A stretch of DNA of 50,240 nt from positions 1-50,240 of the forward strand of contig JAGALB010000021.1 of NCBI GenBank assembly GCA_017625405.1. The letters run 5' to 3'. Position 1 is the stretch's first letter. The number at the start of each line of letters is the position of its first letter. Position numbers and translations under genes: made by a program. The DNA is from Ruminiclostridium sp. (lineage in GTDB: Bacteria > Bacillota > Clostridia > Oscillospirales > Ruminococcaceae). The notes below the pieces were generated by a model. That model was not told the origin of the DNA. It was given only the letters and a program-made list of their open reading frames with translations, and ran no database searches. Shown in pieces: positions 1-50,240 of the stretch.

Positions 1-14
1 ATAAATGAAAAAAC

Positions 15-44
15 ATAACGGTCAGGTTTCATCCCGACCGTTAT
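15..44 (-). terminator. Intrinsic terminator of the GH5 gene
   Basis: Inverted repeat with 9-bp arms (ATAACGGTC / GACCGTTAT). On the minus strand it is followed by G and a run of six T. It lies just past the stop codon of the GH5 gene, so it ends that transcript. Confidence 0.85.
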
Positions 45-51
45 ATTTACA

Positions 52-1743
52 TTATTTTACTGTTATCTTCTTACAGAAGCTACCCTTGTTGCCGTGGCTG
101 TCAACAGGTCTTATCATCAACCTGTAATCGTACTTCTTGAAATTAAGACCTGATACGGTAACATCTGTTCTGCTGCCTGAAATTGTCGAAAGCTTCTTGA
201 AGCTCTTACCGTCAGTAGAGTAGTAAACCTGATACTTTGAAGCACCGTCAACCTTATTCCAGGAAAGCTTCAGCTTATTGCCGTTTTTCTCAGCCTTAAG
301 CGCTGTGGCTGCCTTCTTTGTTGTTACGGAAAGTGTTACAGGCTCTGAATAGTCGCTCCACTTCTTTGTTTTCTTGTCGTATGACCTTACAAAATAGTAA
401 TATGTACCGCCTACCGCAGAATCTCTGTTGATAGTTGCCGTGTTGGTAGTCTGCGCAATTCTTGTCTTCTTGCCGTCTTCGGAATCTGCACGGTATACAC
501 GGTACTTGGAAGCACCGTCGACCTTATTCCAGCTGATATTCACATAGAAGCCGTCCTGCTTTGCGGAAACGGTGATCTTGCTCTTGTTCTTGTCCTTGGA
601 AGATGATGAGGAAGAGGAAGACGATGTTGATGAGCTGCTCTTCATGGCAGGAGCGCCTGCCTTTACAACAGCCTTTGCAATTTCTTCCTGTGTCCATTTT
701 ACAGAAGCACGGTCAATAATCTTGTATGCAACGTCGTTGTTATCCCAGATTGCACAGCTGATGCCTCTTTCTCTTGCGTAAGCCACCCATTCACTGAGGT
801 ACTTGGCACTGTTGTCGTTATACTTATTGGGACCGGGGTCAAGGTTGTATTCGGAAAGGATTGCGGGAATGCCCTTGCTTACATACTTGTCATAAACCTT
901 GTTTACAGCCTGCTTGTATGCGCCGGCACTCTTTGTATAAAGGTGGAAATCAACAATAAGTCTGTCCTTTACAGTGTCCTTGGGAAGCTCGAAGCCGTTT
1001 ACGGTTATACCGTCAACAGATGTGTCGTAGCCGCCTACAAGAATATATCTGTCCTTGTTCTTGCCGCCTGCCTTACGGATTGTATCAAGAGAAACCTGAT
1101 TGAGCTTATTGATACAATCAATTGAATCAACCACATTTTCAGGGGGATTGTTGAGCTGGAACCACCATTCGTTGTTTGTTCCCTTAAGACGGGGCTCGTT
1201 GATTATTTCAAAAATAAGCTGATTGCCCACATCGTCAAATTCGTCAGCTATCTGCTCCCAGACCTTCTTCATATACTTTTCCGAATTGGCATAATGTTCG
1301 GAGTCGGGATAATAGTAATTCTTATCTATATCATGGTGAACATTAAGGATAACGTAAAGTCCTTCGTCAACAGACCATTCAACAACCTCTTCAACTCTGT
1401 CCATCCACTGTTCGCTGATGTTGTAGCTGCCGTCAACGTGATTGTGCCATGTAGCAGGAATACGGATAGTATCAAAGCCCATATCCTTTATTGCCTTTAT
1501 AAGCTTTTCAGTTACCTTTGCTCCGCACCATGCGGTTTCATAATCCATTTCGTTTGAAAGCCATGTGCAGTCCGAAGCGTCAAAGCAGTTACCGAGATTC
1601 CAGATTGCGCCAAGATTGTCAACATATTTTGTAGCTTCATTTACGGGCACCTTTACTTCTGCCGCAGAAGCGGAAAAGGGAGCTGCTCCCACAGCCATAA
1701 TGGCAGCAAGTGCGGCAGCCGTTACTTTTCTGAATAACTTCAT
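52..1743 (-). CDS. Secreted GH5-family glycoside hydrolase (cellulase-like) with two C-terminal FN3-like domains
   Basis: Endo-acting beta-glycanase, most likely a cellulase, exported to hydrolyse plant polysaccharide. Residues 1-27 form a signal peptide ending SASA. The GH5 barrel covers about 35-365, with the acid/base Glu183 in INEP and the nucleophile Glu298 in LSEYN. A serine-only linker (about 369-381) leads to two tandem fibronectin-III-like modules (about 388-475 and 478-563) with the repeated motif SWNKVDGASKY. No dockerin or recognisable carbohydrate-binding module is seen, so the enzyme is probably free rather than cellulosomal. AGAAAGGA precedes the ATG. The gene is followed by its own terminator. 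Substrate specificity within GH5 cannot be read from the sequence. Confidence 0.9.
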   Translation of the reverse strand: MKLFRKVTAAALAAIMAVGAAPFSASAAEVKVPVNEATKYVDNLGAIWNLGNCFDASDCTWLSNEMDYETAWCGAKVTEKLIKAIKDMGFDTIRIPATWHNHVDGSYNISEQWMDRVEEVVEWSVDEGLYVILNVHHDIDKNYYYPDSEHYANSEKYMKKVWEQIADEFDDVGNQLIFEIINEPRLKGTNNEWWFQLNNPPENVVDSIDCINKLNQVSLDTIRKAGGKNKDRYILVGGYDTSVDGITVNGFELPKDTVKDRLIVDFHLYTKSAGAYKQAVNKVYDKYVSKGIPAILSEYNLDPGPNKYNDNSAKYLSEWVAYARERGISCAIWDNNDVAYKIIDRASVKWTQEEIAKAVVKAGAPAMKSSSSTSSSSSSSSSKDKNKSKITVSAKQDGFYVNISWNKVDGASKYRVYRADSEDGKKTRIAQTTNTATINRDSAVGGTYYYFVRSYDKKTKKWSDYSEPVTLSVTTKKAATALKAEKNGNKLKLSWNKVDGASKYQVYYSTDGKSFKKLSTISGSRTDVTVSGLNFKKYDYRLMIRPVDSHGNKGSFCKKITVK

Positions 1744-1770
1744 ATAATAATCCTTTCTGTTTAAAAATAA

Positions 1771-1799
1771 ACGGCATTTACCTTTATAGTAAATACCGC
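1771..1799 (-). terminator. Terminator between the 89-aa membrane protein and GH5
   Basis: A 10-bp stem with one G-T pair (arms 1772-1781 and 1789-1798), preceded on the minus strand by an A-run and followed by TTTATTTTT. It follows the stop of the 1806-2075 gene. Read-through could still feed the GH5 gene, for which I see no separate consensus promoter. Confidence 0.6.
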
Positions 1800-1805
1800 A
1801 TTTTT

Positions 1806-2075
1806 TTAAAGTTCGCCTTCAGTTTCTTCTTCTGTGCTTTCTTCTGCGTTAGCATAAGGAATAGAGTCGGGAGATGAAACGTTAAGCGCATCATATTCGG
1901 CATATTCATCCTCGCCGAAGAATTCATCGTCATCATCAATCATATCAAAATCTTCAAATTCATCAAATTCTTCTGCTTCAGCGTCCATCTTTTTCTTGAT
2001 AAAGAAAACAGCGGCAAGCGCACCTGCGAGAAGAGCGATAATTCCAATTAAAAGACCGATAATATTCTTGTTCAT
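1806..2075 (-). CDS. Small acidic single-pass membrane protein, unknown function
   Basis: 89 residues. A short basic N-terminus is followed by one membrane helix (about 4-25, rich in Gly, Leu and Ile), the basic stop-transfer segment KKK, and a strongly acidic tail dominated by Glu and Asp. The ATG at 2075 is chosen because AAGGAAGG sits upstream; a longer in-frame reading starting further upstream has no ribosome site. It has its own promoter (2145-2173) and terminator. I do not recognise a family. By topology the acidic tail should be cytoplasmic or cell-surface depending on orientation, which the sequence does not settle. Confidence 0.75.
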   Translation of the reverse strand: MNKNIIGLLIGIIALLAGALAAVFFIKKKMDAEAEEFDEFEDFDMIDDDDEFFGEDEYAEYDALNVSSPDSIPYANAEESTEEETEGEL

Positions 2076-2144
2076 TTGCTTAACCTTCCTTTGCTGTGAA
2101 ATTTGCTTGCAGAATCTTCTTTTCCGAAGATTACTATACAAGTA

Positions 2145-2173
2145 ATTATATAACATTTCCTGTCAATTTTCAA
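2145..2173 (-). promoter_or_regulatory. Sigma-A promoter for the 1806-2075 gene
   Basis: On the minus strand TTGAAA, 17 bp, TATAAT. It lies about 70 bp upstream of the start codon and after the rsmE stop. Confidence 0.75.
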
Positions 2174-2208
2174 GGGTATTTAAAAATTCTGCATTTTTCA
2201 CAAAAATG

Positions 2209-2991
2209 CTACATATTTCCTGTAACATTCATCAATACAGAAATTGCCGCAACAGGCGCAGTTTCACAGCGGAGAATACGCTTGCCAAGAGTCGCAAGGC
2301 TTATTCCGCAGGACTTCGCAAGCTCAGCCTCGCTTGCTTCAAAACCGCCCTCACTGCCAATGAAAATATCAATTATGCCTTTATTTTTTCCTGCGGCTAT
2401 TTCATTTATACTTTGTCCGCCGCATTCATAGAACAATATACCTGTATTATTTTTGTCAAAGTTTCTGACAGCCTGTTCAAAGGTAATCATAGGCTTTACC
2501 TGCAGAATTCTGCCTCTGCCGCACTGTTTTGACGCTTCATCGGCAATTTTCTGATAGCGTTCCTGCTTTTTTGCGGCGCTTTTCGGGTCAGGTCTGGAAA
2601 CGCATCGCTTTGACAGCACGGGAATAACCTCCGACGCTCCCAGCTCAGCAGCTTTCTGAACAATGAATTCCATTTTGTCGGATTTGGGACAGCACTGGAA
2701 AAGCCGCACGTAAATATCCGCTTCGGCTTCATTCTTCTGAGAATCGAGAATCTCCAGCTCGGCAGCATTTTTGTCGGGATTAATAACACGGCAGAGATAA
2801 TCATTGCAGTTTCCGTCGCATACAACCGCATAATCTCCCTCTTTCATACGGAGCACCTGACTGATATGCTTTGAATCCTCAGGTGTAAGCACTGCGGTTT
2901 TTCCTATATTTTCCGTGAAAAATCTGGGATAACGCCAGCGTTCTATTTTTTCATCGGTTATCGTCTTTTCAAATTCTTCGTTAAGTTCCAT
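2209..2991 (-). CDS. rsmE: 16S rRNA (uracil(1498)-N3)-methyltransferase RsmE
   Basis: SAM-dependent enzyme that methylates U1498 in the decoding region of 16S rRNA. The 260-residue length is close to the family. After an N-terminal PUA-like part (PRFFTENIG, about 22-85) comes the SPOUT methyltransferase domain, with the SAM-binding knot motifs IGSEGGF and LGKRILRCETAP near the C-terminus. The N-terminus is about 20 residues longer than the usual start near PRFF; AAAGGA upstream of ATG 2991 supports the long form. It is the last gene of the operon with the YgjP-like protease and the methyl-accepting protein, 15 bp after its neighbour. Confidence 0.92.
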   Translation of the reverse strand: MELNEEFEKTITDEKIERWRYPRFFTENIGKTAVLTPEDSKHISQVLRMKEGDYAVVCDGNCNDYLCRVINPDKNAAELEILDSQKNEAEADIYVRLFQCCPKSDKMEFIVQKAAELGASEVIPVLSKRCVSRPDPKSAAKKQERYQKIADEASKQCGRGRILQVKPMITFEQAVRNFDKNNTGILFYECGGQSINEIAAGKNKGIIDIFIGSEGGFEASEAELAKSCGISLATLGKRILRCETAPVAAISVLMNVTGNM

Positions 2992-3006
2992 TTTTATCCT
3001 TTCGTT

Positions 3007-3681
3007 CTACGAAAACAAGCCTCCGATTCTGATTCTGTTCAGCTCACGGTCAGTTTTCAGAAAATCCTTGAATGTAGCTTCTCCGTATTTGTAGAAATCA
3101 TCGGAGTGATTATGCACAAAAATATGCGTCACCTCATGGGCGGCAACATAGCTTATATACTTTTCGGGAAGCTTGCACAGCACAAGATTGAAAGTGATAA
3201 GATTCTTCTGCCTGTTATAACTTCCCCAGCGGCTTTTCAGATATTTGAAATCCAGTGCAATGGGATTCCCCTTATACCCTGCACGTTCAAGATAGTATTT
3301 CACAGCTTCGGTGCAGATTTTTCTGCATTCCTTTGCCATAAACCTGAGCACTGCCGTTTCAAGGCTTCCCTCAGACAGCGGAACAATAAGCTTCTCGCCG
3401 CTGATAAAAGCTTCTCCCTCTGATTTTACAACCGAAATCTCATACCGACTGCCGAAAAGCGTTATAACACTGCCGACAGACAGCTCCGCAGGAGCAGCAG
3501 GTGCAATTTCCGAAAGCTTCTGCCGCTGTTCCTTTATCCAGTCGCTGCGGCTGTTTACAAAATCATCAATAACGCTTTTTGAAACGCCGTATGGGGCGCT
3601 TGCGTGAACGCTTCCGTCCGATTTAACACGCAGGCGGAGGTTCTTCATGCCCCTCCGCCTTGTAAGAATATATTTTTCCAT
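3007..3681 (-). CDS. YgjP-like (DUF45/M48-related) zinc metallopeptidase
   Basis: 224 residues. The C-terminal part carries the zinc site: His182-Glu183 and His186 in HEVTH, and His192 in the NHS motif, matching the HExxH plus downstream NHS arrangement of YgjP-like proteins. The conserved RWGSYN segment lies just before it. The substrate is unknown for the whole family. No signal peptide or membrane segment is present, so it is cytosolic. The ATG shares one base with the stop codon of the upstream methyl-accepting gene (TAATG), so translation is probably coupled. Confidence 0.88.
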   Translation of the reverse strand: MEKYILTRRRGMKNLRLRVKSDGSVHASAPYGVSKSVIDDFVNSRSDWIKEQRQKLSEIAPAAPAELSVGSVITLFGSRYEISVVKSEGEAFISGEKLIVPLSEGSLETAVLRFMAKECRKICTEAVKYYLERAGYKGNPIALDFKYLKSRWGSYNRQKNLITFNLVLCKLPEKYISYVAAHEVTHIFVHNHSDDFYKYGEATFKDFLKTDRELNRIRIGGLFS

Positions 3682-5201
3682 TAATACTTGTTATCGGGTG
3701 TTTCTGTAAACTCTGCGTTTGCATAGGATGAAGCCTTTACCGAAGAACGGGGTGCAGAAACCTTTGCAGCAGGAGCAGCAGGCTTCTCAACCTTCTTTTC
3801 AACAGGCTTTTCTATCTTCTTTTCAGCAGGCTTTTCTACCTTCTTCTCGACAGGCTTTTCTACCTTCTTCTCGACAGGCTTTTCAACCTTCTTTTCGGCA
3901 AGCTTTTCTGCTTTTTTCTCGACAGGCTTTTCTGCCTTCTTTTCGACAGGCTTTTCAGCAGGCTTACGGACAGCCTTGGGAGCAGGCTTTTCCTCTGCCT
4001 TTAAACGGATATTTGCGATTTCACCCTTAAGAGAATCGGAACGTGATGCCATCTGCTGTGCGGATGCGCTGCAAGCCTGAACCGCATTGCCTGTACGCTG
4101 TGCAACAGCGCCGATACGGTCAACACCGTCATCAATCTTACCAATAACATCTCTCTGCTCATCGCAGGACTGGCTGATAATGCCGACAAGACGTGAAACT
4201 TCGTTTGTTTCTTCAGCAATTGCTGCAAGGGATTTTGCTGTTTCCCCTGTCTTTTCAACGCCTGCACGTACGTTCTTGACACATTCCTCAATAACAGCTG
4301 TTGTCTGCTTTGCAGCTTCCTGTGACTTTGCCGCAAGATTCTTTACTTCGCCTGCAACAACCGCAAAGCCCTTGCCTGCGCCGCCTGCTCTTGCAGCTTC
4401 AACGGAAGAGTTGAGAGCAAGGATATTTGTCTGGAATGCGATATCTTCTATAACCTTTACAAACTTTGTGATTTCATCTGTGGATCTGCTGATATTATCC
4501 ATAGCAGCAAGAAGGTCATTCATATGTACGTTGCCTGCTTCAATTTCAGCAGCAGCGTCAGTTGCAAGCTTGTCTGCCTTGCGTGCGTTCTCATATGTGG
4601 AATCAACAGCACCCTTGATGCAGTCAACGGATTCGGTAAGCTCCTGTAATGCGCCGGACTGTTCCTCAGCACCTGCAGCAAGAACTGCGAATGCGCTTGT
4701 AACCTGTGCGCCGTCGCTGTCGGTAAGCTGTGCGTTACGTGTGAGCGCACCAAGCATGCGGCTCATATTATCTGCAAGCTGACTCAGTGCCATACCTGTT
4801 TCAGTTTCTACAACAGAGTCAGGAAGCTTAGCGGAAAAGTCACCTTCCGCAAGCTTTGCTATATATTCATTAAGTGCGGCTGTATCAGAAACTCCACCCT
4901 TCATCGCTTCGGATGCCTTTACGATTTCATCGGGAATATCAGCGCCTGCAACAACTTCTTCGCCTGCGGCAAGCTTTTCAAGAGAAACGGAAATCGAAGA
5001 ATTAAGCTTCTTCATAACAAATATATAAGCCAGTACAGAACCGATCATCATAACAGCGGATGCAACAATAACCACAATAGAGAGGTCGCTTCCTTCCATG
5101 CCGAAAAGAGCAGGAACAAGCATTACAATTCCGCACACAACTCCTATAAGGGAAATATTAGCGATATTCTCGGAGAAAATTTTTCTGATTCCTTTTTTCA
5201 T
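3681..5201 (-). CDS. Methyl-accepting-type signalling protein without an extracellular sensor domain
   Basis: 506 residues. Two membrane helices near residues 15-35 and 42-62 are joined by only about eight residues, so there is no room for an external ligand domain. A HAMP-like linker and a complete signalling hairpin follow, including the conserved tip [20 protein letters not shown]. The tail contains seven copies of an octapeptide of the type KPVEKKVE, then an Ala/Ser end. No CheR-docking pentapeptide is visible. The start is ATG 5201 because AGGAGG lies 9 bp upstream; an upstream TTG in frame would overlap that site. It heads an operon with the YgjP-like protease and rsmE. It probably senses a cytoplasmic or membrane state and signals to CheA/CheW encoded elsewhere. 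Confidence 0.85.
3786..3953 (-). repeat. In-frame 24-bp tandem repeat encoding KPVEKKVE-type octapeptides
   Basis: Seven contiguous copies of a 24-bp unit in the 3' part of the methyl-accepting protein gene. The encoded units alternate Lys and Glu with Pro at position 2, with one KLAE variant. Such Lys/Glu/Pro repeats are low-complexity, extended or helical spacers; the copy number could vary between strains. Confidence 0.85.
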
Positions 5202-5237
5202 GATACAGCCTCCTGGTATATTCAAGATAATGCATAT

Positions 5238-5266
5238 ATTTTAGCATATTTTTCTTTTTTTGTCTA
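5238..5266 (-). promoter_or_regulatory. Sigma-A promoter of the methyl-accepting protein operon
   Basis: Minus strand TAGACA, 17 bp, TAAAAT, about 37 bp upstream of the AGGAGG-preceded start codon. Confidence 0.65.
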
Positions 5267-5300
5267 TAATTTTTCCGCCATATCTGCGTTTTCAACAGTT

Positions 5301-5711
5301 TTAATTCAATATTTTGGCAAAAATCACTGCGTCATCATCTCCATAATAACCCTTACGAACCGAAATCTCTTCAAAGCCTGCTTTTTTGTAAAGGGAAATC
5401 GCAGGTATATTTCTTGAACGCACCTCAAGGAATATCTTTTCACCGTCAAGCTGACGGCATTTTTCTATAAAATCCGAAAGGATCGCTTCGCCCAGTCCCT
5501 TTCTCCTGAAATCAGGAGAAACTGCTATGCGGTAAAGCTCAGCTTCCCCGCAGACAATGCTGCCGAGAGCATAACCGCAGGGAACGTTGTTTTCTTCAGT
5601 TATCAGCCACACCGAATTTTCACTATTCAGCTGGTTTTCTACCGCCGTTATACTCCAGGGATCGGAAAAACAAGCGGTTTCAAGTGTATATATTTTTTCT
5701 GCCTGAGTCAT
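5301..5711 (-). CDS. rimI: Ribosomal protein bS18-alanine N-acetyltransferase (RimI-like GNAT)
   Basis: 136-residue GNAT acetyltransferase. It shows the RimI pattern: TACFSDPWS near the N-terminus, the ELYRIAVSPDFRRKGLG acetyl-CoA binding motif, EVRSRNIPAISLYKKAGF and the closing GYYGDDDAVIFAK. The expected role is acetylation of the N-terminal alanine of ribosomal protein S18. In many Firmicutes rimI lies beside tsaB and tsaD; here it is instead the last gene of a DUF3592 operon, its ATG overlapping the stop of a 53-codon ORF (ATGA). Confidence 0.88.
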   Translation of the reverse strand: MTQAEKIYTLETACFSDPWSITAVENQLNSENSVWLITEENNVPCGYALGSIVCGEAELYRIAVSPDFRRKGLGEAILSDFIEKCRQLDGEKIFLEVRSRNIPAISLYKKAGFEEISVRKGYYGDDDAVIFAKILN

Positions 5712-5869
5712 TTTTCATTCTCCGGTGATGTAAGATCTGCATAGTAACTGTTTATACGGGCAGAGTCTGCGTACACAACAAATGTTCTGCCCTCTGTACC
5801 CTTGAGATTGTATGTAGCGTAAAAGGCGACAATATCATAAATTTCTGAAATCGTGAACTTCAGGTTCAT
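5708..5869 (-). CDS. Small ORF (53 aa) translationally linked to rimI
   Basis: The frame begins MNLKFTISEIYD and ends LTSPENEK. Its stop codon overlaps the rimI ATG as ATGA, and its start lies inside the last codons of the upstream DUF3592 gene in another frame. That double overlap suggests a coupled small gene. There is no strong ribosome site, so it would depend on re-initiation. It has no membrane segment and no family I recognise. Alternatives: the C-terminal remnant of a frameshifted gene, or a chance frame bridging a 120-bp gap. Real coding is possible, not proven. Confidence 0.4.
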   Translation of the reverse strand: MNLKFTISEIYDIVAFYATYNLKGTEGRTFVVYADSARINSYYADLTSPENEK

Positions 5870-6356
5870 TCATACTGTAATCCGCTTCCGCAGAATCAAT
5901 ATCAACATAATATCTGCTTCTGTCATCGGGATCGTAATAGACAGTCACCTTTCTGCCTGTGAGATAATCGATTTTTTTCATTACACTTTCAGAGCTGTAA
6001 AGATATATTTCGCCTGTCACGGGATCAGTAACCTCACATTCAGCTTTGTAAGGATGTCTGCCGTTTACGGTAACCTGACGATTTATCACAACATCTTTTA
6101 TTATGCCTTCTGCCTGAACGCCTGTTTCAAGCAGCTGTATCCTGTCATTTTTCTTTCTGATCGCAAAAAAGAGAAACGGCAGTCCCACAACAAAGAAAAG
6201 TAACCCTATACCGCCGAAAATATACAGGAACAGCATAAGATTCTCACCTGTATTCATTCCCGCAATGGTTATTATTGCTCCGACGCACATAAGAACAAAC
6301 CCTATAAAGCTGAAGGCTATTCCGATTATCATGGATGCCGATGGTGCTTTTCTCAT
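5835..6356 (-). CDS. DUF3592-type membrane protein, short paralogue
   Basis: 173 residues. Two membrane helices (about 7-31 and 40-65) are followed by one DUF3592-like domain containing NGRHPYKAECEVTDPVTGE and the signature VTVYYDPDDRSRYYVD. It ends DFRNL. Compared with its two neighbours it lacks the first of the two DUF3592 domains, leaving the two membrane helices adjacent. AAGGAG precedes the ATG, and the gene starts 10 bp after the previous stop, so it is in the same operon. Function is unknown. Confidence 0.8.
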   Translation of the reverse strand: MRKAPSASMIIGIAFSFIGFVLMCVGAIITIAGMNTGENLMLFLYIFGGIGLLFFVVGLPFLFFAIRKKNDRIQLLETGVQAEGIIKDVVINRQVTVNGRHPYKAECEVTDPVTGEIYLYSSESVMKKIDYLTGRKVTVYYDPDDRSRYYVDIDSAEADYSMNEPEVHDFRNL

Positions 6357-6366
6357 AAATTACTCC

Positions 6367-7110
6367 TTATCTGAAATCGTAAACCGCAGGTCCGCTATCA
6401 ATTGTGTTTTCATCAACAGAATCAAGGTCTACATAATATTTGCTTCTGTCTGCAGGGTCATAATAAACAGTTACAGGCTGACCTATCATGTAATGTATAT
6501 CTTCCATATAGCTCTCAGAGCTGTAAATATACTTTTCGCCTGTAACAGGATCGGTCATCTCGCACTGCGCCTTGTAGGGATGACGCTTGTTTATTTTTAT
6601 GCTCCTGTCAAGAACTACATCCGTAATCAGAGCCGTAGCCTGTTCGCCCGTTTCCTTCAGCTTTTTTCGTTTTGATGACTTTACCGCAGGAACTATACCC
6701 ATCCATATGCCGAGAGCGGCGAACACCAGAGAAAAGACAATTGCAAACACATTTGCACCGGAAGAAGACTTGGTGCTGCGGACATCACGACGGTTCATGG
6801 GGTCGTAATAAACTGTAAGATACTGACCCACTCTCATAGCGCCGTTTCCGCCGCTGAGTTCCTCGTTGTATGTAATTCCTTCAATCTCATACTGTACATA
6901 AACATCATATTCTGTTCTGTACTTCTTGTTTCTTCTTACTCTGTGCTTTTGCACATCGGTAACTACCGCAGTTGTTTCCTCTGCAGTTTCACCGAAATCC
7001 TTAGCATCCATCGTAATACCCAGACTTACACAAAAGAAAATAATTCCGAACAGCACAAAAGCAATTCCTGCGCCCAGTGTTGCACCTGCAGCCTTTCTTT
7101 TTTTAGCCAT
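6367..7110 (-). CDS. DUF3592-type membrane protein, double-domain paralogue
   Basis: 247 residues from ATG 7110 (preceded by AGGGGAAAG; a TTG further upstream in frame has no site). Order: basic N-terminus, membrane helix (about 12-34), DUF3592 domain 1 ending LTVYYDPMNRRDVRS, membrane helix (about 120-142), and DUF3592 domain 2 with KRHPYKAQCEMTDPVTGE and VTVYYDPADRSKYYVD. The two halves are an internal duplication. It is the first gene after a consensus promoter with palindromes on both sides. Function is unknown; DUF3592 proteins are typically membrane-associated. Confidence 0.82.
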   Translation of the reverse strand: MAKKRKAAGATLGAGIAFVLFGIIFFCVSLGITMDAKDFGETAEETTAVVTDVQKHRVRRNKKYRTEYDVYVQYEIEGITYNEELSGGNGAMRVGQYLTVYYDPMNRRDVRSTKSSSGANVFAIVFSLVFAALGIWMGIVPAVKSSKRKKLKETGEQATALITDVVLDRSIKINKRHPYKAQCEMTDPVTGEKYIYSSESYMEDIHYMIGQPVTVYYDPADRSKYYVDLDSVDENTIDSGPAVYDFR

Positions 7111-7139
7111 AATAACTTTCCCCTTATAATTCAATATTT

Positions 7140-7156
7140 GGTAAATGACATTTACC
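7140..7156. promoter_or_regulatory. Palindromic operator-like site just downstream of a promoter
   Basis: Perfect 17-bp palindrome GGTAAATG-A-CATTTACC. It lies between the -10 box (7170-7175) and the start codon of the 247-aa DUF3592 gene, centred near +15, a classic repressor position. A further ATTTACC half-site lies inside the promoter spacer (7183-7189). Confidence 0.55.
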
Positions 7157-7169
7157 AGTGATAAACAGC

Positions 7170-7198
7170 ATTATACAGCATAATTTACCATTTGTCAA
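7170..7198 (-). promoter_or_regulatory. Perfect consensus sigma-A promoter for the DUF3592-rimI operon
   Basis: Minus strand TTGACA, 17 bp, TATAAT: full match to both hexamers with optimal spacing. It drives the 247-aa and 173-aa DUF3592 genes, the 53-codon ORF and rimI. Confidence 0.9.
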
Positions 7199-7214
7199 TA
7201 GTTTTTTGATAAAA

Positions 7215-7233
7215 ATGTAAATTTTATTTACAT
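7215..7233. promoter_or_regulatory. Second palindrome upstream of the same promoter
   Basis: Perfect 19-bp palindrome ATGTAAAT-TTT-ATTTACAT touching the stop codon of the 248-aa DUF3592 gene. It shares the GTAAAT half-site with the 7140-7156 palindrome; the centres are about 76 bp apart. On the minus strand it is followed by TTTTT, so a weak terminator is an alternative. Confidence 0.5.
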
Positions 7234-7980
7234 TTATCTGAAATCATGTATCTGCGGAGCATTTCCGATGGAGTCATCAGCCTCTGCTGTATCGAGATCA
7301 ACATAATAATTACTTCTGTCATCAGGGTCATAATAAACAGTAACACGTCTGCCGTTAAGATGACGTATATCCTCCATGATGCCGTCGGAGCTGTAAAGGA
7401 ACTGCTCGCCTGTATCGGAGTCAGTAACGGTAACCTCGGCAATGAGGGGGTGGCGGTGGTTTATAGTTGTGTTGTAATCAATATTGATTGCTGTTATAAT
7501 GCCCTGTGCCGTACTGCCCTGCTCCATAAGCTTCTGCATCTGCTGATTTTTCTTTCTGTCATTATTCACAAGTGCAAGACCGATAACAAGAAAGACAAGA
7601 CCGAACAAAGGCAGGATAATATTCGTGATACCGTCTTTTCCCTTTATTTCCGCAGGATTTTCGGGATTATAGAAAATCTCGATTTCCTGACCTGCGAACA
7701 TGGTGGAATCATAATAGCCCAGTTGCTGTTCATACTCCTGACCGTTGACGGTATATGTTACATACACATCATGCACCGTTGTGTTTCCGCCGTCCATATG
7801 ATGTTCACGATGTGCCTCGATGTGGCTGATAACGCCTGTAACCTGTCCGGAACCGCTTCTGAAATTTATTCCGTCAATTATTGTCCAGATACCGATACAA
7901 AGCATTATTGCGCCGAATAATGCGAAAAATCCGCCGATACCGAAGTTTAAATTTGCTTTTTTAAGTTTGTTGTTTTCCAT
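7234..7980 (-). CDS. DUF3592-type membrane protein, third paralogue
   Basis: 248 residues. Same plan as the 247-aa paralogue: membrane helix (about 12-34), first DUF3592 domain with QEIEIFYNPENPAEIKG, second membrane helix (about 122-142), and second domain with HRHPLIAEVTVTDSDTGE and VTVYYDPDDRSNYYVD, ending IHDFR. His-rich residues occur around 55-66. The ATG follows AGGAGAG and lies only 20 bp from the polA stop with no promoter between, so it is co-transcribed with polA and ppk1. Confidence 0.82.
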   Translation of the reverse strand: MENNKLKKANLNFGIGGFFALFGAIMLCIGIWTIIDGINFRSGSGQVTGVISHIEAHREHHMDGGNTTVHDVYVTYTVNGQEYEQQLGYYDSTMFAGQEIEIFYNPENPAEIKGKDGITNIILPLFGLVFLVIGLALVNNDRKKNQQMQKLMEQGSTAQGIITAINIDYNTTINHRHPLIAEVTVTDSDTGEQFLYSSDGIMEDIRHLNGRRVTVYYDPDDRSNYYVDLDTAEADDSIGNAPQIHDFR

Positions 7981-8000
7981 AATTTTCTCTCCTGTTATAT

Positions 8001-10484
8001 TCAGTGTGCCTCGTACCAGCTGTCGCCGATTTTGGCGTCAGCGGTCAGCGGAACTGACAGCTTTGCCACGTTTTCCATTTCCTCACGGAGTATCTGCGCC
8101 GCCTTTTCGGCATCGCACTCCTTCGCTTCCACGATAAGTTCGTCGTGAACCTGAAGAATAAGTCTTGCTTCGGGTAATTCCTTTTTCAGCCTTGCATACA
8201 CCTTTACCATTGCAAGCTTTATAATATCCGCAGCCGTACCCTGGATAGGGGTATTCATCGCAATACGCTTTCCCAGCGCCTGAATATTCTTGTTGCTCAT
8301 TGATAATTCGGGAATATATCTTCTTCTGCCGAACATTGTTGTTACATATCCCGCTTTCTTTGCATTTTCGGGAGTTTCATCCATATAACGGGCAACACCC
8401 CTGTACTTTGCAAGATATGCCTTGATATATTCATCCGCCTGCTTTACCGAAACGCCGATATCCTTGGACAGGGAGAATGCACCGATGCCGTAGACGATAC
8501 CGAAGTTTACCGCCTTGGCGCTGCTTCGCATTTCGGGAGTAACCCATTCGGGCGGCTGATTGAACACCTGTGAAGCAGTGATAGTGTGAATATCCTCGCC
8601 GCTTCTGAAAGCGTCTATCATTGTTTCATCATCAGAAATATGAGCAAGCAGTCTGAGCTCAATCTGCGAATAGTCTGCATCCACGAATTTATAACCCTTT
8701 TCAGCCACAAAGAAGCGTCTGAACTCTCTGCCCAGCTCTGTTCTCACGGGAATATTCTGAATATTCGGCTCAGCAGAGGAAATTCTGCCTGTGCGGGTTT
8801 CCGTCTGCTTGTAGGTGGTGTGGACTCTGCCGTCCACGCCGATTACCTTTAAAAGTCCCGTTGCATAAGTGGAGCTGAGCTTTGTGAGGGTGCGGTAATT
8901 AAGCACCAGCTCAATTATCGGGTCATAGTCTATCAGACTTTCAAGCACCTCGGCATTTGTGGAGTAGCCTGTCTTTGTCTTCTTGCCGTGGGGCAGACCC
9001 ATTTTTTCAAAAAGTATCTCGCCCAGCTGCTTCGGGGAGGAGATATTGAACTTTTCCCCTGCGCAGATGTAAATCTGCTGTTCAAGGTCGGCAATCTGTC
9101 CGTCCAGCTCTCTTGCAAAGCCCAGCAGAGCCGCACGGTCAATTTCCACACCGTATTTTTCCATAGAAACCAACACATAGCTCAACGGAATTTCAATATC
9201 CGTAAGGAGCTTTTCCATATCCTCGCCCTTAACTCTTCCGTAAAGCTCGCAGTTGAGGCGGTAAAGGGTCTTTGCAATATTTTCCGTATCATATACAACG
9301 CTGTACTCTGAGCAAAGTCTTTCAAGATTGTACTCCGCCGCATTTACATTAAGCAGATAAGCCGCAAGAGTAGAGTCAAAGACAACATTGTTTATTTCAA
9401 AGCAGTTTTCCGAAAGCATAGCCTTCAGATTGAAGGTGCGCTTGGGAGAATTATCGGACAGCACCTTTTCATAATCCGACTGAGGTATCATCTCGGCATT
9501 TCCGCCGATACAGCGGTACATTACTCCGTCAACCACAATGAAATCAGCAACGGAGGCGTCTATTTCCACCGCAGAAACCTCTTCTCTTTCCTCGGAAGCC
9601 TGCTGTGCGGCGGAAGCAACCGCTTCCTTGCCGATATCCAGCTTTTTAAGCAGTGTGAACATTTCAAATTCCGTCAGCATCGCCGCAAGCTTTACTTCGT
9701 CACGCTGACCGAAGCTGTATGCGCTTAAATCCGTATCAACGGGGGCACACTTGCAGATTGTACCCAGCTCATAGCTCAAACGGCAGTTTTCCTCGCCCTT
9801 TATGAGCTTTTCACGGACGGATTTAGTAACCTCAATAGTATCAATATTTTCGTAGATTTTATCAATACTTTCATATTTCTGAATAAGGGAAAGTGCGGTT
9901 TTCTCACCTATGCCCGCAACACCGGGAATATTGTCGCTGCTGTCGCCCATAAGCGCCTTCACATCTATCATCTGCAGGGGTGTAACACCGTACACCTCCA
10001 TGATTTTTTCGGGAGTGTAGAGTATATCCTCCTTGTTTGACGCAAGGTTTACCGTTACACGGTCGGTTATAAGCTGGAACGAGTCACGGTCGCCTGTGGC
10101 GATGATGCATTCAAAGCCCTTCCTGTCACATTCCGCACTGAGAGTTCCCAGAATATCATCCGCCTCATAGCCTTCACATTCGATAACCGTAACACCCATG
10201 GCTCTCAGCAGGTCCTTGACGGGCTGAAGCTGCATTGCAAGCTCATCAGGCATACCCTTTCTGCCCGCCTTGTAGCCGTCATATTTCTTATGGCGGAAGG
10301 TGGGTGCTTTCAGGTCGAAGGCTACTGCCGCACCGTCGGGTTTGAATGTGGAAATCAGCTTCAGGTAAATATTGAAAAAGCCTGTTATGGCATTTGTGAA
10401 CATTCCCTTTTTGTTTGACAGCAGACGTATGCCGTAAAATGCACGGTTAAGTATGCTGTTGCCGTCTAATACGAGGAGCTTCAT
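8001..10484 (-). CDS. polA: DNA polymerase I, proofreading domain degenerate
   Basis: 827 residues. The N-terminal 5'-nuclease domain (1 to about 290) starts MKLLVLDGNSILNRAFYG and holds the metal-site motifs EADD and GDSSDNIPG. A shortened middle domain (about 295-460) keeps FDSTLAAYLL, but I find neither the DxE of exonuclease motif I nor the YxxxD of motif III, so 3'-5' proofreading should be absent. The polymerase domain is intact: DADYSQIELR (motif A), AKAVNFGIVYG (motif B) and QVHDELIVE (motif C). It works in Okazaki-fragment maturation and repair. AAAGGA lies upstream of the ATG; it follows ppk1 in the same operon. Confidence 0.96.
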   Translation of the reverse strand: MKLLVLDGNSILNRAFYGIRLLSNKKGMFTNAITGFFNIYLKLISTFKPDGAAVAFDLKAPTFRHKKYDGYKAGRKGMPDELAMQLQPVKDLLRAMGVTVIECEGYEADDILGTLSAECDRKGFECIIATGDRDSFQLITDRVTVNLASNKEDILYTPEKIMEVYGVTPLQMIDVKALMGDSSDNIPGVAGIGEKTALSLIQKYESIDKIYENIDTIEVTKSVREKLIKGEENCRLSYELGTICKCAPVDTDLSAYSFGQRDEVKLAAMLTEFEMFTLLKKLDIGKEAVASAAQQASEEREEVSAVEIDASVADFIVVDGVMYRCIGGNAEMIPQSDYEKVLSDNSPKRTFNLKAMLSENCFEINNVVFDSTLAAYLLNVNAAEYNLERLCSEYSVVYDTENIAKTLYRLNCELYGRVKGEDMEKLLTDIEIPLSYVLVSMEKYGVEIDRAALLGFARELDGQIADLEQQIYICAGEKFNISSPKQLGEILFEKMGLPHGKKTKTGYSTNAEVLESLIDYDPIIELVLNYRTLTKLSSTYATGLLKVIGVDGRVHTTYKQTETRTGRISSAEPNIQNIPVRTELGREFRRFFVAEKGYKFVDADYSQIELRLLAHISDDETMIDAFRSGEDIHTITASQVFNQPPEWVTPEMRSSAKAVNFGIVYGIGAFSLSKDIGVSVKQADEYIKAYLAKYRGVARYMDETPENAKKAGYVTTMFGRRRYIPELSMSNKNIQALGKRIAMNTPIQGTAADIIKLAMVKVYARLKKELPEARLILQVHDELIVEAKECDAEKAAQILREEMENVAKLSVPLTADAKIGDSWYEAH

Positions 10485-10507
10485 TAATTATTTCCTTTCA
10501 TTTTTAC

Positions 10508-10526
10508 GGGCGGATAATATCCGCCC
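10508..10526. repeat. Palindromic intergenic repeat, copy 1
   Basis: GGGCGGATAATATCCGCCC, a self-complementary 19-mer between ppk1 and polA. A near-identical copy lies at 16788-16806. On the minus strand no T-run follows, so it is not an obvious terminator there. Confidence 0.7.
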
Positions 10527-10532
10527 TTACAA

Positions 10533-12656
10533 TTATTTTTTAACTTTTCTTACCTTTGCCACCATTTTCACAGGCTTTACTGTCTTTTTGACAGCGGCGG
10601 ATTTTGCTGCTACCGCCTCGGCATACGCCTTGAAATAGAAGTATCTCTGGGCATCAAGCGGTTCGCCCTCGGTTTCTCTGCGTATATATGTGCCGTCAGC
10701 CTGCTGAATACGCAGCTTCACATTATCCGAAAGAGCGGTTGTAAAGTAATTTCTTAATCTGTCACGTATATCCTTATCCTTTATGGGGGCGGCAACCTCT
10801 ACACGGCGTTCTGTGTTTCTTGTCATGAAATCCGCAGAGGAAATATACATTTTTTCACGGTCTTCCTTGCCGAAAATATAGATGCGGCTGTGCTCCAGGA
10901 AGCGCCCTACAATGGAAACAAGGGTAATATTGTCCGTTTCACCCTCGATTCCCGAAACAAGGCAGGAAATACCTCTTATGAGCAGTTCAACCTTTACGCC
11001 TGCCTTGCTTGCCTGAACAAGCTTTTCGATAATATCCTTGTCGGTGAGGGAGTTCAGTTTAAGTCCCACATAGCCGTCCTTGCCATAGGTTATTTCACGG
11101 TCAATAAGCTCCACAACACGGGGCTTAAGACAATGAGGTGCAACCCAGAGTGAGGATGAGCTTTCCACCGCTGAACCGATGGAAAGTGCCGAGAACACAA
11201 GCGACGCATCCGTGCCGATATCCTGGTCGGCGGTCATAAGAGTTATATCTGTATAAAGACGGGAAGTGCGCTCATTGTAATTTCCTGTGCCTATCTGCGT
11301 TGTATAGGAGATGGAATTGCCGTTTTTGCGGGTTATAAGCAGTAATTTTGAATGAACCTTCAGGTTATCGAGTCCGTAGATGACATTGACGCCTGCGTCC
11401 TCAAGGCGCTTTGACCAGCCGATATTGTTTTCTTCGTCAAACCTTGCACGCAGCTCTACCAGCGCAAGAACATCCTTGCCGTTTTCCGCCGCCTTTATCA
11501 GTGCGTCAACAATCTTACTGTCACGTGCCACACGATAGAGAGTAATCTTCACCGAAACCACATCGGGGGCGGTTGCCGCTTCTTCAAGAAGCGAAATAAA
11601 GGGACTGAAGCTCTCAAAAGGATACATAAGCAGAATATCCTTTTCGTCTATCTGGCTGAGCATGGGTCTGTTCTGTATAATTGCAGGTGACTGCTGGGGA
11701 ACAAGCCTGTCGAAGAACAGCTCGGACTTGTCGGCAAGGCGGTTTTCAATTTCGCCGAGGAATCCGAAATCAAGCGGGTGCTTTACATTGAAGACGAAGT
11801 TGTTTCCGATGGTAAGTCCGATTTTTTCGGCAAGAACAGCAATATCGGAAGCATTTTTGTAATGGGAATATTCGATTCTCACAGGACAAAGCTTGCGTCT
11901 TTTCTTGACAACCTCCTCCATAACATCACGGAAGTCAACATCGTGGTCGAAAAGTGCTTCGTTGGCATCAATATCCGCATTGCGTGTTATACGGATAATT
12001 CCTTTGTCGGCTACCTGATAATCCCCGAATACCTGACCTGCAAAAAGCAATATAAGCTCTTCCGTCAGAATAAAGCGGAAGCCTTCCTCACAAGGCAGGA
12101 ACACCACTCTGCCGAATACGTCGGAGCCTGCGGGAATAAGACCTCTTGTTTCGTTGCCCTTTTTGCCTGTGAGCTTTACGTAAATGTATACCGCCTTATT
12201 GGCGATAAAGGGCATGGGGTGCTTCTTATCGATAACCGTAGGGAAAAGCAGGGGTTTTACGTCGGAATTGAAATATTTCTGGAGATAATCCTTGTCGTTC
12301 TTGCTGAGATGATTTATATCCACATGCTCCGCACCGAACACCGAAAGCTCATCACGGATATGTCTGTATGCTTCGGAAAAACGGGGCATCAGCTCAGTCA
12401 CCTTTTCGGCAATCAGCGCAAGCTGCTGTGCAGAGGTAAGCCCTGTCTTGTTGTCGGGCTTATCCTTTTTCAGAAGAGTCTGGTCATAAAGCGAGCCTAC
12501 TCGCACCATGAAGAATTCGTCAAGGTTGCTTGCAAAAATGGAAACAAAACGGAGTCTTTCAAAAAGCGGTACTCTCGGGTCTTCAGCTTCTTCCAGAACA
12601 CGCTGATTGAATTTGAGCCAGGACAGTTCACGATTGTCAAAATATGATAAGCCCAT
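10533..12656 (-). CDS. ppk1: Polyphosphate kinase 1
   Basis: 707 residues, the usual PPK1 length. It transfers the gamma-phosphate of ATP to inorganic polyphosphate, reversibly. The N-terminal domain begins with the family motif NRELSWLKFNQRVLEEA and includes SNLDEFFMVRV. The autophosphorylated histidine is His435 in KVHSKLLLI, and the second conserved histidine is His589 in RFLEHSRIY. A Lys-rich extension of about 25 residues at the C-terminus is not part of the core. AAGGAG precedes the ATG, and a good promoter (12728-12756) makes this the first gene of the ppk1-polA-DUF3592 operon. Confidence 0.96.
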   Translation of the reverse strand: MGLSYFDNRELSWLKFNQRVLEEAEDPRVPLFERLRFVSIFASNLDEFFMVRVGSLYDQTLLKKDKPDNKTGLTSAQQLALIAEKVTELMPRFSEAYRHIRDELSVFGAEHVDINHLSKNDKDYLQKYFNSDVKPLLFPTVIDKKHPMPFIANKAVYIYVKLTGKKGNETRGLIPAGSDVFGRVVFLPCEEGFRFILTEELILLFAGQVFGDYQVADKGIIRITRNADIDANEALFDHDVDFRDVMEEVVKKRRKLCPVRIEYSHYKNASDIAVLAEKIGLTIGNNFVFNVKHPLDFGFLGEIENRLADKSELFFDRLVPQQSPAIIQNRPMLSQIDEKDILLMYPFESFSPFISLLEEAATAPDVVSVKITLYRVARDSKIVDALIKAAENGKDVLALVELRARFDEENNIGWSKRLEDAGVNVIYGLDNLKVHSKLLLITRKNGNSISYTTQIGTGNYNERTSRLYTDITLMTADQDIGTDASLVFSALSIGSAVESSSSLWVAPHCLKPRVVELIDREITYGKDGYVGLKLNSLTDKDIIEKLVQASKAGVKVELLIRGISCLVSGIEGETDNITLVSIVGRFLEHSRIYIFGKEDREKMYISSADFMTRNTERRVEVAAPIKDKDIRDRLRNYFTTALSDNVKLRIQQADGTYIRRETEGEPLDAQRYFYFKAYAEAVAAKSAAVKKTVKPVKMVAKVRKVKK

Positions 12657-12727
12657 ATGGTTTTCTCCTTGTATTGTATGAAATATTTGTTAAATTAAAG
12701 TCAATTTTAGGCATAATTAACAATTAT

Positions 12728-12756
12728 ATTATACTAAACATTGCTTCAATTTTCAA
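12728..12756 (-). promoter_or_regulatory. Sigma-A promoter of the ppk1-polA operon
   Basis: Minus strand TTGAAA, 17 bp, TATAAT, about 70 bp before the ppk1 start codon. Confidence 0.8.
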
Positions 12757-12824
12757 GTCTTTCACATAAAATTTACAGAATTTAAAAAAATATTTGTATA
12801 ATACGGTTTTTTTTACAAATTCCG

Positions 12825-12853
12825 TTGATTTTTTCTGCATTTTATGATATTAT
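12825..12853 (+). promoter_or_regulatory. Sigma-A promoter of the zinc-ribbon membrane protein gene
   Basis: TTGATT, 17 bp, TATTAT, 40 bp upstream of the start codon at 12894. It is divergent from the ppk1 promoter. Confidence 0.7.
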
Positions 12854-12893
12854 AAATAAGTATTATTTTATATTTGAGAAAGGAAATTATGCC

Positions 12894-13385
12894 ATGTCAA
12901 GAAGATGCACAAACTGCGGTTCATTCCTTACAGATTCAGACCGCTTCTGTCCCGGCTGCGGAGAAAATGCTCCCCAGGAAATGACTCCCATGCCTGAAAA
13001 CAGCATTCCCAACCAGCAGTACAGCTACACTCCGCCTCCTGCACCCAACCCTTATGCTCCCAGTGGCGCTCCCCAGTACAACCCATATCAGCAGCCCGAA
13101 GAGGAAATGACAGTGGGAAAATGGCTTCTCACAATCTTCGTTACAAGTATCGGCTGTATAGGTCTTATTTTCTTATTCGTATGGGGCTTCGGTGATGGTC
13201 CCAAGGCAAGACAGAACTACTGTAAGGCTATGCTCATCTGGCAGGCAATTGCAATTGCACTTATAATTATCTACTATGTGTTTATTTTTGCCGTGGTGGG
13301 CGTAAGCTTATCCGAGTTTGCAAATGAATTTGACTATTCGTCGATGGAAGCGGCCGTAAACTTCATGAGCAGCTTTATTAAATAA
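12894..13385 (+). CDS. Zinc-ribbon membrane protein
   Basis: 163 residues. The N-terminus is a four-cysteine zinc ribbon (CTNCG at residues 5-9 and CPGCG at about 19-23). A Pro/Tyr/Asn-rich linker (about 30-68) leads to two membrane helices (about 75-95 and 110-135). This is the architecture of the zinc_ribbon_2 membrane protein group, whose role is not established. ATG 12894 is chosen because AAAGGAAA lies upstream; a longer frame would begin inside the promoter. No clear terminator follows; the next gene has its own promoter. Confidence 0.78.
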   Translation: MSRRCTNCGSFLTDSDRFCPGCGENAPQEMTPMPENSIPNQQYSYTPPPAPNPYAPSGAPQYNPYQQPEEEMTVGKWLLTIFVTSIGCIGLIFLFVWGFGDGPKARQNYCKAMLIWQAIAIALIIIYYVFIFAVVGVSLSEFANEFDYSSMEAAVNFMSSFIK

Positions 13386-13397
13386 TACATACAAATC

Positions 13398-13426
13398 TTT
13401 ACATTTTTCCGCTTTTGTGATATATT
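13398..13426 (+). promoter_or_regulatory. Sigma-A promoter of the ATPase/oxidoreductase operon
   Basis: TTTACA, 17 bp, TATATT, about 44 bp upstream of the TTG start at 13470. Confidence 0.6.
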
Positions 13427-13469
13427 TATGTTTATACGTCACAGCAATAAACAGAAAGGACGTGAAGCA

Positions 13470-14126
13470 TTGAATCTTAAAAAGCTTACTATTGTTACAG
13501 GACATTACGGCTCGGGCAAAACCAACATTTCTGTGAATCTTGCGCTTGAAGCGGCAAGACAGGGCAGAAAGTGCACGGTTATCGACCTTGATATAGTAAA
13601 CCCCTATTTCCGCACAGCGGATTTTGAGGAGCTGTTCTCACAGAACGGAATCACCCTGAAAACTCCCCAGTACGCAAACTCAAACCTTGATATTCCCGCT
13701 CTGGGCATCTCGGTAAAGGGTATCCTCGACGAAAGCGACTGCGTTATTATCGACGTAGGCGGCGACGACGAGGGCGCAAAGGCGCTGGGCAGATACAAGG
13801 CGGTAATTTCTGAATGTGAAGACCGTGAAATGCTGTATGTCATCAATAAATGCCGTTACCTCACCAAGGAACCCGATGAAGCGCTGGAACTCATGCGTGA
13901 AATCGAAACCGCAAGCGGACTTTCCTGCACAGGAATCGTAAACAACACAAACCTCGGAAATGAAACCGATGAAAATATTGTTCTCGGCTCCCTTGATTAT
14001 GCGAAGCAGGTTGCAGAAGCTGCGGGACTGCCACTGAGAATGACGGCAGGACGGAAGGAATTTCTTGAAAATGTTACAGAAAATCCCTTCCCCGTTGAAA
14101 TCTTTGTTAAAACCTTATGGAATTAA
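13470..14126 (+). CDS. MinD/ParA-like P-loop ATPase linked to the 2-oxoacid oxidoreductase
   Basis: 218 residues. The Walker A loop GHYGSGKTN lies at residues 9-17, followed by VIDLDIVNPYF and VIIDVGGDDEGA, as in the SIMIBI class (MinD, Mrp/ApbC). The TTG start at 13470 is preferred because AGAAAGGA sits 10 bp upstream; an ATG at 13428 has no ribosome site. The gene lies 28 bp before the ferredoxin subunit of the oxidoreductase, in the same orientation. It lacks the C-terminal CxxC of Mrp-type Fe-S carriers. A role in assembling or loading the Fe-S enzyme is inference. Confidence 0.75.
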   Translation: MNLKKLTIVTGHYGSGKTNISVNLALEAARQGRKCTVIDLDIVNPYFRTADFEELFSQNGITLKTPQYANSNLDIPALGISVKGILDESDCVIIDVGGDDEGAKALGRYKAVISECEDREMLYVINKCRYLTKEPDEALELMREIETASGLSCTGIVNNTNLGNETDENIVLGSLDYAKQVAEAAGLPLRMTAGRKEFLENVTENPFPVEIFVKTLWN

Positions 14127-14154
14127 ATAAATCAAAAGAAAGGATTGGTCTTTT

Positions 14155-14370
14155 ATGTCAAAAATGACGGTTGAATTTGACCGCTGCAAGGGTTGCGGAC
14201 TCTGCGTTACAGCTTGTCCCAAGAAGATTGTTGCAATCCAGCAGGAAAAACTCAACAAGAAGGGCTACTACACAGCCACATGCACAGATGATGACGCTTG
14301 CATCGCCTGCGCTCTCTGCGCTATGATGTGCCCCGACTGTGCAATCACTGTTGAAGGAGGTAAGAAATAA
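14155..14370 (+). CDS. 2-oxoacid:ferredoxin oxidoreductase delta subunit (2[4Fe-4S] ferredoxin)
   Basis: 71 residues with two complete CxxCxxCxxxCP-type cluster motifs (CKGCGLCVTACPK and CIACALCAMMCPD). It carries electrons from the oxidoreductase core to soluble ferredoxin. AAAGGA precedes the ATG. Its stop overlaps the next start by one base (TAATG), tying it to the alpha subunit. Codon choice in this and the next three genes is strongly biased, as expected for a highly expressed central enzyme. Confidence 0.93.
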   Translation: MSKMTVEFDRCKGCGLCVTACPKKIVAIQQEKLNKKGYYTATCTDDDACIACALCAMMCPDCAITVEGGKK

Positions 14371-15437
14371 TGGCAGAAAAAAGCTTGATGAAAGGTAACG
14401 AAGCTTTAGCTGAAGCTGCTATCAGAGCAGGCTGCAAGTGCTTCTTCGGTTATCCTATCACTCCTCAGACAGAAATCTCCGCATATCTCTCCAAGCGTAT
14501 GCCCAAGGTAGGCGGAACATTCTTACAGGCAGAAAGTGAAGTTGCCGCTATCAACATGGTATACGGCTGTGCAGGCTCCGGTATCCGCTGCATGACTTCC
14601 TCTTCCTCCCCCGGAATCTCCCTCAAGGCTGAAGGTATTTCCTACATCGCAGGTGCAGATTTACCCTGCGTTATTATCGACGTTGTAAGAGGCGGCCCCG
14701 GTCTCGGCGGTATCCAGCCCTCACAGGCTGACTACTGGCAGATCACAAAGGGTCTTGCTCACGGTGACTTCCATGTACTCGTATACGCTCCCGCTTCCGT
14801 TCAGGAAATGGCTGACATGGTTGCAAAGGCTTTCGATATGGCTGACGAATACAGAATGCCTGCAATGATTCTTGCAGACGGTCTTTTAGGTCAGATGATG
14901 GAGCCTGTTGAATTCCCTGACGTTGAAATCAAGATGTCCGACGCTTCCAATAAGCCCTGGGCTGCAAACGGCCACAAGGGCGAAAGAAAGCACAACATCA
15001 TCAACTCCCTTTACTTACAGCCCCAGGAACTTGAAGACAAGGTTGTTGAACGCTTCAAGAGATACGAAGACCTCAAGGCTAACCACACAATGGCAGTTGC
15101 AGACTACTGCGACGACGCTGACATCGTTGTTGTGGCATACGGCTCTACCGCAAGACTTGCAAAGTCTGCTGTTGACGCTGCACGTAAGGAAGGACTCAAG
15201 GTTGGTATGTTCCGTCCCGTAACTCTCTGGCCTTTCCCTGAAAAGGAACTCAGAGAAGCTACAAAGAACGCAAAGAAGGTTCTTACAGTAGAAATGTCCA
15301 TGGGTCAGATGATTGACGATGTAAAGCTTGCAATCAACTGCTCCAAGCCTGTTGAATTCTACGGCAGAACAGGCGGTATCATCCCTGCTCCTGCTGACAT
15401 CTTAAATAAAATCAAGGAAATGGGAGGTAATAAGTAA
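14370..15437 (+). CDS. vorB: 2-oxoacid:ferredoxin oxidoreductase alpha subunit (VorB/KorA type)
   Basis: 355 residues. It contains the N-terminal domain of the pyruvate-ferredoxin oxidoreductase superfamily (MKGNEALAEAAIRAGCKCFF, GYPITPQTE) and the transketolase C-terminal-like domain (VVAYGSTARLAKSAVDAARK, about 255-350). Together with the beta, gamma and delta genes it oxidatively decarboxylates a 2-oxoacid to an acyl-CoA, reducing ferredoxin. Length and gene order fit the branched-chain 2-oxoisovalerate enzyme (Vor), but 2-oxoglutarate (Kor) cannot be excluded, so the symbol is tentative. GGAGG lies upstream of the ATG. Confidence 0.88.
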   Translation: MAEKSLMKGNEALAEAAIRAGCKCFFGYPITPQTEISAYLSKRMPKVGGTFLQAESEVAAINMVYGCAGSGIRCMTSSSSPGISLKAEGISYIAGADLPCVIIDVVRGGPGLGGIQPSQADYWQITKGLAHGDFHVLVYAPASVQEMADMVAKAFDMADEYRMPAMILADGLLGQMMEPVEFPDVEIKMSDASNKPWAANGHKGERKHNIINSLYLQPQELEDKVVERFKRYEDLKANHTMAVADYCDDADIVVVAYGSTARLAKSAVDAARKEGLKVGMFRPVTLWPFPEKELREATKNAKKVLTVEMSMGQMIDDVKLAINCSKPVEFYGRTGGIIPAPADILNKIKEMGGNK

Positions 15438-16192
15438 TGCCTGATTTCAAAAGACCCCATGCGCTTACTGACGCATACTTACATTACTGTCCCGGCTGTA
15501 CTCACGGCATCGTTCACAGACTTGTCGCTGAGGTTATTGACGAGATGGGTATCGAAAATGAAACAATCGGTGTATGTCCTGTCGGCTGCTCCGTTATGGC
15601 CTATGACTATTTCAGCTGCGATATGATTGAAGCGTCCCACGGACGTTCCCCCGCTGTTGCAACAGGCGTAAAGAGAGGTAATCCCGACAAGTTCGTATTT
15701 ACATACCAGGGCGACGGTGACCTTGCAGCTATCGGTACTGCTGAAACAATCCACGCAGCTACAAGAGGCGAAAACATCACTGTTATCTTCATCAACAACA
15801 CAACCTACGGTATGACAGGCGGCCAGATGGCTCCTACAACTCTTCCCGGACAGGTTACACAGACAACTCCCTACGGACGTGACACATCCGAAGCAGGCTT
15901 CCCCGTAAAGGTATGTGAAATCCTTTCCCAGATCGACGGTGTTGCACTTGCTGAAAGAGTTACAGTTATTGACCCCGCAAACATCAGAAAAGCAAAGGCT
16001 GCTATCCGCAAGGCTTTTGAATACCAGAAGAAAAAGCAGGGCTTCTCTCTTGTTGAAGTTCTTTCCACCTGCCCCACAAACTGGGGTATGACTCCCGTTC
16101 AGGCTCTTGAAAGAGTAAAGACCGAAATGATTCCTTACTATCCTCTCGGTGTATACAAGGACGGCGCTGTAAGAAACAAGGAGGAGAACTGA
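15437..16192 (+). CDS. 2-oxoacid:ferredoxin oxidoreductase beta subunit, thiamine-diphosphate binding
   Basis: 251 residues. It holds the thiamine diphosphate site: CPGCTHGIVHR at the start, QGDGDLAAIG (the GDG motif) and INNTTYGMTGGQ (the NN motif closing the binding segment). It pairs with the alpha subunit to form the catalytic core. The start overlaps the alpha stop by one base, and GGGAGG lies upstream. The single N-terminal Cys pair is not a full cluster site; the delta subunit supplies the Fe-S centres. Confidence 0.93.
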   Translation: MPDFKRPHALTDAYLHYCPGCTHGIVHRLVAEVIDEMGIENETIGVCPVGCSVMAYDYFSCDMIEASHGRSPAVATGVKRGNPDKFVFTYQGDGDLAAIGTAETIHAATRGENITVIFINNTTYGMTGGQMAPTTLPGQVTQTTPYGRDTSEAGFPVKVCEILSQIDGVALAERVTVIDPANIRKAKAAIRKAFEYQKKKQGFSLVEVLSTCPTNWGMTPVQALERVKTEMIPYYPLGVYKDGAVRNKEEN

Positions 16193-16193
16193 T

Positions 16194-16724
16194 ATGACAA
16201 ACGAATTTTTACTTGCAGGCTTCGGCGGTCAGGGTATCCTTTTCGCAGGTAAGCTCTTAGCATACGTTGGTTTATACGCAGGCAAGGAAGTTTCCTGGCT
16301 TCCCTCCTACGGTCCTGAAATGCGTGGCGGTACATGTAACTGCTCCGTAACAGTAAGTGATGACCCTATCGGCTCACCCCTTATTCTTGAACCCTCCGAG
16401 CTTATGGTAATGAACACACCCAGCTTCGACAAGTTCATCGGAACTGTAAAGGCAGGCGGTATGGCATTTATTGACAGCACTCTCGTTGACGGCAAGACTG
16501 ACAGAACAGACATCAAGTGCTTCTGGATTCCCGCAACAGGCCTTGCAAACGAAAACGGCCTCAAGGGCATGGCTAACATTATCCTTACAGGTAAAATCCT
16601 CAAGGAAACAGGTCTTGACGACATGGCTGTAATCGAAAAGGCACTCGCAAAGGTTATTCCCCCCAAGAAGGCAAATCTTCTTGATGCAAACTTAAAGGCT
16701 CTCAAATTAGGTATGGATGCGTAA
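16194..16724 (+). CDS. 2-oxoacid:ferredoxin oxidoreductase gamma subunit
   Basis: 176 residues with the gamma-domain signature LLAGFGGQGILFAGKLLA at the N-terminus and SYGPEMRGGTCNCSVTVS. It completes the delta-alpha-beta-gamma set and lies one base after the beta stop, with GGAGGAG as ribosome site. A GAAA-capped hairpin follows and probably ends the operon. Confidence 0.93.
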   Translation: MTNEFLLAGFGGQGILFAGKLLAYVGLYAGKEVSWLPSYGPEMRGGTCNCSVTVSDDPIGSPLILEPSELMVMNTPSFDKFIGTVKAGGMAFIDSTLVDGKTDRTDIKCFWIPATGLANENGLKGMANIILTGKILKETGLDDMAVIEKALAKVIPPKKANLLDANLKALKLGMDA

Positions 16725-16729
16725 ATATC

Positions 16730-16761
16730 AAACAGGACTACACGAAAGTGTAGTCCTGTTT
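16730..16761 (+). terminator. GAAA-tetraloop hairpin ending the oxidoreductase operon
   Basis: Perfect 14-bp stem closed by a GAAA tetraloop, starting five bases after the gamma-subunit stop. Only three T follow directly, so it may act partly as an RNA 3'-end stabiliser. Confidence 0.65.
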
Positions 16762-16787
16762 AAATGAAAAAAAGCGCAAATTAAAAA

Positions 16788-16806
16788 GGGCGGATATTAT
16801 CCGCCC
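16788..16806. repeat. Palindromic intergenic repeat, copy 2
   Basis: GGGCGGATATTATCCGCCC, differing from copy 1 (10508-10526) at one central position. It sits between the oxidoreductase terminator and the repeat at 16841. Confidence 0.7.
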
Positions 16807-16840
16807 CTATAAATGTAAAATAAAATTTTCAGTGCGTACC

Positions 16841-16909
16841 CTGCCGTTTCACCTTTTTTCGGCAAAGCACATCTCTCCAAAAGGCAGGAACCGCCCAGGG
16901 CGGCACGCC
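16841..16909 (-). repeat. Stop-codon-abutting dispersed repeat, copy A
   Basis: About 69 bp. On the minus strand it begins GGCGTGCCGCC directly after the stop codon of the XRE regulator gene and ends with a CTGCC/GGCAG complementary pair that can close a stem. Copies B (29185) and C (39195) share the same blocks in the same order. Confidence 0.75.
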
Positions 16910-17575
16910 TTACATAAGTTTTTTCAGCTGGTTTTCGCTGCTCTTTATAAGGCTTAAAAGAGCAGGAGCCTGCTTCGGATAATCGGTTTCGATGGTCACC
17001 GTTGAAATTTCGGGAGCATCCTGTTCCGATTCCTTGATTGCAGCTGCGGCTGCACCTTCACCCAGTTCGGCGCCTGCGCTTGCCATACGGCAGGCAGATT
17101 CACTGCCGATTTCAAACATTGTATCACTGTTTTTCGCATTGGTACGGTAAATAATGCGGAAAACCTTGTAAACCGTAAAATTAAGAATATTTGTAACAGC
17201 ACCGTTCAGCTTTGAATTTCCGATTCTGGACAGAATACTGTATATAACCTCAATACTGTTTGTGAGCAGCTTTTTAGAGAGTGTAAGAGAAATATCCGCA
17301 CCGAAACGTGCCTTTTCATGTGACTGTGCATCGGGAATCTGACTTTCCATAATAACACTTCCCGTACTCATGGGAGAACGTCCCAGAAGATAGTCGGTAG
17401 AAACATTGTAATAATCTGCCGCCCTTACAAGGAAGTCAAGTCCGCATTCTCTCTTGCCCTTTTCGTAATGTGACAGAAGCGCCTGTGCTACACCAAGTGC
17501 GGCAGCTGCGTCCTTCTGGCTTATATGACGTTCTTTTCTCAGCAAAGACAGAATTCGGGGAAAATCATTATTCAT
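16910..17575 (-). CDS. XRE-family transcriptional regulator with a C-terminal domain of unknown role
   Basis: 221 residues. Residues 7-66 form a Cro/C1-type helix-turn-helix (SQKDAAAALGVAQALLSHYEKGKRECGLDFLVRAADYY, quoted in part). The remaining 150 residues are helical with no sensor family I recognise. ATG 17575 is used because AAAGGAG lies 8 bp upstream; an ATG six codons earlier overlaps that site. A good promoter (17622-17650) lies 50 bp upstream, with TGTCG repeats between its -10 box and the gene that could be its own operator. It is transcribed away from the divergent phosphatase-tex operon. Confidence 0.8.
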   Translation of the reverse strand: MNNDFPRILSLLRKERHISQKDAAAALGVAQALLSHYEKGKRECGLDFLVRAADYYNVSTDYLLGRSPMSTGSVIMESQIPDAQSHEKARFGADISLTLSKKLLTNSIEVIYSILSRIGNSKLNGAVTNILNFTVYKVFRIIYRTNAKNSDTMFEIGSESACRMASAGAELGEGAAAAAIKESEQDAPEISTVTIETDYPKQAPALLSLIKSSENQLKKLM

Positions 17576-17621
17576 CGCAGATACTCCTTTCATATATTGT
17601 CGAACAAATGTCGCATTGTAT

Positions 17622-17650
17622 ATTATATTAAATTTTTTCCGTATTGTAAA
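17622..17650 (-). promoter_or_regulatory. Sigma-A promoter of the XRE regulator
   Basis: Minus strand TTTACA, 17 bp, TATAAT. Downstream, two TGTCG elements lie in direct repeat within 17595-17612 (plus-strand reading), with a third on the minus strand near 17660: candidate operator sites for autoregulation. Confidence 0.7.
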
Positions 17651-17699
17651 GTGGCATTTTCGACAAAAATATATTGAAAGATTATATATAATATACTAA

Positions 17700-17756
17700 A
17701 AAACCGCTTTATTACCGCATTCCGAGGCATTTTTTTCACTTTCCCGAAGCGGTTTT
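17700..17756 (+). promoter_or_regulatory. Long-range hairpin in the leader of the phosphatase-tex operon
   Basis: Ten-base arms AAAACCGCTT (17700-17709) and AAGCGGTTTT (17747-17756) with 37 bases between, ending 22 bp before the start codon. An attenuator or a 5' stabiliser is possible; no known riboswitch motif is seen. Confidence 0.3.
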
Positions 17757-17778
17757 CAGATACAGAAAGGATGTAAAA

Positions 17779-18387
17779 ATGAAAAACTACACCATTTATC
17801 TTATCCGTCACGGCATAACACAGGGCAATCTCGAGGGAAGATATATCGGTCTTACCGACCTGCCGCTCTGTGACGAAGGCTACTATGCAATAAACCGTTA
17901 CGCTCATGACAGGCTTTACCCCAGCGTGCAGAAGGTTTATTCAAGCCCCCTGAAGCGCTGTCTTGAAACAGCGGATATCATTTATCCCGACCGCTATGTC
18001 AAGCAGATTGACAACATTGCGGAATGCGATTTCGGGGAATTCGAAGGCAAGACTCAGGAAGAGCTTGAGAACCTGCCCGAATATACCGAATGGCTTAAAG
18101 GCGGCTATGACGCAAAAGCTCCCGGCGGCGAAACCTTCGGTGAATTTACACTCCGCTGTCTTGACGGTCTGGAGGAAATCTTCAAGGATATGATGAAGGA
18201 CCAGGTTACAAAGGCGGCTGTCATCACCCACGGCGGTGTTATCATGAATCTGCTTTCAGGCTACGGTCTTCCCAAGGGCAGACCTGCGGATTTCGCCCTT
18301 AATCAGGGAGAATGCTGGCAGATAAACCTTTCTACCTATCTCTGGCAGAAGGGCCCTGTTTTTGAAATTATAGGAAGAATTATCTAA
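17779..18387 (+). CDS. Histidine phosphatase family protein (phosphoglycerate mutase-like)
   Basis: 202 residues. The catalytic signature LIRHGITQGN carries the phosphorylated His11; further conserved elements are SSPLKRCLETADI, ECDFGEFEG with the acid, and VITHGGVIMNLL with the second histidine. The pattern is close to the CobC/PhoE-type small-molecule phosphatases rather than true glycolytic mutases. The substrate is not determinable. AGAAAGGA lies upstream; tex follows after 14 bp. Confidence 0.88.
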   Translation: MKNYTIYLIRHGITQGNLEGRYIGLTDLPLCDEGYYAINRYAHDRLYPSVQKVYSSPLKRCLETADIIYPDRYVKQIDNIAECDFGEFEGKTQEELENLPEYTEWLKGGYDAKAPGGETFGEFTLRCLDGLEEIFKDMMKDQVTKAAVITHGGVIMNLLSGYGLPKGRPADFALNQGECWQINLSTYLWQKGPVFEIIGRII

Positions 18388-18401
18388 GGAAGGAAACTGC
18401 A

Positions 18402-20543
18402 ATGAACATTATCGAACAGCTCGCAGGCGAGCTTAAAATCAGAACAACACAGGCGGAAGCCGCTGTAAAGCTTATGGACGACGGCAATACAATCCCTTTT
18501 ATTGCGAGATACCGTAAGGAAGCTACCGGAGGTCTTGACGACCAGCTTTTACGTGAGCTTTTTGAAAGACTTACATACCTCAGAAACCTTGAAAAGCGCA
18601 AGGAGGAGGTTGCTGCTTCTATCGAAAGTCTGGAGCTTATGACCGATGAAATCCGTGATATGCTGGCAAAGGCGGTAACTCTCTCCGAGGTTGAGGATAT
18701 CTACCGTCCCTTCAAACCCAAGAAGAAGACCCGTGCAGGCATTGCAAAGGAAAAGGGCTTACAGCCTCTTGCAGACTTCATCATGGAGCAGACCTTAAAA
18801 GACCCCTATGCTGAAGCCGAGCAGTATGTTGATGAAGAAAAGAAGGTAATGTCCGTAGAGGAAGCTATTGCAGGCGCTTCGGATATTATTGCGGAAACAA
18901 TTTCCGATGACACAAGCCTCAGAAAGTCCCTGGGTGCTTTCTATGACCGTTCTGCCCTTATTGTTTCAAAGCAGGCAAAGGAAACGGAAGACAGCGTTTA
19001 CGAAAACTACTACGATTACAGCGAGGGCGCTGCAAAAATTCCTACTCACCGTATTTTAGCCATTGACAGAGGCGAGCGTGAGGAAATCCTGAAGGTCACT
19101 GTTGAAGTTGAAGAAGCAGACGCAATGAAGATTATTGAAAAGGCATTCGTCAAGGCAAAGAACACCAACGCAGACCTTGTGAAAACCGCAGCGGAAGACG
19201 CTTACAAGCGCCTTATCCACCCTTCTATCGAAAGACGTGTAAGAAACGACCTTACAGAAAAGGCCTGCACCGCAGCTATCCACGTATTCAGCGACAATCT
19301 CCGTCAGCTGCTTATGCAGCCTCCCGTAAAAGGCACGGTTACTCTTGGTCTTGACCCTGCATACCGTACAGGTTGTAAGATTGCTGTTGTTGACGACACA
19401 GGCAAGGTGCTTGATACGACGGTAGTTTACCCCACACCTCCCCAGAACAAGGTTGCGGAAGCTAAGGACAAGCTCAAAAAGCTTATTGCAAAGCACGGCG
19501 TTACCACTATCGCTATCGGCAACGGCACAGCCAGCCACGAAAGCGAATGCTTTGTAGCGGAAATGATAAAGGAAATTCCCACTCCGGTAAGCTACATGGT
19601 AGTTTCCGAAGCAGGCGCTTCCGTTTACTCCGCAAGTAAGCTTGCTGCCGAAGAATTCCCCGAATATGACGTTTCTCTCAGAAGTGCGGTTTCCATTGCA
19701 AGAAGATTACAGGACCCCCTGGCTGAGCTTGTAAAAATCGACCCCAAAGCTATCGGCGTAGGTCAGTATCAGCACGATATGCCCAAGAACCAGCTTTCCG
19801 ACGCTCTCGGCGGCGTAGTTGAAGGCTGTGTAAACAATGTAGGCGTTGACCTTAATACCGCTTCTTTCTCCTTACTCAGCTACGTTGCAGGTGTAAACTC
19901 CGCAGTTGCAAAGAATATCGTTGCATACCGTGAAGAAAACGGCGCATTCACCGAAAGAAAAGAGCTTCTTAAAGTCAGCAAGCTTGGTAAAAAGGCTTAC
20001 GAGCAGTGTGCAGGCTTCTTACGCGTACCCGACGGCAAGAATCCTCTCGACAACACAGGCGTTCACCCCGAAAGCTATGACGCTGTAAAGGAATTGCTGA
20101 AGCTCTGTGATATTGATATAAAGAAGACAAATGATTTCTCCGCCGTTTCCGAATATGTAAAGGCAAACGGTCTTAAAAAGACAGCTGACGCTCTCGGCAT
20201 CGGCGAACCTACTCTCGAAGATATCGTAAAGGAGCTTATGAAGCCCGGCCGTGACCCCAGAGATGAGCTTCCCAAGCCTCTCCTCAGAAGCGATGTAATG
20301 GATATGAACAGCCTTACAGAAGGCATGGAGCTTAAAGGCACAGTAAGAAACGTTATCGACTTCGGTGCATTCGTGGATATCGGCGTACACCAGGACGGTC
20401 TGGTTCATATTTCCGAGCTTTCCGACAAGTATGTAAAGCACCCTCTCGATGTAGTCAAGGTAGGCGATATCGTAAACGTAAGAGTACTGGGTGTTGACGT
20501 TAAGAAAAAGCGTATCTCCCTTACAATGAAAGGACTTAACTGA
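18402..20543 (+). CDS. tex: Tex-like RNA-binding transcription accessory protein
   Basis: 713 residues with the full Tex order: N-terminal helical region with IPFIARYRKEATGGLDD, YqgF/RNase H-like domain with LGLDPAYRTGCK (about 312-440), helix-hairpin-helix region (about 480-560), and C-terminal S1 domain (GTVRNVIDFGAFVDIGVHQD, about 645-712). Tex binds nucleic acid and influences transcription and gene expression. The YqgF part often lacks catalytic residues, so nuclease activity is not assumed. AAGGAAGG precedes the ATG; its stop overlaps the next start (TGATG). Confidence 0.94.
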   Translation: MNIIEQLAGELKIRTTQAEAAVKLMDDGNTIPFIARYRKEATGGLDDQLLRELFERLTYLRNLEKRKEEVAASIESLELMTDEIRDMLAKAVTLSEVEDIYRPFKPKKKTRAGIAKEKGLQPLADFIMEQTLKDPYAEAEQYVDEEKKVMSVEEAIAGASDIIAETISDDTSLRKSLGAFYDRSALIVSKQAKETEDSVYENYYDYSEGAAKIPTHRILAIDRGEREEILKVTVEVEEADAMKIIEKAFVKAKNTNADLVKTAAEDAYKRLIHPSIERRVRNDLTEKACTAAIHVFSDNLRQLLMQPPVKGTVTLGLDPAYRTGCKIAVVDDTGKVLDTTVVYPTPPQNKVAEAKDKLKKLIAKHGVTTIAIGNGTASHESECFVAEMIKEIPTPVSYMVVSEAGASVYSASKLAAEEFPEYDVSLRSAVSIARRLQDPLAELVKIDPKAIGVGQYQHDMPKNQLSDALGGVVEGCVNNVGVDLNTASFSLLSYVAGVNSAVAKNIVAYREENGAFTERKELLKVSKLGKKAYEQCAGFLRVPDGKNPLDNTGVHPESYDAVKELLKLCDIDIKKTNDFSAVSEYVKANGLKKTADALGIGEPTLEDIVKELMKPGRDPRDELPKPLLRSDVMDMNSLTEGMELKGTVRNVIDFGAFVDIGVHQDGLVHISELSDKYVKHPLDVVKVGDIVNVRVLGVDVKKKRISLTMKGLN

Positions 20544-21067
20544 TGACAGAATTCAGATATGAACGTAATAAGGAAACTATAAAGGATTATCTTAAAACCG
20601 TAATGTTCAGGGACAACACCGCTAACAAAGTGCTGCTCATTTCCCTTGCGGTATGTCTGATTGTGGTTGCGGCAGCAGGCGTGGTATATTCCGTTATCAC
20701 AGGCAGTATGGGTATGATTGCCATTACCGTTACAGCGGTTGTTCTCGCAGCTGTATATCCCGTTATCTTCATGGTTGTGATAAACCGCCTCACCGTAAAG
20801 CTGTCACAGGGCGGTGCGGCTGACGAAAAAGGCATTACAATCGGTGTATCCGAAAGCAATATTCTCCTTTTAAGAAACAACAACCCCTGCGGAAAAATAG
20901 AATGGAGCGAAATCACAGGAATACACGAAGGAAAATCCGGGCTTTATCTTATAGAAAAAGAAGGCTCGCTCATTATACTGGGTAAGGATTCGGTAGCATC
21001 CGGCACATATGACGAGGCCGCACAGGTTATCAGAATCAAAAAAGCAGCTCTGCCAAAGGAAGCGTAA
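20543..21067 (+). CDS. Two-TM membrane protein with a YcxB-like cytoplasmic domain
   Basis: 174 residues. Two membrane helices (about 27-48 and 55-80) are followed by a soluble domain of short strands with a YcxB-like pattern (SNILLLRNNNPCGKIEWSEI, ends before the lysine-rich tail). Its start overlaps the tex stop by one base, and its stop overlaps the queH start, so it is translationally linked in the operon. A similar two-TM plus YcxB-like arrangement is seen at 47921-48784. Function is unknown. Confidence 0.72.
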   Translation: MTEFRYERNKETIKDYLKTVMFRDNTANKVLLISLAVCLIVVAAAGVVYSVITGSMGMIAITVTAVVLAAVYPVIFMVVINRLTVKLSQGGAADEKGITIGVSESNILLLRNNNPCGKIEWSEITGIHEGKSGLYLIEKEGSLIILGKDSVASGTYDEAAQVIRIKKAALPKEA

Positions 21068-21678
21068 TGATAAACTATCAGAAAATCCTTGACAAGACAA
21101 TTGAACAGCACGTAAAAAACGGTGAAACTCCCACTCTGCTGCTCCACGCCTGCTGTGCTCCCTGCAGCAGTTATGTGCTGGAATATCTGTCGCAGTTTTT
21201 TGAAATAACCATATTCTACTATAACCCGAATATCACCGAAGAGCCTGAATACCGCAAGCGTGTGGCCGAAGAGCAAAGGCTGATTTCGGAACTGCCCGCA
21301 AAGAATAAAATCAGCTTTATTGAAGGGAAATACGACCCTGAACGCTTTTTTGAAATGGCAAAAGGCAAAGAGGATATTCCCGAGGGCGGCGCAAGATGCT
21401 TTGACTGCTACCGTCTTAGAATTGCGGAAACGGCGGATATTGCAAAGGAAAAGGGGTTTGATTATTTCACCACTACCCTTTCCATAAGTCCGCTGAAAAA
21501 CGCACAGAAGCTGAACGAAATCGGCGGCGAGGAAGCTGAAAGAGTCGGTATCCCCTATCTTTTCTCCGACTTCAAGAAGCGTGAAGGCTATAAGCGTTCA
21601 ATTCAGCTTTCGGCACAATATAATCTCTATCGGCAGAACTACTGCGGATGCATATACAGCAAAAAATCACTTACCTGA
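21067..21678 (+). CDS. queH: Epoxyqueuosine reductase QueH
   Basis: 203 residues. QueH performs the last step of queuosine tRNA modification, reducing epoxyqueuosine. Diagnostic cysteines are present: HACCAPCSSYVLEYL near residue 27, then CFDCYRLR and YCGC close to the C-terminus, plus FYYNPNI and STTLSISPLKN-type motifs. The start overlaps the upstream stop (TAATG). Unusually, the last nine sense codons form one arm of a large terminator hairpin and the stop codon sits in its loop. Confidence 0.92.
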   Translation: MINYQKILDKTIEQHVKNGETPTLLLHACCAPCSSYVLEYLSQFFEITIFYYNPNITEEPEYRKRVAEEQRLISELPAKNKISFIEGKYDPERFFEMAKGKEDIPEGGARCFDCYRLRIAETADIAKEKGFDYFTTTLSISPLKNAQKLNEIGGEEAERVGIPYLFSDFKKREGYKRSIQLSAQYNLYRQNYCGCIYSKKSLT

Positions 21679-21705
21679 AAGGGTAAGTGATTTTTTGCTG
21701 TATAT
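21652..21705. terminator. 24-bp bidirectional terminator with the queH stop codon in the loop
   Basis: Perfect 24-base inverted repeat (21652-21675 with 21682-21705) around the six-base loop TGAAAG, which contains the queH TGA. Six-base A and T runs within the arms serve as the U-tract for each direction. The convergent gene stops three bases beyond. Confidence 0.9.
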
Positions 21706-21707
21706 AA

Positions 21708-23147
21708 TTATTCCGTATTAACATTATAGTCCTTTTTATATCCGTGAGCGCCGAAGATCTGCCAGTTTCCTGTGCCAAGTCTTTGCATTATCATCTGTCT
21801 TTCAACAGCACATAATTCAGGGTCAGTGTCAACCGAGGTCATCAGTATAGGAGCGTAACGGTTGTAATTCGCCTGTTCGGGAGTCATACCCTTCATGTTT
21901 ATATAGATATCTCCCGTGAATGCAATGTGATTTGCGTAATCAATCAGCACTATCTCCCCGGGAAGATGACCGCCGTTGCCTTCGTAAACCTCAAAATGCA
22001 GATCGCCGAAATTGAAAAAGCCCGTCTGTACCAGCGGCATATTGCTGTCGCTTCTGCCCTTGTGCATAACCGTGATCTTTTCGGGAGACGGCGGAAAATA
22101 CCCCGTCACTATCTTGCATATATTGATATAAGGCTTGTGAAGCGGGTTCTGTTCTCTGTATCCATCCTCGCCGTTATACTCGGATATAAGACATTGCGCA
22201 CTGCCCTCACTTGCAATTATCTCGTCAAAAAGCGGCAGCAGACCACAGTGATCAACATCGGCATGAGTTATAAGTACAGTCTTCTTCACACTGTCATAAT
22301 TCGGCAGTACCTTGCGGAATATCTTTTCCATTTCCTGTTTGTAGCAAGCATATCCGCAATCAATAAACAGCGCCTCATCCTTATACTTTATAATAGCCGT
22401 ATTACTTCCGCAGGGCGGTTCTATAAGGATAATCTCTGTTTCATCGCTGACTCTGTGATTTGTTATACGGGGAAGAAAGTATTCTCCCTTGCAGGCGGTG
22501 AGTAGCTCGGCAAATCTGCCGATGCTATCAAAGGTACGATAGGGTGATAACCCCTGCTCATCAAGGGTCTGCATCGCAAGATTTGTATTTATAAGGAGTT
22601 TATCTCTCATTTCAGCGTCAAGTTCCGTTTTTTCTGCAATTTCAGATACGAAGCTGTTGTAAAAAATACTGTTATCAAATACTTTTTCCGTATGATTATA
22701 GTCTATCACCCTTACACGGCAGATTTTTTCCGCACTATCCATAAAACGGGAAATTTTTCCTGTATCATCTACAAACAATCCCATCTTGAAAAGCTGGTAA
22801 TCGGTGCCGTTTTCCTGGGAACTGATATAAGAAATATTGAAATCAAACTCGTCAATAAGTTCAAGAATCCTTGTAACACTACCGGGTTCATCCTTCAGGC
22901 GGAATTCTATCAGAACAATGCTTTTACTATCCTTTTCAGGCTGAAGATATCCTATTTCTGTAAGCACCAGGTCAGCTTTTTCAAGCTGCTCCTGCGTACC
23001 CTCTGCATCGATAAAAAGAGTGTGTGAATCTATCGCCTTGTTATAGCTGACTCTTGTAATATTTATACCCAGCTGTGCAAAACAACGGCTTGCCTTAAGA
23101 AAAGCGCCGATATGATTCGGCATTGTGGTTATATATGTTTTTTTCAC
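21708..23147 (-). CDS. ACT-ACT-metallo-beta-lactamase fusion protein
   Basis: 479 residues. Two tandem ACT domains (about 1-70 and 74-150; second with RLKDEPGSVTRILELIDEF) precede a linker helix region and a metallo-beta-lactamase fold (about 225-475) with the metal motif THADVDHCG and later NGGHLPGE and FTGDIY. ACT domains bind amino acids or other small ligands, so this looks like a ligand-regulated hydrolase or flavodiiron-like metal protein; the substrate is unknown. The start is GTG, preceded by TAGGAG nine bases upstream. It has its own promoter and converges on queH. Confidence 0.8.
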   Translation of the reverse strand: MKKTYITTMPNHIGAFLKASRCFAQLGINITRVSYNKAIDSHTLFIDAEGTQEQLEKADLVLTEIGYLQPEKDSKSIVLIEFRLKDEPGSVTRILELIDEFDFNISYISSQENGTDYQLFKMGLFVDDTGKISRFMDSAEKICRVRVIDYNHTEKVFDNSIFYNSFVSEIAEKTELDAEMRDKLLINTNLAMQTLDEQGLSPYRTFDSIGRFAELLTACKGEYFLPRITNHRVSDETEIILIEPPCGSNTAIIKYKDEALFIDCGYACYKQEMEKIFRKVLPNYDSVKKTVLITHADVDHCGLLPLFDEIIASEGSAQCLISEYNGEDGYREQNPLHKPYINICKIVTGYFPPSPEKITVMHKGRSDSNMPLVQTGFFNFGDLHFEVYEGNGGHLPGEIVLIDYANHIAFTGDIYINMKGMTPEQANYNRYAPILMTSVDTDPELCAVERQMIMQRLGTGNWQIFGAHGYKKDYNVNTE

Positions 23148-23178
23148 AGTTTTTCTCCTATTCGTTTTCTACACATAT

Positions 23179-23207
23179 ATTATACACCGCAATAACCTAA
23201 AAAGCAA
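23179..23207 (-). promoter_or_regulatory. Sigma-A promoter of the ACT-MBL gene
   Basis: Minus strand TTGCTT, 17 bp, TATAAT, about 30 bp before the GTG start. The rest of the 23148-23416 gap shows no further clear element. Confidence 0.7.
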
Positions 23208-23416
23208 TATTTTTCATCAGATTCTGCGGTAAATAATCTGACCTGTTTCCTACTGCTTTTACAAAATCAGCTGTCACAGTAAATCGTATGCCGCAGGTTG
23301 CCGACGAATAGCACAATCTTCTGTCGCAATTGCTTTTTTTATCCCGTTATTTTACGCTGGAAATACACGTATACGCCGTGATATACTTTAAAAAAAGCGA
23401 AAGGAACGGTAAAATC

Positions 23417-24229
23417 ATGGCAATTTTTCAGAAAAACACGGTAAATACACAGAACGCAGTCAACAGGGTTGTGGAAATTCCCATAAGCTCTATTTCTCCG
23501 AATCCTGCGCAGCCACGTGTCATTTTTGACGACTACGACCTGTCAAGACTGGCGGTAAGCATTCAGCAGAACGGTATTCTGCAGCCACTCACGGTAAGAA
23601 GACTTGAAAACGGGCTTACATACGAGCTTATCGCAGGAGAACGCAGACTCAGAGCCTGCAAGCTGCTCAATATGACCTATGTGCCCTGCATAATTATTGA
23701 AACAACCACAAAGGACAGCGCCGTGCTTGCGGTACTGGAGAATCTGCAGCGTGCGGATCTAAGCTTTATGGAGGAAGCCTATGCAATACGCAACCTCATC
23801 GACTACTACGGGCTTACTCAGGAGGAAACCGCCGCAAGACTGGGGGTTGCACAATCCACAATTGCAAATAAGCTGAGGCTGTTGAAGCTCAGCGATGAGG
23901 AAAAGGCTATGGTTGTGAAATTCAAGCTGAATGAACGTCAGGCAAGAGCGCTTTTAAAGCTTGATTCCCCAAAACGCAAAGCCGCCATAGATTATATCGC
24001 CGCAAATCAGCTGAATACCGTGCAGACTGACCGCTATGTAGAGGAGCTTATGACGGAAAAACCAAGACAGACCATTAAAAAGCGCTGGAATTTCCGTGCG
24101 GTAAATCTTTATATAAACACCTTCAACAAAACCATTGACGCTATGAAGGAGGCAGGCATCAACTGCGAGGCAAGCAAGAACCAGACCGATGAATTTATGG
24201 AGTATGTGGTTAAGATTCCTTTGAGATAA
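23417..24229 (+). CDS. ParB/Spo0J/Noc-family DNA-binding protein
   Basis: 270 residues. Order: N-terminal ParB/sulfiredoxin-like CTPase domain (EIPISSISPNPAQPR; IQQNGILQPLTVRR; ELIAGERRLRACK, with GERR as the CTP motif), a helix-turn-helix (LTQEETAARLGVAQSTIANKLRLLKLS), and a C-terminal dimerisation part. It begins at ATG 23417 after AAAGGAAC. No parA gene is adjacent, so it resembles a stand-alone Noc (nucleoid occlusion) protein as much as Spo0J. A palindromic repeat follows. Confidence 0.85.
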   Translation: MAIFQKNTVNTQNAVNRVVEIPISSISPNPAQPRVIFDDYDLSRLAVSIQQNGILQPLTVRRLENGLTYELIAGERRLRACKLLNMTYVPCIIIETTTKDSAVLAVLENLQRADLSFMEEAYAIRNLIDYYGLTQEETAARLGVAQSTIANKLRLLKLSDEEKAMVVKFKLNERQARALLKLDSPKRKAAIDYIAANQLNTVQTDRYVEELMTEKPRQTIKKRWNFRAVNLYINTFNKTIDAMKEAGINCEASKNQTDEFMEYVVKIPLR

Positions 24230-24268
24230 ACTTTGTACTCTGGCGGTTCATACAGGAGTTGTAAACAT

Positions 24269-24312
24269 TTATCGGGGGAAAGCCTTTCTGAAGAAAGGCT
24301 TTCCCCCGATAA
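24269..24312. repeat. Large palindromic repeat after the parB-like gene
   Basis: Perfect 21-base arms (24269-24289 and 24292-24312) with a two-base loop. No T-run follows on either strand. The palindrome and its flank GATAATACGTATAAA recur in diverged form at 46290-46345, so this is a dispersed repeat, possibly also ending transcription. Confidence 0.75.
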
Positions 24313-24342
24313 TACGTATAAATTTCTTTACTAAGAGGCTTT

Positions 24343-25311
24343 TTAATTGGTTGCTGCCGCAGAAGAACCAGCCGAGGCTGCGATAATAGCGCACATTGCT
24401 GCCTGCTGTGCCGCCACCATGGCAAGAGTGTTTGTTACCGCTGCAGTATCAGCTGCCGATTCGGAATAGCTGTTCATAACCAGCATTACTGCGTGCATAA
24501 GTCTTGTCTTCTTGTCATAGCCGAAGAAGCCGTAGCCGTCCTGCTCTGACAGGAATGTATCGACCTCTATGATTTCATCGGCTGCCGTTTCAATATCAAC
24601 AGGAAGCAGGGATAATGCCGCAAGGACTGACAGCTCATAGTGTTTGCTGTACTTTCTGCCACGGCTTTCAAGCAAAGCAAAAAGATCCTTGAACCGCTGA
24701 ATCTTTGCTTCCCTTTCTCCGTTCTCAAGAGCAAACATATGAGAAATGCTCTGCAGAACATTTGCATTAGAGGAAAGCTTTTTCATGGCGATGTAATACT
24801 CCTCCATATCAGCGATAAGCTCTTCGTCGCTCTTCTCCGAAAAGGCAAAGAGAACAGCAAAAGGAGTATCCTCTCCACTTGTAAGAAAAGGGTGCTTCTT
24901 TGACATGAGCTTGTAGATCCTTCTGCCTCTTTCGCCGATTGCATCAGCCTCAGAAACAGGTATCATATCCGCAAGCACGGTTGCTATATAGGCAAGATAG
25001 CCTGAGTTGCCGAAGTGTTTTTTAAGTATGTTATATATTTCAAGAATTTCCGCAAATTTTTCCTCGGGTTCTTCAGCAGAAGCAAGCTTTACAGCAACAG
25101 GTAATGCGGCATTTCCAGAAAATCCGGAAAAAACGCTTGTATTCTTTTCAATTATCTTCTTGCATGACTTCATTTTTTCCGCATCGGAATTTCCACGCAG
25201 TGTAAGCGCAGAAACAGGCATAATGTAGTGATTAGCCCATTTGAAAACCGACTGAAGCATATCACGGTCAGATATGAACTGATCGCATACTGACATTAAT
25301 TTTTCGTTCAT
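24343..25311 (-). CDS. DUF4003 family protein
   Basis: About 322 residues, mostly helical and soluble, with a low-complexity Ala/Ser tail (AAQQAAMCAIIAASAGSSAA). The pattern (GERGRRIYKLMSKKHPFLTS, YELSVLAALSLL, QDGYGFFGYDKKTRLMHAVML) is that of DUF4003, a family of unknown role in Firmicutes. The stop of the upstream kinase-like gene ends one base before ATG 25311, with GGTGAG as ribosome site; a GTG three codons earlier is an alternative. It ends the thiN operon. Confidence 0.75.
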   Translation of the reverse strand: MNEKLMSVCDQFISDRDMLQSVFKWANHYIMPVSALTLRGNSDAEKMKSCKKIIEKNTSVFSGFSGNAALPVAVKLASAEEPEEKFAEILEIYNILKKHFGNSGYLAYIATVLADMIPVSEADAIGERGRRIYKLMSKKHPFLTSGEDTPFAVLFAFSEKSDEELIADMEEYYIAMKKLSSNANVLQSISHMFALENGEREAKIQRFKDLFALLESRGRKYSKHYELSVLAALSLLPVDIETAADEIIEVDTFLSEQDGYGFFGYDKKTRLMHAVMLVMNSYSESAADTAAVTNTLAMVAAQQAAMCAIIAASAGSSAAATN

Positions 25312-25312
25312 T

Positions 25313-25903
25313 TTACTCACCCTGCTTAGCCTTTACATAGTCAACAATGATTTTAACCGCATTGTCAACGCCGATGTCGGAATTTACCGAAAGGTCATAG
25401 GTCTGAGCCTTTCCCCAGCTGTCATCCGCAAAATAATTGTAATAAGCCACTCTGCTCTTATCCTTTTTCTTTACATGAGTAGCGTAATTGTCAGCCTGTT
25501 CGCCGTATTCGTCCTTTACACGTGCGGCACGGCTTTCAAGAGGCGCATGGATAAAGATATTTATGACATCTTCCTTTCCACGAAGTACATAGTCCGCACA
25601 GCGTCCTACAATTACACAGCTTTCCTTGGAATGAAGATCCTTTATCACTCTTGACTGAGCAATAAAAATCATATCGGATGCAGGAAGAATCTGACTGCCC
25701 ATATACAAATGATATAAAAGGCTCTGGGTCTTTTTCTGGTCATTCTGACGTACAAATTCCTCGGTATAGCCGCTTTCCTTTGCAACAAGGGATAAAAGCT
25801 CACCGTCGTAGAAATTTATGCCCAGTGCTTCGGCAAGCTTTTTGCCGATAATACGTCCGCCTGAGCCGTATTCTCTGGAAATTGTGATAACAGTCTTTTT
25901 CAT
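25313..25903 (-). CDS. Cytidylate kinase-like family protein
   Basis: 196 residues. The N-terminus ITISREYGSGGRIIGKKLAE contains a P-loop variant typical of the cytidylate_kin2 family; IVGRCADYVL and a lid region with DKSRVAYYNYF follow. Family members are related to CMP kinase, but their real phosphoryl acceptor is often not known. ATG 25903 is used, with AAAGGA ten bases upstream; a TTG three codons earlier is also in frame. It lies five bases after the thiN stop. Confidence 0.8.
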   Translation of the reverse strand: MKKTVITISREYGSGGRIIGKKLAEALGINFYDGELLSLVAKESGYTEEFVRQNDQKKTQSLLYHLYMGSQILPASDMIFIAQSRVIKDLHSKESCVIVGRCADYVLRGKEDVINIFIHAPLESRAARVKDEYGEQADNYATHVKKKDKSRVAYYNYFADDSWGKAQTYDLSVNSDIGVDNAVKIIVDYVKAKQGE

Positions 25904-25908
25904 AAGAA

Positions 25909-26535
25909 TCAATCCTTTCCGATTGTATAATAAACCGCAAGAACTCCGTCAGAAACTGAAATTTCAGCGGTTTTTTCCGTAAATTCATTGCTTACCCCGA
26001 GAGGAAAAGCATTTGTGAGAGTGTGATTTTCAAGAGGGTATTTAAGCCCTTTAAGTGTAACACCTTCCGAGGTGTCGGAAAGAGAAAACACCGAAATATA
26101 GCTGCCCCTTCTGCCTGAAAGCGAAATGCTGCCGTTTCTTACAGCTGTAAGCCCGAAGCCGTCACCGTAGAAAAACAGCGTCACACCCTTGTCGGCAAAA
26201 TATCTGAGAAGCTGAAAGTTTGCAAGCGTGTGATCCAGTCTGCCGCCTGTTCCTCCGTAAATGTGAAAAATACCGCCGCCCTTTTCAATACCGAGATTTA
26301 TGGCGGTAAACATATCGGTAACATCCTTTTCAGAGGGAAGCACGGTGACATTATCGCCCTCGGGCACAATACCCAGCGAGTCAAAATCCCCCACAACGAA
26401 ATCAGGAGTGATTTCCGCTTCTTCCAGCACCCTGTATCCGCCGTCAACGGCAATAACGATATCATCAGGGGAAATTTCAGCGTTGAAACCGCAGAAATCG
26501 CCTGCGCCCACAAGATGACAGATCTTTTTTTGCAT
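25909..26535 (-). CDS. thiN: Thiamine diphosphokinase
   Basis: 208 residues. It converts thiamine and ATP to thiamine diphosphate. The conserved stretches are present in order: IAVDGGYRVL, DFVVGDFDS, PSEKDVTDM and YGGTGGRLDHTLAN; the Asp residues of GDFDS and KDVTD bind metal and ATP. A perfect consensus promoter lies just upstream, and no TPP riboswitch is visible in the short leader. The thiamine diphosphate made would serve the oxidoreductase beta subunit encoded at 15437, among other enzymes. Confidence 0.93.
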   Translation of the reverse strand: MQKKICHLVGAGDFCGFNAEISPDDIVIAVDGGYRVLEEAEITPDFVVGDFDSLGIVPEGDNVTVLPSEKDVTDMFTAINLGIEKGGGIFHIYGGTGGRLDHTLANFQLLRYFADKGVTLFFYGDGFGLTAVRNGSISLSGRRGSYISVFSLSDTSEGVTLKGLKYPLENHTLTNAFPLGVSNEFTEKTAEISVSDGVLAVYYTIGKD

Positions 26536-26555
26536 AAAACTACCTCTCTGTTTAG

Positions 26556-26584
26556 ATTATACTCTGTTTTTTGAAATTTGTCAA
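26556..26584 (-). promoter_or_regulatory. Perfect consensus sigma-A promoter of the thiN operon
   Basis: Minus strand TTGACA, 17 bp, TATAAT, 20 bp upstream of the thiN start codon. Confidence 0.9.
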
Positions 26585-26620
26585 CAATTTTCTTCGGCTC
26601 GTTTGATACAATTTTAGCAA

Positions 26621-27244
26621 TTATGACAAAATATCTGATATTTCATCAGCGGTGACGGTTACAAGCTCAATTTCCGGCAGCGGCTCATTTCCGCAGACGC
26701 TTACATACATTCCGTTTTCCGCCTTCATTGTTTTCAGTCTGCCGCAGCCGGTAAGCTCCATGGTTTCTATTGCGCCAAAGCCCTCAGCAAAGCCTTTTCC
26801 CGTAAGCTTTCCGTAGCTTTCCTTCATACACCACAGGCGGCATATTTCTTCTGAAATATTTTCGCTTTCACTTACCTCAGCCAGCTCTTTTTCTGTGCAT
26901 ATCCTGTGGCTTATATCGAATTTCATGGGACGTATATCCTGTATATCAAGCCCTGTTTCAGCATCACACACACAGCAGGCAGAAAAACCGCCTGCATGAC
27001 TGAGGCTGAAAAAAATGTGCGGATAATCCGAAAGATACGGTTTTTCACGCTCTCCGTAAGAAAAGACGGGAGCTTCCTCTATTCCGTAATTTTTAAAAAG
27101 TGCATAGCGAAGCAGGGCGTAAGAACATATTTTTTCCGTTCTCACACCTTTTGCGGTAATATCGCTGATTTTTTCAAGCCTCTGCTCTGACATAAAGGGA
27201 AGCAGAGCTTCGGGATTTTCATTTTTCAGTATATATACGGTCAT
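26621..27244 (-). CDS. Sfp-type 4'-phosphopantetheinyl transferase
   Basis: 207 residues. It moves phosphopantetheine from CoA to a serine of carrier proteins. Family motifs: KPYLSDYPHIFFSLSHAGG, GLDIQDI with the metal-binding Asp, and LWCMKESYGKLTGKG. The length fits the Sfp/HetI group, which acts on peptide- or polyketide-synthase carriers as well as fatty-acid ACP. No such synthase is in the window. It follows pyrB after a strong hairpin, so expression may depend on read-through or an unseen promoter. Confidence 0.85.
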   Translation of the reverse strand: MTVYILKNENPEALLPFMSEQRLEKISDITAKGVRTEKICSYALLRYALFKNYGIEEAPVFSYGEREKPYLSDYPHIFFSLSHAGGFSACCVCDAETGLDIQDIRPMKFDISHRICTEKELAEVSESENISEEICRLWCMKESYGKLTGKGFAEGFGAIETMELTGCGRLKTMKAENGMYVSVCGNEPLPEIELVTVTADEISDILS

Positions 27245-27255
27245 TTTTCACCTAT

Positions 27256-27283
27256 AAAAATGCGTGCGGCTAAGCCGCACGCA
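27256..27283 (-). terminator. Terminator after pyrB
   Basis: Perfect 11-bp GC-rich stem (TGCGTGCGGCT / AGCCGCACGCA) with one loop base, followed on the minus strand by TTTTTAT. It lies between pyrB and the Sfp-type gene. Confidence 0.8.
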
Positions 27284-27294
27284 CCGCTTTTCTA

Positions 27295-28371
27295 TCAAAG
27301 AAGTATACGTGTATCGCAGTACTCACATTCCAGTACATCGCCCGCACGGCGGAAACTGTGGGGAAGATACGGCTCGGTGTGGCAGATGCACTTGGGATTT
27401 GTACAGGTCACATCCTTTATAACCTCGCCTCTGAGAATGGGCTTGCAGTTCATCTTATAATCAAGCATTGACAGTATAAGCGCCATACGTACATACATAC
27501 CGTAGTTTGCCTGCTTGAAGTATAATGCTCTGGGGTCGTCATCAACCTCAACCGCAATTTCATCAACTCTGGGGAGAGGATGAAGCACGATTAAATCCTT
27601 GCGTGCAAGCTTCATTTTTTCTGCATCAAGGCAGTAAACGTCCTTCTGTGCTTCATATTCTTCGGGCGAAGCAAAGCGTTCACGCTGGATACGGGTCATA
27701 TAAAGCACATCAAGCTGAGGAATTGCCTCTTCAAGAGTTCTGTATTCAACATATGTCTTTCCGCTGGCGGAAATATAGTCCTTTATATACATGGGAACTT
27801 TAAGCTCATCGGTAGATACAAGAATGAATCTGTTGCCTTCATAGCAGGAAAGCGCTTTTAAAAGAGAATGAACGGTACGTCCGTTTTTCAGGTCGCCGCA
27901 GAAGCCCACTGTAAGGTTGGTGAGTCTGCCCTTTTCCTCCTTTAAGGTAAGCAGGTCGGTGAGAGTCTGTGTGGGGTGGAGATGTCCGCCGTCGCCCGCG
28001 TTGATAACAGGGCAGTCTGCGGATATTGCTGCCGCCTTTGAAGAGCCCTCAAGAGGGTGGCGCATAACAAGGATATCTGCGTAGCCGCTTACAATCTTTG
28101 TTGTATCCTTTAAATTTTCACCCTTAGCCACAGAGGATGTGGAAGGGTTGTCAAAACCGATAATACCGCCGCCGAGACGGAGCATTGCAGTCTGGAAGCT
28201 CATCTGTGTTCTTGTGGAAGGCTCGTAAAAGAGCGTACCCATTATTTTACCACGGCAGGCGCCTGCATAAACCATAGGTGCTTCCATGATATCATGAGCA
28301 AGGCTTATAATTGAATTCCACTGGGAAACTGTAACGTCATTAAGGTCAATAAGATGTGTGGGACAGTTCAT
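27295..28371 (-). CDS. pyrB: Aspartate carbamoyltransferase with a fused PyrI-type zinc domain
   Basis: 358 residues. Residues 1 to about 305 are the catalytic chain (carbamoyl-phosphate loop PSTRTQMSF at 51-59, MRHPLEGS at 103, HPTQTLTDL at 132, HPLPRVDEI at 264). The remaining 50 residues match the zinc-binding end of the separate regulatory chain PyrI: Cys323-x4-Cys328 and Cys349-x2-Cys352, with HTEP between. The allosteric nucleotide-binding domain of PyrI is absent, and no pyrI gene adjoins. The fused zinc domain may support assembly without CTP control. A perfect promoter precedes it. Confidence 0.93.
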   Translation of the reverse strand: MNCPTHLIDLNDVTVSQWNSIISLAHDIMEAPMVYAGACRGKIMGTLFYEPSTRTQMSFQTAMLRLGGGIIGFDNPSTSSVAKGENLKDTTKIVSGYADILVMRHPLEGSSKAAAISADCPVINAGDGGHLHPTQTLTDLLTLKEEKGRLTNLTVGFCGDLKNGRTVHSLLKALSCYEGNRFILVSTDELKVPMYIKDYISASGKTYVEYRTLEEAIPQLDVLYMTRIQRERFASPEEYEAQKDVYCLDAEKMKLARKDLIVLHPLPRVDEIAVEVDDDPRALYFKQANYGMYVRMALILSMLDYKMNCKPILRGEVIKDVTCTNPKCICHTEPYLPHSFRRAGDVLECEYCDTRILL

Positions 28372-28407
28372 TTTTTAACTATTCCTTTCTTTTTCATATC
28401 GCTTTAA

Positions 28408-28436
28408 ATTATATCACCCGCTTTAATTATTGTCAA
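28408..28436 (-). promoter_or_regulatory. Perfect consensus sigma-A promoter of pyrB
   Basis: Minus strand TTGACA, 17 bp, TATAAT, 37 bp upstream of the start codon. The leader is too short for a PyrR attenuator. Confidence 0.88.
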
Positions 28437-28466
28437 TGTTATTTTTACAAAATTCGCATGAGAGTA

Positions 28467-28495
28467 TTGCAAAAATAAATTCCTTGTGCTATTAT
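28467..28495 (+). promoter_or_regulatory. Sigma-A promoter of the HdeD-like gene
   Basis: TTGCAA, 17 bp, TATTAT, about 30 bp upstream of the ATG at 28526; divergent from the pyrB promoter. Confidence 0.72.
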
Positions 28496-28525
28496 TATTG
28501 TAACAACAAAAACGGAGGATGTCAC

Positions 28526-29134
28526 ATGAAAGAAAAGAATTATTCCGCTGTTATCGAGGATTCCTTATCCGAAACAAAAGCGCTCTATATGTTTATGGCA
28601 ATTATCGAACTGGTTTTCGGTCTGTTTCTTATTATCTTCCCCGACATCAGCTCGCAGATTCTCACAATTATTCTCGGTGCAATTCTTGCAGGCGTAGGCG
28701 TTTTCAATATCATCTCGTATTTCATGAACAAGAATTCCTCCTTCCGTCAGGGTATTCTTTCAGGGGTTATCTCCACAGCTCTCGGTATCGCCTTTATCGC
28801 TCAGTCGGAATCCATAACCAACGTAACTTCCATCATTCTCGGTGTATTCGTTATTTTTGAAGCACTCACCTCCTGCAAGCGTGCAATCATCATGTGCAGA
28901 CTTGAATTTGACAAGTGGTTTGTGCCTATGATTATCGCAATCGTTGCCGCTGTACTGGGCGTGCTGCTACTTATCTTCCCCTCATTCTTCGGCGAAATGG
29001 AAACAATCATGATTATCGTTGGTATCGCCCTTGTGATTGAAGCGGTGCTTGGAATCTGGTCAATTATCTTTATAATAAGACTCAGAAGCAGGGTTGAAAA
29101 AATGATGGATAACACATCAATTATAGCTAAATAA
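28526..29134 (+). CDS. HdeD-family (DUF308) membrane protein
   Basis: 202 residues with six hydrophobic segments of regular spacing (first pair about 20-40 and 45-65), glycine-rich and ending in a short charged tail. The repeated pattern of paired helices with FPDISSQILTIILGAILAGVG is typical of DUF308/HdeD. The family is associated with acid stress in enterobacteria, but its role in Firmicutes is not known. GGAGG precedes the ATG; a longer upstream frame lacks a ribosome site. Own promoter and terminator, so monocistronic. Confidence 0.82.
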   Translation: MKEKNYSAVIEDSLSETKALYMFMAIIELVFGLFLIIFPDISSQILTIILGAILAGVGVFNIISYFMNKNSSFRQGILSGVISTALGIAFIAQSESITNVTSIILGVFVIFEALTSCKRAIIMCRLEFDKWFVPMIIAIVAAVLGVLLLIFPSFFGEMETIMIIVGIALVIEAVLGIWSIIFIIRLRSRVEKMMDNTSIIAK

Positions 29135-29160
29135 AAATGCGGTGCTTATGCACCGCATTT
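29135..29160 (+). terminator. Terminator of the HdeD-like gene
   Basis: Perfect 11-bp stem (AAATGCGGTGC / GCACCGCATTT) with loop TTAT directly after the stop codon. Confidence 0.75.
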
Positions 29161-29184
29161 CTGTTTATACACATATATTTTTAC

Positions 29185-29253
29185 CTGCCGTCTTACCTGT
29201 TTCGATAAAGCACAAATCTGCAAAAGGCAGGAATTGCCGGAGGCGGCACGCCT
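29185..29253 (-). repeat. Stop-codon-abutting dispersed repeat, copy B
   Basis: About 69 bp. Read on the minus strand, AGGCGTGCCGCC follows the TAG stop of the anti-sigma gene without a gap; the block CAAAAGGCAGGAA and the CTGCC/GGCAG pair match copy A in order and spacing. Confidence 0.75.
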
Positions 29254-30261
29254 CTATTTTATTTCAATTGTGGTTTCGTCAATGCAAAGTGCAGATACCT
29301 CTTCGGGATTTACAGGTGTTTCATATCCTAATATTAATACAGTGGAGCCTTCATTTTCAATATAACCTGAACTTGTAATCTGGGTAATCGCTACCTTTTC
29401 ACCGTTTTCAAGAAGCACGTATGCACTGTCATAACCTTTCTGAAGAGCCATTATATTATCAACATTTTCACCCTCAAACCAGACGGAAATTGAAGAAACC
29501 TCAATACTGGAAATATGTGCAAATAAGTTATTTACGCCGCCAAGCTTGTTTTCAAATGTCAGGTCAATATCCTTTTCATAACGGATTTCTTCAGCGGAAT
29601 AATCTGCCACAAATTCAGCACGCCATGAATAATCTGCGTTGATGTCAAATTCATATTCACCGTTTTCATCCTTTTTATTCATACGTCTTGCAGTCAGGAT
29701 ACACTTTTTGCCCTTGATTTCATCCTCGGTATTCATTTTTATACCAAGACGTACCTTTTCCTCGCTCTGTTCAATAATGTGAACGCCTACACCCTGACCG
29801 AATATACTTTCAGAATCAATATGGATAAATAAGTCACCAAAAGGCTTGACAATATCATTGCCATTCTCATCCTTCTCTATAAGCTTATAGCCGTTTTCGG
29901 AATAAATGTCAAGAACTGCAAGTACGCCGTGCTTGTCTGCCGCTGCTGCTACAAGCTCAAAATCCATAGTGTCGATTGTATCCTGTAAAACAGTAGCCTC
30001 AGGTACGATATTTTCCATAATATTCTCAGACTTTGCGCCGAAGAGGTTTCTGAATATTCCCGCATAGTCCCAGCCGTTTGCTGCACCTGCGGTAACTGTA
30101 AGGGCGGAAACACCAACAGCAGCCGCAAGAATTGCCGCTACCGCCCTGGAGGGACGCTTTTTAGCGGTCATCTTAATTTCTGTATCCATTACCTTACGGG
30201 ATAATTCCTCAGGGGTGGTCTTAGGTGTAATCTGGTCATATAAATTATTCAATCTGTTCAT
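29254..30261 (-). CDS. Membrane anti-sigma-type protein (DUF4179-like), partner of the ECF sigma factor
   Basis: 335 residues. A short cytoplasmic part (MNRLNNLYDQITPKTTPEEL, 1 to about 39) is followed by one membrane helix (about 40-62) and a large extracytoplasmic domain rich in strands. The arrangement next to an ECF sigma gene, 13 bp downstream of it, is that of an anti-sigma factor whose outer domain senses a signal. The N-terminus lacks the classic zinc-binding HxxxCxxC motif. ATG 30261 is used because AGAAAGGA lies upstream. The gene ends at repeat copy B. Confidence 0.75.
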   Translation of the reverse strand: MNRLNNLYDQITPKTTPEELSRKVMDTEIKMTAKKRPSRAVAAILAAAVGVSALTVTAGAANGWDYAGIFRNLFGAKSENIMENIVPEATVLQDTIDTMDFELVAAAADKHGVLAVLDIYSENGYKLIEKDENGNDIVKPFGDLFIHIDSESIFGQGVGVHIIEQSEEKVRLGIKMNTEDEIKGKKCILTARRMNKKDENGEYEFDINADYSWRAEFVADYSAEEIRYEKDIDLTFENKLGGVNNLFAHISSIEVSSISVWFEGENVDNIMALQKGYDSAYVLLENGEKVAITQITSSGYIENEGSTVLILGYETPVNPEEVSALCIDETTIEIK

Positions 30262-30274
30262 AAATTGTCCTTTC

Positions 30275-30742
30275 TCACTTTTCAAGTATGCTTCTGAGCT
30301 TATCTCTTCCACGCTTTAACCGTGCCTTTACGTTGCTTTCGGAAATATTCAGCATTTCTGCAATCTCCGCCACGCTGTAACCCTCATAATAGTGCAGATA
30401 TATAGCAACACGGTAGTTTTTATTGAGTCGGTTAAGTGCTTCCAGCAGCTGATAGTCCTTTTCGTTTTTAAGCGGTATGTCCTCTGTAAGGGATGTTTTA
30501 CGCTTAATCCACGCAGAGCTGAGATAATTCTTTGCAGTATTGGATGTAACCCGTATGAGCCACGCTTTGACGTTTTTGTCGTCGGTGAAATTTTCCTTGC
30601 TGTTGTAAAGCTTCAGAAAAGCCTCCTGGGTTATATCCTCCGCATCAGCGCAGTTTTTCGTGTAGCTGTATGCCACACGGAATACCGTGGGCTGAAATGC
30701 CGTCACGTACTGTGTAAATTTTATACTGTCGATAAGTATCAT
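30275..30742 (-). CDS. ECF-type RNA polymerase sigma-70 factor
   Basis: 155 residues with region 2 (FRVAYSYTKNCADAEDITQE) and region 4 (YYEGYSVAEIAEMLNISESN, ending in RGRDKLRSIL); regions 1 and 3 are missing, as in extracytoplasmic-function sigma factors. ATG 30742 is preceded by AAAAAGGA with no gap, an unusually tight spacing, so the true start could be a few codons away. A TGTAAC/TGTC element lies 45-70 bp upstream and fits autoregulation. It is held in check by the protein encoded next. Confidence 0.88.
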   Translation of the reverse strand: MILIDSIKFTQYVTAFQPTVFRVAYSYTKNCADAEDITQEAFLKLYNSKENFTDDKNVKAWLIRVTSNTAKNYLSSAWIKRKTSLTEDIPLKNEKDYQLLEALNRLNKNYRVAIYLHYYEGYSVAEIAEMLNISESNVKARLKRGRDKLRSILEK

Positions 30743-30785
30743 TCCTTTTTGTTTATTCGGTACCGTGAAACGTTTCTGCAATAAA

Positions 30786-30812
30786 GACAATTCAGAAAAG
30801 CAAATGGTTACA
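30786..30812 (-). promoter_or_regulatory. Putative ECF-type promoter of the sigma/anti-sigma operon
   Basis: Minus strand TGTAAC, 17 bp, TGTC, ending about 44 bp before the sigma start codon. It matches the general AAC / CGTC pattern of ECF-dependent promoters and no sigma-A promoter is evident here. Confidence 0.5.
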
Positions 30813-30921
30813 CCTGTGAAAAATTTTTTACTTTTTTACGCAGTTTTCGCAGAATTAACACAATTGCAGTTTAAAATAATATCTGTAAGATAAGCCTCCC
30901 TGTTTTAAGGAGAATGAAAAA

Positions 30922-31062
30922 ATGAGAATGTTGGAAAAATTTATCAGAATGTTTGAAATATGGATTCTGTGTGCCATGGGCATAATAACAGAAAAAACAC
31001 CACCGAAAAGAATTGAGGGCGGAAGCGTTGTGCCTCTGAGAATTACCACAAGTGAGAAATAA
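30922..31062 (+). CDS. 46-aa hydrophobic peptide gene
   Basis: Starts MRMLEKFIRMFEIWILCAMG, then a Pro/Lys segment and a short C-terminal strand-like part. AAGGAGA precedes the ATG at good spacing and a strong terminator lies 9 bp after the stop, so this is very likely a real, independently transcribed small gene. The N-terminal 20 residues form an amphipathic or membrane-seeking helix with one Cys. It is divergent from the ECF sigma operon and convergent with the RNA gene at 31071-31632. I recognise no family; it lacks the Pro/Trp pattern after Cys of AgrD peptides. Confidence 0.7.
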   Translation: MRMLEKFIRMFEIWILCAMGIITEKTPPKRIEGGSVVPLRITTSEK

Positions 31063-31070
31063 AACATCAA

Positions 31071-31097
31071 AAGCCGCTGCTGAGCAGCGGCTTTTTT
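31071..31097 (+). terminator. Bidirectional terminator between the 46-aa gene and the RNA gene
   Basis: Perfect 11-bp stem (AAGCCGCTGCT / AGCAGCGGCTT) with one loop base, followed by a T-run on the plus strand and, more weakly, TTTT on the minus strand. Confidence 0.88.
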
Positions 31098-31632
31098 CGT
31101 TAATATTCAATTTTGATATATATTCAATGCATGGGAATTTACCTCTTGAATTTATTTTACTAACAATAAATCATTCAGTACATCGGAGTTTACCTCTCAA
31201 TAATTTTTAGCAGTTAAACTGAGTGCTTTTTTGGACTCACTCCACTCCGTATAAATTTTATATGTAACGCTTTGTAGTAGCGGTTAAACTGACTGCAACA
31301 GTCACGTTCCATACAACCCTTTATCGTTCATTTACTGCTCCCAAGGTAATCGGTAAAACACCGTAGTTTCAAATCTGTTCTCTGTGCCATGCACAGGAAG
31401 CGGAGATTTCAGTAAAGCCTTTCCGAAGCAGAGTCAATGCCCGATAAAGTCTTAGATGATGATATTGTCTCCGTAGCCATTGGACTCGCTCCCCTTTCCG
31501 GTTGAATTTACAGCCTCGCTGCATCTCAGATTGCTTCAATCTTCTGTATAGAACTTTATCAAAAGATAAGTTTTCTGAATCCTGGGTCTGAGAGTATCGC
31601 TTCTCCCGAAGCTTTTCGTTCTCTCTTTCCTT
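31071..31632 (-). ncRNA. Orphan structured non-coding RNA, about 560 nt, family not recognised
   Basis: Minus-strand transcription unit with a strong promoter (31639-31667) and the hairpin at 31071-31097 as likely 3' end. There is no credible ORF in any frame. Internal order: hairpin near the 5' end (GCTTCGGGAGAAGC), several short stems, then two hairpins each followed by CAGTTTAACYGCTA (31278-31291 and 31208-31221), then two diverged 29-base repeats (31173-31201 and 31122-31150, 22 of 29 identical). It lacks tmRNA, RNase P, SRP and group I/II intron hallmarks that I can check by eye. Size and lack of a neighbour gene recall large ornate RNAs, without a match I can claim. Confidence 0.65.
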
Positions 31633-31638
31633 GATTAA

Positions 31639-31667
31639 AGAATACCATATTTTAGGGCGGTTGTCAA
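31639..31667 (-). promoter_or_regulatory. Sigma-A promoter of the orphan RNA gene
   Basis: Minus strand TTGACA, 17 bp, TATTCT; predicted start near 31632. It points into the non-coding stretch. Confidence 0.82.
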
Positions 31668-31764
31668 TAGGTTTTTCTTGGTTATTTTGTATGATATTTT
31701 CAACCGTTTTGTGTGCAATTTATAAGATTTGTGCAGAAAATTGCCATTTTTACCCCTGACTATA

Positions 31765-31793
31765 TTGACAATATGATACCTTTAATGTATAAT
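31765..31793 (+). promoter_or_regulatory. Perfect consensus sigma-A promoter of the DUF1292 gene
   Basis: TTGACA, 17 bp, TATAAT, 47 bp upstream of the start codon; divergent from the RNA promoter about 100 bp away. Confidence 0.9.
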
Positions 31794-31839
31794 AAAAATG
31801 TTGGTTGCAACAATATATAACGGAAAGGAAGTTTTTACA

Positions 31840-32133
31840 ATGTCTGAAGAACTTGAAATGCTTGAAGAATACGAACCCATAGTCGTTGACCTTGACGGCG
31901 AAGAGTTCGAGCTTATTGATACAGCTGAAATTGACGGTAAGATCTACGGTGCCTTCACACCCTATACAGAAGAGGATGAAGTCGAAGGCGATGTTGAATT
32001 CATTATCCTTGAAATCATCGACGATGAGGACGGCGAACAGTGCACCCTCAAGACCGTTGATGACGAAGAGCTTTACACAAAGATCGGCGACGAATTCATG
32101 AAGCTCTTTACGGAAGAATTTGACGAGGAATAA
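31840..32133 (+). CDS. DUF1292 family acidic protein
   Basis: 97 residues, very acidic (Glu/Asp in more than a quarter of positions). It shows the DUF1292 pattern: ELIDTAEIDGKIYGAFTPY, then EFIILEIIDDEDGEQ and a C-terminal helix DEFMKLFTEEFDEE. Function is unknown throughout the family, which is common in Firmicutes. ATG 31840 follows AAAGGAAG; an ATG at 31798 lies too close to the promoter and has no ribosome site. The stop codon is the first base of a 13-bp hairpin. Confidence 0.88.
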   Translation: MSEELEMLEEYEPIVVDLDGEEFELIDTAEIDGKIYGAFTPYTEEDEVEGDVEFIILEIIDDEDGEQCTLKTVDDEELYTKIGDEFMKLFTEEFDEE

Positions 32134-32159
32134 TATTTTCTGCGCTGCAGAAAATATTA
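32131..32159 (+). other. Hairpin starting at the DUF1292 stop codon
   Basis: Perfect 13-bp stem (TAATATTTTCTGC / GCAGAAAATATTA) with loop GCT, beginning with the TAA stop codon. No T-run follows, so transcription may continue into the structured region downstream. Confidence 0.6.
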
Positions 32160-32170
32160 TCGAAACCGGC

Positions 32171-32461
32171 ACCGCCGTTTTGCAAATCTGTAATTTTTTC
32201 CGTCTTTCAGAAGGCGGAATTTGTCGGGGATCACGTCCCCTTTACTGCTTCGTTCGATTTCGTATGGATTTTATGATCCGACAATTTACAAAAGGGATTT
32301 CTCCATGGCAGCGGATTGCAGACCTCCCGTACTGCGGAAGAAGGGAGCGTGAACCTGTCAGGCGATCTTACCCGCCCTGCTTTTATGCGGGTTCTTTGTC
32401 CATACGTCCGGCGCGGCGGTAATACCAATCATCCCCTCCGAATAATATTCGGAGGGGTTTT
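32171..32461 (+). ncRNA. Putative structured RNA with terminator, family not recognised
   Basis: A 290-base stretch without a credible ORF but dense in complementary segments: a 9-bp TTCCGTCTT/AAGGCGGAA hairpin, TTGTC..GACAA enclosing GGGGA/TCCCC, CTCCC/GGGAG, GAACC/GGTTC enclosing ACCCGC/GCGGGT, and a closing pair ACCGCCG (near 32171) with CGGCGGT (near 32417). It ends in a strong terminator (32433-32461). Orientation is plus because of that terminator. No clear promoter is seen, so it may be the 3' part of the DUF1292 transcript. 6S RNA is possible by size and shape but not shown. Confidence 0.4.
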
Positions 32462-32464
32462 ATA
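32433..32464 (+). terminator. Strong terminator of the structured region
   Basis: Perfect 12-bp stem (CCCCTCCGAATA / TATTCGGAGGGG) followed by TTTT and further T-rich sequence. The 32465-32677 stretch beyond it holds a TATAAT at 32598-32603 with a weak -35, and a TGTGAC direct repeat near 32534; nothing else is evident there. Confidence 0.85.
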
Positions 32465-32677
32465 TTTTGCGAGCTTACCGTTATTTCTGTGTAACTTTTA
32501 TTGTTGCAGTCAGCAGTTATACACGTTGAAAGTTGTGACATGTGACGAAAATGATATCAATACAAAGATTTGTATATTTTTTTGTCACTTTTTGTTGTAT
32601 AATGTTGTTTATATAAATAGAAGAATCTGTAAATATAATAAACAGAACAGATTCTACGAATGGAACGGAGTGAGGAA

Positions 32678-33409
32678 TTGGCTTTTATTGAAATCAGGAA
32701 TCTCAGAAAGATATACCGTCTCGGAAACGAAAAGGTATACGCCCTGAAAAACATTGACCTTGAAATAAACAAGGGCGAGGTCTGCTGTATTCTCGGTACA
32801 TCAGGCTCAGGTAAATCAACCCTGCTGAATATGCTTGCAGGACTTGAAAAGCCCACGAGAGGCGATATTTTCATCAACGGTGTAAATATCGCAAAGCTGA
32901 ACGAGCGCAGACTTGCAAAATTCAGACAGGAAAACACGGGCTTTGTTTTCCAGTCGTACAACCTTATACCACAGCTTACGGCACTTGAAAACGTCGGCAT
33001 GCCGCTTATGTTCAAGGGACTGCCAAAAAGTATCCGAAACAAGAAGGCGCTTAAAATGCTGAAAGCGGTGGGACTCGGCGACCGTATGAAGCACCGCCCC
33101 AACCAGATGTCGGGCGGTCAGCAGCAGCGTGTGGGTATCGCCCGTGCATTTGTTGCAAAGCCTAATGTTATTTTTGCGGACGAACCTACCGGTAACCTTG
33201 ATACAAAGACAACTATTGATGTTATGACCCTGATGGTGGATATGTGCCGCAAACATAATCTTACCCTTATAATCGTAACTCATGATATTGAGATTGCCGC
33301 TTACGCAGACAGAATAGTGCACATAATCGACGGCGAAATTACAAGCGTTGAAGAAAATATTCACGCAGAAGATATAAATACAGAAAATGAAAGAGAGGAA
33401 ACAGAATAA
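32678..33409 (+). CDS. ABC transporter ATP-binding protein (MacB/LolD type)
   Basis: 243 residues. Walker A GTSGSGKST, Q-loop VFQSYNLIPQ, signature MSGGQQQR, Walker B VIFADEPTGNLD and the switch His in VTHD are all present. This is the ATPase of a MacB-type exporter with the next two genes. The TTG start at 32678 is preferred because GGAG lies seven bases upstream; ATG 32660 has no ribosome site. The stop overlaps the next start (TAATG). Confidence 0.93.
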   Translation: MAFIEIRNLRKIYRLGNEKVYALKNIDLEINKGEVCCILGTSGSGKSTLLNMLAGLEKPTRGDIFINGVNIAKLNERRLAKFRQENTGFVFQSYNLIPQLTALENVGMPLMFKGLPKSIRNKKALKMLKAVGLGDRMKHRPNQMSGGQQQRVGIARAFVAKPNVIFADEPTGNLDTKTTIDVMTLMVDMCRKHNLTLIIVTHDIEIAAYADRIVHIIDGEITSVEENIHAEDINTENEREETE

Positions 33410-35946
33410 TGAACAGAACCATCAGAAAAATCACAGCCCTGCTTGCAGCGGCAGCAATGTCGGTGACAATGCTGCCTTTAAGTGCGTACGCACAGGCTGC
33501 AACTCCACCTGCCCAGACAGAAGAGAACAGCGATCCCTCACTTAACGGCGCCGCCTTCAATGCAGGCATTTCTCTCAGCAAACCAGGAAGCGCCAAGGTA
33601 ATTGAAGGCGACAATGTAGGTGTTACCGTAACCACATATATTCCTATCGACAACTTTGCCGCAGGAATGACTGCCGAAGACTTTGACACAGGCAATATCT
33701 TCTCTATTTCGGAAAGCAATGACAGCTTCGACTGTCTTACAAACTATTCCTGGGAAGACAGCTACAGCATCGTAGGCAGCTTTCTGCGTATTGATTCATA
33801 CTTTATCGACGTAATTTATCTTGGAAAAAGCAATGTATTCAGCTATAAGGTATGCTATAACGCAGGCGGCTCAAGCGTCAGCGTTCCGCTTACCTGTACA
33901 GTCCCCGAATGTGTTGAAACCGTACCCGAAGAAGAGCCCGAAAAGGAAGAGGTTACCACCCCCTCCTTCACGCTTGCACCCGGCAGTTCTTTTTCCATTA
34001 AAGCAGGCGAAACAAAGAGTATCAGCGTAGGTCTCAGATCTGTAGGCAGAGGTTATGTTTCGATTGTTTCCGCAATGCTCACATCCGGCACTCCCGATAT
34101 CACCGTTGAAGATGTGGGAGAAAAGACAAGCGCATCCCTCTCCCCCTCCTTCAGCTTTAAGATTCGTGCGTCTGAAGCTGCTTCTGCAGGCGTGTATACA
34201 CTTACCCTCAATGTAAATGTATTCGGCAAGGACGGCGTTGCCGCAGGCAACTATACATATAGCCTTCCCGTAAAGGTTGAAAGCAATGTAAACGCATCCG
34301 CACTTTCCATAAAATCCTACAAGACAAGCAAGCAGGAAATCCGTTCAGGCGATAAGTTTGAGCTTTCCCTTACACTGGAAAACAGCTGCGGTATCGACCT
34401 TGAAAATATCGAAGTGACCCTTGCAGGTCTTGACGCTGCAAAGTTTGTTCTTGACGGCGGCTTCTCCAAGCAGACTGTAAGCATAAAGAACGGAAAAACA
34501 GGAAAGGTGACCTTCCCTCTTGTTGCGTGCGAGGGCATATCTTCCGTGCGTGAAAGTATCGGCATTCAGGCGGTATACAATGTAAATCCCGCAAAGCCCG
34601 ACGCTGCCCAGAGCCTTGAAACTTCAGTGATTGTAACCTGCGTTCCCGAAAGCGATAAAAAGGAAATGGGCAAGCACGACCTTACAATGACCGATTATTC
34701 TGTAAGTTCCCCTGCCGTAGCCGAAAACACACGCTTCACCCTTTCCGTAACATTAAAGAACTCCAGTGAAACTAAAATCGAAAATGCAAGACTTAACGTT
34801 CTCGGTCTTGACGGCTCGAAATTCGCAATCAACAGCGGTCTTACATACAGGGATTTCAATATCGAAGCAGGAAAAACAAAAACATTCACCTTTGAAATCG
34901 TAGGCTGCGCGGGCATTTCATCCATAAGAGAGGTTATACCGCTGCTTATTGAATACGGAACCGTCTCTTCCGAAGCAAGCGTTACTATCCCCTGTGCTCC
35001 CTCAGAAACGGCAGACGGTGAAAACGGTAACTTTGCACCCAACATCATTATTGAAAGCTATGATTTCGGCGGCGATTTCGTTACTGCAGGCGAAACCTTC
35101 AGACTTAACGTAAAGCTGAAGAACACCTCCTCCAGCTCTGTTATTGAAAACCTCAAGGTTACCATAAACGGCGTACCCAGCACAACCGACGGTACTATTG
35201 CATTTTCACCCGCAAATTCTTCAAATTCATTCTTCTTTGAAACACTGGCTGCAAAGGATATATCGGAAATCTCCCTTGACCTTCTTTCAAAGGTTGACGC
35301 CGTACCCAACAGCTATCCCTTACAGCTTTCCTTTACCTATGAATACAGATCAGGCGGAAAACGCTATCAGGGAAGCCCCGTAACCGAAACTATCACAATT
35401 CCTCTCCAGCAGGAGGACAGACTCACTGTAAACCAGCCTGAATACCCCAATTATGCCGTAAATGTAGGCGAAATGTGCTACATCAGCACCAGCCTTGTAA
35501 ACAAGGGCAAAAGCGGCGTTTATAATGTCACCGCAACCGTTGAGGGCGAAGGCTTTACATTGAACGAAAAGTCCTACTACATAGGAAATATCAACAGCGG
35601 CAGCGAGGAATACTACGATGTTCAGCTTACTCCCAATATGGAGGGCGAAATCACAGGCGAAATCGTAATCACCTACGAGGACGCAAACGGCACCGAAAAG
35701 GAACAGCGCAAGCCCTTCAGCTTCACAGCCATGCAGTTCAACTACGAAGAAATGTACCCTACGGACGATTTCTTCGTTGACCCCGGTATGACCGAGCCTG
35801 TGCCTGAAGTTCCGGCAGGCGGCTTCAATATCATTCCGCTTATTATCGGTGCGGTTGTTGTTATCGCTGTAATTGTGACAATCGTTATTATTGTAAAGAA
35901 AAGAAAACAGAAAAGGGAATTAGAGGACGACGATGAAGATATCTGA
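33409..35946 (+). CDS. Secreted, membrane-anchored repeat protein of a MacB-type exporter (COG1361-like)
   Basis: 845 residues. A signal peptide (1 to about 29, ending AYAQA) is followed by a chain of immunoglobulin-like modules of about 110-130 residues (starting near 300, 425, 545 and 665) that share motifs such as SLTLENSCGIDLENIEV and VTLKNSSETKIENARL. One membrane helix (about 805-829) and a cytoplasmic tail of basic then acidic residues close the protein. This is the CARDB/NEW3-like adaptor seen between ATPase and permease in Clostridial exporters. It is probably the outside part that handles the exported substrate. The 3' end overlaps the permease gene by 14 bases. Confidence 0.82.
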   Translation: MNRTIRKITALLAAAAMSVTMLPLSAYAQAATPPAQTEENSDPSLNGAAFNAGISLSKPGSAKVIEGDNVGVTVTTYIPIDNFAAGMTAEDFDTGNIFSISESNDSFDCLTNYSWEDSYSIVGSFLRIDSYFIDVIYLGKSNVFSYKVCYNAGGSSVSVPLTCTVPECVETVPEEEPEKEEVTTPSFTLAPGSSFSIKAGETKSISVGLRSVGRGYVSIVSAMLTSGTPDITVEDVGEKTSASLSPSFSFKIRASEAASAGVYTLTLNVNVFGKDGVAAGNYTYSLPVKVESNVNASALSIKSYKTSKQEIRSGDKFELSLTLENSCGIDLENIEVTLAGLDAAKFVLDGGFSKQTVSIKNGKTGKVTFPLVACEGISSVRESIGIQAVYNVNPAKPDAAQSLETSVIVTCVPESDKKEMGKHDLTMTDYSVSSPAVAENTRFTLSVTLKNSSETKIENARLNVLGLDGSKFAINSGLTYRDFNIEAGKTKTFTFEIVGCAGISSIREVIPLLIEYGTVSSEASVTIPCAPSETADGENGNFAPNIIIESYDFGGDFVTAGETFRLNVKLKNTSSSSVIENLKVTINGVPSTTDGTIAFSPANSSNSFFFETLAAKDISEISLDLLSKVDAVPNSYPLQLSFTYEYRSGGKRYQGSPVTETITIPLQQEDRLTVNQPEYPNYAVNVGEMCYISTSLVNKGKSGVYNVTATVEGEGFTLNEKSYYIGNINSGSEEYYDVQLTPNMEGEITGEIVITYEDANGTEKEQRKPFSFTAMQFNYEEMYPTDDFFVDPGMTEPVPEVPAGGFNIIPLIIGAVVVIAVIVTIVIIVKKRKQKRELEDDDEDI

Positions 35947-37306
35947 TATGCTGCAGATGTGTTTCCGCAATCTGTGGAGACGCAAAGGCCGTACCATGCT
36001 TACGGTAACGGGTGTAGTCATCGGTTCCTGTGCGGTTATTGTAATGATTTCCCTCGGCATCGGCATGAACAAGGCCATGGACGGTATGCTCGGCACTTTA
36101 GGCGATCTTACCGCAGTTACAATTTATAACTATAATTACGGCAACTCGTCAGCTGAAGAGGATAAGCCTCTGCTGGACGATACAGCTATTGAAAGCTTCA
36201 AGAATATAGAAAATGTCACCGCCGTAATACCGAAGATGTCCGTTTCCGGCGAAATGGTGACTATTGCATCAGGAAAAAATGACAGATATAAAATTTCCTG
36301 GACAGAAATTTACGGAATTGATTTCTCGCTTTTTGACGAAATGAACTACACTGCTGCGCAGGGAGAATTCCCGAAAGAGGGAATGTACGAAAACGCAATT
36401 GTTTTCGGCAACGAAGTCCCCTATCAGTTCAGGGATACAAAGAAAAAGGGGCAGGCATCCTACACGTACAAGCAGCAGCTGCCTGACGGAACCTTTTCAA
36501 AGCCTTTTGTTGAGCCTGTGGGCGAAACTATAATGCTGTACATAAACAACACCAAAAAAATGAACGACGACGGCAGTTATCAGTACGGCGGAAGAGGCTA
36601 CGAATTCAAGATGCTGGGTACGGCGGTGCTTGAAACCGACCCTATGTGGGAAACACCGTACAGCGTTTTTATTGACATCAATCTTGCAAAGCAGATTATA
36701 AGCGATTATCAGCGTCTGAACGGCATAAGGGATAATAAGCCCGCAGAATACACTCAGGTCAAGATTCTTACCGACAATATAGAACATACCGAGGCTGTAC
36801 AGGAGGCTGTTGAAGCCATGGGCTACGAAGCAAGCAGTATGGCTCAGGTGCGTCAGGAAATGCAGGGTTATTTAGGCGTTATCCAGATGGTACTGGGCAG
36901 CCTTGCTGCAATCAGCCTGCTGGTAGCAGCCATCAGTATTACCAACACTATGATAATGTCGATTTATGAACGAACAAGAGAAATCGGTATCATGAAGGTT
37001 CTGGGCTGTTTTATCAGCAATATCCGCCTTGTTTTCCTTATGGAGGCAGGCATGATCGGTCTGCTGGGCGGTGTGCTTGGCACAATCATCAGCTACGTAA
37101 TTTCAGCTGTCATGAATTTTCTGGGCAGCGGCTTATTCGGAAGCATGATGGGAATGCAGACAGCCGATTCACAGATTTCTATTATTCCTCTGTGGCTGGT
37201 ATTGCTCGCCCTTGTCTTCTCTACTATAATCGGTCTGATTTCGGGCTTCTACCCCGCAAACAGAGCAGTCAAGATAAGCGCTCTCGAAGCAATACGCAAC
37301 GAATGA
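35933..37306 (+). CDS. ABC transporter permease (MacB/FtsX family)
   Basis: 457 residues with the MacB plan: membrane helix near 22-44 (TVTGVVIGSCAVIVMISLG), a periplasmic-type domain (about 50-300), then three helices (about 315-340, 365-395 and 425-445) and the conserved YERTREIGIMKVLG loop and PANRAVKISALEAIR C-terminus. With the ATPase and adaptor it forms one exporter complex. It overlaps the previous gene, GAGG serving as ribosome site. A short repeat fragment (37307) and a terminator follow. Confidence 0.9.
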   Translation: MKISDMLQMCFRNLWRRKGRTMLTVTGVVIGSCAVIVMISLGIGMNKAMDGMLGTLGDLTAVTIYNYNYGNSSAEEDKPLLDDTAIESFKNIENVTAVIPKMSVSGEMVTIASGKNDRYKISWTEIYGIDFSLFDEMNYTAAQGEFPKEGMYENAIVFGNEVPYQFRDTKKKGQASYTYKQQLPDGTFSKPFVEPVGETIMLYINNTKKMNDDGSYQYGGRGYEFKMLGTAVLETDPMWETPYSVFIDINLAKQIISDYQRLNGIRDNKPAEYTQVKILTDNIEHTEAVQEAVEAMGYEASSMAQVRQEMQGYLGVIQMVLGSLAAISLLVAAISITNTMIMSIYERTREIGIMKVLGCFISNIRLVFLMEAGMIGLLGGVLGTIISYVISAVMNFLGSGLFGSMMGMQTADSQISIIPLWLVLLALVFSTIIGLISGFYPANRAVKISALEAIRNE

Positions 37307-37318
37307 GAGGCGTGCCTG
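37307..37318 (+). repeat. Fragment of the stop-codon-abutting repeat
   Basis: GAGGCGTGCC follows the TGA stop of the permease gene directly, in the same gene-relative orientation as copies A and B. Only the first block of the repeat is left. Confidence 0.5.
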
Positions 37319-37335
37319 AATTTAAACACAAAACA

Positions 37336-37370
37336 AAAACTGAGAAGAACAATGTTCTTCTCAGTTTTTT
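37336..37370. terminator. Bidirectional terminator, exporter operon and LMW phosphatase
   Basis: 15-bp stem (AAAACTGAGAAGAAC with GTTCTTCTCAGTTTT) and loop AAT, followed by a T-run on the plus strand and by T-rich sequence on the minus strand. Confidence 0.88.
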
Positions 37371-37821
37371 AATATCCCAGATATGAAAGCAGTCCCTCGC
37401 AGCCTCTCAGCACATCATCATATGTATCATCGAAATTGCCTGTATACCAGGGGTCAGCGATGTCGCCACCCTCGCCTGCAAAGCTCAGCAGCTTTGTTAC
37501 CTTTTCATCCTTGTCAGAGCCGATAATACGCATGGTGTTCCGCACATTCCAGCTGTCCATGCAGATAAGCATATCGTATTTTTCATAATCACTCTTTCTC
37601 AGCTGAATTGCCGTTTTACCGACTGTGGAAATACCGTACTGAGCTAATTTGCGGGTTGTTCCGTGATGAACACCGTTCCCGATTTCTTCGGTGCTGGTAG
37701 CACGGGATTCAATGAAAAAATCGTCCGCAATCCCACGTTTTTTCACCATATCCTTTAACACGAACTCAGCCATTGGTGAACGGCAGATATTGCCGTGGCA
37801 GACAAATAAAATCCTGTACAT
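37369..37821 (-). CDS. Low-molecular-weight protein tyrosine phosphatase
   Basis: 150 residues. The P-loop CHGNICRS (Cys8 to Arg14) starts the protein and the general acid Asp lies in IADPWYTG. These small phosphatases act on phosphotyrosine proteins, often in exopolysaccharide control, or on phosphoarginine; the target is unknown. AGGAGG precedes the ATG. The left direct repeat of the nuclease cassette begins about 60 bp upstream of the start codon, so the native promoter may have been displaced. A broken second copy of its start lies at 39060-39122. Confidence 0.92.
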   Translation of the reverse strand: MYRILFVCHGNICRSPMAEFVLKDMVKKRGIADDFFIESRATSTEEIGNGVHHGTTRKLAQYGISTVGKTAIQLRKSDYEKYDMLICMDSWNVRNTMRIIGSDKDEKVTKLLSFAGEGGDIADPWYTGNFDDTYDDVLRGCEGLLSYLGY

Positions 37822-37884
37822 CTATGTAAATCCTCCTGTTTTGCGTTGTTATGCCACGATTTGCGGTGTTCTGCAATGTGCTTG

Positions 37885-37966
37885 TTTGTCACAGAATTGG
37901 GGTGTTAAGAGCAAAACTCGGCAAATCGTGGCGTATTTGTGACTTCAATAGTAGTAAAACAGTAGT
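37885..37966. repeat. Direct repeat, left copy, of the nuclease cassette
   Basis: Shares with the right copy the blocks TCACAGAATTG, AGAGCAAA, GCAAATCGTGG, GTATTTGTGACTTCA and AGTAGTAAAACAGTAGT in the same order. Inside it GTCACA and TGTGAC can pair. Confidence 0.8.
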
Positions 37967-37998
37967 AGAAATCGGGGGTATTACTACTAAGGTTTTCA

Positions 37999-38880
37999 TT
38001 ATATGTTTACTACCGCCTTTAATATCGCATGATCAGGATAACCATGATTTATCTTGTTACCTTTTTTGTCCCACTTTCTATAAAGCATATCTTTATATTC
38101 CTGTTCATTGTCACGAACAAATTTCCAATCATAACAACATTCTACTAGCTGTATGTTCTTCTTGATAATTTGGTCGTTTTTGATTAGACCATACGACAAT
38201 TGGTCATCATTGTGTATCCTTAATCCCCAAGAACTGTCTTCTCCCATTACTTCTTTCAACTCATAATCATCTCCGAGAATATCTTTCATAAGATGAAAAT
38301 TATAGAATCTTAGAAGGCTTTTAGTTTTATCCCGTCTTAGTTCATATTCTTTTTTCACATCTGAATACTTACTATCAGATTCAGCTTTTATCATTCCATT
38401 ATTAAAATCTCCCATTACAAGTACATTCTCTAACGGTTGCAAATACTCAACCAGCTTTTTAAATTGCTTGTAACGATTTTTATAATCTTCTTCAGCATTG
38501 TTGGTTATGCCAATTCTTACTCTTGTTCCTATAATATTGAACAAACGTCCTTCGCATGTTTTAATTGTAATATGCAATATGTCAGGCAGTTCATTAGAGT
38601 TCCATTTTTTCTCGTCAATTTCAACTTTATTAATTATCAATTTATCTTGTAATTCTGTTCTAACAGCAACTATTACTTGATTATACCATTCTGAATTGCT
38701 TGGTTTCGATGCAAATGTAACATACTCATTTTTAAACAATTCATCAATACTGTTATTTTCCACTACTTCTGTAAGAATAATAATATCTGATTCTTCAAGA
38801 TATTCCTTAGCAAAAGAACATATATTAGCCCTCTTATTGCCTCCAAAATTCACATTCCATTCCATAATATTAAGTTTCAT
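37999..38880 (-). CDS. Endonuclease/exonuclease/phosphatase-family protein
   Basis: 293 residues. EEP-fold motifs: MEWNVNFGG at the start, the metal-binding Glu in IIILTEVVE, VLVMGDFNNG (GDFN) near 160, and GYPDHAIL at the end with the catalytic His. Enzymes of this fold cut nucleic acids or dephosphorylate small substrates; the substrate here is open. Base usage (many AAT, AAA, ATT codons) is far more AT-rich than the neighbours, consistent with transfer. The start is ATG 38880 after AGAGAGGTG; a GTG two codons earlier is less likely. It is the only gene in a repeat-bounded cassette. Confidence 0.82.
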   Translation of the reverse strand: MKLNIMEWNVNFGGNKRANICSFAKEYLEESDIIILTEVVENNSIDELFKNEYVTFASKPSNSEWYNQVIVAVRTELQDKLIINKVEIDEKKWNSNELPDILHITIKTCEGRLFNIIGTRVRIGITNNAEEDYKNRYKQFKKLVEYLQPLENVLVMGDFNNGMIKAESDSKYSDVKKEYELRRDKTKSLLRFYNFHLMKDILGDDYELKEVMGEDSSWGLRIHNDDQLSYGLIKNDQIIKKNIQLVECCYDWKFVRDNEQEYKDMLYRKWDKKGNKINHGYPDHAILKAVVNI

Positions 38881-38931
38881 AAACACCTCTCTACTAATTT
38901 CTTAACCACTCACCATTAAACTTATCATTTA

Positions 38932-39014
38932 TTTATCACAGAATTGCGATGTGCAGAGCAAACTTAAGCAAATCGTGGTGTATTTGTGACTTCATATAGT
39001 AGTAAAACAGTAGT
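38932..39014. repeat. Direct repeat, right copy, of the nuclease cassette
   Basis: Same block order as the left copy (37885-37966), with roughly 85 percent identity by eye. Confidence 0.8.
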
Positions 39015-39059
39015 CAACCTACCTGTCCCTTACAAAGCTGTGCCACGATTTGCACCGAT

Positions 39060-39122
39060 TTACCGCAAACCACCAATTTCAATATCCATATTTCCGTGAC
39101 ATATAAAAACTATTCTGTGCAT
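39060..39122 (-). pseudogene. Truncated start of a second LMW protein tyrosine phosphatase gene
   Basis: The frame reads MHRIVFICHGN for 11 codons, matching MYRILFVCHGN of the intact gene at 37369-37821 at 8 of 11 positions, then leaves the family and stops after 20 codons. It keeps a good ribosome site (AAGGAG). The break falls inside the P-loop, before the catalytic-loop arginine, so it cannot be active. Just beyond the break lies the nuclease cassette. Confidence 0.7.
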
Positions 39123-39194
39123 TGTTACTCCTTGATAGTTATTGTTTCAGGCGGCTCGCTCCGATTCAATTTCCATAAATTGTTTTGCGTTTCC

Positions 39195-39264
39195 CTGCCG
39201 TCACACTTGTTCCGGCATCGATGTGATTCTCAAAAGGCAGGAATCGCCTGAGGCGGCTCGCCTC
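39195..39264 (-). repeat. Stop-codon-abutting dispersed repeat, copy C
   Basis: Starts on the minus strand with GAGGCGAGCCGCCT and carries the CAAAAGGCAGGAA block and CTGCC/GGCAG pair of copies A and B. A partial duplicate (CAGGCGGCTCGC) lies at 39150. Here the nearest upstream minus-strand stop is about 75 bp away. Confidence 0.7.
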
Positions 39265-39301
39265 TGTAACCAGATTGTAATAATTTGTAACCACTTTGTA
39301 A
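39265..39301 (+). promoter_or_regulatory. Four phased TGTAA repeats (response-regulator-type box)
   Basis: TGTAA occurs at 39265, 39276, 39286 and 39297, about 10.7 bp apart, hence on one face of the helix. On the other strand this is TTACA, as in the PhoP box of Bacillus. It ends directly at the -35 box of the promoter at 39302. Confidence 0.5.
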
Positions 39302-39330
39302 TTGATTTCGGCATTCTGAAATGATATAAT
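39302..39330 (+). promoter_or_regulatory. Sigma-A promoter pointing into the 3' end of a convergent gene
   Basis: TTGATT, 17 bp, TATAAT. The predicted transcript would start near 39337 and run antisense through the 39342-39686 gene towards the pseudokinase gene. Confidence 0.55.
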
Positions 39331-39341
39331 TAATACAGAAA

Positions 39342-39686
39342 TCAGCGCTGCTTTGCTCTTGAAGCGCTCACGTAGCCGTCGCTGTAATATGCAATAACGC
39401 TTTTTTCACGCTTTTCATCAAGGTCAAAGCCCTTGACAGTCATTCCCGAAAGATTCATAAGCTCTGCAACACGCACCTTCGAAAGCTCGCAGCGCATTAC
39501 GTTGATACCGCCGCAGACTATGACGAATTCTCCGTTCATTATATTGAGCGCACCGTTGTCGCCCAGCTTCTTTTCACGGAAGGTTTCGCTGTCACGTTCC
39601 GTAACATACTTTATGGGTGTCTTATCAAATTTAACAAGCATTTCAACAGGCATTCCATCCTGTTTTTTCTTCTTACCGAACAGCAT
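39342..39686 (-). CDS. Small conserved-looking cytosolic protein, unknown function
   Basis: 114 residues with no signal or membrane segment. After a Lys-rich start (MLFGKKKKQDG) it is predicted to be mainly strands, with Gly- and Val-rich stretches (EFVIVCGGINVMRCE). ATG 39686 is chosen because GAGGAG lies 8 bases upstream; a GTG three codons earlier overlaps that site. It has a good promoter (39721-39749), divergent from that of the pseudokinase. I do not recognise a family. Confidence 0.7.
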   Translation of the reverse strand: MLFGKKKKQDGMPVEMLVKFDKTPIKYVTERDSETFREKKLGDNGALNIMNGEFVIVCGGINVMRCELSKVRVAELMNLSGMTVKGFDLDEKREKSVIAYYSDGYVSASRAKQR

Positions 39687-39720
39687 CAGAGCCACTCCTC
39701 ATAATGAATTTTGTAATTTT

Positions 39721-39749
39721 ATTGTACCATTTCTGCCGAATAAAGTCAA
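39721..39749 (-). promoter_or_regulatory. Sigma-A promoter of the 114-aa protein gene
   Basis: Minus strand TTGACT, 17 bp, TACAAT, 35 bp before the start codon. Confidence 0.75.
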
Positions 39750-39768
39750 GGTTTGTGCATACATACCA

Positions 39769-39797
39769 TTGACAGTAATCAAAATAGCGTGTAAAAT
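39769..39797 (+). promoter_or_regulatory. Sigma-A promoter of the PASTA pseudokinase gene
   Basis: TTGACA, 17 bp, TAAAAT, 45 bp upstream of ATG 39842 and divergent from the 39721 promoter. Confidence 0.82.
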
Positions 39798-39841
39798 AAA
39801 CTATGTGTAATTTATCCAAAGAACAAAGGATTGATATAAAT

Positions 39842-41626
39842 ATGGAAAACGATCTTAAATTATGTATGGGCTGTATGTGCCGCAAGGAATACAGCGGCCC
39901 CTGTGAAATGTGCGGATATATGGACAATACCGCATATCTTCCTTCATATCTTGCCCCTAAAACCGTTCTTATGAACAGGTATATCATAGGCAGACTCCTT
40001 TCCCATAACGGTGAAGGCGCAGTATATATCGCCTACGACACCGAAAAGAACAAGGCGGTAGAAATCAAGGAATATATGCCTGATCTGCTGTGTACCAGAA
40101 AAAAGAACGAAAAGCAGATTACCGTAAATCCCGATGCACTCCCTCTTTACAAATCATATCTTTCTGAATATGCCGATCTTTACAAAACACTTATGAACAG
40201 CATAGAAACCGATTGTATCCAGAAGATATACGGCATTTTTTCGGAGAATAATACAGGCTATGTCGTTATGGAACACCTTACAGGTATTCCTCTTTCCGAA
40301 TACCTTGAAAAAACCGACGGCGTCATGGTATGGGAAAAGGCAAAGGAAATTTTCCCGCCTCTCTTTACCGCCCTCAATATGCTCCATAGCGCAACTATCG
40401 TTCACAGAGGCTTAAGCCCCGAATCTGTGTTTATCGACAACAGAGGAAAGCTAAAGCTGGGCGCTTTCGGAATTTCCGCAAGCCGTACCGCTGATTCAAG
40501 TCTTAACTGTGAGCTTTTCAGCGGATATGCCGCACCCGAACAGTATTCTGTTTCAGAACGCCAGGGCGGCTGGACGGATATATACGGTGTCAGCGCACTT
40601 CTCTACCGTGTGCTCACAGGTGTTTCGCCCCAGTCTGCCGACAAGCGTCTGCAGGAAGATACCCTCGCAGAGCCGTTCCTTGTAAACCATGCAGTTCCCC
40701 ATAATGTTTCACGTGCAATAATGTCAGGTCTTATGCTTGACAGCGGCGCACGTATACACAACGTGAATCTGCTTGTGTCAAAGCTGTTTGAAGAACCGAA
40801 GGAAAATGATATTTCCGATGGTCCCGTAAGACCTGCGGTAGCTATTGAGAACATTCCTTCTCCCGTAAAGCAGGAAAAGAAATCTCCCCAGAGAAAGCCG
40901 CAGCAGAAGACTGTAAAGAAATCAAAGAAGAAAAAGGAAAAATCTTCCAATGCGGGAACAATAGTCGGCGTTTCCATTTTCCTTATAATCGTTGTTGCCT
41001 TTATTGTGGCGATCATCTATTTTTCCGACCAGAGTCATCAGCCGGTAAATCCCGCAGCCACAACGACCACTGCGGTAACCACCACAACACATACAACCCC
41101 GCCTATAACAACAGTTCCTTCCACCGAAACAACTACGGAAGAAGCTGAAGAAAACGAGGAAATAATACTGCTTCCCAGCTTTGTTGACCGTTTCTACAAC
41201 ACTCTTGAATCACGATATTCGATTCTTGTTTTCGAGCCGATTTACGAGTATAACGCAGACTATGCCGCAGGAATCGTATTTGAACAGGATATTCCCGAAG
41301 GCACCGAGGTTTCAAGCGGTACTGTCATCACTCTTAAGGTAAGTAAGGGGCCTGACGCAGTTGCTCTTCCCGATTATCTGGGCAAAAAGGTAAAGGACTA
41401 TACCAAGGAGCTTGAAGAACTGGGTATCAGATATGAAACCGAAAAGGAAGAAACTACCGAGTTCAAGAAAAATTACGTTGTCCGCTGCGACAAGGAAGTG
41501 GGCGATATGATAAAGATTTCCGAGGACGAAACTGTAACGGTATATTATGCAGTCGCTCCCGAAAAATCCGAAGCAGAGACCGAAGCTCCGACGGAAGAAA
41601 ATCAGCCTGAACAGAGCGAAGAATAA
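39842..41626 (+). CDS. PASTA-domain transmembrane pseudokinase with N-terminal zinc knuckle
   Basis: 594 residues. A four-Cys knuckle (Cys8/Cys11 and Cys21/Cys24) precedes a Ser/Thr-kinase fold (about 45-310). The ATP-binding Lys76 in VEIKEY is kept, but the catalytic loop reads HRGLSPES (residues 188-195) instead of HRDLKPEN, and DFG is replaced by AFG (Ala208): both catalytic Asp and the metal-binding Asn are lost. A Lys-rich juxtamembrane part, one membrane helix (about 372-395), a Thr/Pro linker and two PASTA domains (about 445-580) follow. It should bind cell-wall muropeptides outside and signal without phosphotransfer. Start ATG 39842 (AAAGGA); an ATG at 39803 lies at the transcription start. 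Confidence 0.88.
   Translation: MENDLKLCMGCMCRKEYSGPCEMCGYMDNTAYLPSYLAPKTVLMNRYIIGRLLSHNGEGAVYIAYDTEKNKAVEIKEYMPDLLCTRKKNEKQITVNPDALPLYKSYLSEYADLYKTLMNSIETDCIQKIYGIFSENNTGYVVMEHLTGIPLSEYLEKTDGVMVWEKAKEIFPPLFTALNMLHSATIVHRGLSPESVFIDNRGKLKLGAFGISASRTADSSLNCELFSGYAAPEQYSVSERQGGWTDIYGVSALLYRVLTGVSPQSADKRLQEDTLAEPFLVNHAVPHNVSRAIMSGLMLDSGARIHNVNLLVSKLFEEPKENDISDGPVRPAVAIENIPSPVKQEKKSPQRKPQQKTVKKSKKKKEKSSNAGTIVGVSIFLIIVVAFIVAIIYFSDQSHQPVNPAATTTTAVTTTTHTTPPITTVPSTETTTEEAEENEEIILLPSFVDRFYNTLESRYSILVFEPIYEYNADYAAGIVFEQDIPEGTEVSSGTVITLKVSKGPDAVALPDYLGKKVKDYTKELEELGIRYETEKEETTEFKKNYVVRCDKEVGDMIKISEDETVTVYYAVAPEKSEAETEAPTEENQPEQSEE
40705..40720 (+). other. parS-like 16-mer inside the pseudokinase gene
   Basis: TGTTTCACGTGCAATA agrees with the Bacillus parS consensus TGTTTCACGTGAAACA at 14 of 16 positions, with the two differences in the right half. 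A ParB-family gene lies 16 kb away. Binding is unproven. Confidence 0.3.
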
Positions 41627-41657
41627 CGGATGTACACCGAAAGGACAAAAAGAAAGA

Positions 41658-42797
41658 ATGGATTTAAATGAAATCCGCAAGGATATCGACGCCATTGACG
41701 ACCAGATTGTAAAGCTGCTTGAACAGCGTTCGCAGTTGGCAGTTGATGTAGCTAAATACAAGAGAGAAAATCATATGCAGGTAATGCAGCAGGGCCGTGA
41801 GCAGTTCATTATTGACAGGATAAGAGATGCTGTCAGCGATGAAATGAAGAACAGTGCTGAAATAACCTTCACCACTATAATGGACCTGTCAAAATGCCGT
41901 CAGCATCATCTGCTGACCGAAAAAAGGGATTTTCACATTCACAAGCCCATGAGCGGCAGACCTCTTGCAGCCACAGTCACAAAGGGCAGCTATTCCGCCG
42001 TTGCCTGCGACAGATTCTTTGACGGAAAATGCGACGTAACCTATGTAAAGCACTTTGAAGAGGTCTTTGAAATGGTTGAAAAGGGCGAAGTTGACTACGG
42101 TGTGCTTCCTCTGGTAAACTCTACCGCAGGTGATGTAACCGCTACCTATGATCTTATGGGTAAGTATAATTTCTACATCTGCAAAACCATTGATATATGC
42201 ATTTCCCATGTACTTGCCGCAAAGAAAGGCACAAAGCTTTCCGATGTAAAGAATGTGTTTTCTCACGAAATGGCAATACGTCAGTGCAGCGAATTCATAA
42301 ACGAAAACAACCTTAACCCCATTGAAGCAAGCACCACGGCAAAGGGTGCACAGATTGTTGCCAAAACTGATGAAACAGACTGTGCGGCTATCTGCTCTGC
42401 TCCCTGTGCAGAAATGAACGGACTTGAAATTATCGCCGACAATATTTCCGACATAAAGGACAACTACACACGCTTCATTCTTATTTCAAAGCGACTGGAG
42501 GTTACCGACAATGCGAATGTAATTTCTCTTTCGCTTACCCTTCCCCACACTCCCGGCAGCCTTTACAGACTCCTTACCCGCTTCTCCTACTGCGGACTCA
42601 ACCTTTCCAGAATCGAAAGTAAGCCTATGCCCAGCGGTTTTGCGGATATGAAGGATGACGCCTTTGACTTTATCTTCTATCTGGATTTTATCGGAAGTAT
42701 CAGGGATGACGGCGTTGTAAAGCTTCTGAACAACCTTGAAGATGAAATGAAATATTACCGTTTTCTCGGGAATTACGAAGAAATACGGGAACAGTAA
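41658..42797 (+). CDS. pheA: Bifunctional chorismate mutase/prephenate dehydratase (P-protein)
   Basis: 379 residues. It makes phenylpyruvate from chorismate for phenylalanine synthesis. Domain order: AroQ chorismate mutase (about 1-90: LNEIRKDIDAIDDQIVKLLEQR), prephenate dehydratase (about 105-285, with NSTAGDV and DNYTRFILIS), and an ACT regulatory domain (LPHTPGSLYRLLTRFSYCGLN, about 290-370) for feedback by phenylalanine. ATG 41658 follows AAAGGA; the frame also runs further upstream through the end of the pseudokinase gene without a ribosome site. A terminator follows and overlaps the next promoter. Confidence 0.93.
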   Translation: MDLNEIRKDIDAIDDQIVKLLEQRSQLAVDVAKYKRENHMQVMQQGREQFIIDRIRDAVSDEMKNSAEITFTTIMDLSKCRQHHLLTEKRDFHIHKPMSGRPLAATVTKGSYSAVACDRFFDGKCDVTYVKHFEEVFEMVEKGEVDYGVLPLVNSTAGDVTATYDLMGKYNFYICKTIDICISHVLAAKKGTKLSDVKNVFSHEMAIRQCSEFINENNLNPIEASTTAKGAQIVAKTDETDCAAICSAPCAEMNGLEIIADNISDIKDNYTRFILISKRLEVTDNANVISLSLTLPHTPGSLYRLLTRFSYCGLNLSRIESKPMPSGFADMKDDAFDFIFYLDFIGSIRDDGVVKLLNNLEDEMKYYRFLGNYEEIREQ

Positions 42798-42824
42798 AGA
42801 TTTGTTAAAATATTTTCAAAAAAA

Positions 42825-42856
42825 GACGCAAAAGACTTGTTTTTTGCGCCTTTTTA
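42825..42856 (+). terminator. Terminator of pheA
   Basis: GC-capped stem (GACGCAAAA with TTTTTTGCGCC) then TTTTT. It overlaps the -35 box of the next promoter. Confidence 0.75.
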
Positions 42857-42865
42857 TTGTATAAT
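42837..42865 (+). promoter_or_regulatory. Sigma-A promoter of the transcarboxylase-like operon
   Basis: TTGTTT, 17 bp, TATAAT. The -35 region lies inside the pheA terminator stem. Confidence 0.65.
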
Positions 42866-42937
42866 ATATTATAGTAAATTATCATGGGGTCTTATGTGGA
42901 TTCCATTCAAAAAATAAACGACTGGAGGATTTCTCAA

Positions 42938-44305
42938 GTGGAAAAAAAGACATTGGCTGAGATGGAGCAGGCGCTCACTGACAGCAAAGCAAGACAAAGA
43001 CTTGTTTCTCTTTTTGACGAGGACAGCTTTGTTGAAATTGATAAGTTTGTTTCTCCCGACGGCGAAACAGCAGGCGTAATCACAGGCTACGGTCTGGTTG
43101 AAGGCGCACCCGTTTACGCATTCTCACAGGATATCACCGTCAAGGGCGGTGCAATGTGCAAGGCTTCTGCGGCAAAAATCACAAAGATGTACGATTTAGC
43201 TGTAAAGAACGGCGCTCCCGTTGTAGGTATCTACGACAGCAAGGGCGGCAATATCGCAGAGGGCGCAGCTACATTAAAGGCTTACGCAGACATGGCAGGC
43301 GCAGCTGCAAAGCTTTCCGGCGTTGTTCCCCAGATTTCTCTTGTGGCAGGCGTATGCGGCGGTGCAGCTGCTATGACAGCATGCATGGCTGACTTCGTTG
43401 TAATGACAGAAGCTGCTGAATTCTTCATGACAGCTCCCTTCGTTGCTGCCGACGGCAATGCAGAAGGCGCAGGCACAGCAGCAAACGCTATGAAGTCCGG
43501 CACAGCAGCTATCGTGGCAAAGGATGACGCAAAGGCTATTGCCGAAGTCAAGAAGCTTATCGGCATTCTCCCCTCCAACAATCTCGAACTTTCAGGCAAT
43601 GACTATTTCTCTGAAAATGATGTTGAAATCACAGACGGTCTTACAGGACTCGATATGATAAAGGCTATCGCTGACAAGGAAAGCGTTACAGAGCTTTACG
43701 CAGGCTTCGGCTCTGCTTCCGTAGTTGCACTGGGCAGCCTCAGCTGGAGAACAGCAGGCTTTGTTTCCGCTTCGGACAAGCTTACAGCCGCTGACAGCGC
43801 TAAGATTGCACGCTTTGTTTCCTTCTGCGACGCATTCTCTATTCCCGTTGTAACAATTCTCGACTGCGAAGGCTTCGACGGCAGCGTTGCCGCTGAGCTT
43901 GCAGGCAGTGTAAGAGATACAGCAAAGCTTGCTCAGGCTTACATGAGCGCTACAACAGCAAAGGTAACAGTTATCACAGGCAAGGCTTACGGCGCTGCTT
44001 ACTGTGCATTTGCTCCCGCAAGCGATATGGTAATTGCTCTCGAAAATGCGGTTATCTCTGCGGCAGCTCCCAAGGCAGCGGTTATCTTCTTAAAGGGCGA
44101 CGAGCTCAACGGCACAAACGAAGCTCAGCTTATCGCTGATTATGAAGCTACCGAAGCTTCTCCCTTCGCTCTCGCAGCACAGGGCAATGTTGACAGAATC
44201 ATTGAAGCTTACGAAACACGTGACGCAGTTCTCTCCGCAGTTGAAATGCTCAGCAGCAAGAGAGTTGATTCTCCCAAGAGAAAGCACATTAACTTTGTAT
44301 ATTAA
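42938..44305 (+). CDS. Acyl-CoA carboxyltransferase subunit (MmdA/PccB-like, 12S-type)
   Basis: 455 residues from GTG 42938, which has GGAGG nine bases upstream. An ATG at 42884 in the same frame would lie near the transcription start without a ribosome site; it is the alternative, giving 473 residues. The protein has the double crotonase-like fold of carboxyltransferases, with GGNIAEGAATLKAYADMAGA and GVCGGAAAMTACMADFVVM forming the N-terminal oxyanion hole and GKAYGAAYCAF in the second half. It would transfer CO2 between biotin and an acyl-CoA (methylmalonyl- or malonyl-CoA). First of three genes with the biotin carrier and the 5S-like subunit. Confidence 0.85.
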   Translation: MEKKTLAEMEQALTDSKARQRLVSLFDEDSFVEIDKFVSPDGETAGVITGYGLVEGAPVYAFSQDITVKGGAMCKASAAKITKMYDLAVKNGAPVVGIYDSKGGNIAEGAATLKAYADMAGAAAKLSGVVPQISLVAGVCGGAAAMTACMADFVVMTEAAEFFMTAPFVAADGNAEGAGTAANAMKSGTAAIVAKDDAKAIAEVKKLIGILPSNNLELSGNDYFSENDVEITDGLTGLDMIKAIADKESVTELYAGFGSASVVALGSLSWRTAGFVSASDKLTAADSAKIARFVSFCDAFSIPVVTILDCEGFDGSVAAELAGSVRDTAKLAQAYMSATTAKVTVITGKAYGAAYCAFAPASDMVIALENAVISAAAPKAAVIFLKGDELNGTNEAQLIADYEATEASPFALAAQGNVDRIIEAYETRDAVLSAVEMLSSKRVDSPKRKHINFVY

Positions 44306-44324
44306 TTGAAAGGACTTTAAGACA

Positions 44325-44696
44325 ATGAAAAGATACAATATCACAGTAAACGGCACAGCATATGATGTAACAGTTGAAGAAACAGACGCTTCCGCAGCAC
44401 CCGTAGCTGCAGCAGCTCCCGCTCCCGCACCCAAGAAGGCAGCAGCTCCCAAGGCAGCAGCCCCCGCAGGCGGCGCAGGCAATGTGAAGATTGAAGCTCC
44501 CATGCCCGGTACAGTTATGGATGTCAAGTTAAAGGTCGGCGATAAGGTTACAAACGGCACACCTATCGTAATTATCGAAGCTATGAAGATGGAAAACGAA
44601 ATCCCCGCTACTTGCGACGGTACAATCGCTTCTATCAATGTAAACAAGGGCGACTCTGTAAACACAGGCACACTTATCGCTACAATCAACGCATAA
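44325..44696 (+). CDS. Biotin carboxyl carrier protein (1.3S-type)
   Basis: 123 residues. The biotin-accepting lysine is Lys88 in EAMKMENEIP. An N-terminal part (MKRYNITVNGTAYDVTVEE) and a flexible Ala/Pro/Lys linker (about 22-51) precede the biotinyl domain (about 54-123). Length and lysine position are nearly those known for the 1.3S subunit of propionibacterial transcarboxylase (123 residues, Lys89). It lies 20 bp after the carboxyltransferase gene and 22 bp before the 5S-like gene, each with an AAAGGA-type ribosome site. Confidence 0.93.
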   Translation: MKRYNITVNGTAYDVTVEETDASAAPVAAAAPAPAPKKAAAPKAAAPAGGAGNVKIEAPMPGTVMDVKLKVGDKVTNGTPIVIIEAMKMENEIPATCDGTIASINVNKGDSVNTGTLIATINA

Positions 44697-44717
44697 TAAA
44701 CTGAAAGGACAAATAAA

Positions 44718-46115
44718 ATGGCACAGGTTAAAGTTACCGAAACCGTTCTCCGTGACGCACATCAGTCTCTGATTGCTACACGTATGACAATGGACGAAAT
44801 GCGTCCTATCTTAAGCACAATGGACAAGGTAGGCTTCCACTCAGTAGAATGCTGGGGCGGTGCTACATTTGACTCCTGCTTACGTTTCTTAAATGAAGAT
44901 CCCTGGGAAAGACTCAGAATAATCAAGAAGGAAATGCCCAATACAAAGCTTCAGATGCTTTTCCGCGGCCAGAATATGCTGGGCTACCGCCACTATGCTG
45001 ACGACGTTCTCGAATACTTCGTTCAGAAATCCGTTGCAAACGGTATCGACATTATCCGTATCTTCGACGCACTCAACGATATCAGAAACCTCGAAACAGC
45101 AGTAAAGGCAGCAAAGAAGGAAGGCGCACATACCCAGATCGCTATTTCCTATACATTAGGCGAAATCTTCACAAACGAATATTATGTTGATTACGCAAAG
45201 AAGATTGAAGCTGCAGGCGCAGACTCCATCTGCATCAAGGATATGGCTGCTCTCCTCACTCCTTACGAAACCGAAAAGCTTGTAAAGGCTCTCAAGGCTA
45301 ACGTAAAGATTCCGATTCAGCTTCATACACACTACACATCCGGTCTTGCTTCCATGTGCTTACTCAAGGGTATCGAAGCAGGCGTTGATATCATCGACAC
45401 AGCTATGTCTCCTCTTGCTCTCGGCACATCCCATGCTCCCACAGAGTCCATGGTTGCTGCTCTTGAAGGCACAGAATACGACACAGGTCTTGACTTAAAG
45501 CTTCTCACAGAAATCCGTGACTACTTCATGGGTCTTCGTAAGAAGTACATCGACAGCGGTCTTCTTGACCCCAAGATGCTTGCTGTTGACGCTAACGCAC
45601 TCATCTACCAGGTTCCCGGCGGTATGCTCAGTAACCTTCTTTCACAGTTAAAGCAGGCAGGCAAGTCTGACCAGTTCGAAGAAGTACTCAGAGAAGTACC
45701 CAGAGTTCGTGCAGACGCCGGTATGCCTCCTCTCGTAACTCCTACATCCCAGATCGTTGGTACACAGGCTGTATTCAATGTAATCCTCGGCGAACGCTAC
45801 AAGACAGTTACCAAGGAATTCAAGGGACTTGTAAAGGGTGAATACGGTAAGACTCCCGCTCCTATCAGCGCAGATTTCCGCAAGAAGATTCTCGGCGACG
45901 AAGCTCCTATCGAATGCCGTCCCGCAGACCTTATTGCTCCCGAACTTGACAAGCTCAAGGCTGACGCTGCAAAGTGGACAGAACAGGAAGAAGACGTATT
46001 AAGCTACGCTATGTTCGGTCAGGTTGCTGAAAAGTTCTTTGAAAAGCGCCGTGACAAGAACAACGGTATCGACAACGTTCACGCTGACAAGGCAAACAAG
46101 GTTATGCCCGTATAA
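44718..46115 (+). CDS. Pyruvate/oxaloacetate carboxyltransferase subunit (OadA/5S-type)
   Basis: 465 residues: a TIM-barrel carboxyltransferase (about 1-300) with metal ligands Asp13 in LRDAHQS, His203 and His205 in LHTHYTSG, and the carbamylated Lys174 in ICIKDMAAL; then the conserved C-terminal PYC/OADA domain. It stops before any biotinyl domain, which is provided by the separate carrier gene. No beta subunit of a sodium-pumping decarboxylase follows: the operon ends here. A soluble transcarboxylase is therefore more likely than a sodium-pump decarboxylase. Highly biased codons suggest strong expression. Confidence 0.9.
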   Translation: MAQVKVTETVLRDAHQSLIATRMTMDEMRPILSTMDKVGFHSVECWGGATFDSCLRFLNEDPWERLRIIKKEMPNTKLQMLFRGQNMLGYRHYADDVLEYFVQKSVANGIDIIRIFDALNDIRNLETAVKAAKKEGAHTQIAISYTLGEIFTNEYYVDYAKKIEAAGADSICIKDMAALLTPYETEKLVKALKANVKIPIQLHTHYTSGLASMCLLKGIEAGVDIIDTAMSPLALGTSHAPTESMVAALEGTEYDTGLDLKLLTEIRDYFMGLRKKYIDSGLLDPKMLAVDANALIYQVPGGMLSNLLSQLKQAGKSDQFEEVLREVPRVRADAGMPPLVTPTSQIVGTQAVFNVILGERYKTVTKEFKGLVKGEYGKTPAPISADFRKKILGDEAPIECRPADLIAPELDKLKADAAKWTEQEEDVLSYAMFGQVAEKFFEKRRDKNNGIDNVHADKANKVMPV

Positions 46116-46161
46116 AATCCACCGTATGGTGTAAGTACGTACAGTAATTTTATAGGTATTA

Positions 46162-46197
46162 TTGAGGGAAACCCTTTTGTAAAAGGGTTTCCCTCAA
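46162..46197. repeat. Palindrome 1 in the 46.1-46.4 kb gap
   Basis: Perfect 17-base arms with loop GT, beginning TTGAGGGAAACCC. No T-run of terminator type follows. Confidence 0.75.
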
Positions 46198-46224
46198 ACT
46201 CCTTTCCGAAAACTTCAAATATTA

Positions 46225-46261
46225 ATTACAGCCTGACAGGGCAAGCCTGTCAGGCTGTAAT
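46225..46261. repeat. Palindrome 2 in the 46.1-46.4 kb gap
   Basis: Perfect 16-base arms ATTACAGCCTGACAGG / CCTGTCAGGCTGTAAT with loop GCAAG. Confidence 0.75.
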
Positions 46262-46289
46262 TGATATTAAAAGTCTTTGGAAGGGGGTA

Positions 46290-46345
46290 CGGGGGATAAC
46301 CTTTCTACAGAAAGGTTTCCTCCGATAAATACATATAAAGCTTCT
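46290..46345. repeat. Palindrome 3, diverged copy of the 24269 repeat
   Basis: Imperfect palindrome around ACCTTTCT/AGAAAGGT followed by GATAAATACATATAAA, which corresponds to GATAATACGTATAAA after the 24269-24312 palindrome. Confidence 0.65.
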
Positions 46346-46372
46346 GTATGAGCATACCCATACGGTGGATTT

Positions 46373-47902
46373 TTAACTTTCCTTATGCTTGGGCTTTGGT
46401 GCGTTGGCAACCTTCTTCGCAAGCTCAAGTGACGAATATTCCTTTTCGCCTTCGGCAGGTGCTGCCGCACCGCTGCCGTCACGGAGTCTTGCAAGCGCTT
46501 CTACCGACTCGTTTGCCTTTGCCTTGCCCTTCTTTGGCTCAGGCTGTGCTTCAATAATAAGCTCAGGCTCAGCACCTATATACTGATTAACACTCTTTTC
46601 CATATGCTCATGATAACGGATAAGGTATTTCTCCGCAATCTCCTTTATGGGAACATATATCGGGTCTTCAGATTCCTTGATATTCTTGAACAATTCGTTA
46701 ATTTTTGCATCCATTTCAAAACGCAGGCGTTCTGCCACATATTTGTATGTAGCAGCCAGTGCAGGCGTATTGAGAATTGTGGTTGTGAACTCGATGAATC
46801 TGCGTTTATCCTTGTACTGAAGAAAATTGCAGGCATACACAATACTTTCGTAGTAGTTCGCAGAAATGATAACCTGATCATTTATCTTTGTTTCGCCTGC
46901 AAGCAGAAGCTGAAGGTGTTCGTCGGGAAGCTCAGAAATCGCAAAAGCCGATGCAAGCATTTCCGCATCGGGAAGCTTTTCGATATTATCCGAAATAAGC
47001 GATGAAATTCCCTTTACTCCGCCCTTTAAAACAAGGGGCTTGTCTGCCTTTGCACGTATTGCGGGATAGAACTCGGGAACAGATACACGGCGGTTAAGCA
47101 GGAAATTTTCAAGAACACTGCGTGAAATAGCTTCCAGAGGAAGCTTTGCATAGGGTGCGGAGAGCGCAAGAATGCGGTCTTTATCTGTGATTTCATCATG
47201 CAGATAAAGCACATCGCTTACGGGCTCGATTGTTATACAGGGGAAATCCTCACCTCTGGCAAGGCATGCACAGGCATTGGTGTGACCGCTTAAAAGCGCA
47301 GAAAACATACCTGTAAGATGATATGCAAGACCGCCTATGCGTCTTCCCTTTTTAATACGGGCAGCCGCTACGGAAATATTCTTCTCGCTGTACATTGAAA
47401 ATCCCTGTGTAGGCACAAGAAATGCAGGCGCAAACACCTTATTCTTTCCGATTGCGGGGATAGACGGAGCTGTGCCGTTGAGTTCATGTCTTACAAAGTA
47501 AGCATTCCAGAAAAAGTTTCCTGCCCCGTCAGTGGGATAAGCAGTTCCCTCATGGACGATATACAGTCCGTCCGTAAGCATTTCAAGAACAGGCTGCACC
47601 GCCTTTGCAAGAGGAACACCCTCATAGAAATAATCTTCCACAACGTGCTTGAGCTTAGTGCCCAGCACATTCTTACATTTATCAATGGACGAGTTCTGCC
47701 ATATCTGACGGTTTGAAGTTTCATCATCAGGACTGGAAATGCTGACAAGGCTTTCACTGCCCACAAACAGACTGCGGCGGACAGTTCCGGGATTTCTTGT
47801 TGTATCACATATACCTATGATACCTTTACCGTTCACAACATTGACCAGCAGGTATTCGCCCAGTATATTTCGTGAGGATTCTATTGTAATTGTAGGTTTC
47901 AA
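46373..47902 (-). CDS. Large cytosolic protein of unknown family
   Basis: 509 residues, no signal peptide or membrane helix. The N-terminal half is mixed strands and helices (ESLVSISSPDDETSNRQIWQ; DGLYIVHEGTAYPTDGAG); the middle and C-terminal parts are helical and end in a Lys/Ala/Glu-rich tail. The start is TTG 47902, supported by GGAGG at optimal spacing and by the lack of any nearby ATG. I recognise no catalytic motif. It follows the YcxB-like membrane protein gene after 18 bp, so both are probably in one operon. Confidence 0.72.
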   Translation of the reverse strand: MKPTITIESSRNILGEYLLVNVVNGKGIIGICDTTRNPGTVRRSLFVGSESLVSISSPDDETSNRQIWQNSSIDKCKNVLGTKLKHVVEDYFYEGVPLAKAVQPVLEMLTDGLYIVHEGTAYPTDGAGNFFWNAYFVRHELNGTAPSIPAIGKNKVFAPAFLVPTQGFSMYSEKNISVAAARIKKGRRIGGLAYHLTGMFSALLSGHTNACACLARGEDFPCITIEPVSDVLYLHDEITDKDRILALSAPYAKLPLEAISRSVLENFLLNRRVSVPEFYPAIRAKADKPLVLKGGVKGISSLISDNIEKLPDAEMLASAFAISELPDEHLQLLLAGETKINDQVIISANYYESIVYACNFLQYKDKRRFIEFTTTILNTPALAATYKYVAERLRFEMDAKINELFKNIKESEDPIYVPIKEIAEKYLIRYHEHMEKSVNQYIGAEPELIIEAQPEPKKGKAKANESVEALARLRDGSGAAAPAEGEKEYSSLELAKKVANAPKPKHKES

Positions 47903-47920
47903 AATTCTTTCCTCCGTTTT

Positions 47921-48784
47921 TTATTTTGCCTGCACTCGGCTTGAAATAAAGGAAGAAATGTCGTTCTGGACATTTTTCGGGAAAACGCGCTTGGGAATCC
48001 AGCATACGGATTTATCCTTGCAGGTTATAACGATTGTGGTTTTGGTTTCAAAAAAGTAATCCGCTGATGACCAGGGAATAAGCTCCATCCCTGTATACAC
48101 GGATTGTTCAACTGCCGCAAAGCCTGCATGGGCAATAACAATAACCGTATCCTCAAGTGCCGATACATCATGCTTTACATAATCGGCAAATCTGAGCCTT
48201 GCAATAACGCTGCTGATAAGATAAACGGCCACAGCCACAGCAATTCCGCAGAAAGCCGAGATAGGAAGATAATAAAACCAGTTTTCCACAAGCTTGCCTC
48301 TGAAATATGCAAGAATAAGAAAAACTGCCGCAAAAATCACAAGACCGATTGCTACTATATACTTGCCTGTTCTGCTGTGCATATTGGCAACGCTGCCCGA
48401 ATTGATATCCTTTTCATTGTAACGGCAGTTTGCCGAAAAGGACTGCTCAGGCGGGTCAACAGAACAATAATTGTATTTCGGCGGAAGAATACGCTGGGTG
48501 AGACGGCAGTTGGCACTGCTGAGCTGACCTTCCGCAATTGCCCTGAAACGTATCAGCTGAAGATTGTCCGAAAAAGCGTTGCGTGGAATGTGATAGACTG
48601 TTCCGTCTGAAACAGTTATGGTAACACCATTCTGAAGCTCGGAATAACTTTTTATATCATCCCATTCATATATCATGGGGATTTCATCCTCCAGGCCGTA
48701 AACGGAGAAATAATCACCTATAAGAAAAGTCTGTGCACTCTGGCTGACATAAATTCTTTCACCTGCCAGGGATTCAAATGCCAT
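47921..48784 (-). CDS. Two-TM membrane protein with two YcxB-like domains
   Basis: 287 residues from ATG 48784; AAAGG lies rather far upstream, and a TTG 21 codons earlier is an alternative. A cytosolic strand-rich domain (about 1-100, with YEWDDIKSYSELQNGV) is followed by two membrane helices (about 143-163 and 172-195) and a second, similar domain (IPWSSADYFFETKTTIVITC). Both halves show the YcxB-like pattern of a Trp-ser/asp turn followed by a strand and the motif IP(R/K)xxF. It is a likely internal duplication. Function is unknown. Confidence 0.7.
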   Translation of the reverse strand: MAFESLAGERIYVSQSAQTFLIGDYFSVYGLEDEIPMIYEWDDIKSYSELQNGVTITVSDGTVYHIPRNAFSDNLQLIRFRAIAEGQLSSANCRLTQRILPPKYNYCSVDPPEQSFSANCRYNEKDINSGSVANMHSRTGKYIVAIGLVIFAAVFLILAYFRGKLVENWFYYLPISAFCGIAVAVAVYLISSVIARLRFADYVKHDVSALEDTVIVIAHAGFAAVEQSVYTGMELIPWSSADYFFETKTTIVITCKDKSVCWIPKRVFPKNVQNDISSFISSRVQAK

Positions 48785-48892
48785 GTTAAATACCAGCCTT
48801 TCAATCTTAAATTGCAGTATAACTGCACTATTCGTATTATCGGACAAAAATCATAAAACTGAACGTTTTATGTAAATTTTTGTAATATTACA

Positions 48893-48927
48893 CAAAAAAC
48901 CGCCTCTCTTTTCAGCGAAAGGCGGTT
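48893..48927 (-). terminator. Terminator of the CAP-domain gene
   Basis: 8-bp GC-rich stem (AACCGCCT / AGGCGGTT) followed on the minus strand by a run of six T. Confidence 0.8.
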
Positions 48928-48933
48928 CTGCAC

Positions 48934-49974
48934 TTATTTTTCCTGTCCGTAAATCTGCACCCAGTAAACCTTGTTACCGTTCTTGGTATATGCAAGGCCT
49001 ATACTGTCGCCGTAGTTGTTCAGCATATTCATTCTGTGAACCTCGGAATCAATCCACATCTGTATAACAGTATTGGCTGTACTCAGTTCACCCTTAGTAT
49101 ACGCAAGGTTCTCTGCGCCGTATTTATATCTGTATCCTATTTCATTCAGGACAGTATACCATTTTCTGCCGTCAAGACGGGAATGGACACAGGAATAATC
49201 GCTGGTGAGAAGCTCGTCCGCACGGATGCTTGCAGCTTTGCAGAGATCAGCGTCAAGCTTCAGTTCGGGAAGTCCGTTTTCCATACGGTATTTGTTTGTT
49301 TCTTCGAAAATCTTGAGTATAACCTCGCTGTCAGTAATCTTTTCAGCTTCAGCCATTACAGAAGATTCCTCAGAGGCAGTTTCAACCTTTACAGTGTCTT
49401 CAGGCTCAACCTTTGTCTTGAGATAAGAGCTTGTCAACCAATCCGATTTAGCTGCAAAAGCACGGATTGTTGTGCCGTCTTTTACAACAAAAGGTTCTGT
49501 GTATACCTTTGATTTTGTGGTAGGCTTTTTGCCGTTTGTGCTGTAATAAATTACCGCATCCTTTGTATCGCTTGAAAGAGTAACCTTTATGCCCTCTTCT
49601 GTGATTTCTGTCTGAATTTCAGGCTTGCAGCACTTTCTCTTGAGAGTAAGCTTCTTGCGGTCAACCTCTTCGCCGTTTTTATCATATTCGACCAGACGCA
49701 CGGTTACGGCTGCGGACGCACGGAGTCTTGACTTATAAAGCTTTGAATCTTCATCAGGCTTTGAACCGTCAATTGTATATCGTATCACATGACCGGACTC
49801 ACTTGGTGTAACACTGAGATAAGTATACTTGTTGCTGTATGTAACCTTGCAGAACATTGCGCCTGCTGCAGATGCATCAACCGAAAACAACTGAGCCGGG
49901 CTGAACACCATCACCGCAGACAGTAAAAGTGACATTGCGCAACGAAGTACGGCTGTGATATGTATTTTCTTCAT
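48934..49974 (-). CDS. Secreted CAP (SCP/PR1)-domain protein with chitobiase/FN3-like modules
   Basis: 346 residues. A signal peptide (1 to about 37, ending VDASA) is followed by two chitobiase-C-like repeats (VIRYTIDGSKPDEDSKLYKS and VIYYSTNGKKPTTKSKVYTE, about 40-205) and a C-terminal CAP domain (about 225-346) with VHSRLDGRKW, NEIGYRYKYGAENLAYTKG, WIDSEVHRMNMLN and VYWVQIYG. CAP proteins are extracellular, with diverse roles; YkwD-like members are widespread in spore-formers. ATG 49974 follows AGGAAGGG; upstream in-frame starts lack a site. Confidence 0.87.
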   Translation of the reverse strand: MKKIHITAVLRCAMSLLLSAVMVFSPAQLFSVDASAAGAMFCKVTYSNKYTYLSVTPSESGHVIRYTIDGSKPDEDSKLYKSRLRASAAVTVRLVEYDKNGEEVDRKKLTLKRKCCKPEIQTEITEEGIKVTLSSDTKDAVIYYSTNGKKPTTKSKVYTEPFVVKDGTTIRAFAAKSDWLTSSYLKTKVEPEDTVKVETASEESSVMAEAEKITDSEVILKIFEETNKYRMENGLPELKLDADLCKAASIRADELLTSDYSCVHSRLDGRKWYTVLNEIGYRYKYGAENLAYTKGELSTANTVIQMWIDSEVHRMNMLNNYGDSIGLAYTKNGNKVYWVQIYGQEK

Positions 49975-50046
49975 AGAATCTGACCCTTCCTCTTCAAAAC
50001 AGTGAAAACGATTAATCTCACTGTTCATAAAACTGCTTCGGGTTAT

Positions 50047-50075
50047 ATTGTAACATAAAATACAAATTAAAACAA
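50047..50075 (-). promoter_or_regulatory. Sigma-A promoter of the CAP-domain gene
   Basis: Minus strand TTGTTT, 17 bp, TACAAT, about 70 bp upstream of the start codon. Confidence 0.68.
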
Positions 50076-50172
50076 CCACAAAAGCATATTTTTGTCAGCC
50101 GTGTTAAATTTTGAACTGACATTTCGTGCAGATTTACAAAAAATAAGGTAATTTATGGATATACGGGCATAG

Positions 50173-50200
50173 AAAAAAGCCGTACACTATGTGTACGGCT
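50173..50200 (-). terminator. Terminator of the tRNA gene
   Basis: Perfect 10-bp stem (AGCCGTACAC / GTGTACGGCT) with loop TAT, followed on the minus strand by a run of six T. It begins three bases after the CCA end of the tRNA. Confidence 0.88.
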
Positions 50201-50202
50201 TC

Positions 50203-50240
50203 TGGAGCGGATTACGAGGCTCGAACTCGCTACCTCCACC
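50203..50240 (-). tRNA. 3' part of a tRNA gene, probably tRNA-Gly (cut by the window edge)
   Basis: On the minus strand the end reads AATCCGC, discriminator T, CCA, preceded by a complete T-arm (GCGAG, TTCGAGC loop, CTCGT). The acceptor would begin GCGGATT. A GCGG-type acceptor with discriminator U fits tRNA-Gly best, but the anticodon is outside the window. CCA is encoded. Confidence 0.75.

Follow-up and report, generated by a model that had tools for sequence, protein, structure and literature searches.

We identified a conserved and apparently undescribed family of RNAs, represented by a gene on the reverse strand of a 50,240-nucleotide stretch of Ruminiclostridium sp. DNA (hereafter, the window). 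The recurrent unit of the family is a ribosome-binding site (RBS), either GGnnGUGAGUCC or GGAAAGGnnGCGAGUCC, which is often accompanied by an AUG and a tiny open reading frame (ORF). These units follow a common order, in which GGAAAGGnnGCGAGUCC-A-AUG and a first ORF (ORF1) of about 15-26 codons precede GGnnGUGAGUCC-R-AUG, GAGAGGUAAACUCCGAUG and similar sites, whose ORFs are two or about ten codons long (range 2 to about 14). Judged from sequence, this architecture is accompanied by selection on starts, frame and shortness, by a pairing between ORF1 and its own RBS, and by a conserved chromosomal locus. We propose, tentatively, that the members of the family are stand-alone transcripts, each an array of strong RBSs, many of which have tiny ORFs, and that they act through captured ribosomes, which we regard as a quite possible interpretation.

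The gene in the window and the markers of its locus were located as follows.
31639..31667, reverse strand: promoter TTGACA-17-TATTCT, common to syntenic relatives along with the CAAGGAAAGA start.
31071..31636, reverse strand: RNA gene, from promoter to terminator, with a transcript from about 31635; aligned with L017, L136 and L018.
31621..31632, reverse strand: 5' leader AAGGAAAGAGAG, Shine-Dalgarno (SD)-like and without an AUG; invariant in the four aligned sequences.
31069..31095, reverse strand: intrinsic terminator, a terminator-like inverted repeat.
31840..32133, forward strand: divergent DUF1292 neighbour gene (Pfam PF06949, E 1.2e-11), a synteny marker.
32239..32426, forward strand: 6S RNA (RF00013, 43.5 bits, E 5.5e-7, just below the gathering score of 46.4), a synteny marker.

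The leader (AATCAAGGAAAGAGAG) lies 3' of TATTCT, and is followed on the minus strand by about 560 bases to the terminator, whose 13-nt arms are fully complementary and precede a T run. A preliminary description of this DNA had claimed a dedicated RNA gene with this promoter and a terminator; both signals were present, the promoter (31667-31639) being conserved in relatives with the leader, and the position of the gene was likewise conserved among relatives. A 46-codon ORF without a Pfam match (30922-31062, forward strand) is convergent with the RNA gene and has the terminator in common with it, a sigma-70-type (ECF-like) factor gene (30275-30790, reverse strand) lies downstream of the RNA, and ABC transporter ATPase and FtsX/MacB-type permease genes (32660-33409 and 35933-37306, forward strand) lie beyond the 6S RNA. 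We consider it exceedingly improbable that the RNA is a leader or attenuator of a downstream gene. Some members of the genus do have a sirtuin-like or sugar-kinase-like gene (named by eye) downstream in the same direction, but the downstream genes differ between lineages (by eye), and the nearest one in the window, the 46-codon ORF, is on the other strand and is followed by the separate sigma-factor gene. With no constant same-direction downstream gene, a role in cis was rejected.

We identified several putatively translated units within the RNA gene.
31409..31480, reverse strand: ORF1, MATETISSSKTLSGIDSASERLY-stop, 23 codons, with a homologue in 27 of 30 loci of the genus including the window, and a frame test (below).
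31482..31499, reverse strand: ORF1 RBS GGAAAGGGGAGCGAGTCC, of which CCGGAAAGG and GAGTCC are invariant in the four-sequence alignment.
31233..31243, reverse strand: module GGAGTGAGTCC, which lacks an AUG; of the family's 78 modules, 44 have this AUG-less form.
31175..31198, reverse strand: minigene Met-Tyr-stop with its RBS (GAGAGGTAAACTCCG-ATGTACTGA), SD energy -7.1, the ORF itself at 31183-31175.
31124..31146, reverse strand: minigene Met-His-stop with its RBS (AGAGGTAAATTCCC-ATGCATTGA), SD energy -7.1, the ORF itself at 31132-31124.

The Met-Tyr-stop unit is present as ATG-codon-TGA in all four aligned sequences, and the Met-His-stop unit as ATG-CAY-stop in L017 and L136. A fourth SD-preceded ATG in the window (MNDKGLYGT at 31331, energy -6.5) was not conserved in the alignment. 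The RNA had been described as without coding potential, which is contradicted by the 23-codon ORF at 31480-31409, by the RBS-AUG-codon-stop units and by the selection on frame reported below. The pair of 3' repeats noted previously does recur at a spacing of 51 bases (25 nt, 84% identity), and what had been called 29-base repeats are RBSs with two-codon ORFs.

The two repeated hairpins of the preliminary description, each followed by CAGTTTAAC and about 70 bases apart, fared differently.
31278..31303, reverse strand: hairpin GACTGTTGCAGTC, then AGTTTAACCGCTA; the hairpin is conserved in the alignment and the AGTTTAAC tail is not.

Both hairpins, GACTG-TTG-CAGTC and (by eye) GAGTG...CACTC, are present in the window with AGTTTAACYGCTA after each, at a spacing of 70 and with 89% agreement over 19 nt, but this repeat is not kept in the nearest relatives. 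At the place of the first hairpin L017 has CAGTCATAACC, L136 has CAGTCACACC and L018 has CAGTCGGCTT, and at that of the second the alignment shows no such motif in these three sequences. As CAGTTTAACYGCTA is not conserved as a pair in the aligned relatives, the hairpin-CAGTTTAACYGCTA module is not supported as the functional unit.

We searched for relatives first by sequence and then by synteny. A nucleotide search with the window RNA in 71 genomes of the genus gave matches in 15. Most of the matches of the initial DNA-level search were short, L011 and L012 being true members, and the only long ones besides that to its own genome were in L136 (72%) and in G300, read as L017 (69%). The DNA-level search thus reached little past the closest species, and it was synteny with the DUF1292 neighbour that exposed the RNA family. 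The DUF1292 gene had a match in 44 of the 60 genus genomes searched, and at the divergent place beside it lay a transcript that shares the promoter and leader of the window RNA. By a strict pattern, a homologous ORF1 was present at 27 of the best 30 DUF1292-neighbour loci, the window being one of the 30; of the rest, L045 had ORF1 by a looser pattern, L042 had another form and L038 an ordinary gene.

Beyond the genus, we selected 15 loci from 13 other genera on the strength of their promoter pattern and array (L209 would have been a sixteenth but was too short). In 14 of the 15, the RNA and a divergently oriented DUF1292 gene lay no more than about 700 bases apart, and nine had 6S RNA at or above the gathering score. 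The RNA is therefore no orphan, as it had been called: the homologue search that the preliminary description asked for showed relatives across many genera in the family of the host, at the same chromosomal place. Among loci of the same family chosen by DUF1292 alone, arrays were read in L222, L225 and L232, and L223, L224, L226 and L227 had 6-9 motif starts against 1-4 on the antisense strand. In family f24, recognisable arrays were found in four of the six loci read (L230, L243, L247 and L249; not L236 and L239). At about 260-590 of its stretch away from DUF1292, L230 holds what by eye is a minimal array in about 300 bases, with two AUG-less GGUGAGUCC modules, Met-Tyr-Thr-stop, a short ORF and Met-Tyr-Ser-stop.

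No array was found in a motif-count screen of 20 DUF1292-site loci from 16 other families of the order, where the sole motif match (L280, f20) lay inside a 732-base ORF and one locus (L269) was only 434 bases long. A separate motif count covered loci of f13, f16, f18, f20 and f23, and the four of these loci that were read, L229, L233 and L235 (f18) and L244 (f13), had no array. L185 and L186 (f19) have, away from the DUF1292 site, short transcripts that combine a similar promoter and a terminator with one or two mini-ORFs, and these are possible reduced relatives. The pairing of DUF1292 with 6S RNA recurs in several families of the order. In L242 and L246 (f16), RNase P RNA is divergent from DUF1292, in the place of the mini-ORF RNA in the window's family. 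Because of this shared place we considered RNase P RNA as an identity for the family, and rejected it, since RF00010 scored over the cut-off elsewhere in all 15 carrier genomes tested.

When named genomes were searched with the promoter pattern, 24 loci emerged, of which 21 carry titles of Ruminococcus, Oscillospiraceae, Ruminococcaceae or Clostridia metagenome-assembled genomes, and the promoter-plus-leader pattern occurred in 112 of 396 genomes of the family, with five matches in a reversed control. The pattern also heads ordinary genes, as in L078, L084, L085, L094, L095 and the viral contig L290, and so was rejected as diagnostic and not used to estimate prevalence. L078, L084 and L095 are ordinary operons that have in common a promoter and a leader resembling CAAGGAAAGAGAnACAGCGCUGAAAUCU, which may be a separate leader element. 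A phage origin was rejected as well: phage and plasmid collections held no match to the window RNA, and the viral contig with the promoter pattern carries ordinary genes.

To examine selection we compiled 52 RNAs, 527 to 1377 bases long, whose length varies by eye with the number of ORF modules; the ends of 11 were set by hand. An ORF1 with such an RBS was present in 48 of the 52 by a loose pattern, with the picks in L120 and L076 among a few doubtful ones. In L119, tiny ORFs (MA, MEK, MALSDCP, MES and MD) are additionally packed densely at 931-1177. At an SD pairing energy of -5.5 kcal/mol or better, SD sequences preceded 178 of 910 ATGs on the sense strand of 51 RNAs (one with an N was omitted), compared with 71.3±5.7 over 20 dinucleotide shuffles and with 7 of 421 on the antisense strand, an excess that is inflated because the RNAs were picked after reading and partly for showing the motif, which does not inflate the frame tests. 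Individual RNAs had from 0 (L029) to 8 such starts at this strict cut-off.

The frame tests gave a consistent picture. The first in-frame stop of ORF1 fell after 13-27 codons in 43 of 47 strict-motif RNAs, compared to 5 in the +1 and 11 in the +2 frame. Starts of the form GG-N3-9-[CT]C-N1-2-ATG numbered 199 on the sense and 11 on the antisense strand; of the 199, 51 opened two-codon ORFs when read in frame 0, compared to 14 and 13 when the frame was shifted, indicating that SD-preceded two-codon ORFs of the kind seen in bar-like minigenes are under selection, and only 3 opened ORFs longer than 27 codons, against 27 and 18. Seven of the 199 were AUG-stop ORFs. Comparing 16 RNAs in 23 within-group pairs, which share ancestry so that the counts overstate independence, ATGs preceded by an SD were retained in 155 of 188 cases and other ATGs in 218 of 409. 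From these counts of starts, frame and length we conclude that the mini-ORFs, as read from sequence, appear to be translated in frame, and that their starts and shortness are selected and their peptides weakly conserved.

The peptides bear on a rival explanation, that this is a polycistronic micropeptide gene whose tiny peptides are the products (signals, or ligands of ribosome or membrane), as in the insect gene tarsal-less/pri. Synonymous changes made up 56 of 214 codon differences in frame (0.262) against 28 of 205 (0.137) and 27 of 200 (0.135) in the shifted frames of the 23 related pairs, which would allow for functional peptides; peptides such as MISLxRFQKTF and MRIFEYAYHDLNI are found repeatedly within genera, and 38 of 48 ORF1 picks start M-[DE]. 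However, most in-frame differences were missense (158 of 214, and 139 against 51 synonymous among 190 in a wider run of pairs, where ORF length was equal at 108 of 178 shared starts), the counts for the three codon positions of ORF1 were close to equal (114, 120 and 129), the ORF1 peptides of one genus are not easily recognised in another, and the 51 two-codon ORFs and 7 AUG-stop ORFs among 199 can hardly encode a specific peptide. We thus consider the micropeptide explanation unlikely.

We additionally identified pairings within the RNA.
31427..31435, reverse strand: GACTCTGCT inside ORF1, partner of AGCGAGTC in the ORF1 RBS (31483-31490), duplex -14.3 kcal/mol, p 0.025 against shuffles.
31442..31449, reverse strand: CUUUAUCG inside ORF1, which can pair with CGAUAAAG at 31319-31326 (alignment, by eye).
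31544..31551, reverse strand: CUAUACAG, predicted by RNAalifold as the long-range helix partner of UGUAUGG (31309-31315).

Across the family, the ORF1 RBS GCGAGUCC pairs with GGCUCGC inside ORF1, with a duplex p<0.05 against shuffles in 25 of 48 RNAs. When the RBS was disregarded in the assignment of partners, 300 of 336 cells were paired against 288.9±2.6 with shuffled partners (reached in 0 of 2000), and 176 of 210 against 166.7±2.8 for the 30 unique pairs (reached in 1 of 2000). As the RBS pairs with the coding sequence of ORF1, translation of ORF1 would unfold its own RBS hairpin. The counterparts of CUUUAUCG and CGAUAAAG are CUUUACCG and CGGUAAAG in L136, with one mismatch in L018 (by eye). 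In the helix CUAUACAG/CUGUAUGG, one sequence has changes on both sides of two outer pairs, and RNAalifold also predicted a small hairpin, GACUG-UUG-CAGUC, in the four closest sequences.

The window RNA folded better than shuffled sequences (z -2.87; 1 of 100 shuffles equally good). Together with the covarying ORF1-RBS pairing, the predicted helices and the retention of GGnnGUGAGUCC in AUG-less modules, this is what a structured regulatory RNA would lead one to expect, in which the mini-ORFs are secondary (translation of ORF1 switching the fold, or ribosomes protecting the RNA from Rho or RNases) and the action is by structure or base pairing. The functional structured RNA of the preliminary description is supported to this extent by the fold and by one family-wide covarying pairing, but the covariation term for the four closest sequences (+0.25) gave no net support. 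Selection on AUG, frame and ORF length argues against this explanation, as do RNA lengths that vary with module number, and we consider it rather doubtful. Since constraint falls on RBSs, starts and shortness, and less on the peptides, we favour a ribosome-engaging RNA over a bare structured one.

The AUG-less modules (GGnnUGAGUCC; 44 of 78), many of them directly after the stop of a ten-codon ORF (by eye), led to a comparison with the 3' end of 16S rRNA. Median predicted pairing was -15.0 kcal/mol for modules and -17.1 for ORF1 against -10.1 for 102 ordinary SD genes, using a 16S tail that includes the end of h45, so that part of the pairing falls on h45 bases; core energies were similar (-6.9, -7.8 and -7.5, respectively). 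Extended complementarity was supported by shuffling the 3' half of the motif (101 modules; 93% and 99% lower). When a 16S gene was scanned in 741 windows against the 3' half of 40 sampled modules, 93 windows paired better than the 3' tail, and for the whole motif five overlapping windows of one internal 16S site did so. The extended complementarity is thus supported against shuffles but not unique, and is only a hint. It would fit a ribosome-trapping RNA, whose docking sites, many with extended 16S complementarity and with two-codon ORFs or none, would tune the pool of free ribosomes as 6S RNA tunes polymerase. As the complementarity is not unique, and as only one of the six genomes searched yielded the 16S 3' end, which was not found in the window's own draft, we offer this more specific reading as conjecture, possible if on balance doubtful.

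A sponge for protein, rather than for ribosomes, would be the CsrB-like alternative, in which GGA motifs titrate CsrA. GGA motifs are many, and the window's genome (G000) encodes CsrA; however, CsrA was found in only 8 of 15 carrier genomes, with near-complete genomes among the seven in which it was not found, and a sponge needs no selection on AUG or frame. We consider this highly improbable, and rejected a CsrB/RsmZ-type sponge as the general role.

No Rfam 15 family (including OLE, ROOL, GOLLD, raiA, tmRNA and RNase P) matched in the window at the gathering threshold, in agreement with the earlier view, offered with a call for such a scan, that this is none of the common large bacterial RNAs. 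In the homologue loci scanned, L119 and L123 among them, the only Rfam matches were to neighbouring 6S, tRNA and T-box outside the RNA. In the window, relaxed thresholds (E up to 5) gave, besides the 6S RNA as the best match nearby, only matches far below gathering. OLE, ROOL, GOLLD and raiA are stand-alone structured RNAs of several hundred bases represented in Rfam; the present RNA is likewise a stand-alone transcript of several hundred bases, but has no Rfam match inside it and is made of putatively translated modules.

Other known systems resemble it in part. The bar minigenes of phage lambda have a strong SD followed by two-codon ORFs, as here, from which fast cycling and peptidyl-tRNA drop-off are expected; in contrast to bar, the present gene is chromosomal and conserved, its array is ordered, its first ORF is longer, an RBS is paired and the second codons are of many kinds. 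The insect tarsal-less/pri is a polycistronic smORF RNA that was first called non-coding, and is similar in being a supposedly non-coding RNA with several tiny ORFs; it differs from the RNA described here in that the latter has SD-driven starts, two-codon ORFs, weak peptide conservation and RNA-level constraint on the RBS. SgrS and attenuators are dual-function or leader-peptide RNAs in which a short ORF overlaps a regulatory structure, as ORF1 overlaps RNA structure here, whereas our RNAs have up to 8 SD-preceded AUGs (strict cut-off) and are without a known constant target or downstream gene. To our knowledge, the architecture is that of no described bacterial system.

In the literature consulted, mostly non-subscription and including PMC11109978, we found no description of this RNA family. 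In PMC8040213, 3161 candidates for structured RNAs are reported from human microbiomes, of which some overlap potential small genes, and members of the family may be hidden among these. According to PMC8708949, peptidyl-tRNA drop-off and toxicity can result from two-codon ORFs that have a strong SD, and the axe-txe minigenes act in cis, upstream of a protein gene.

On the ribosome-engaging reading that we prefer, the job of this RNA is probably done by the ribosomes working on it. Ribosomes would start, stop after a few codons and re-load on the array, so that the transcript would bind and cycle ribosomes, or the tRNAs of the minigenes, instead of directing protein production. Translation of ORF1 would open the folded 5' part, making the RNA sensitive to the state of translation, and the AUG-less RBS copies may dock small subunits without productive starts.

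Because the locus adjoins DUF1292 and 6S RNA, the gene is easy to find and to delete. If confirmed, this would be a stand-alone bacterial RNA gene with translation itself as its output, in which ribosomes are loaded on an array of minigenes, and a ribosome-side counterpart to the RNA-polymerase regulator 6S RNA, encoded beside it. It would additionally provide a conserved cellular role for natural two-codon genes, and would imply that large RNAs regarded as non-coding may be dense with ORFs below the size at which genes are annotated.
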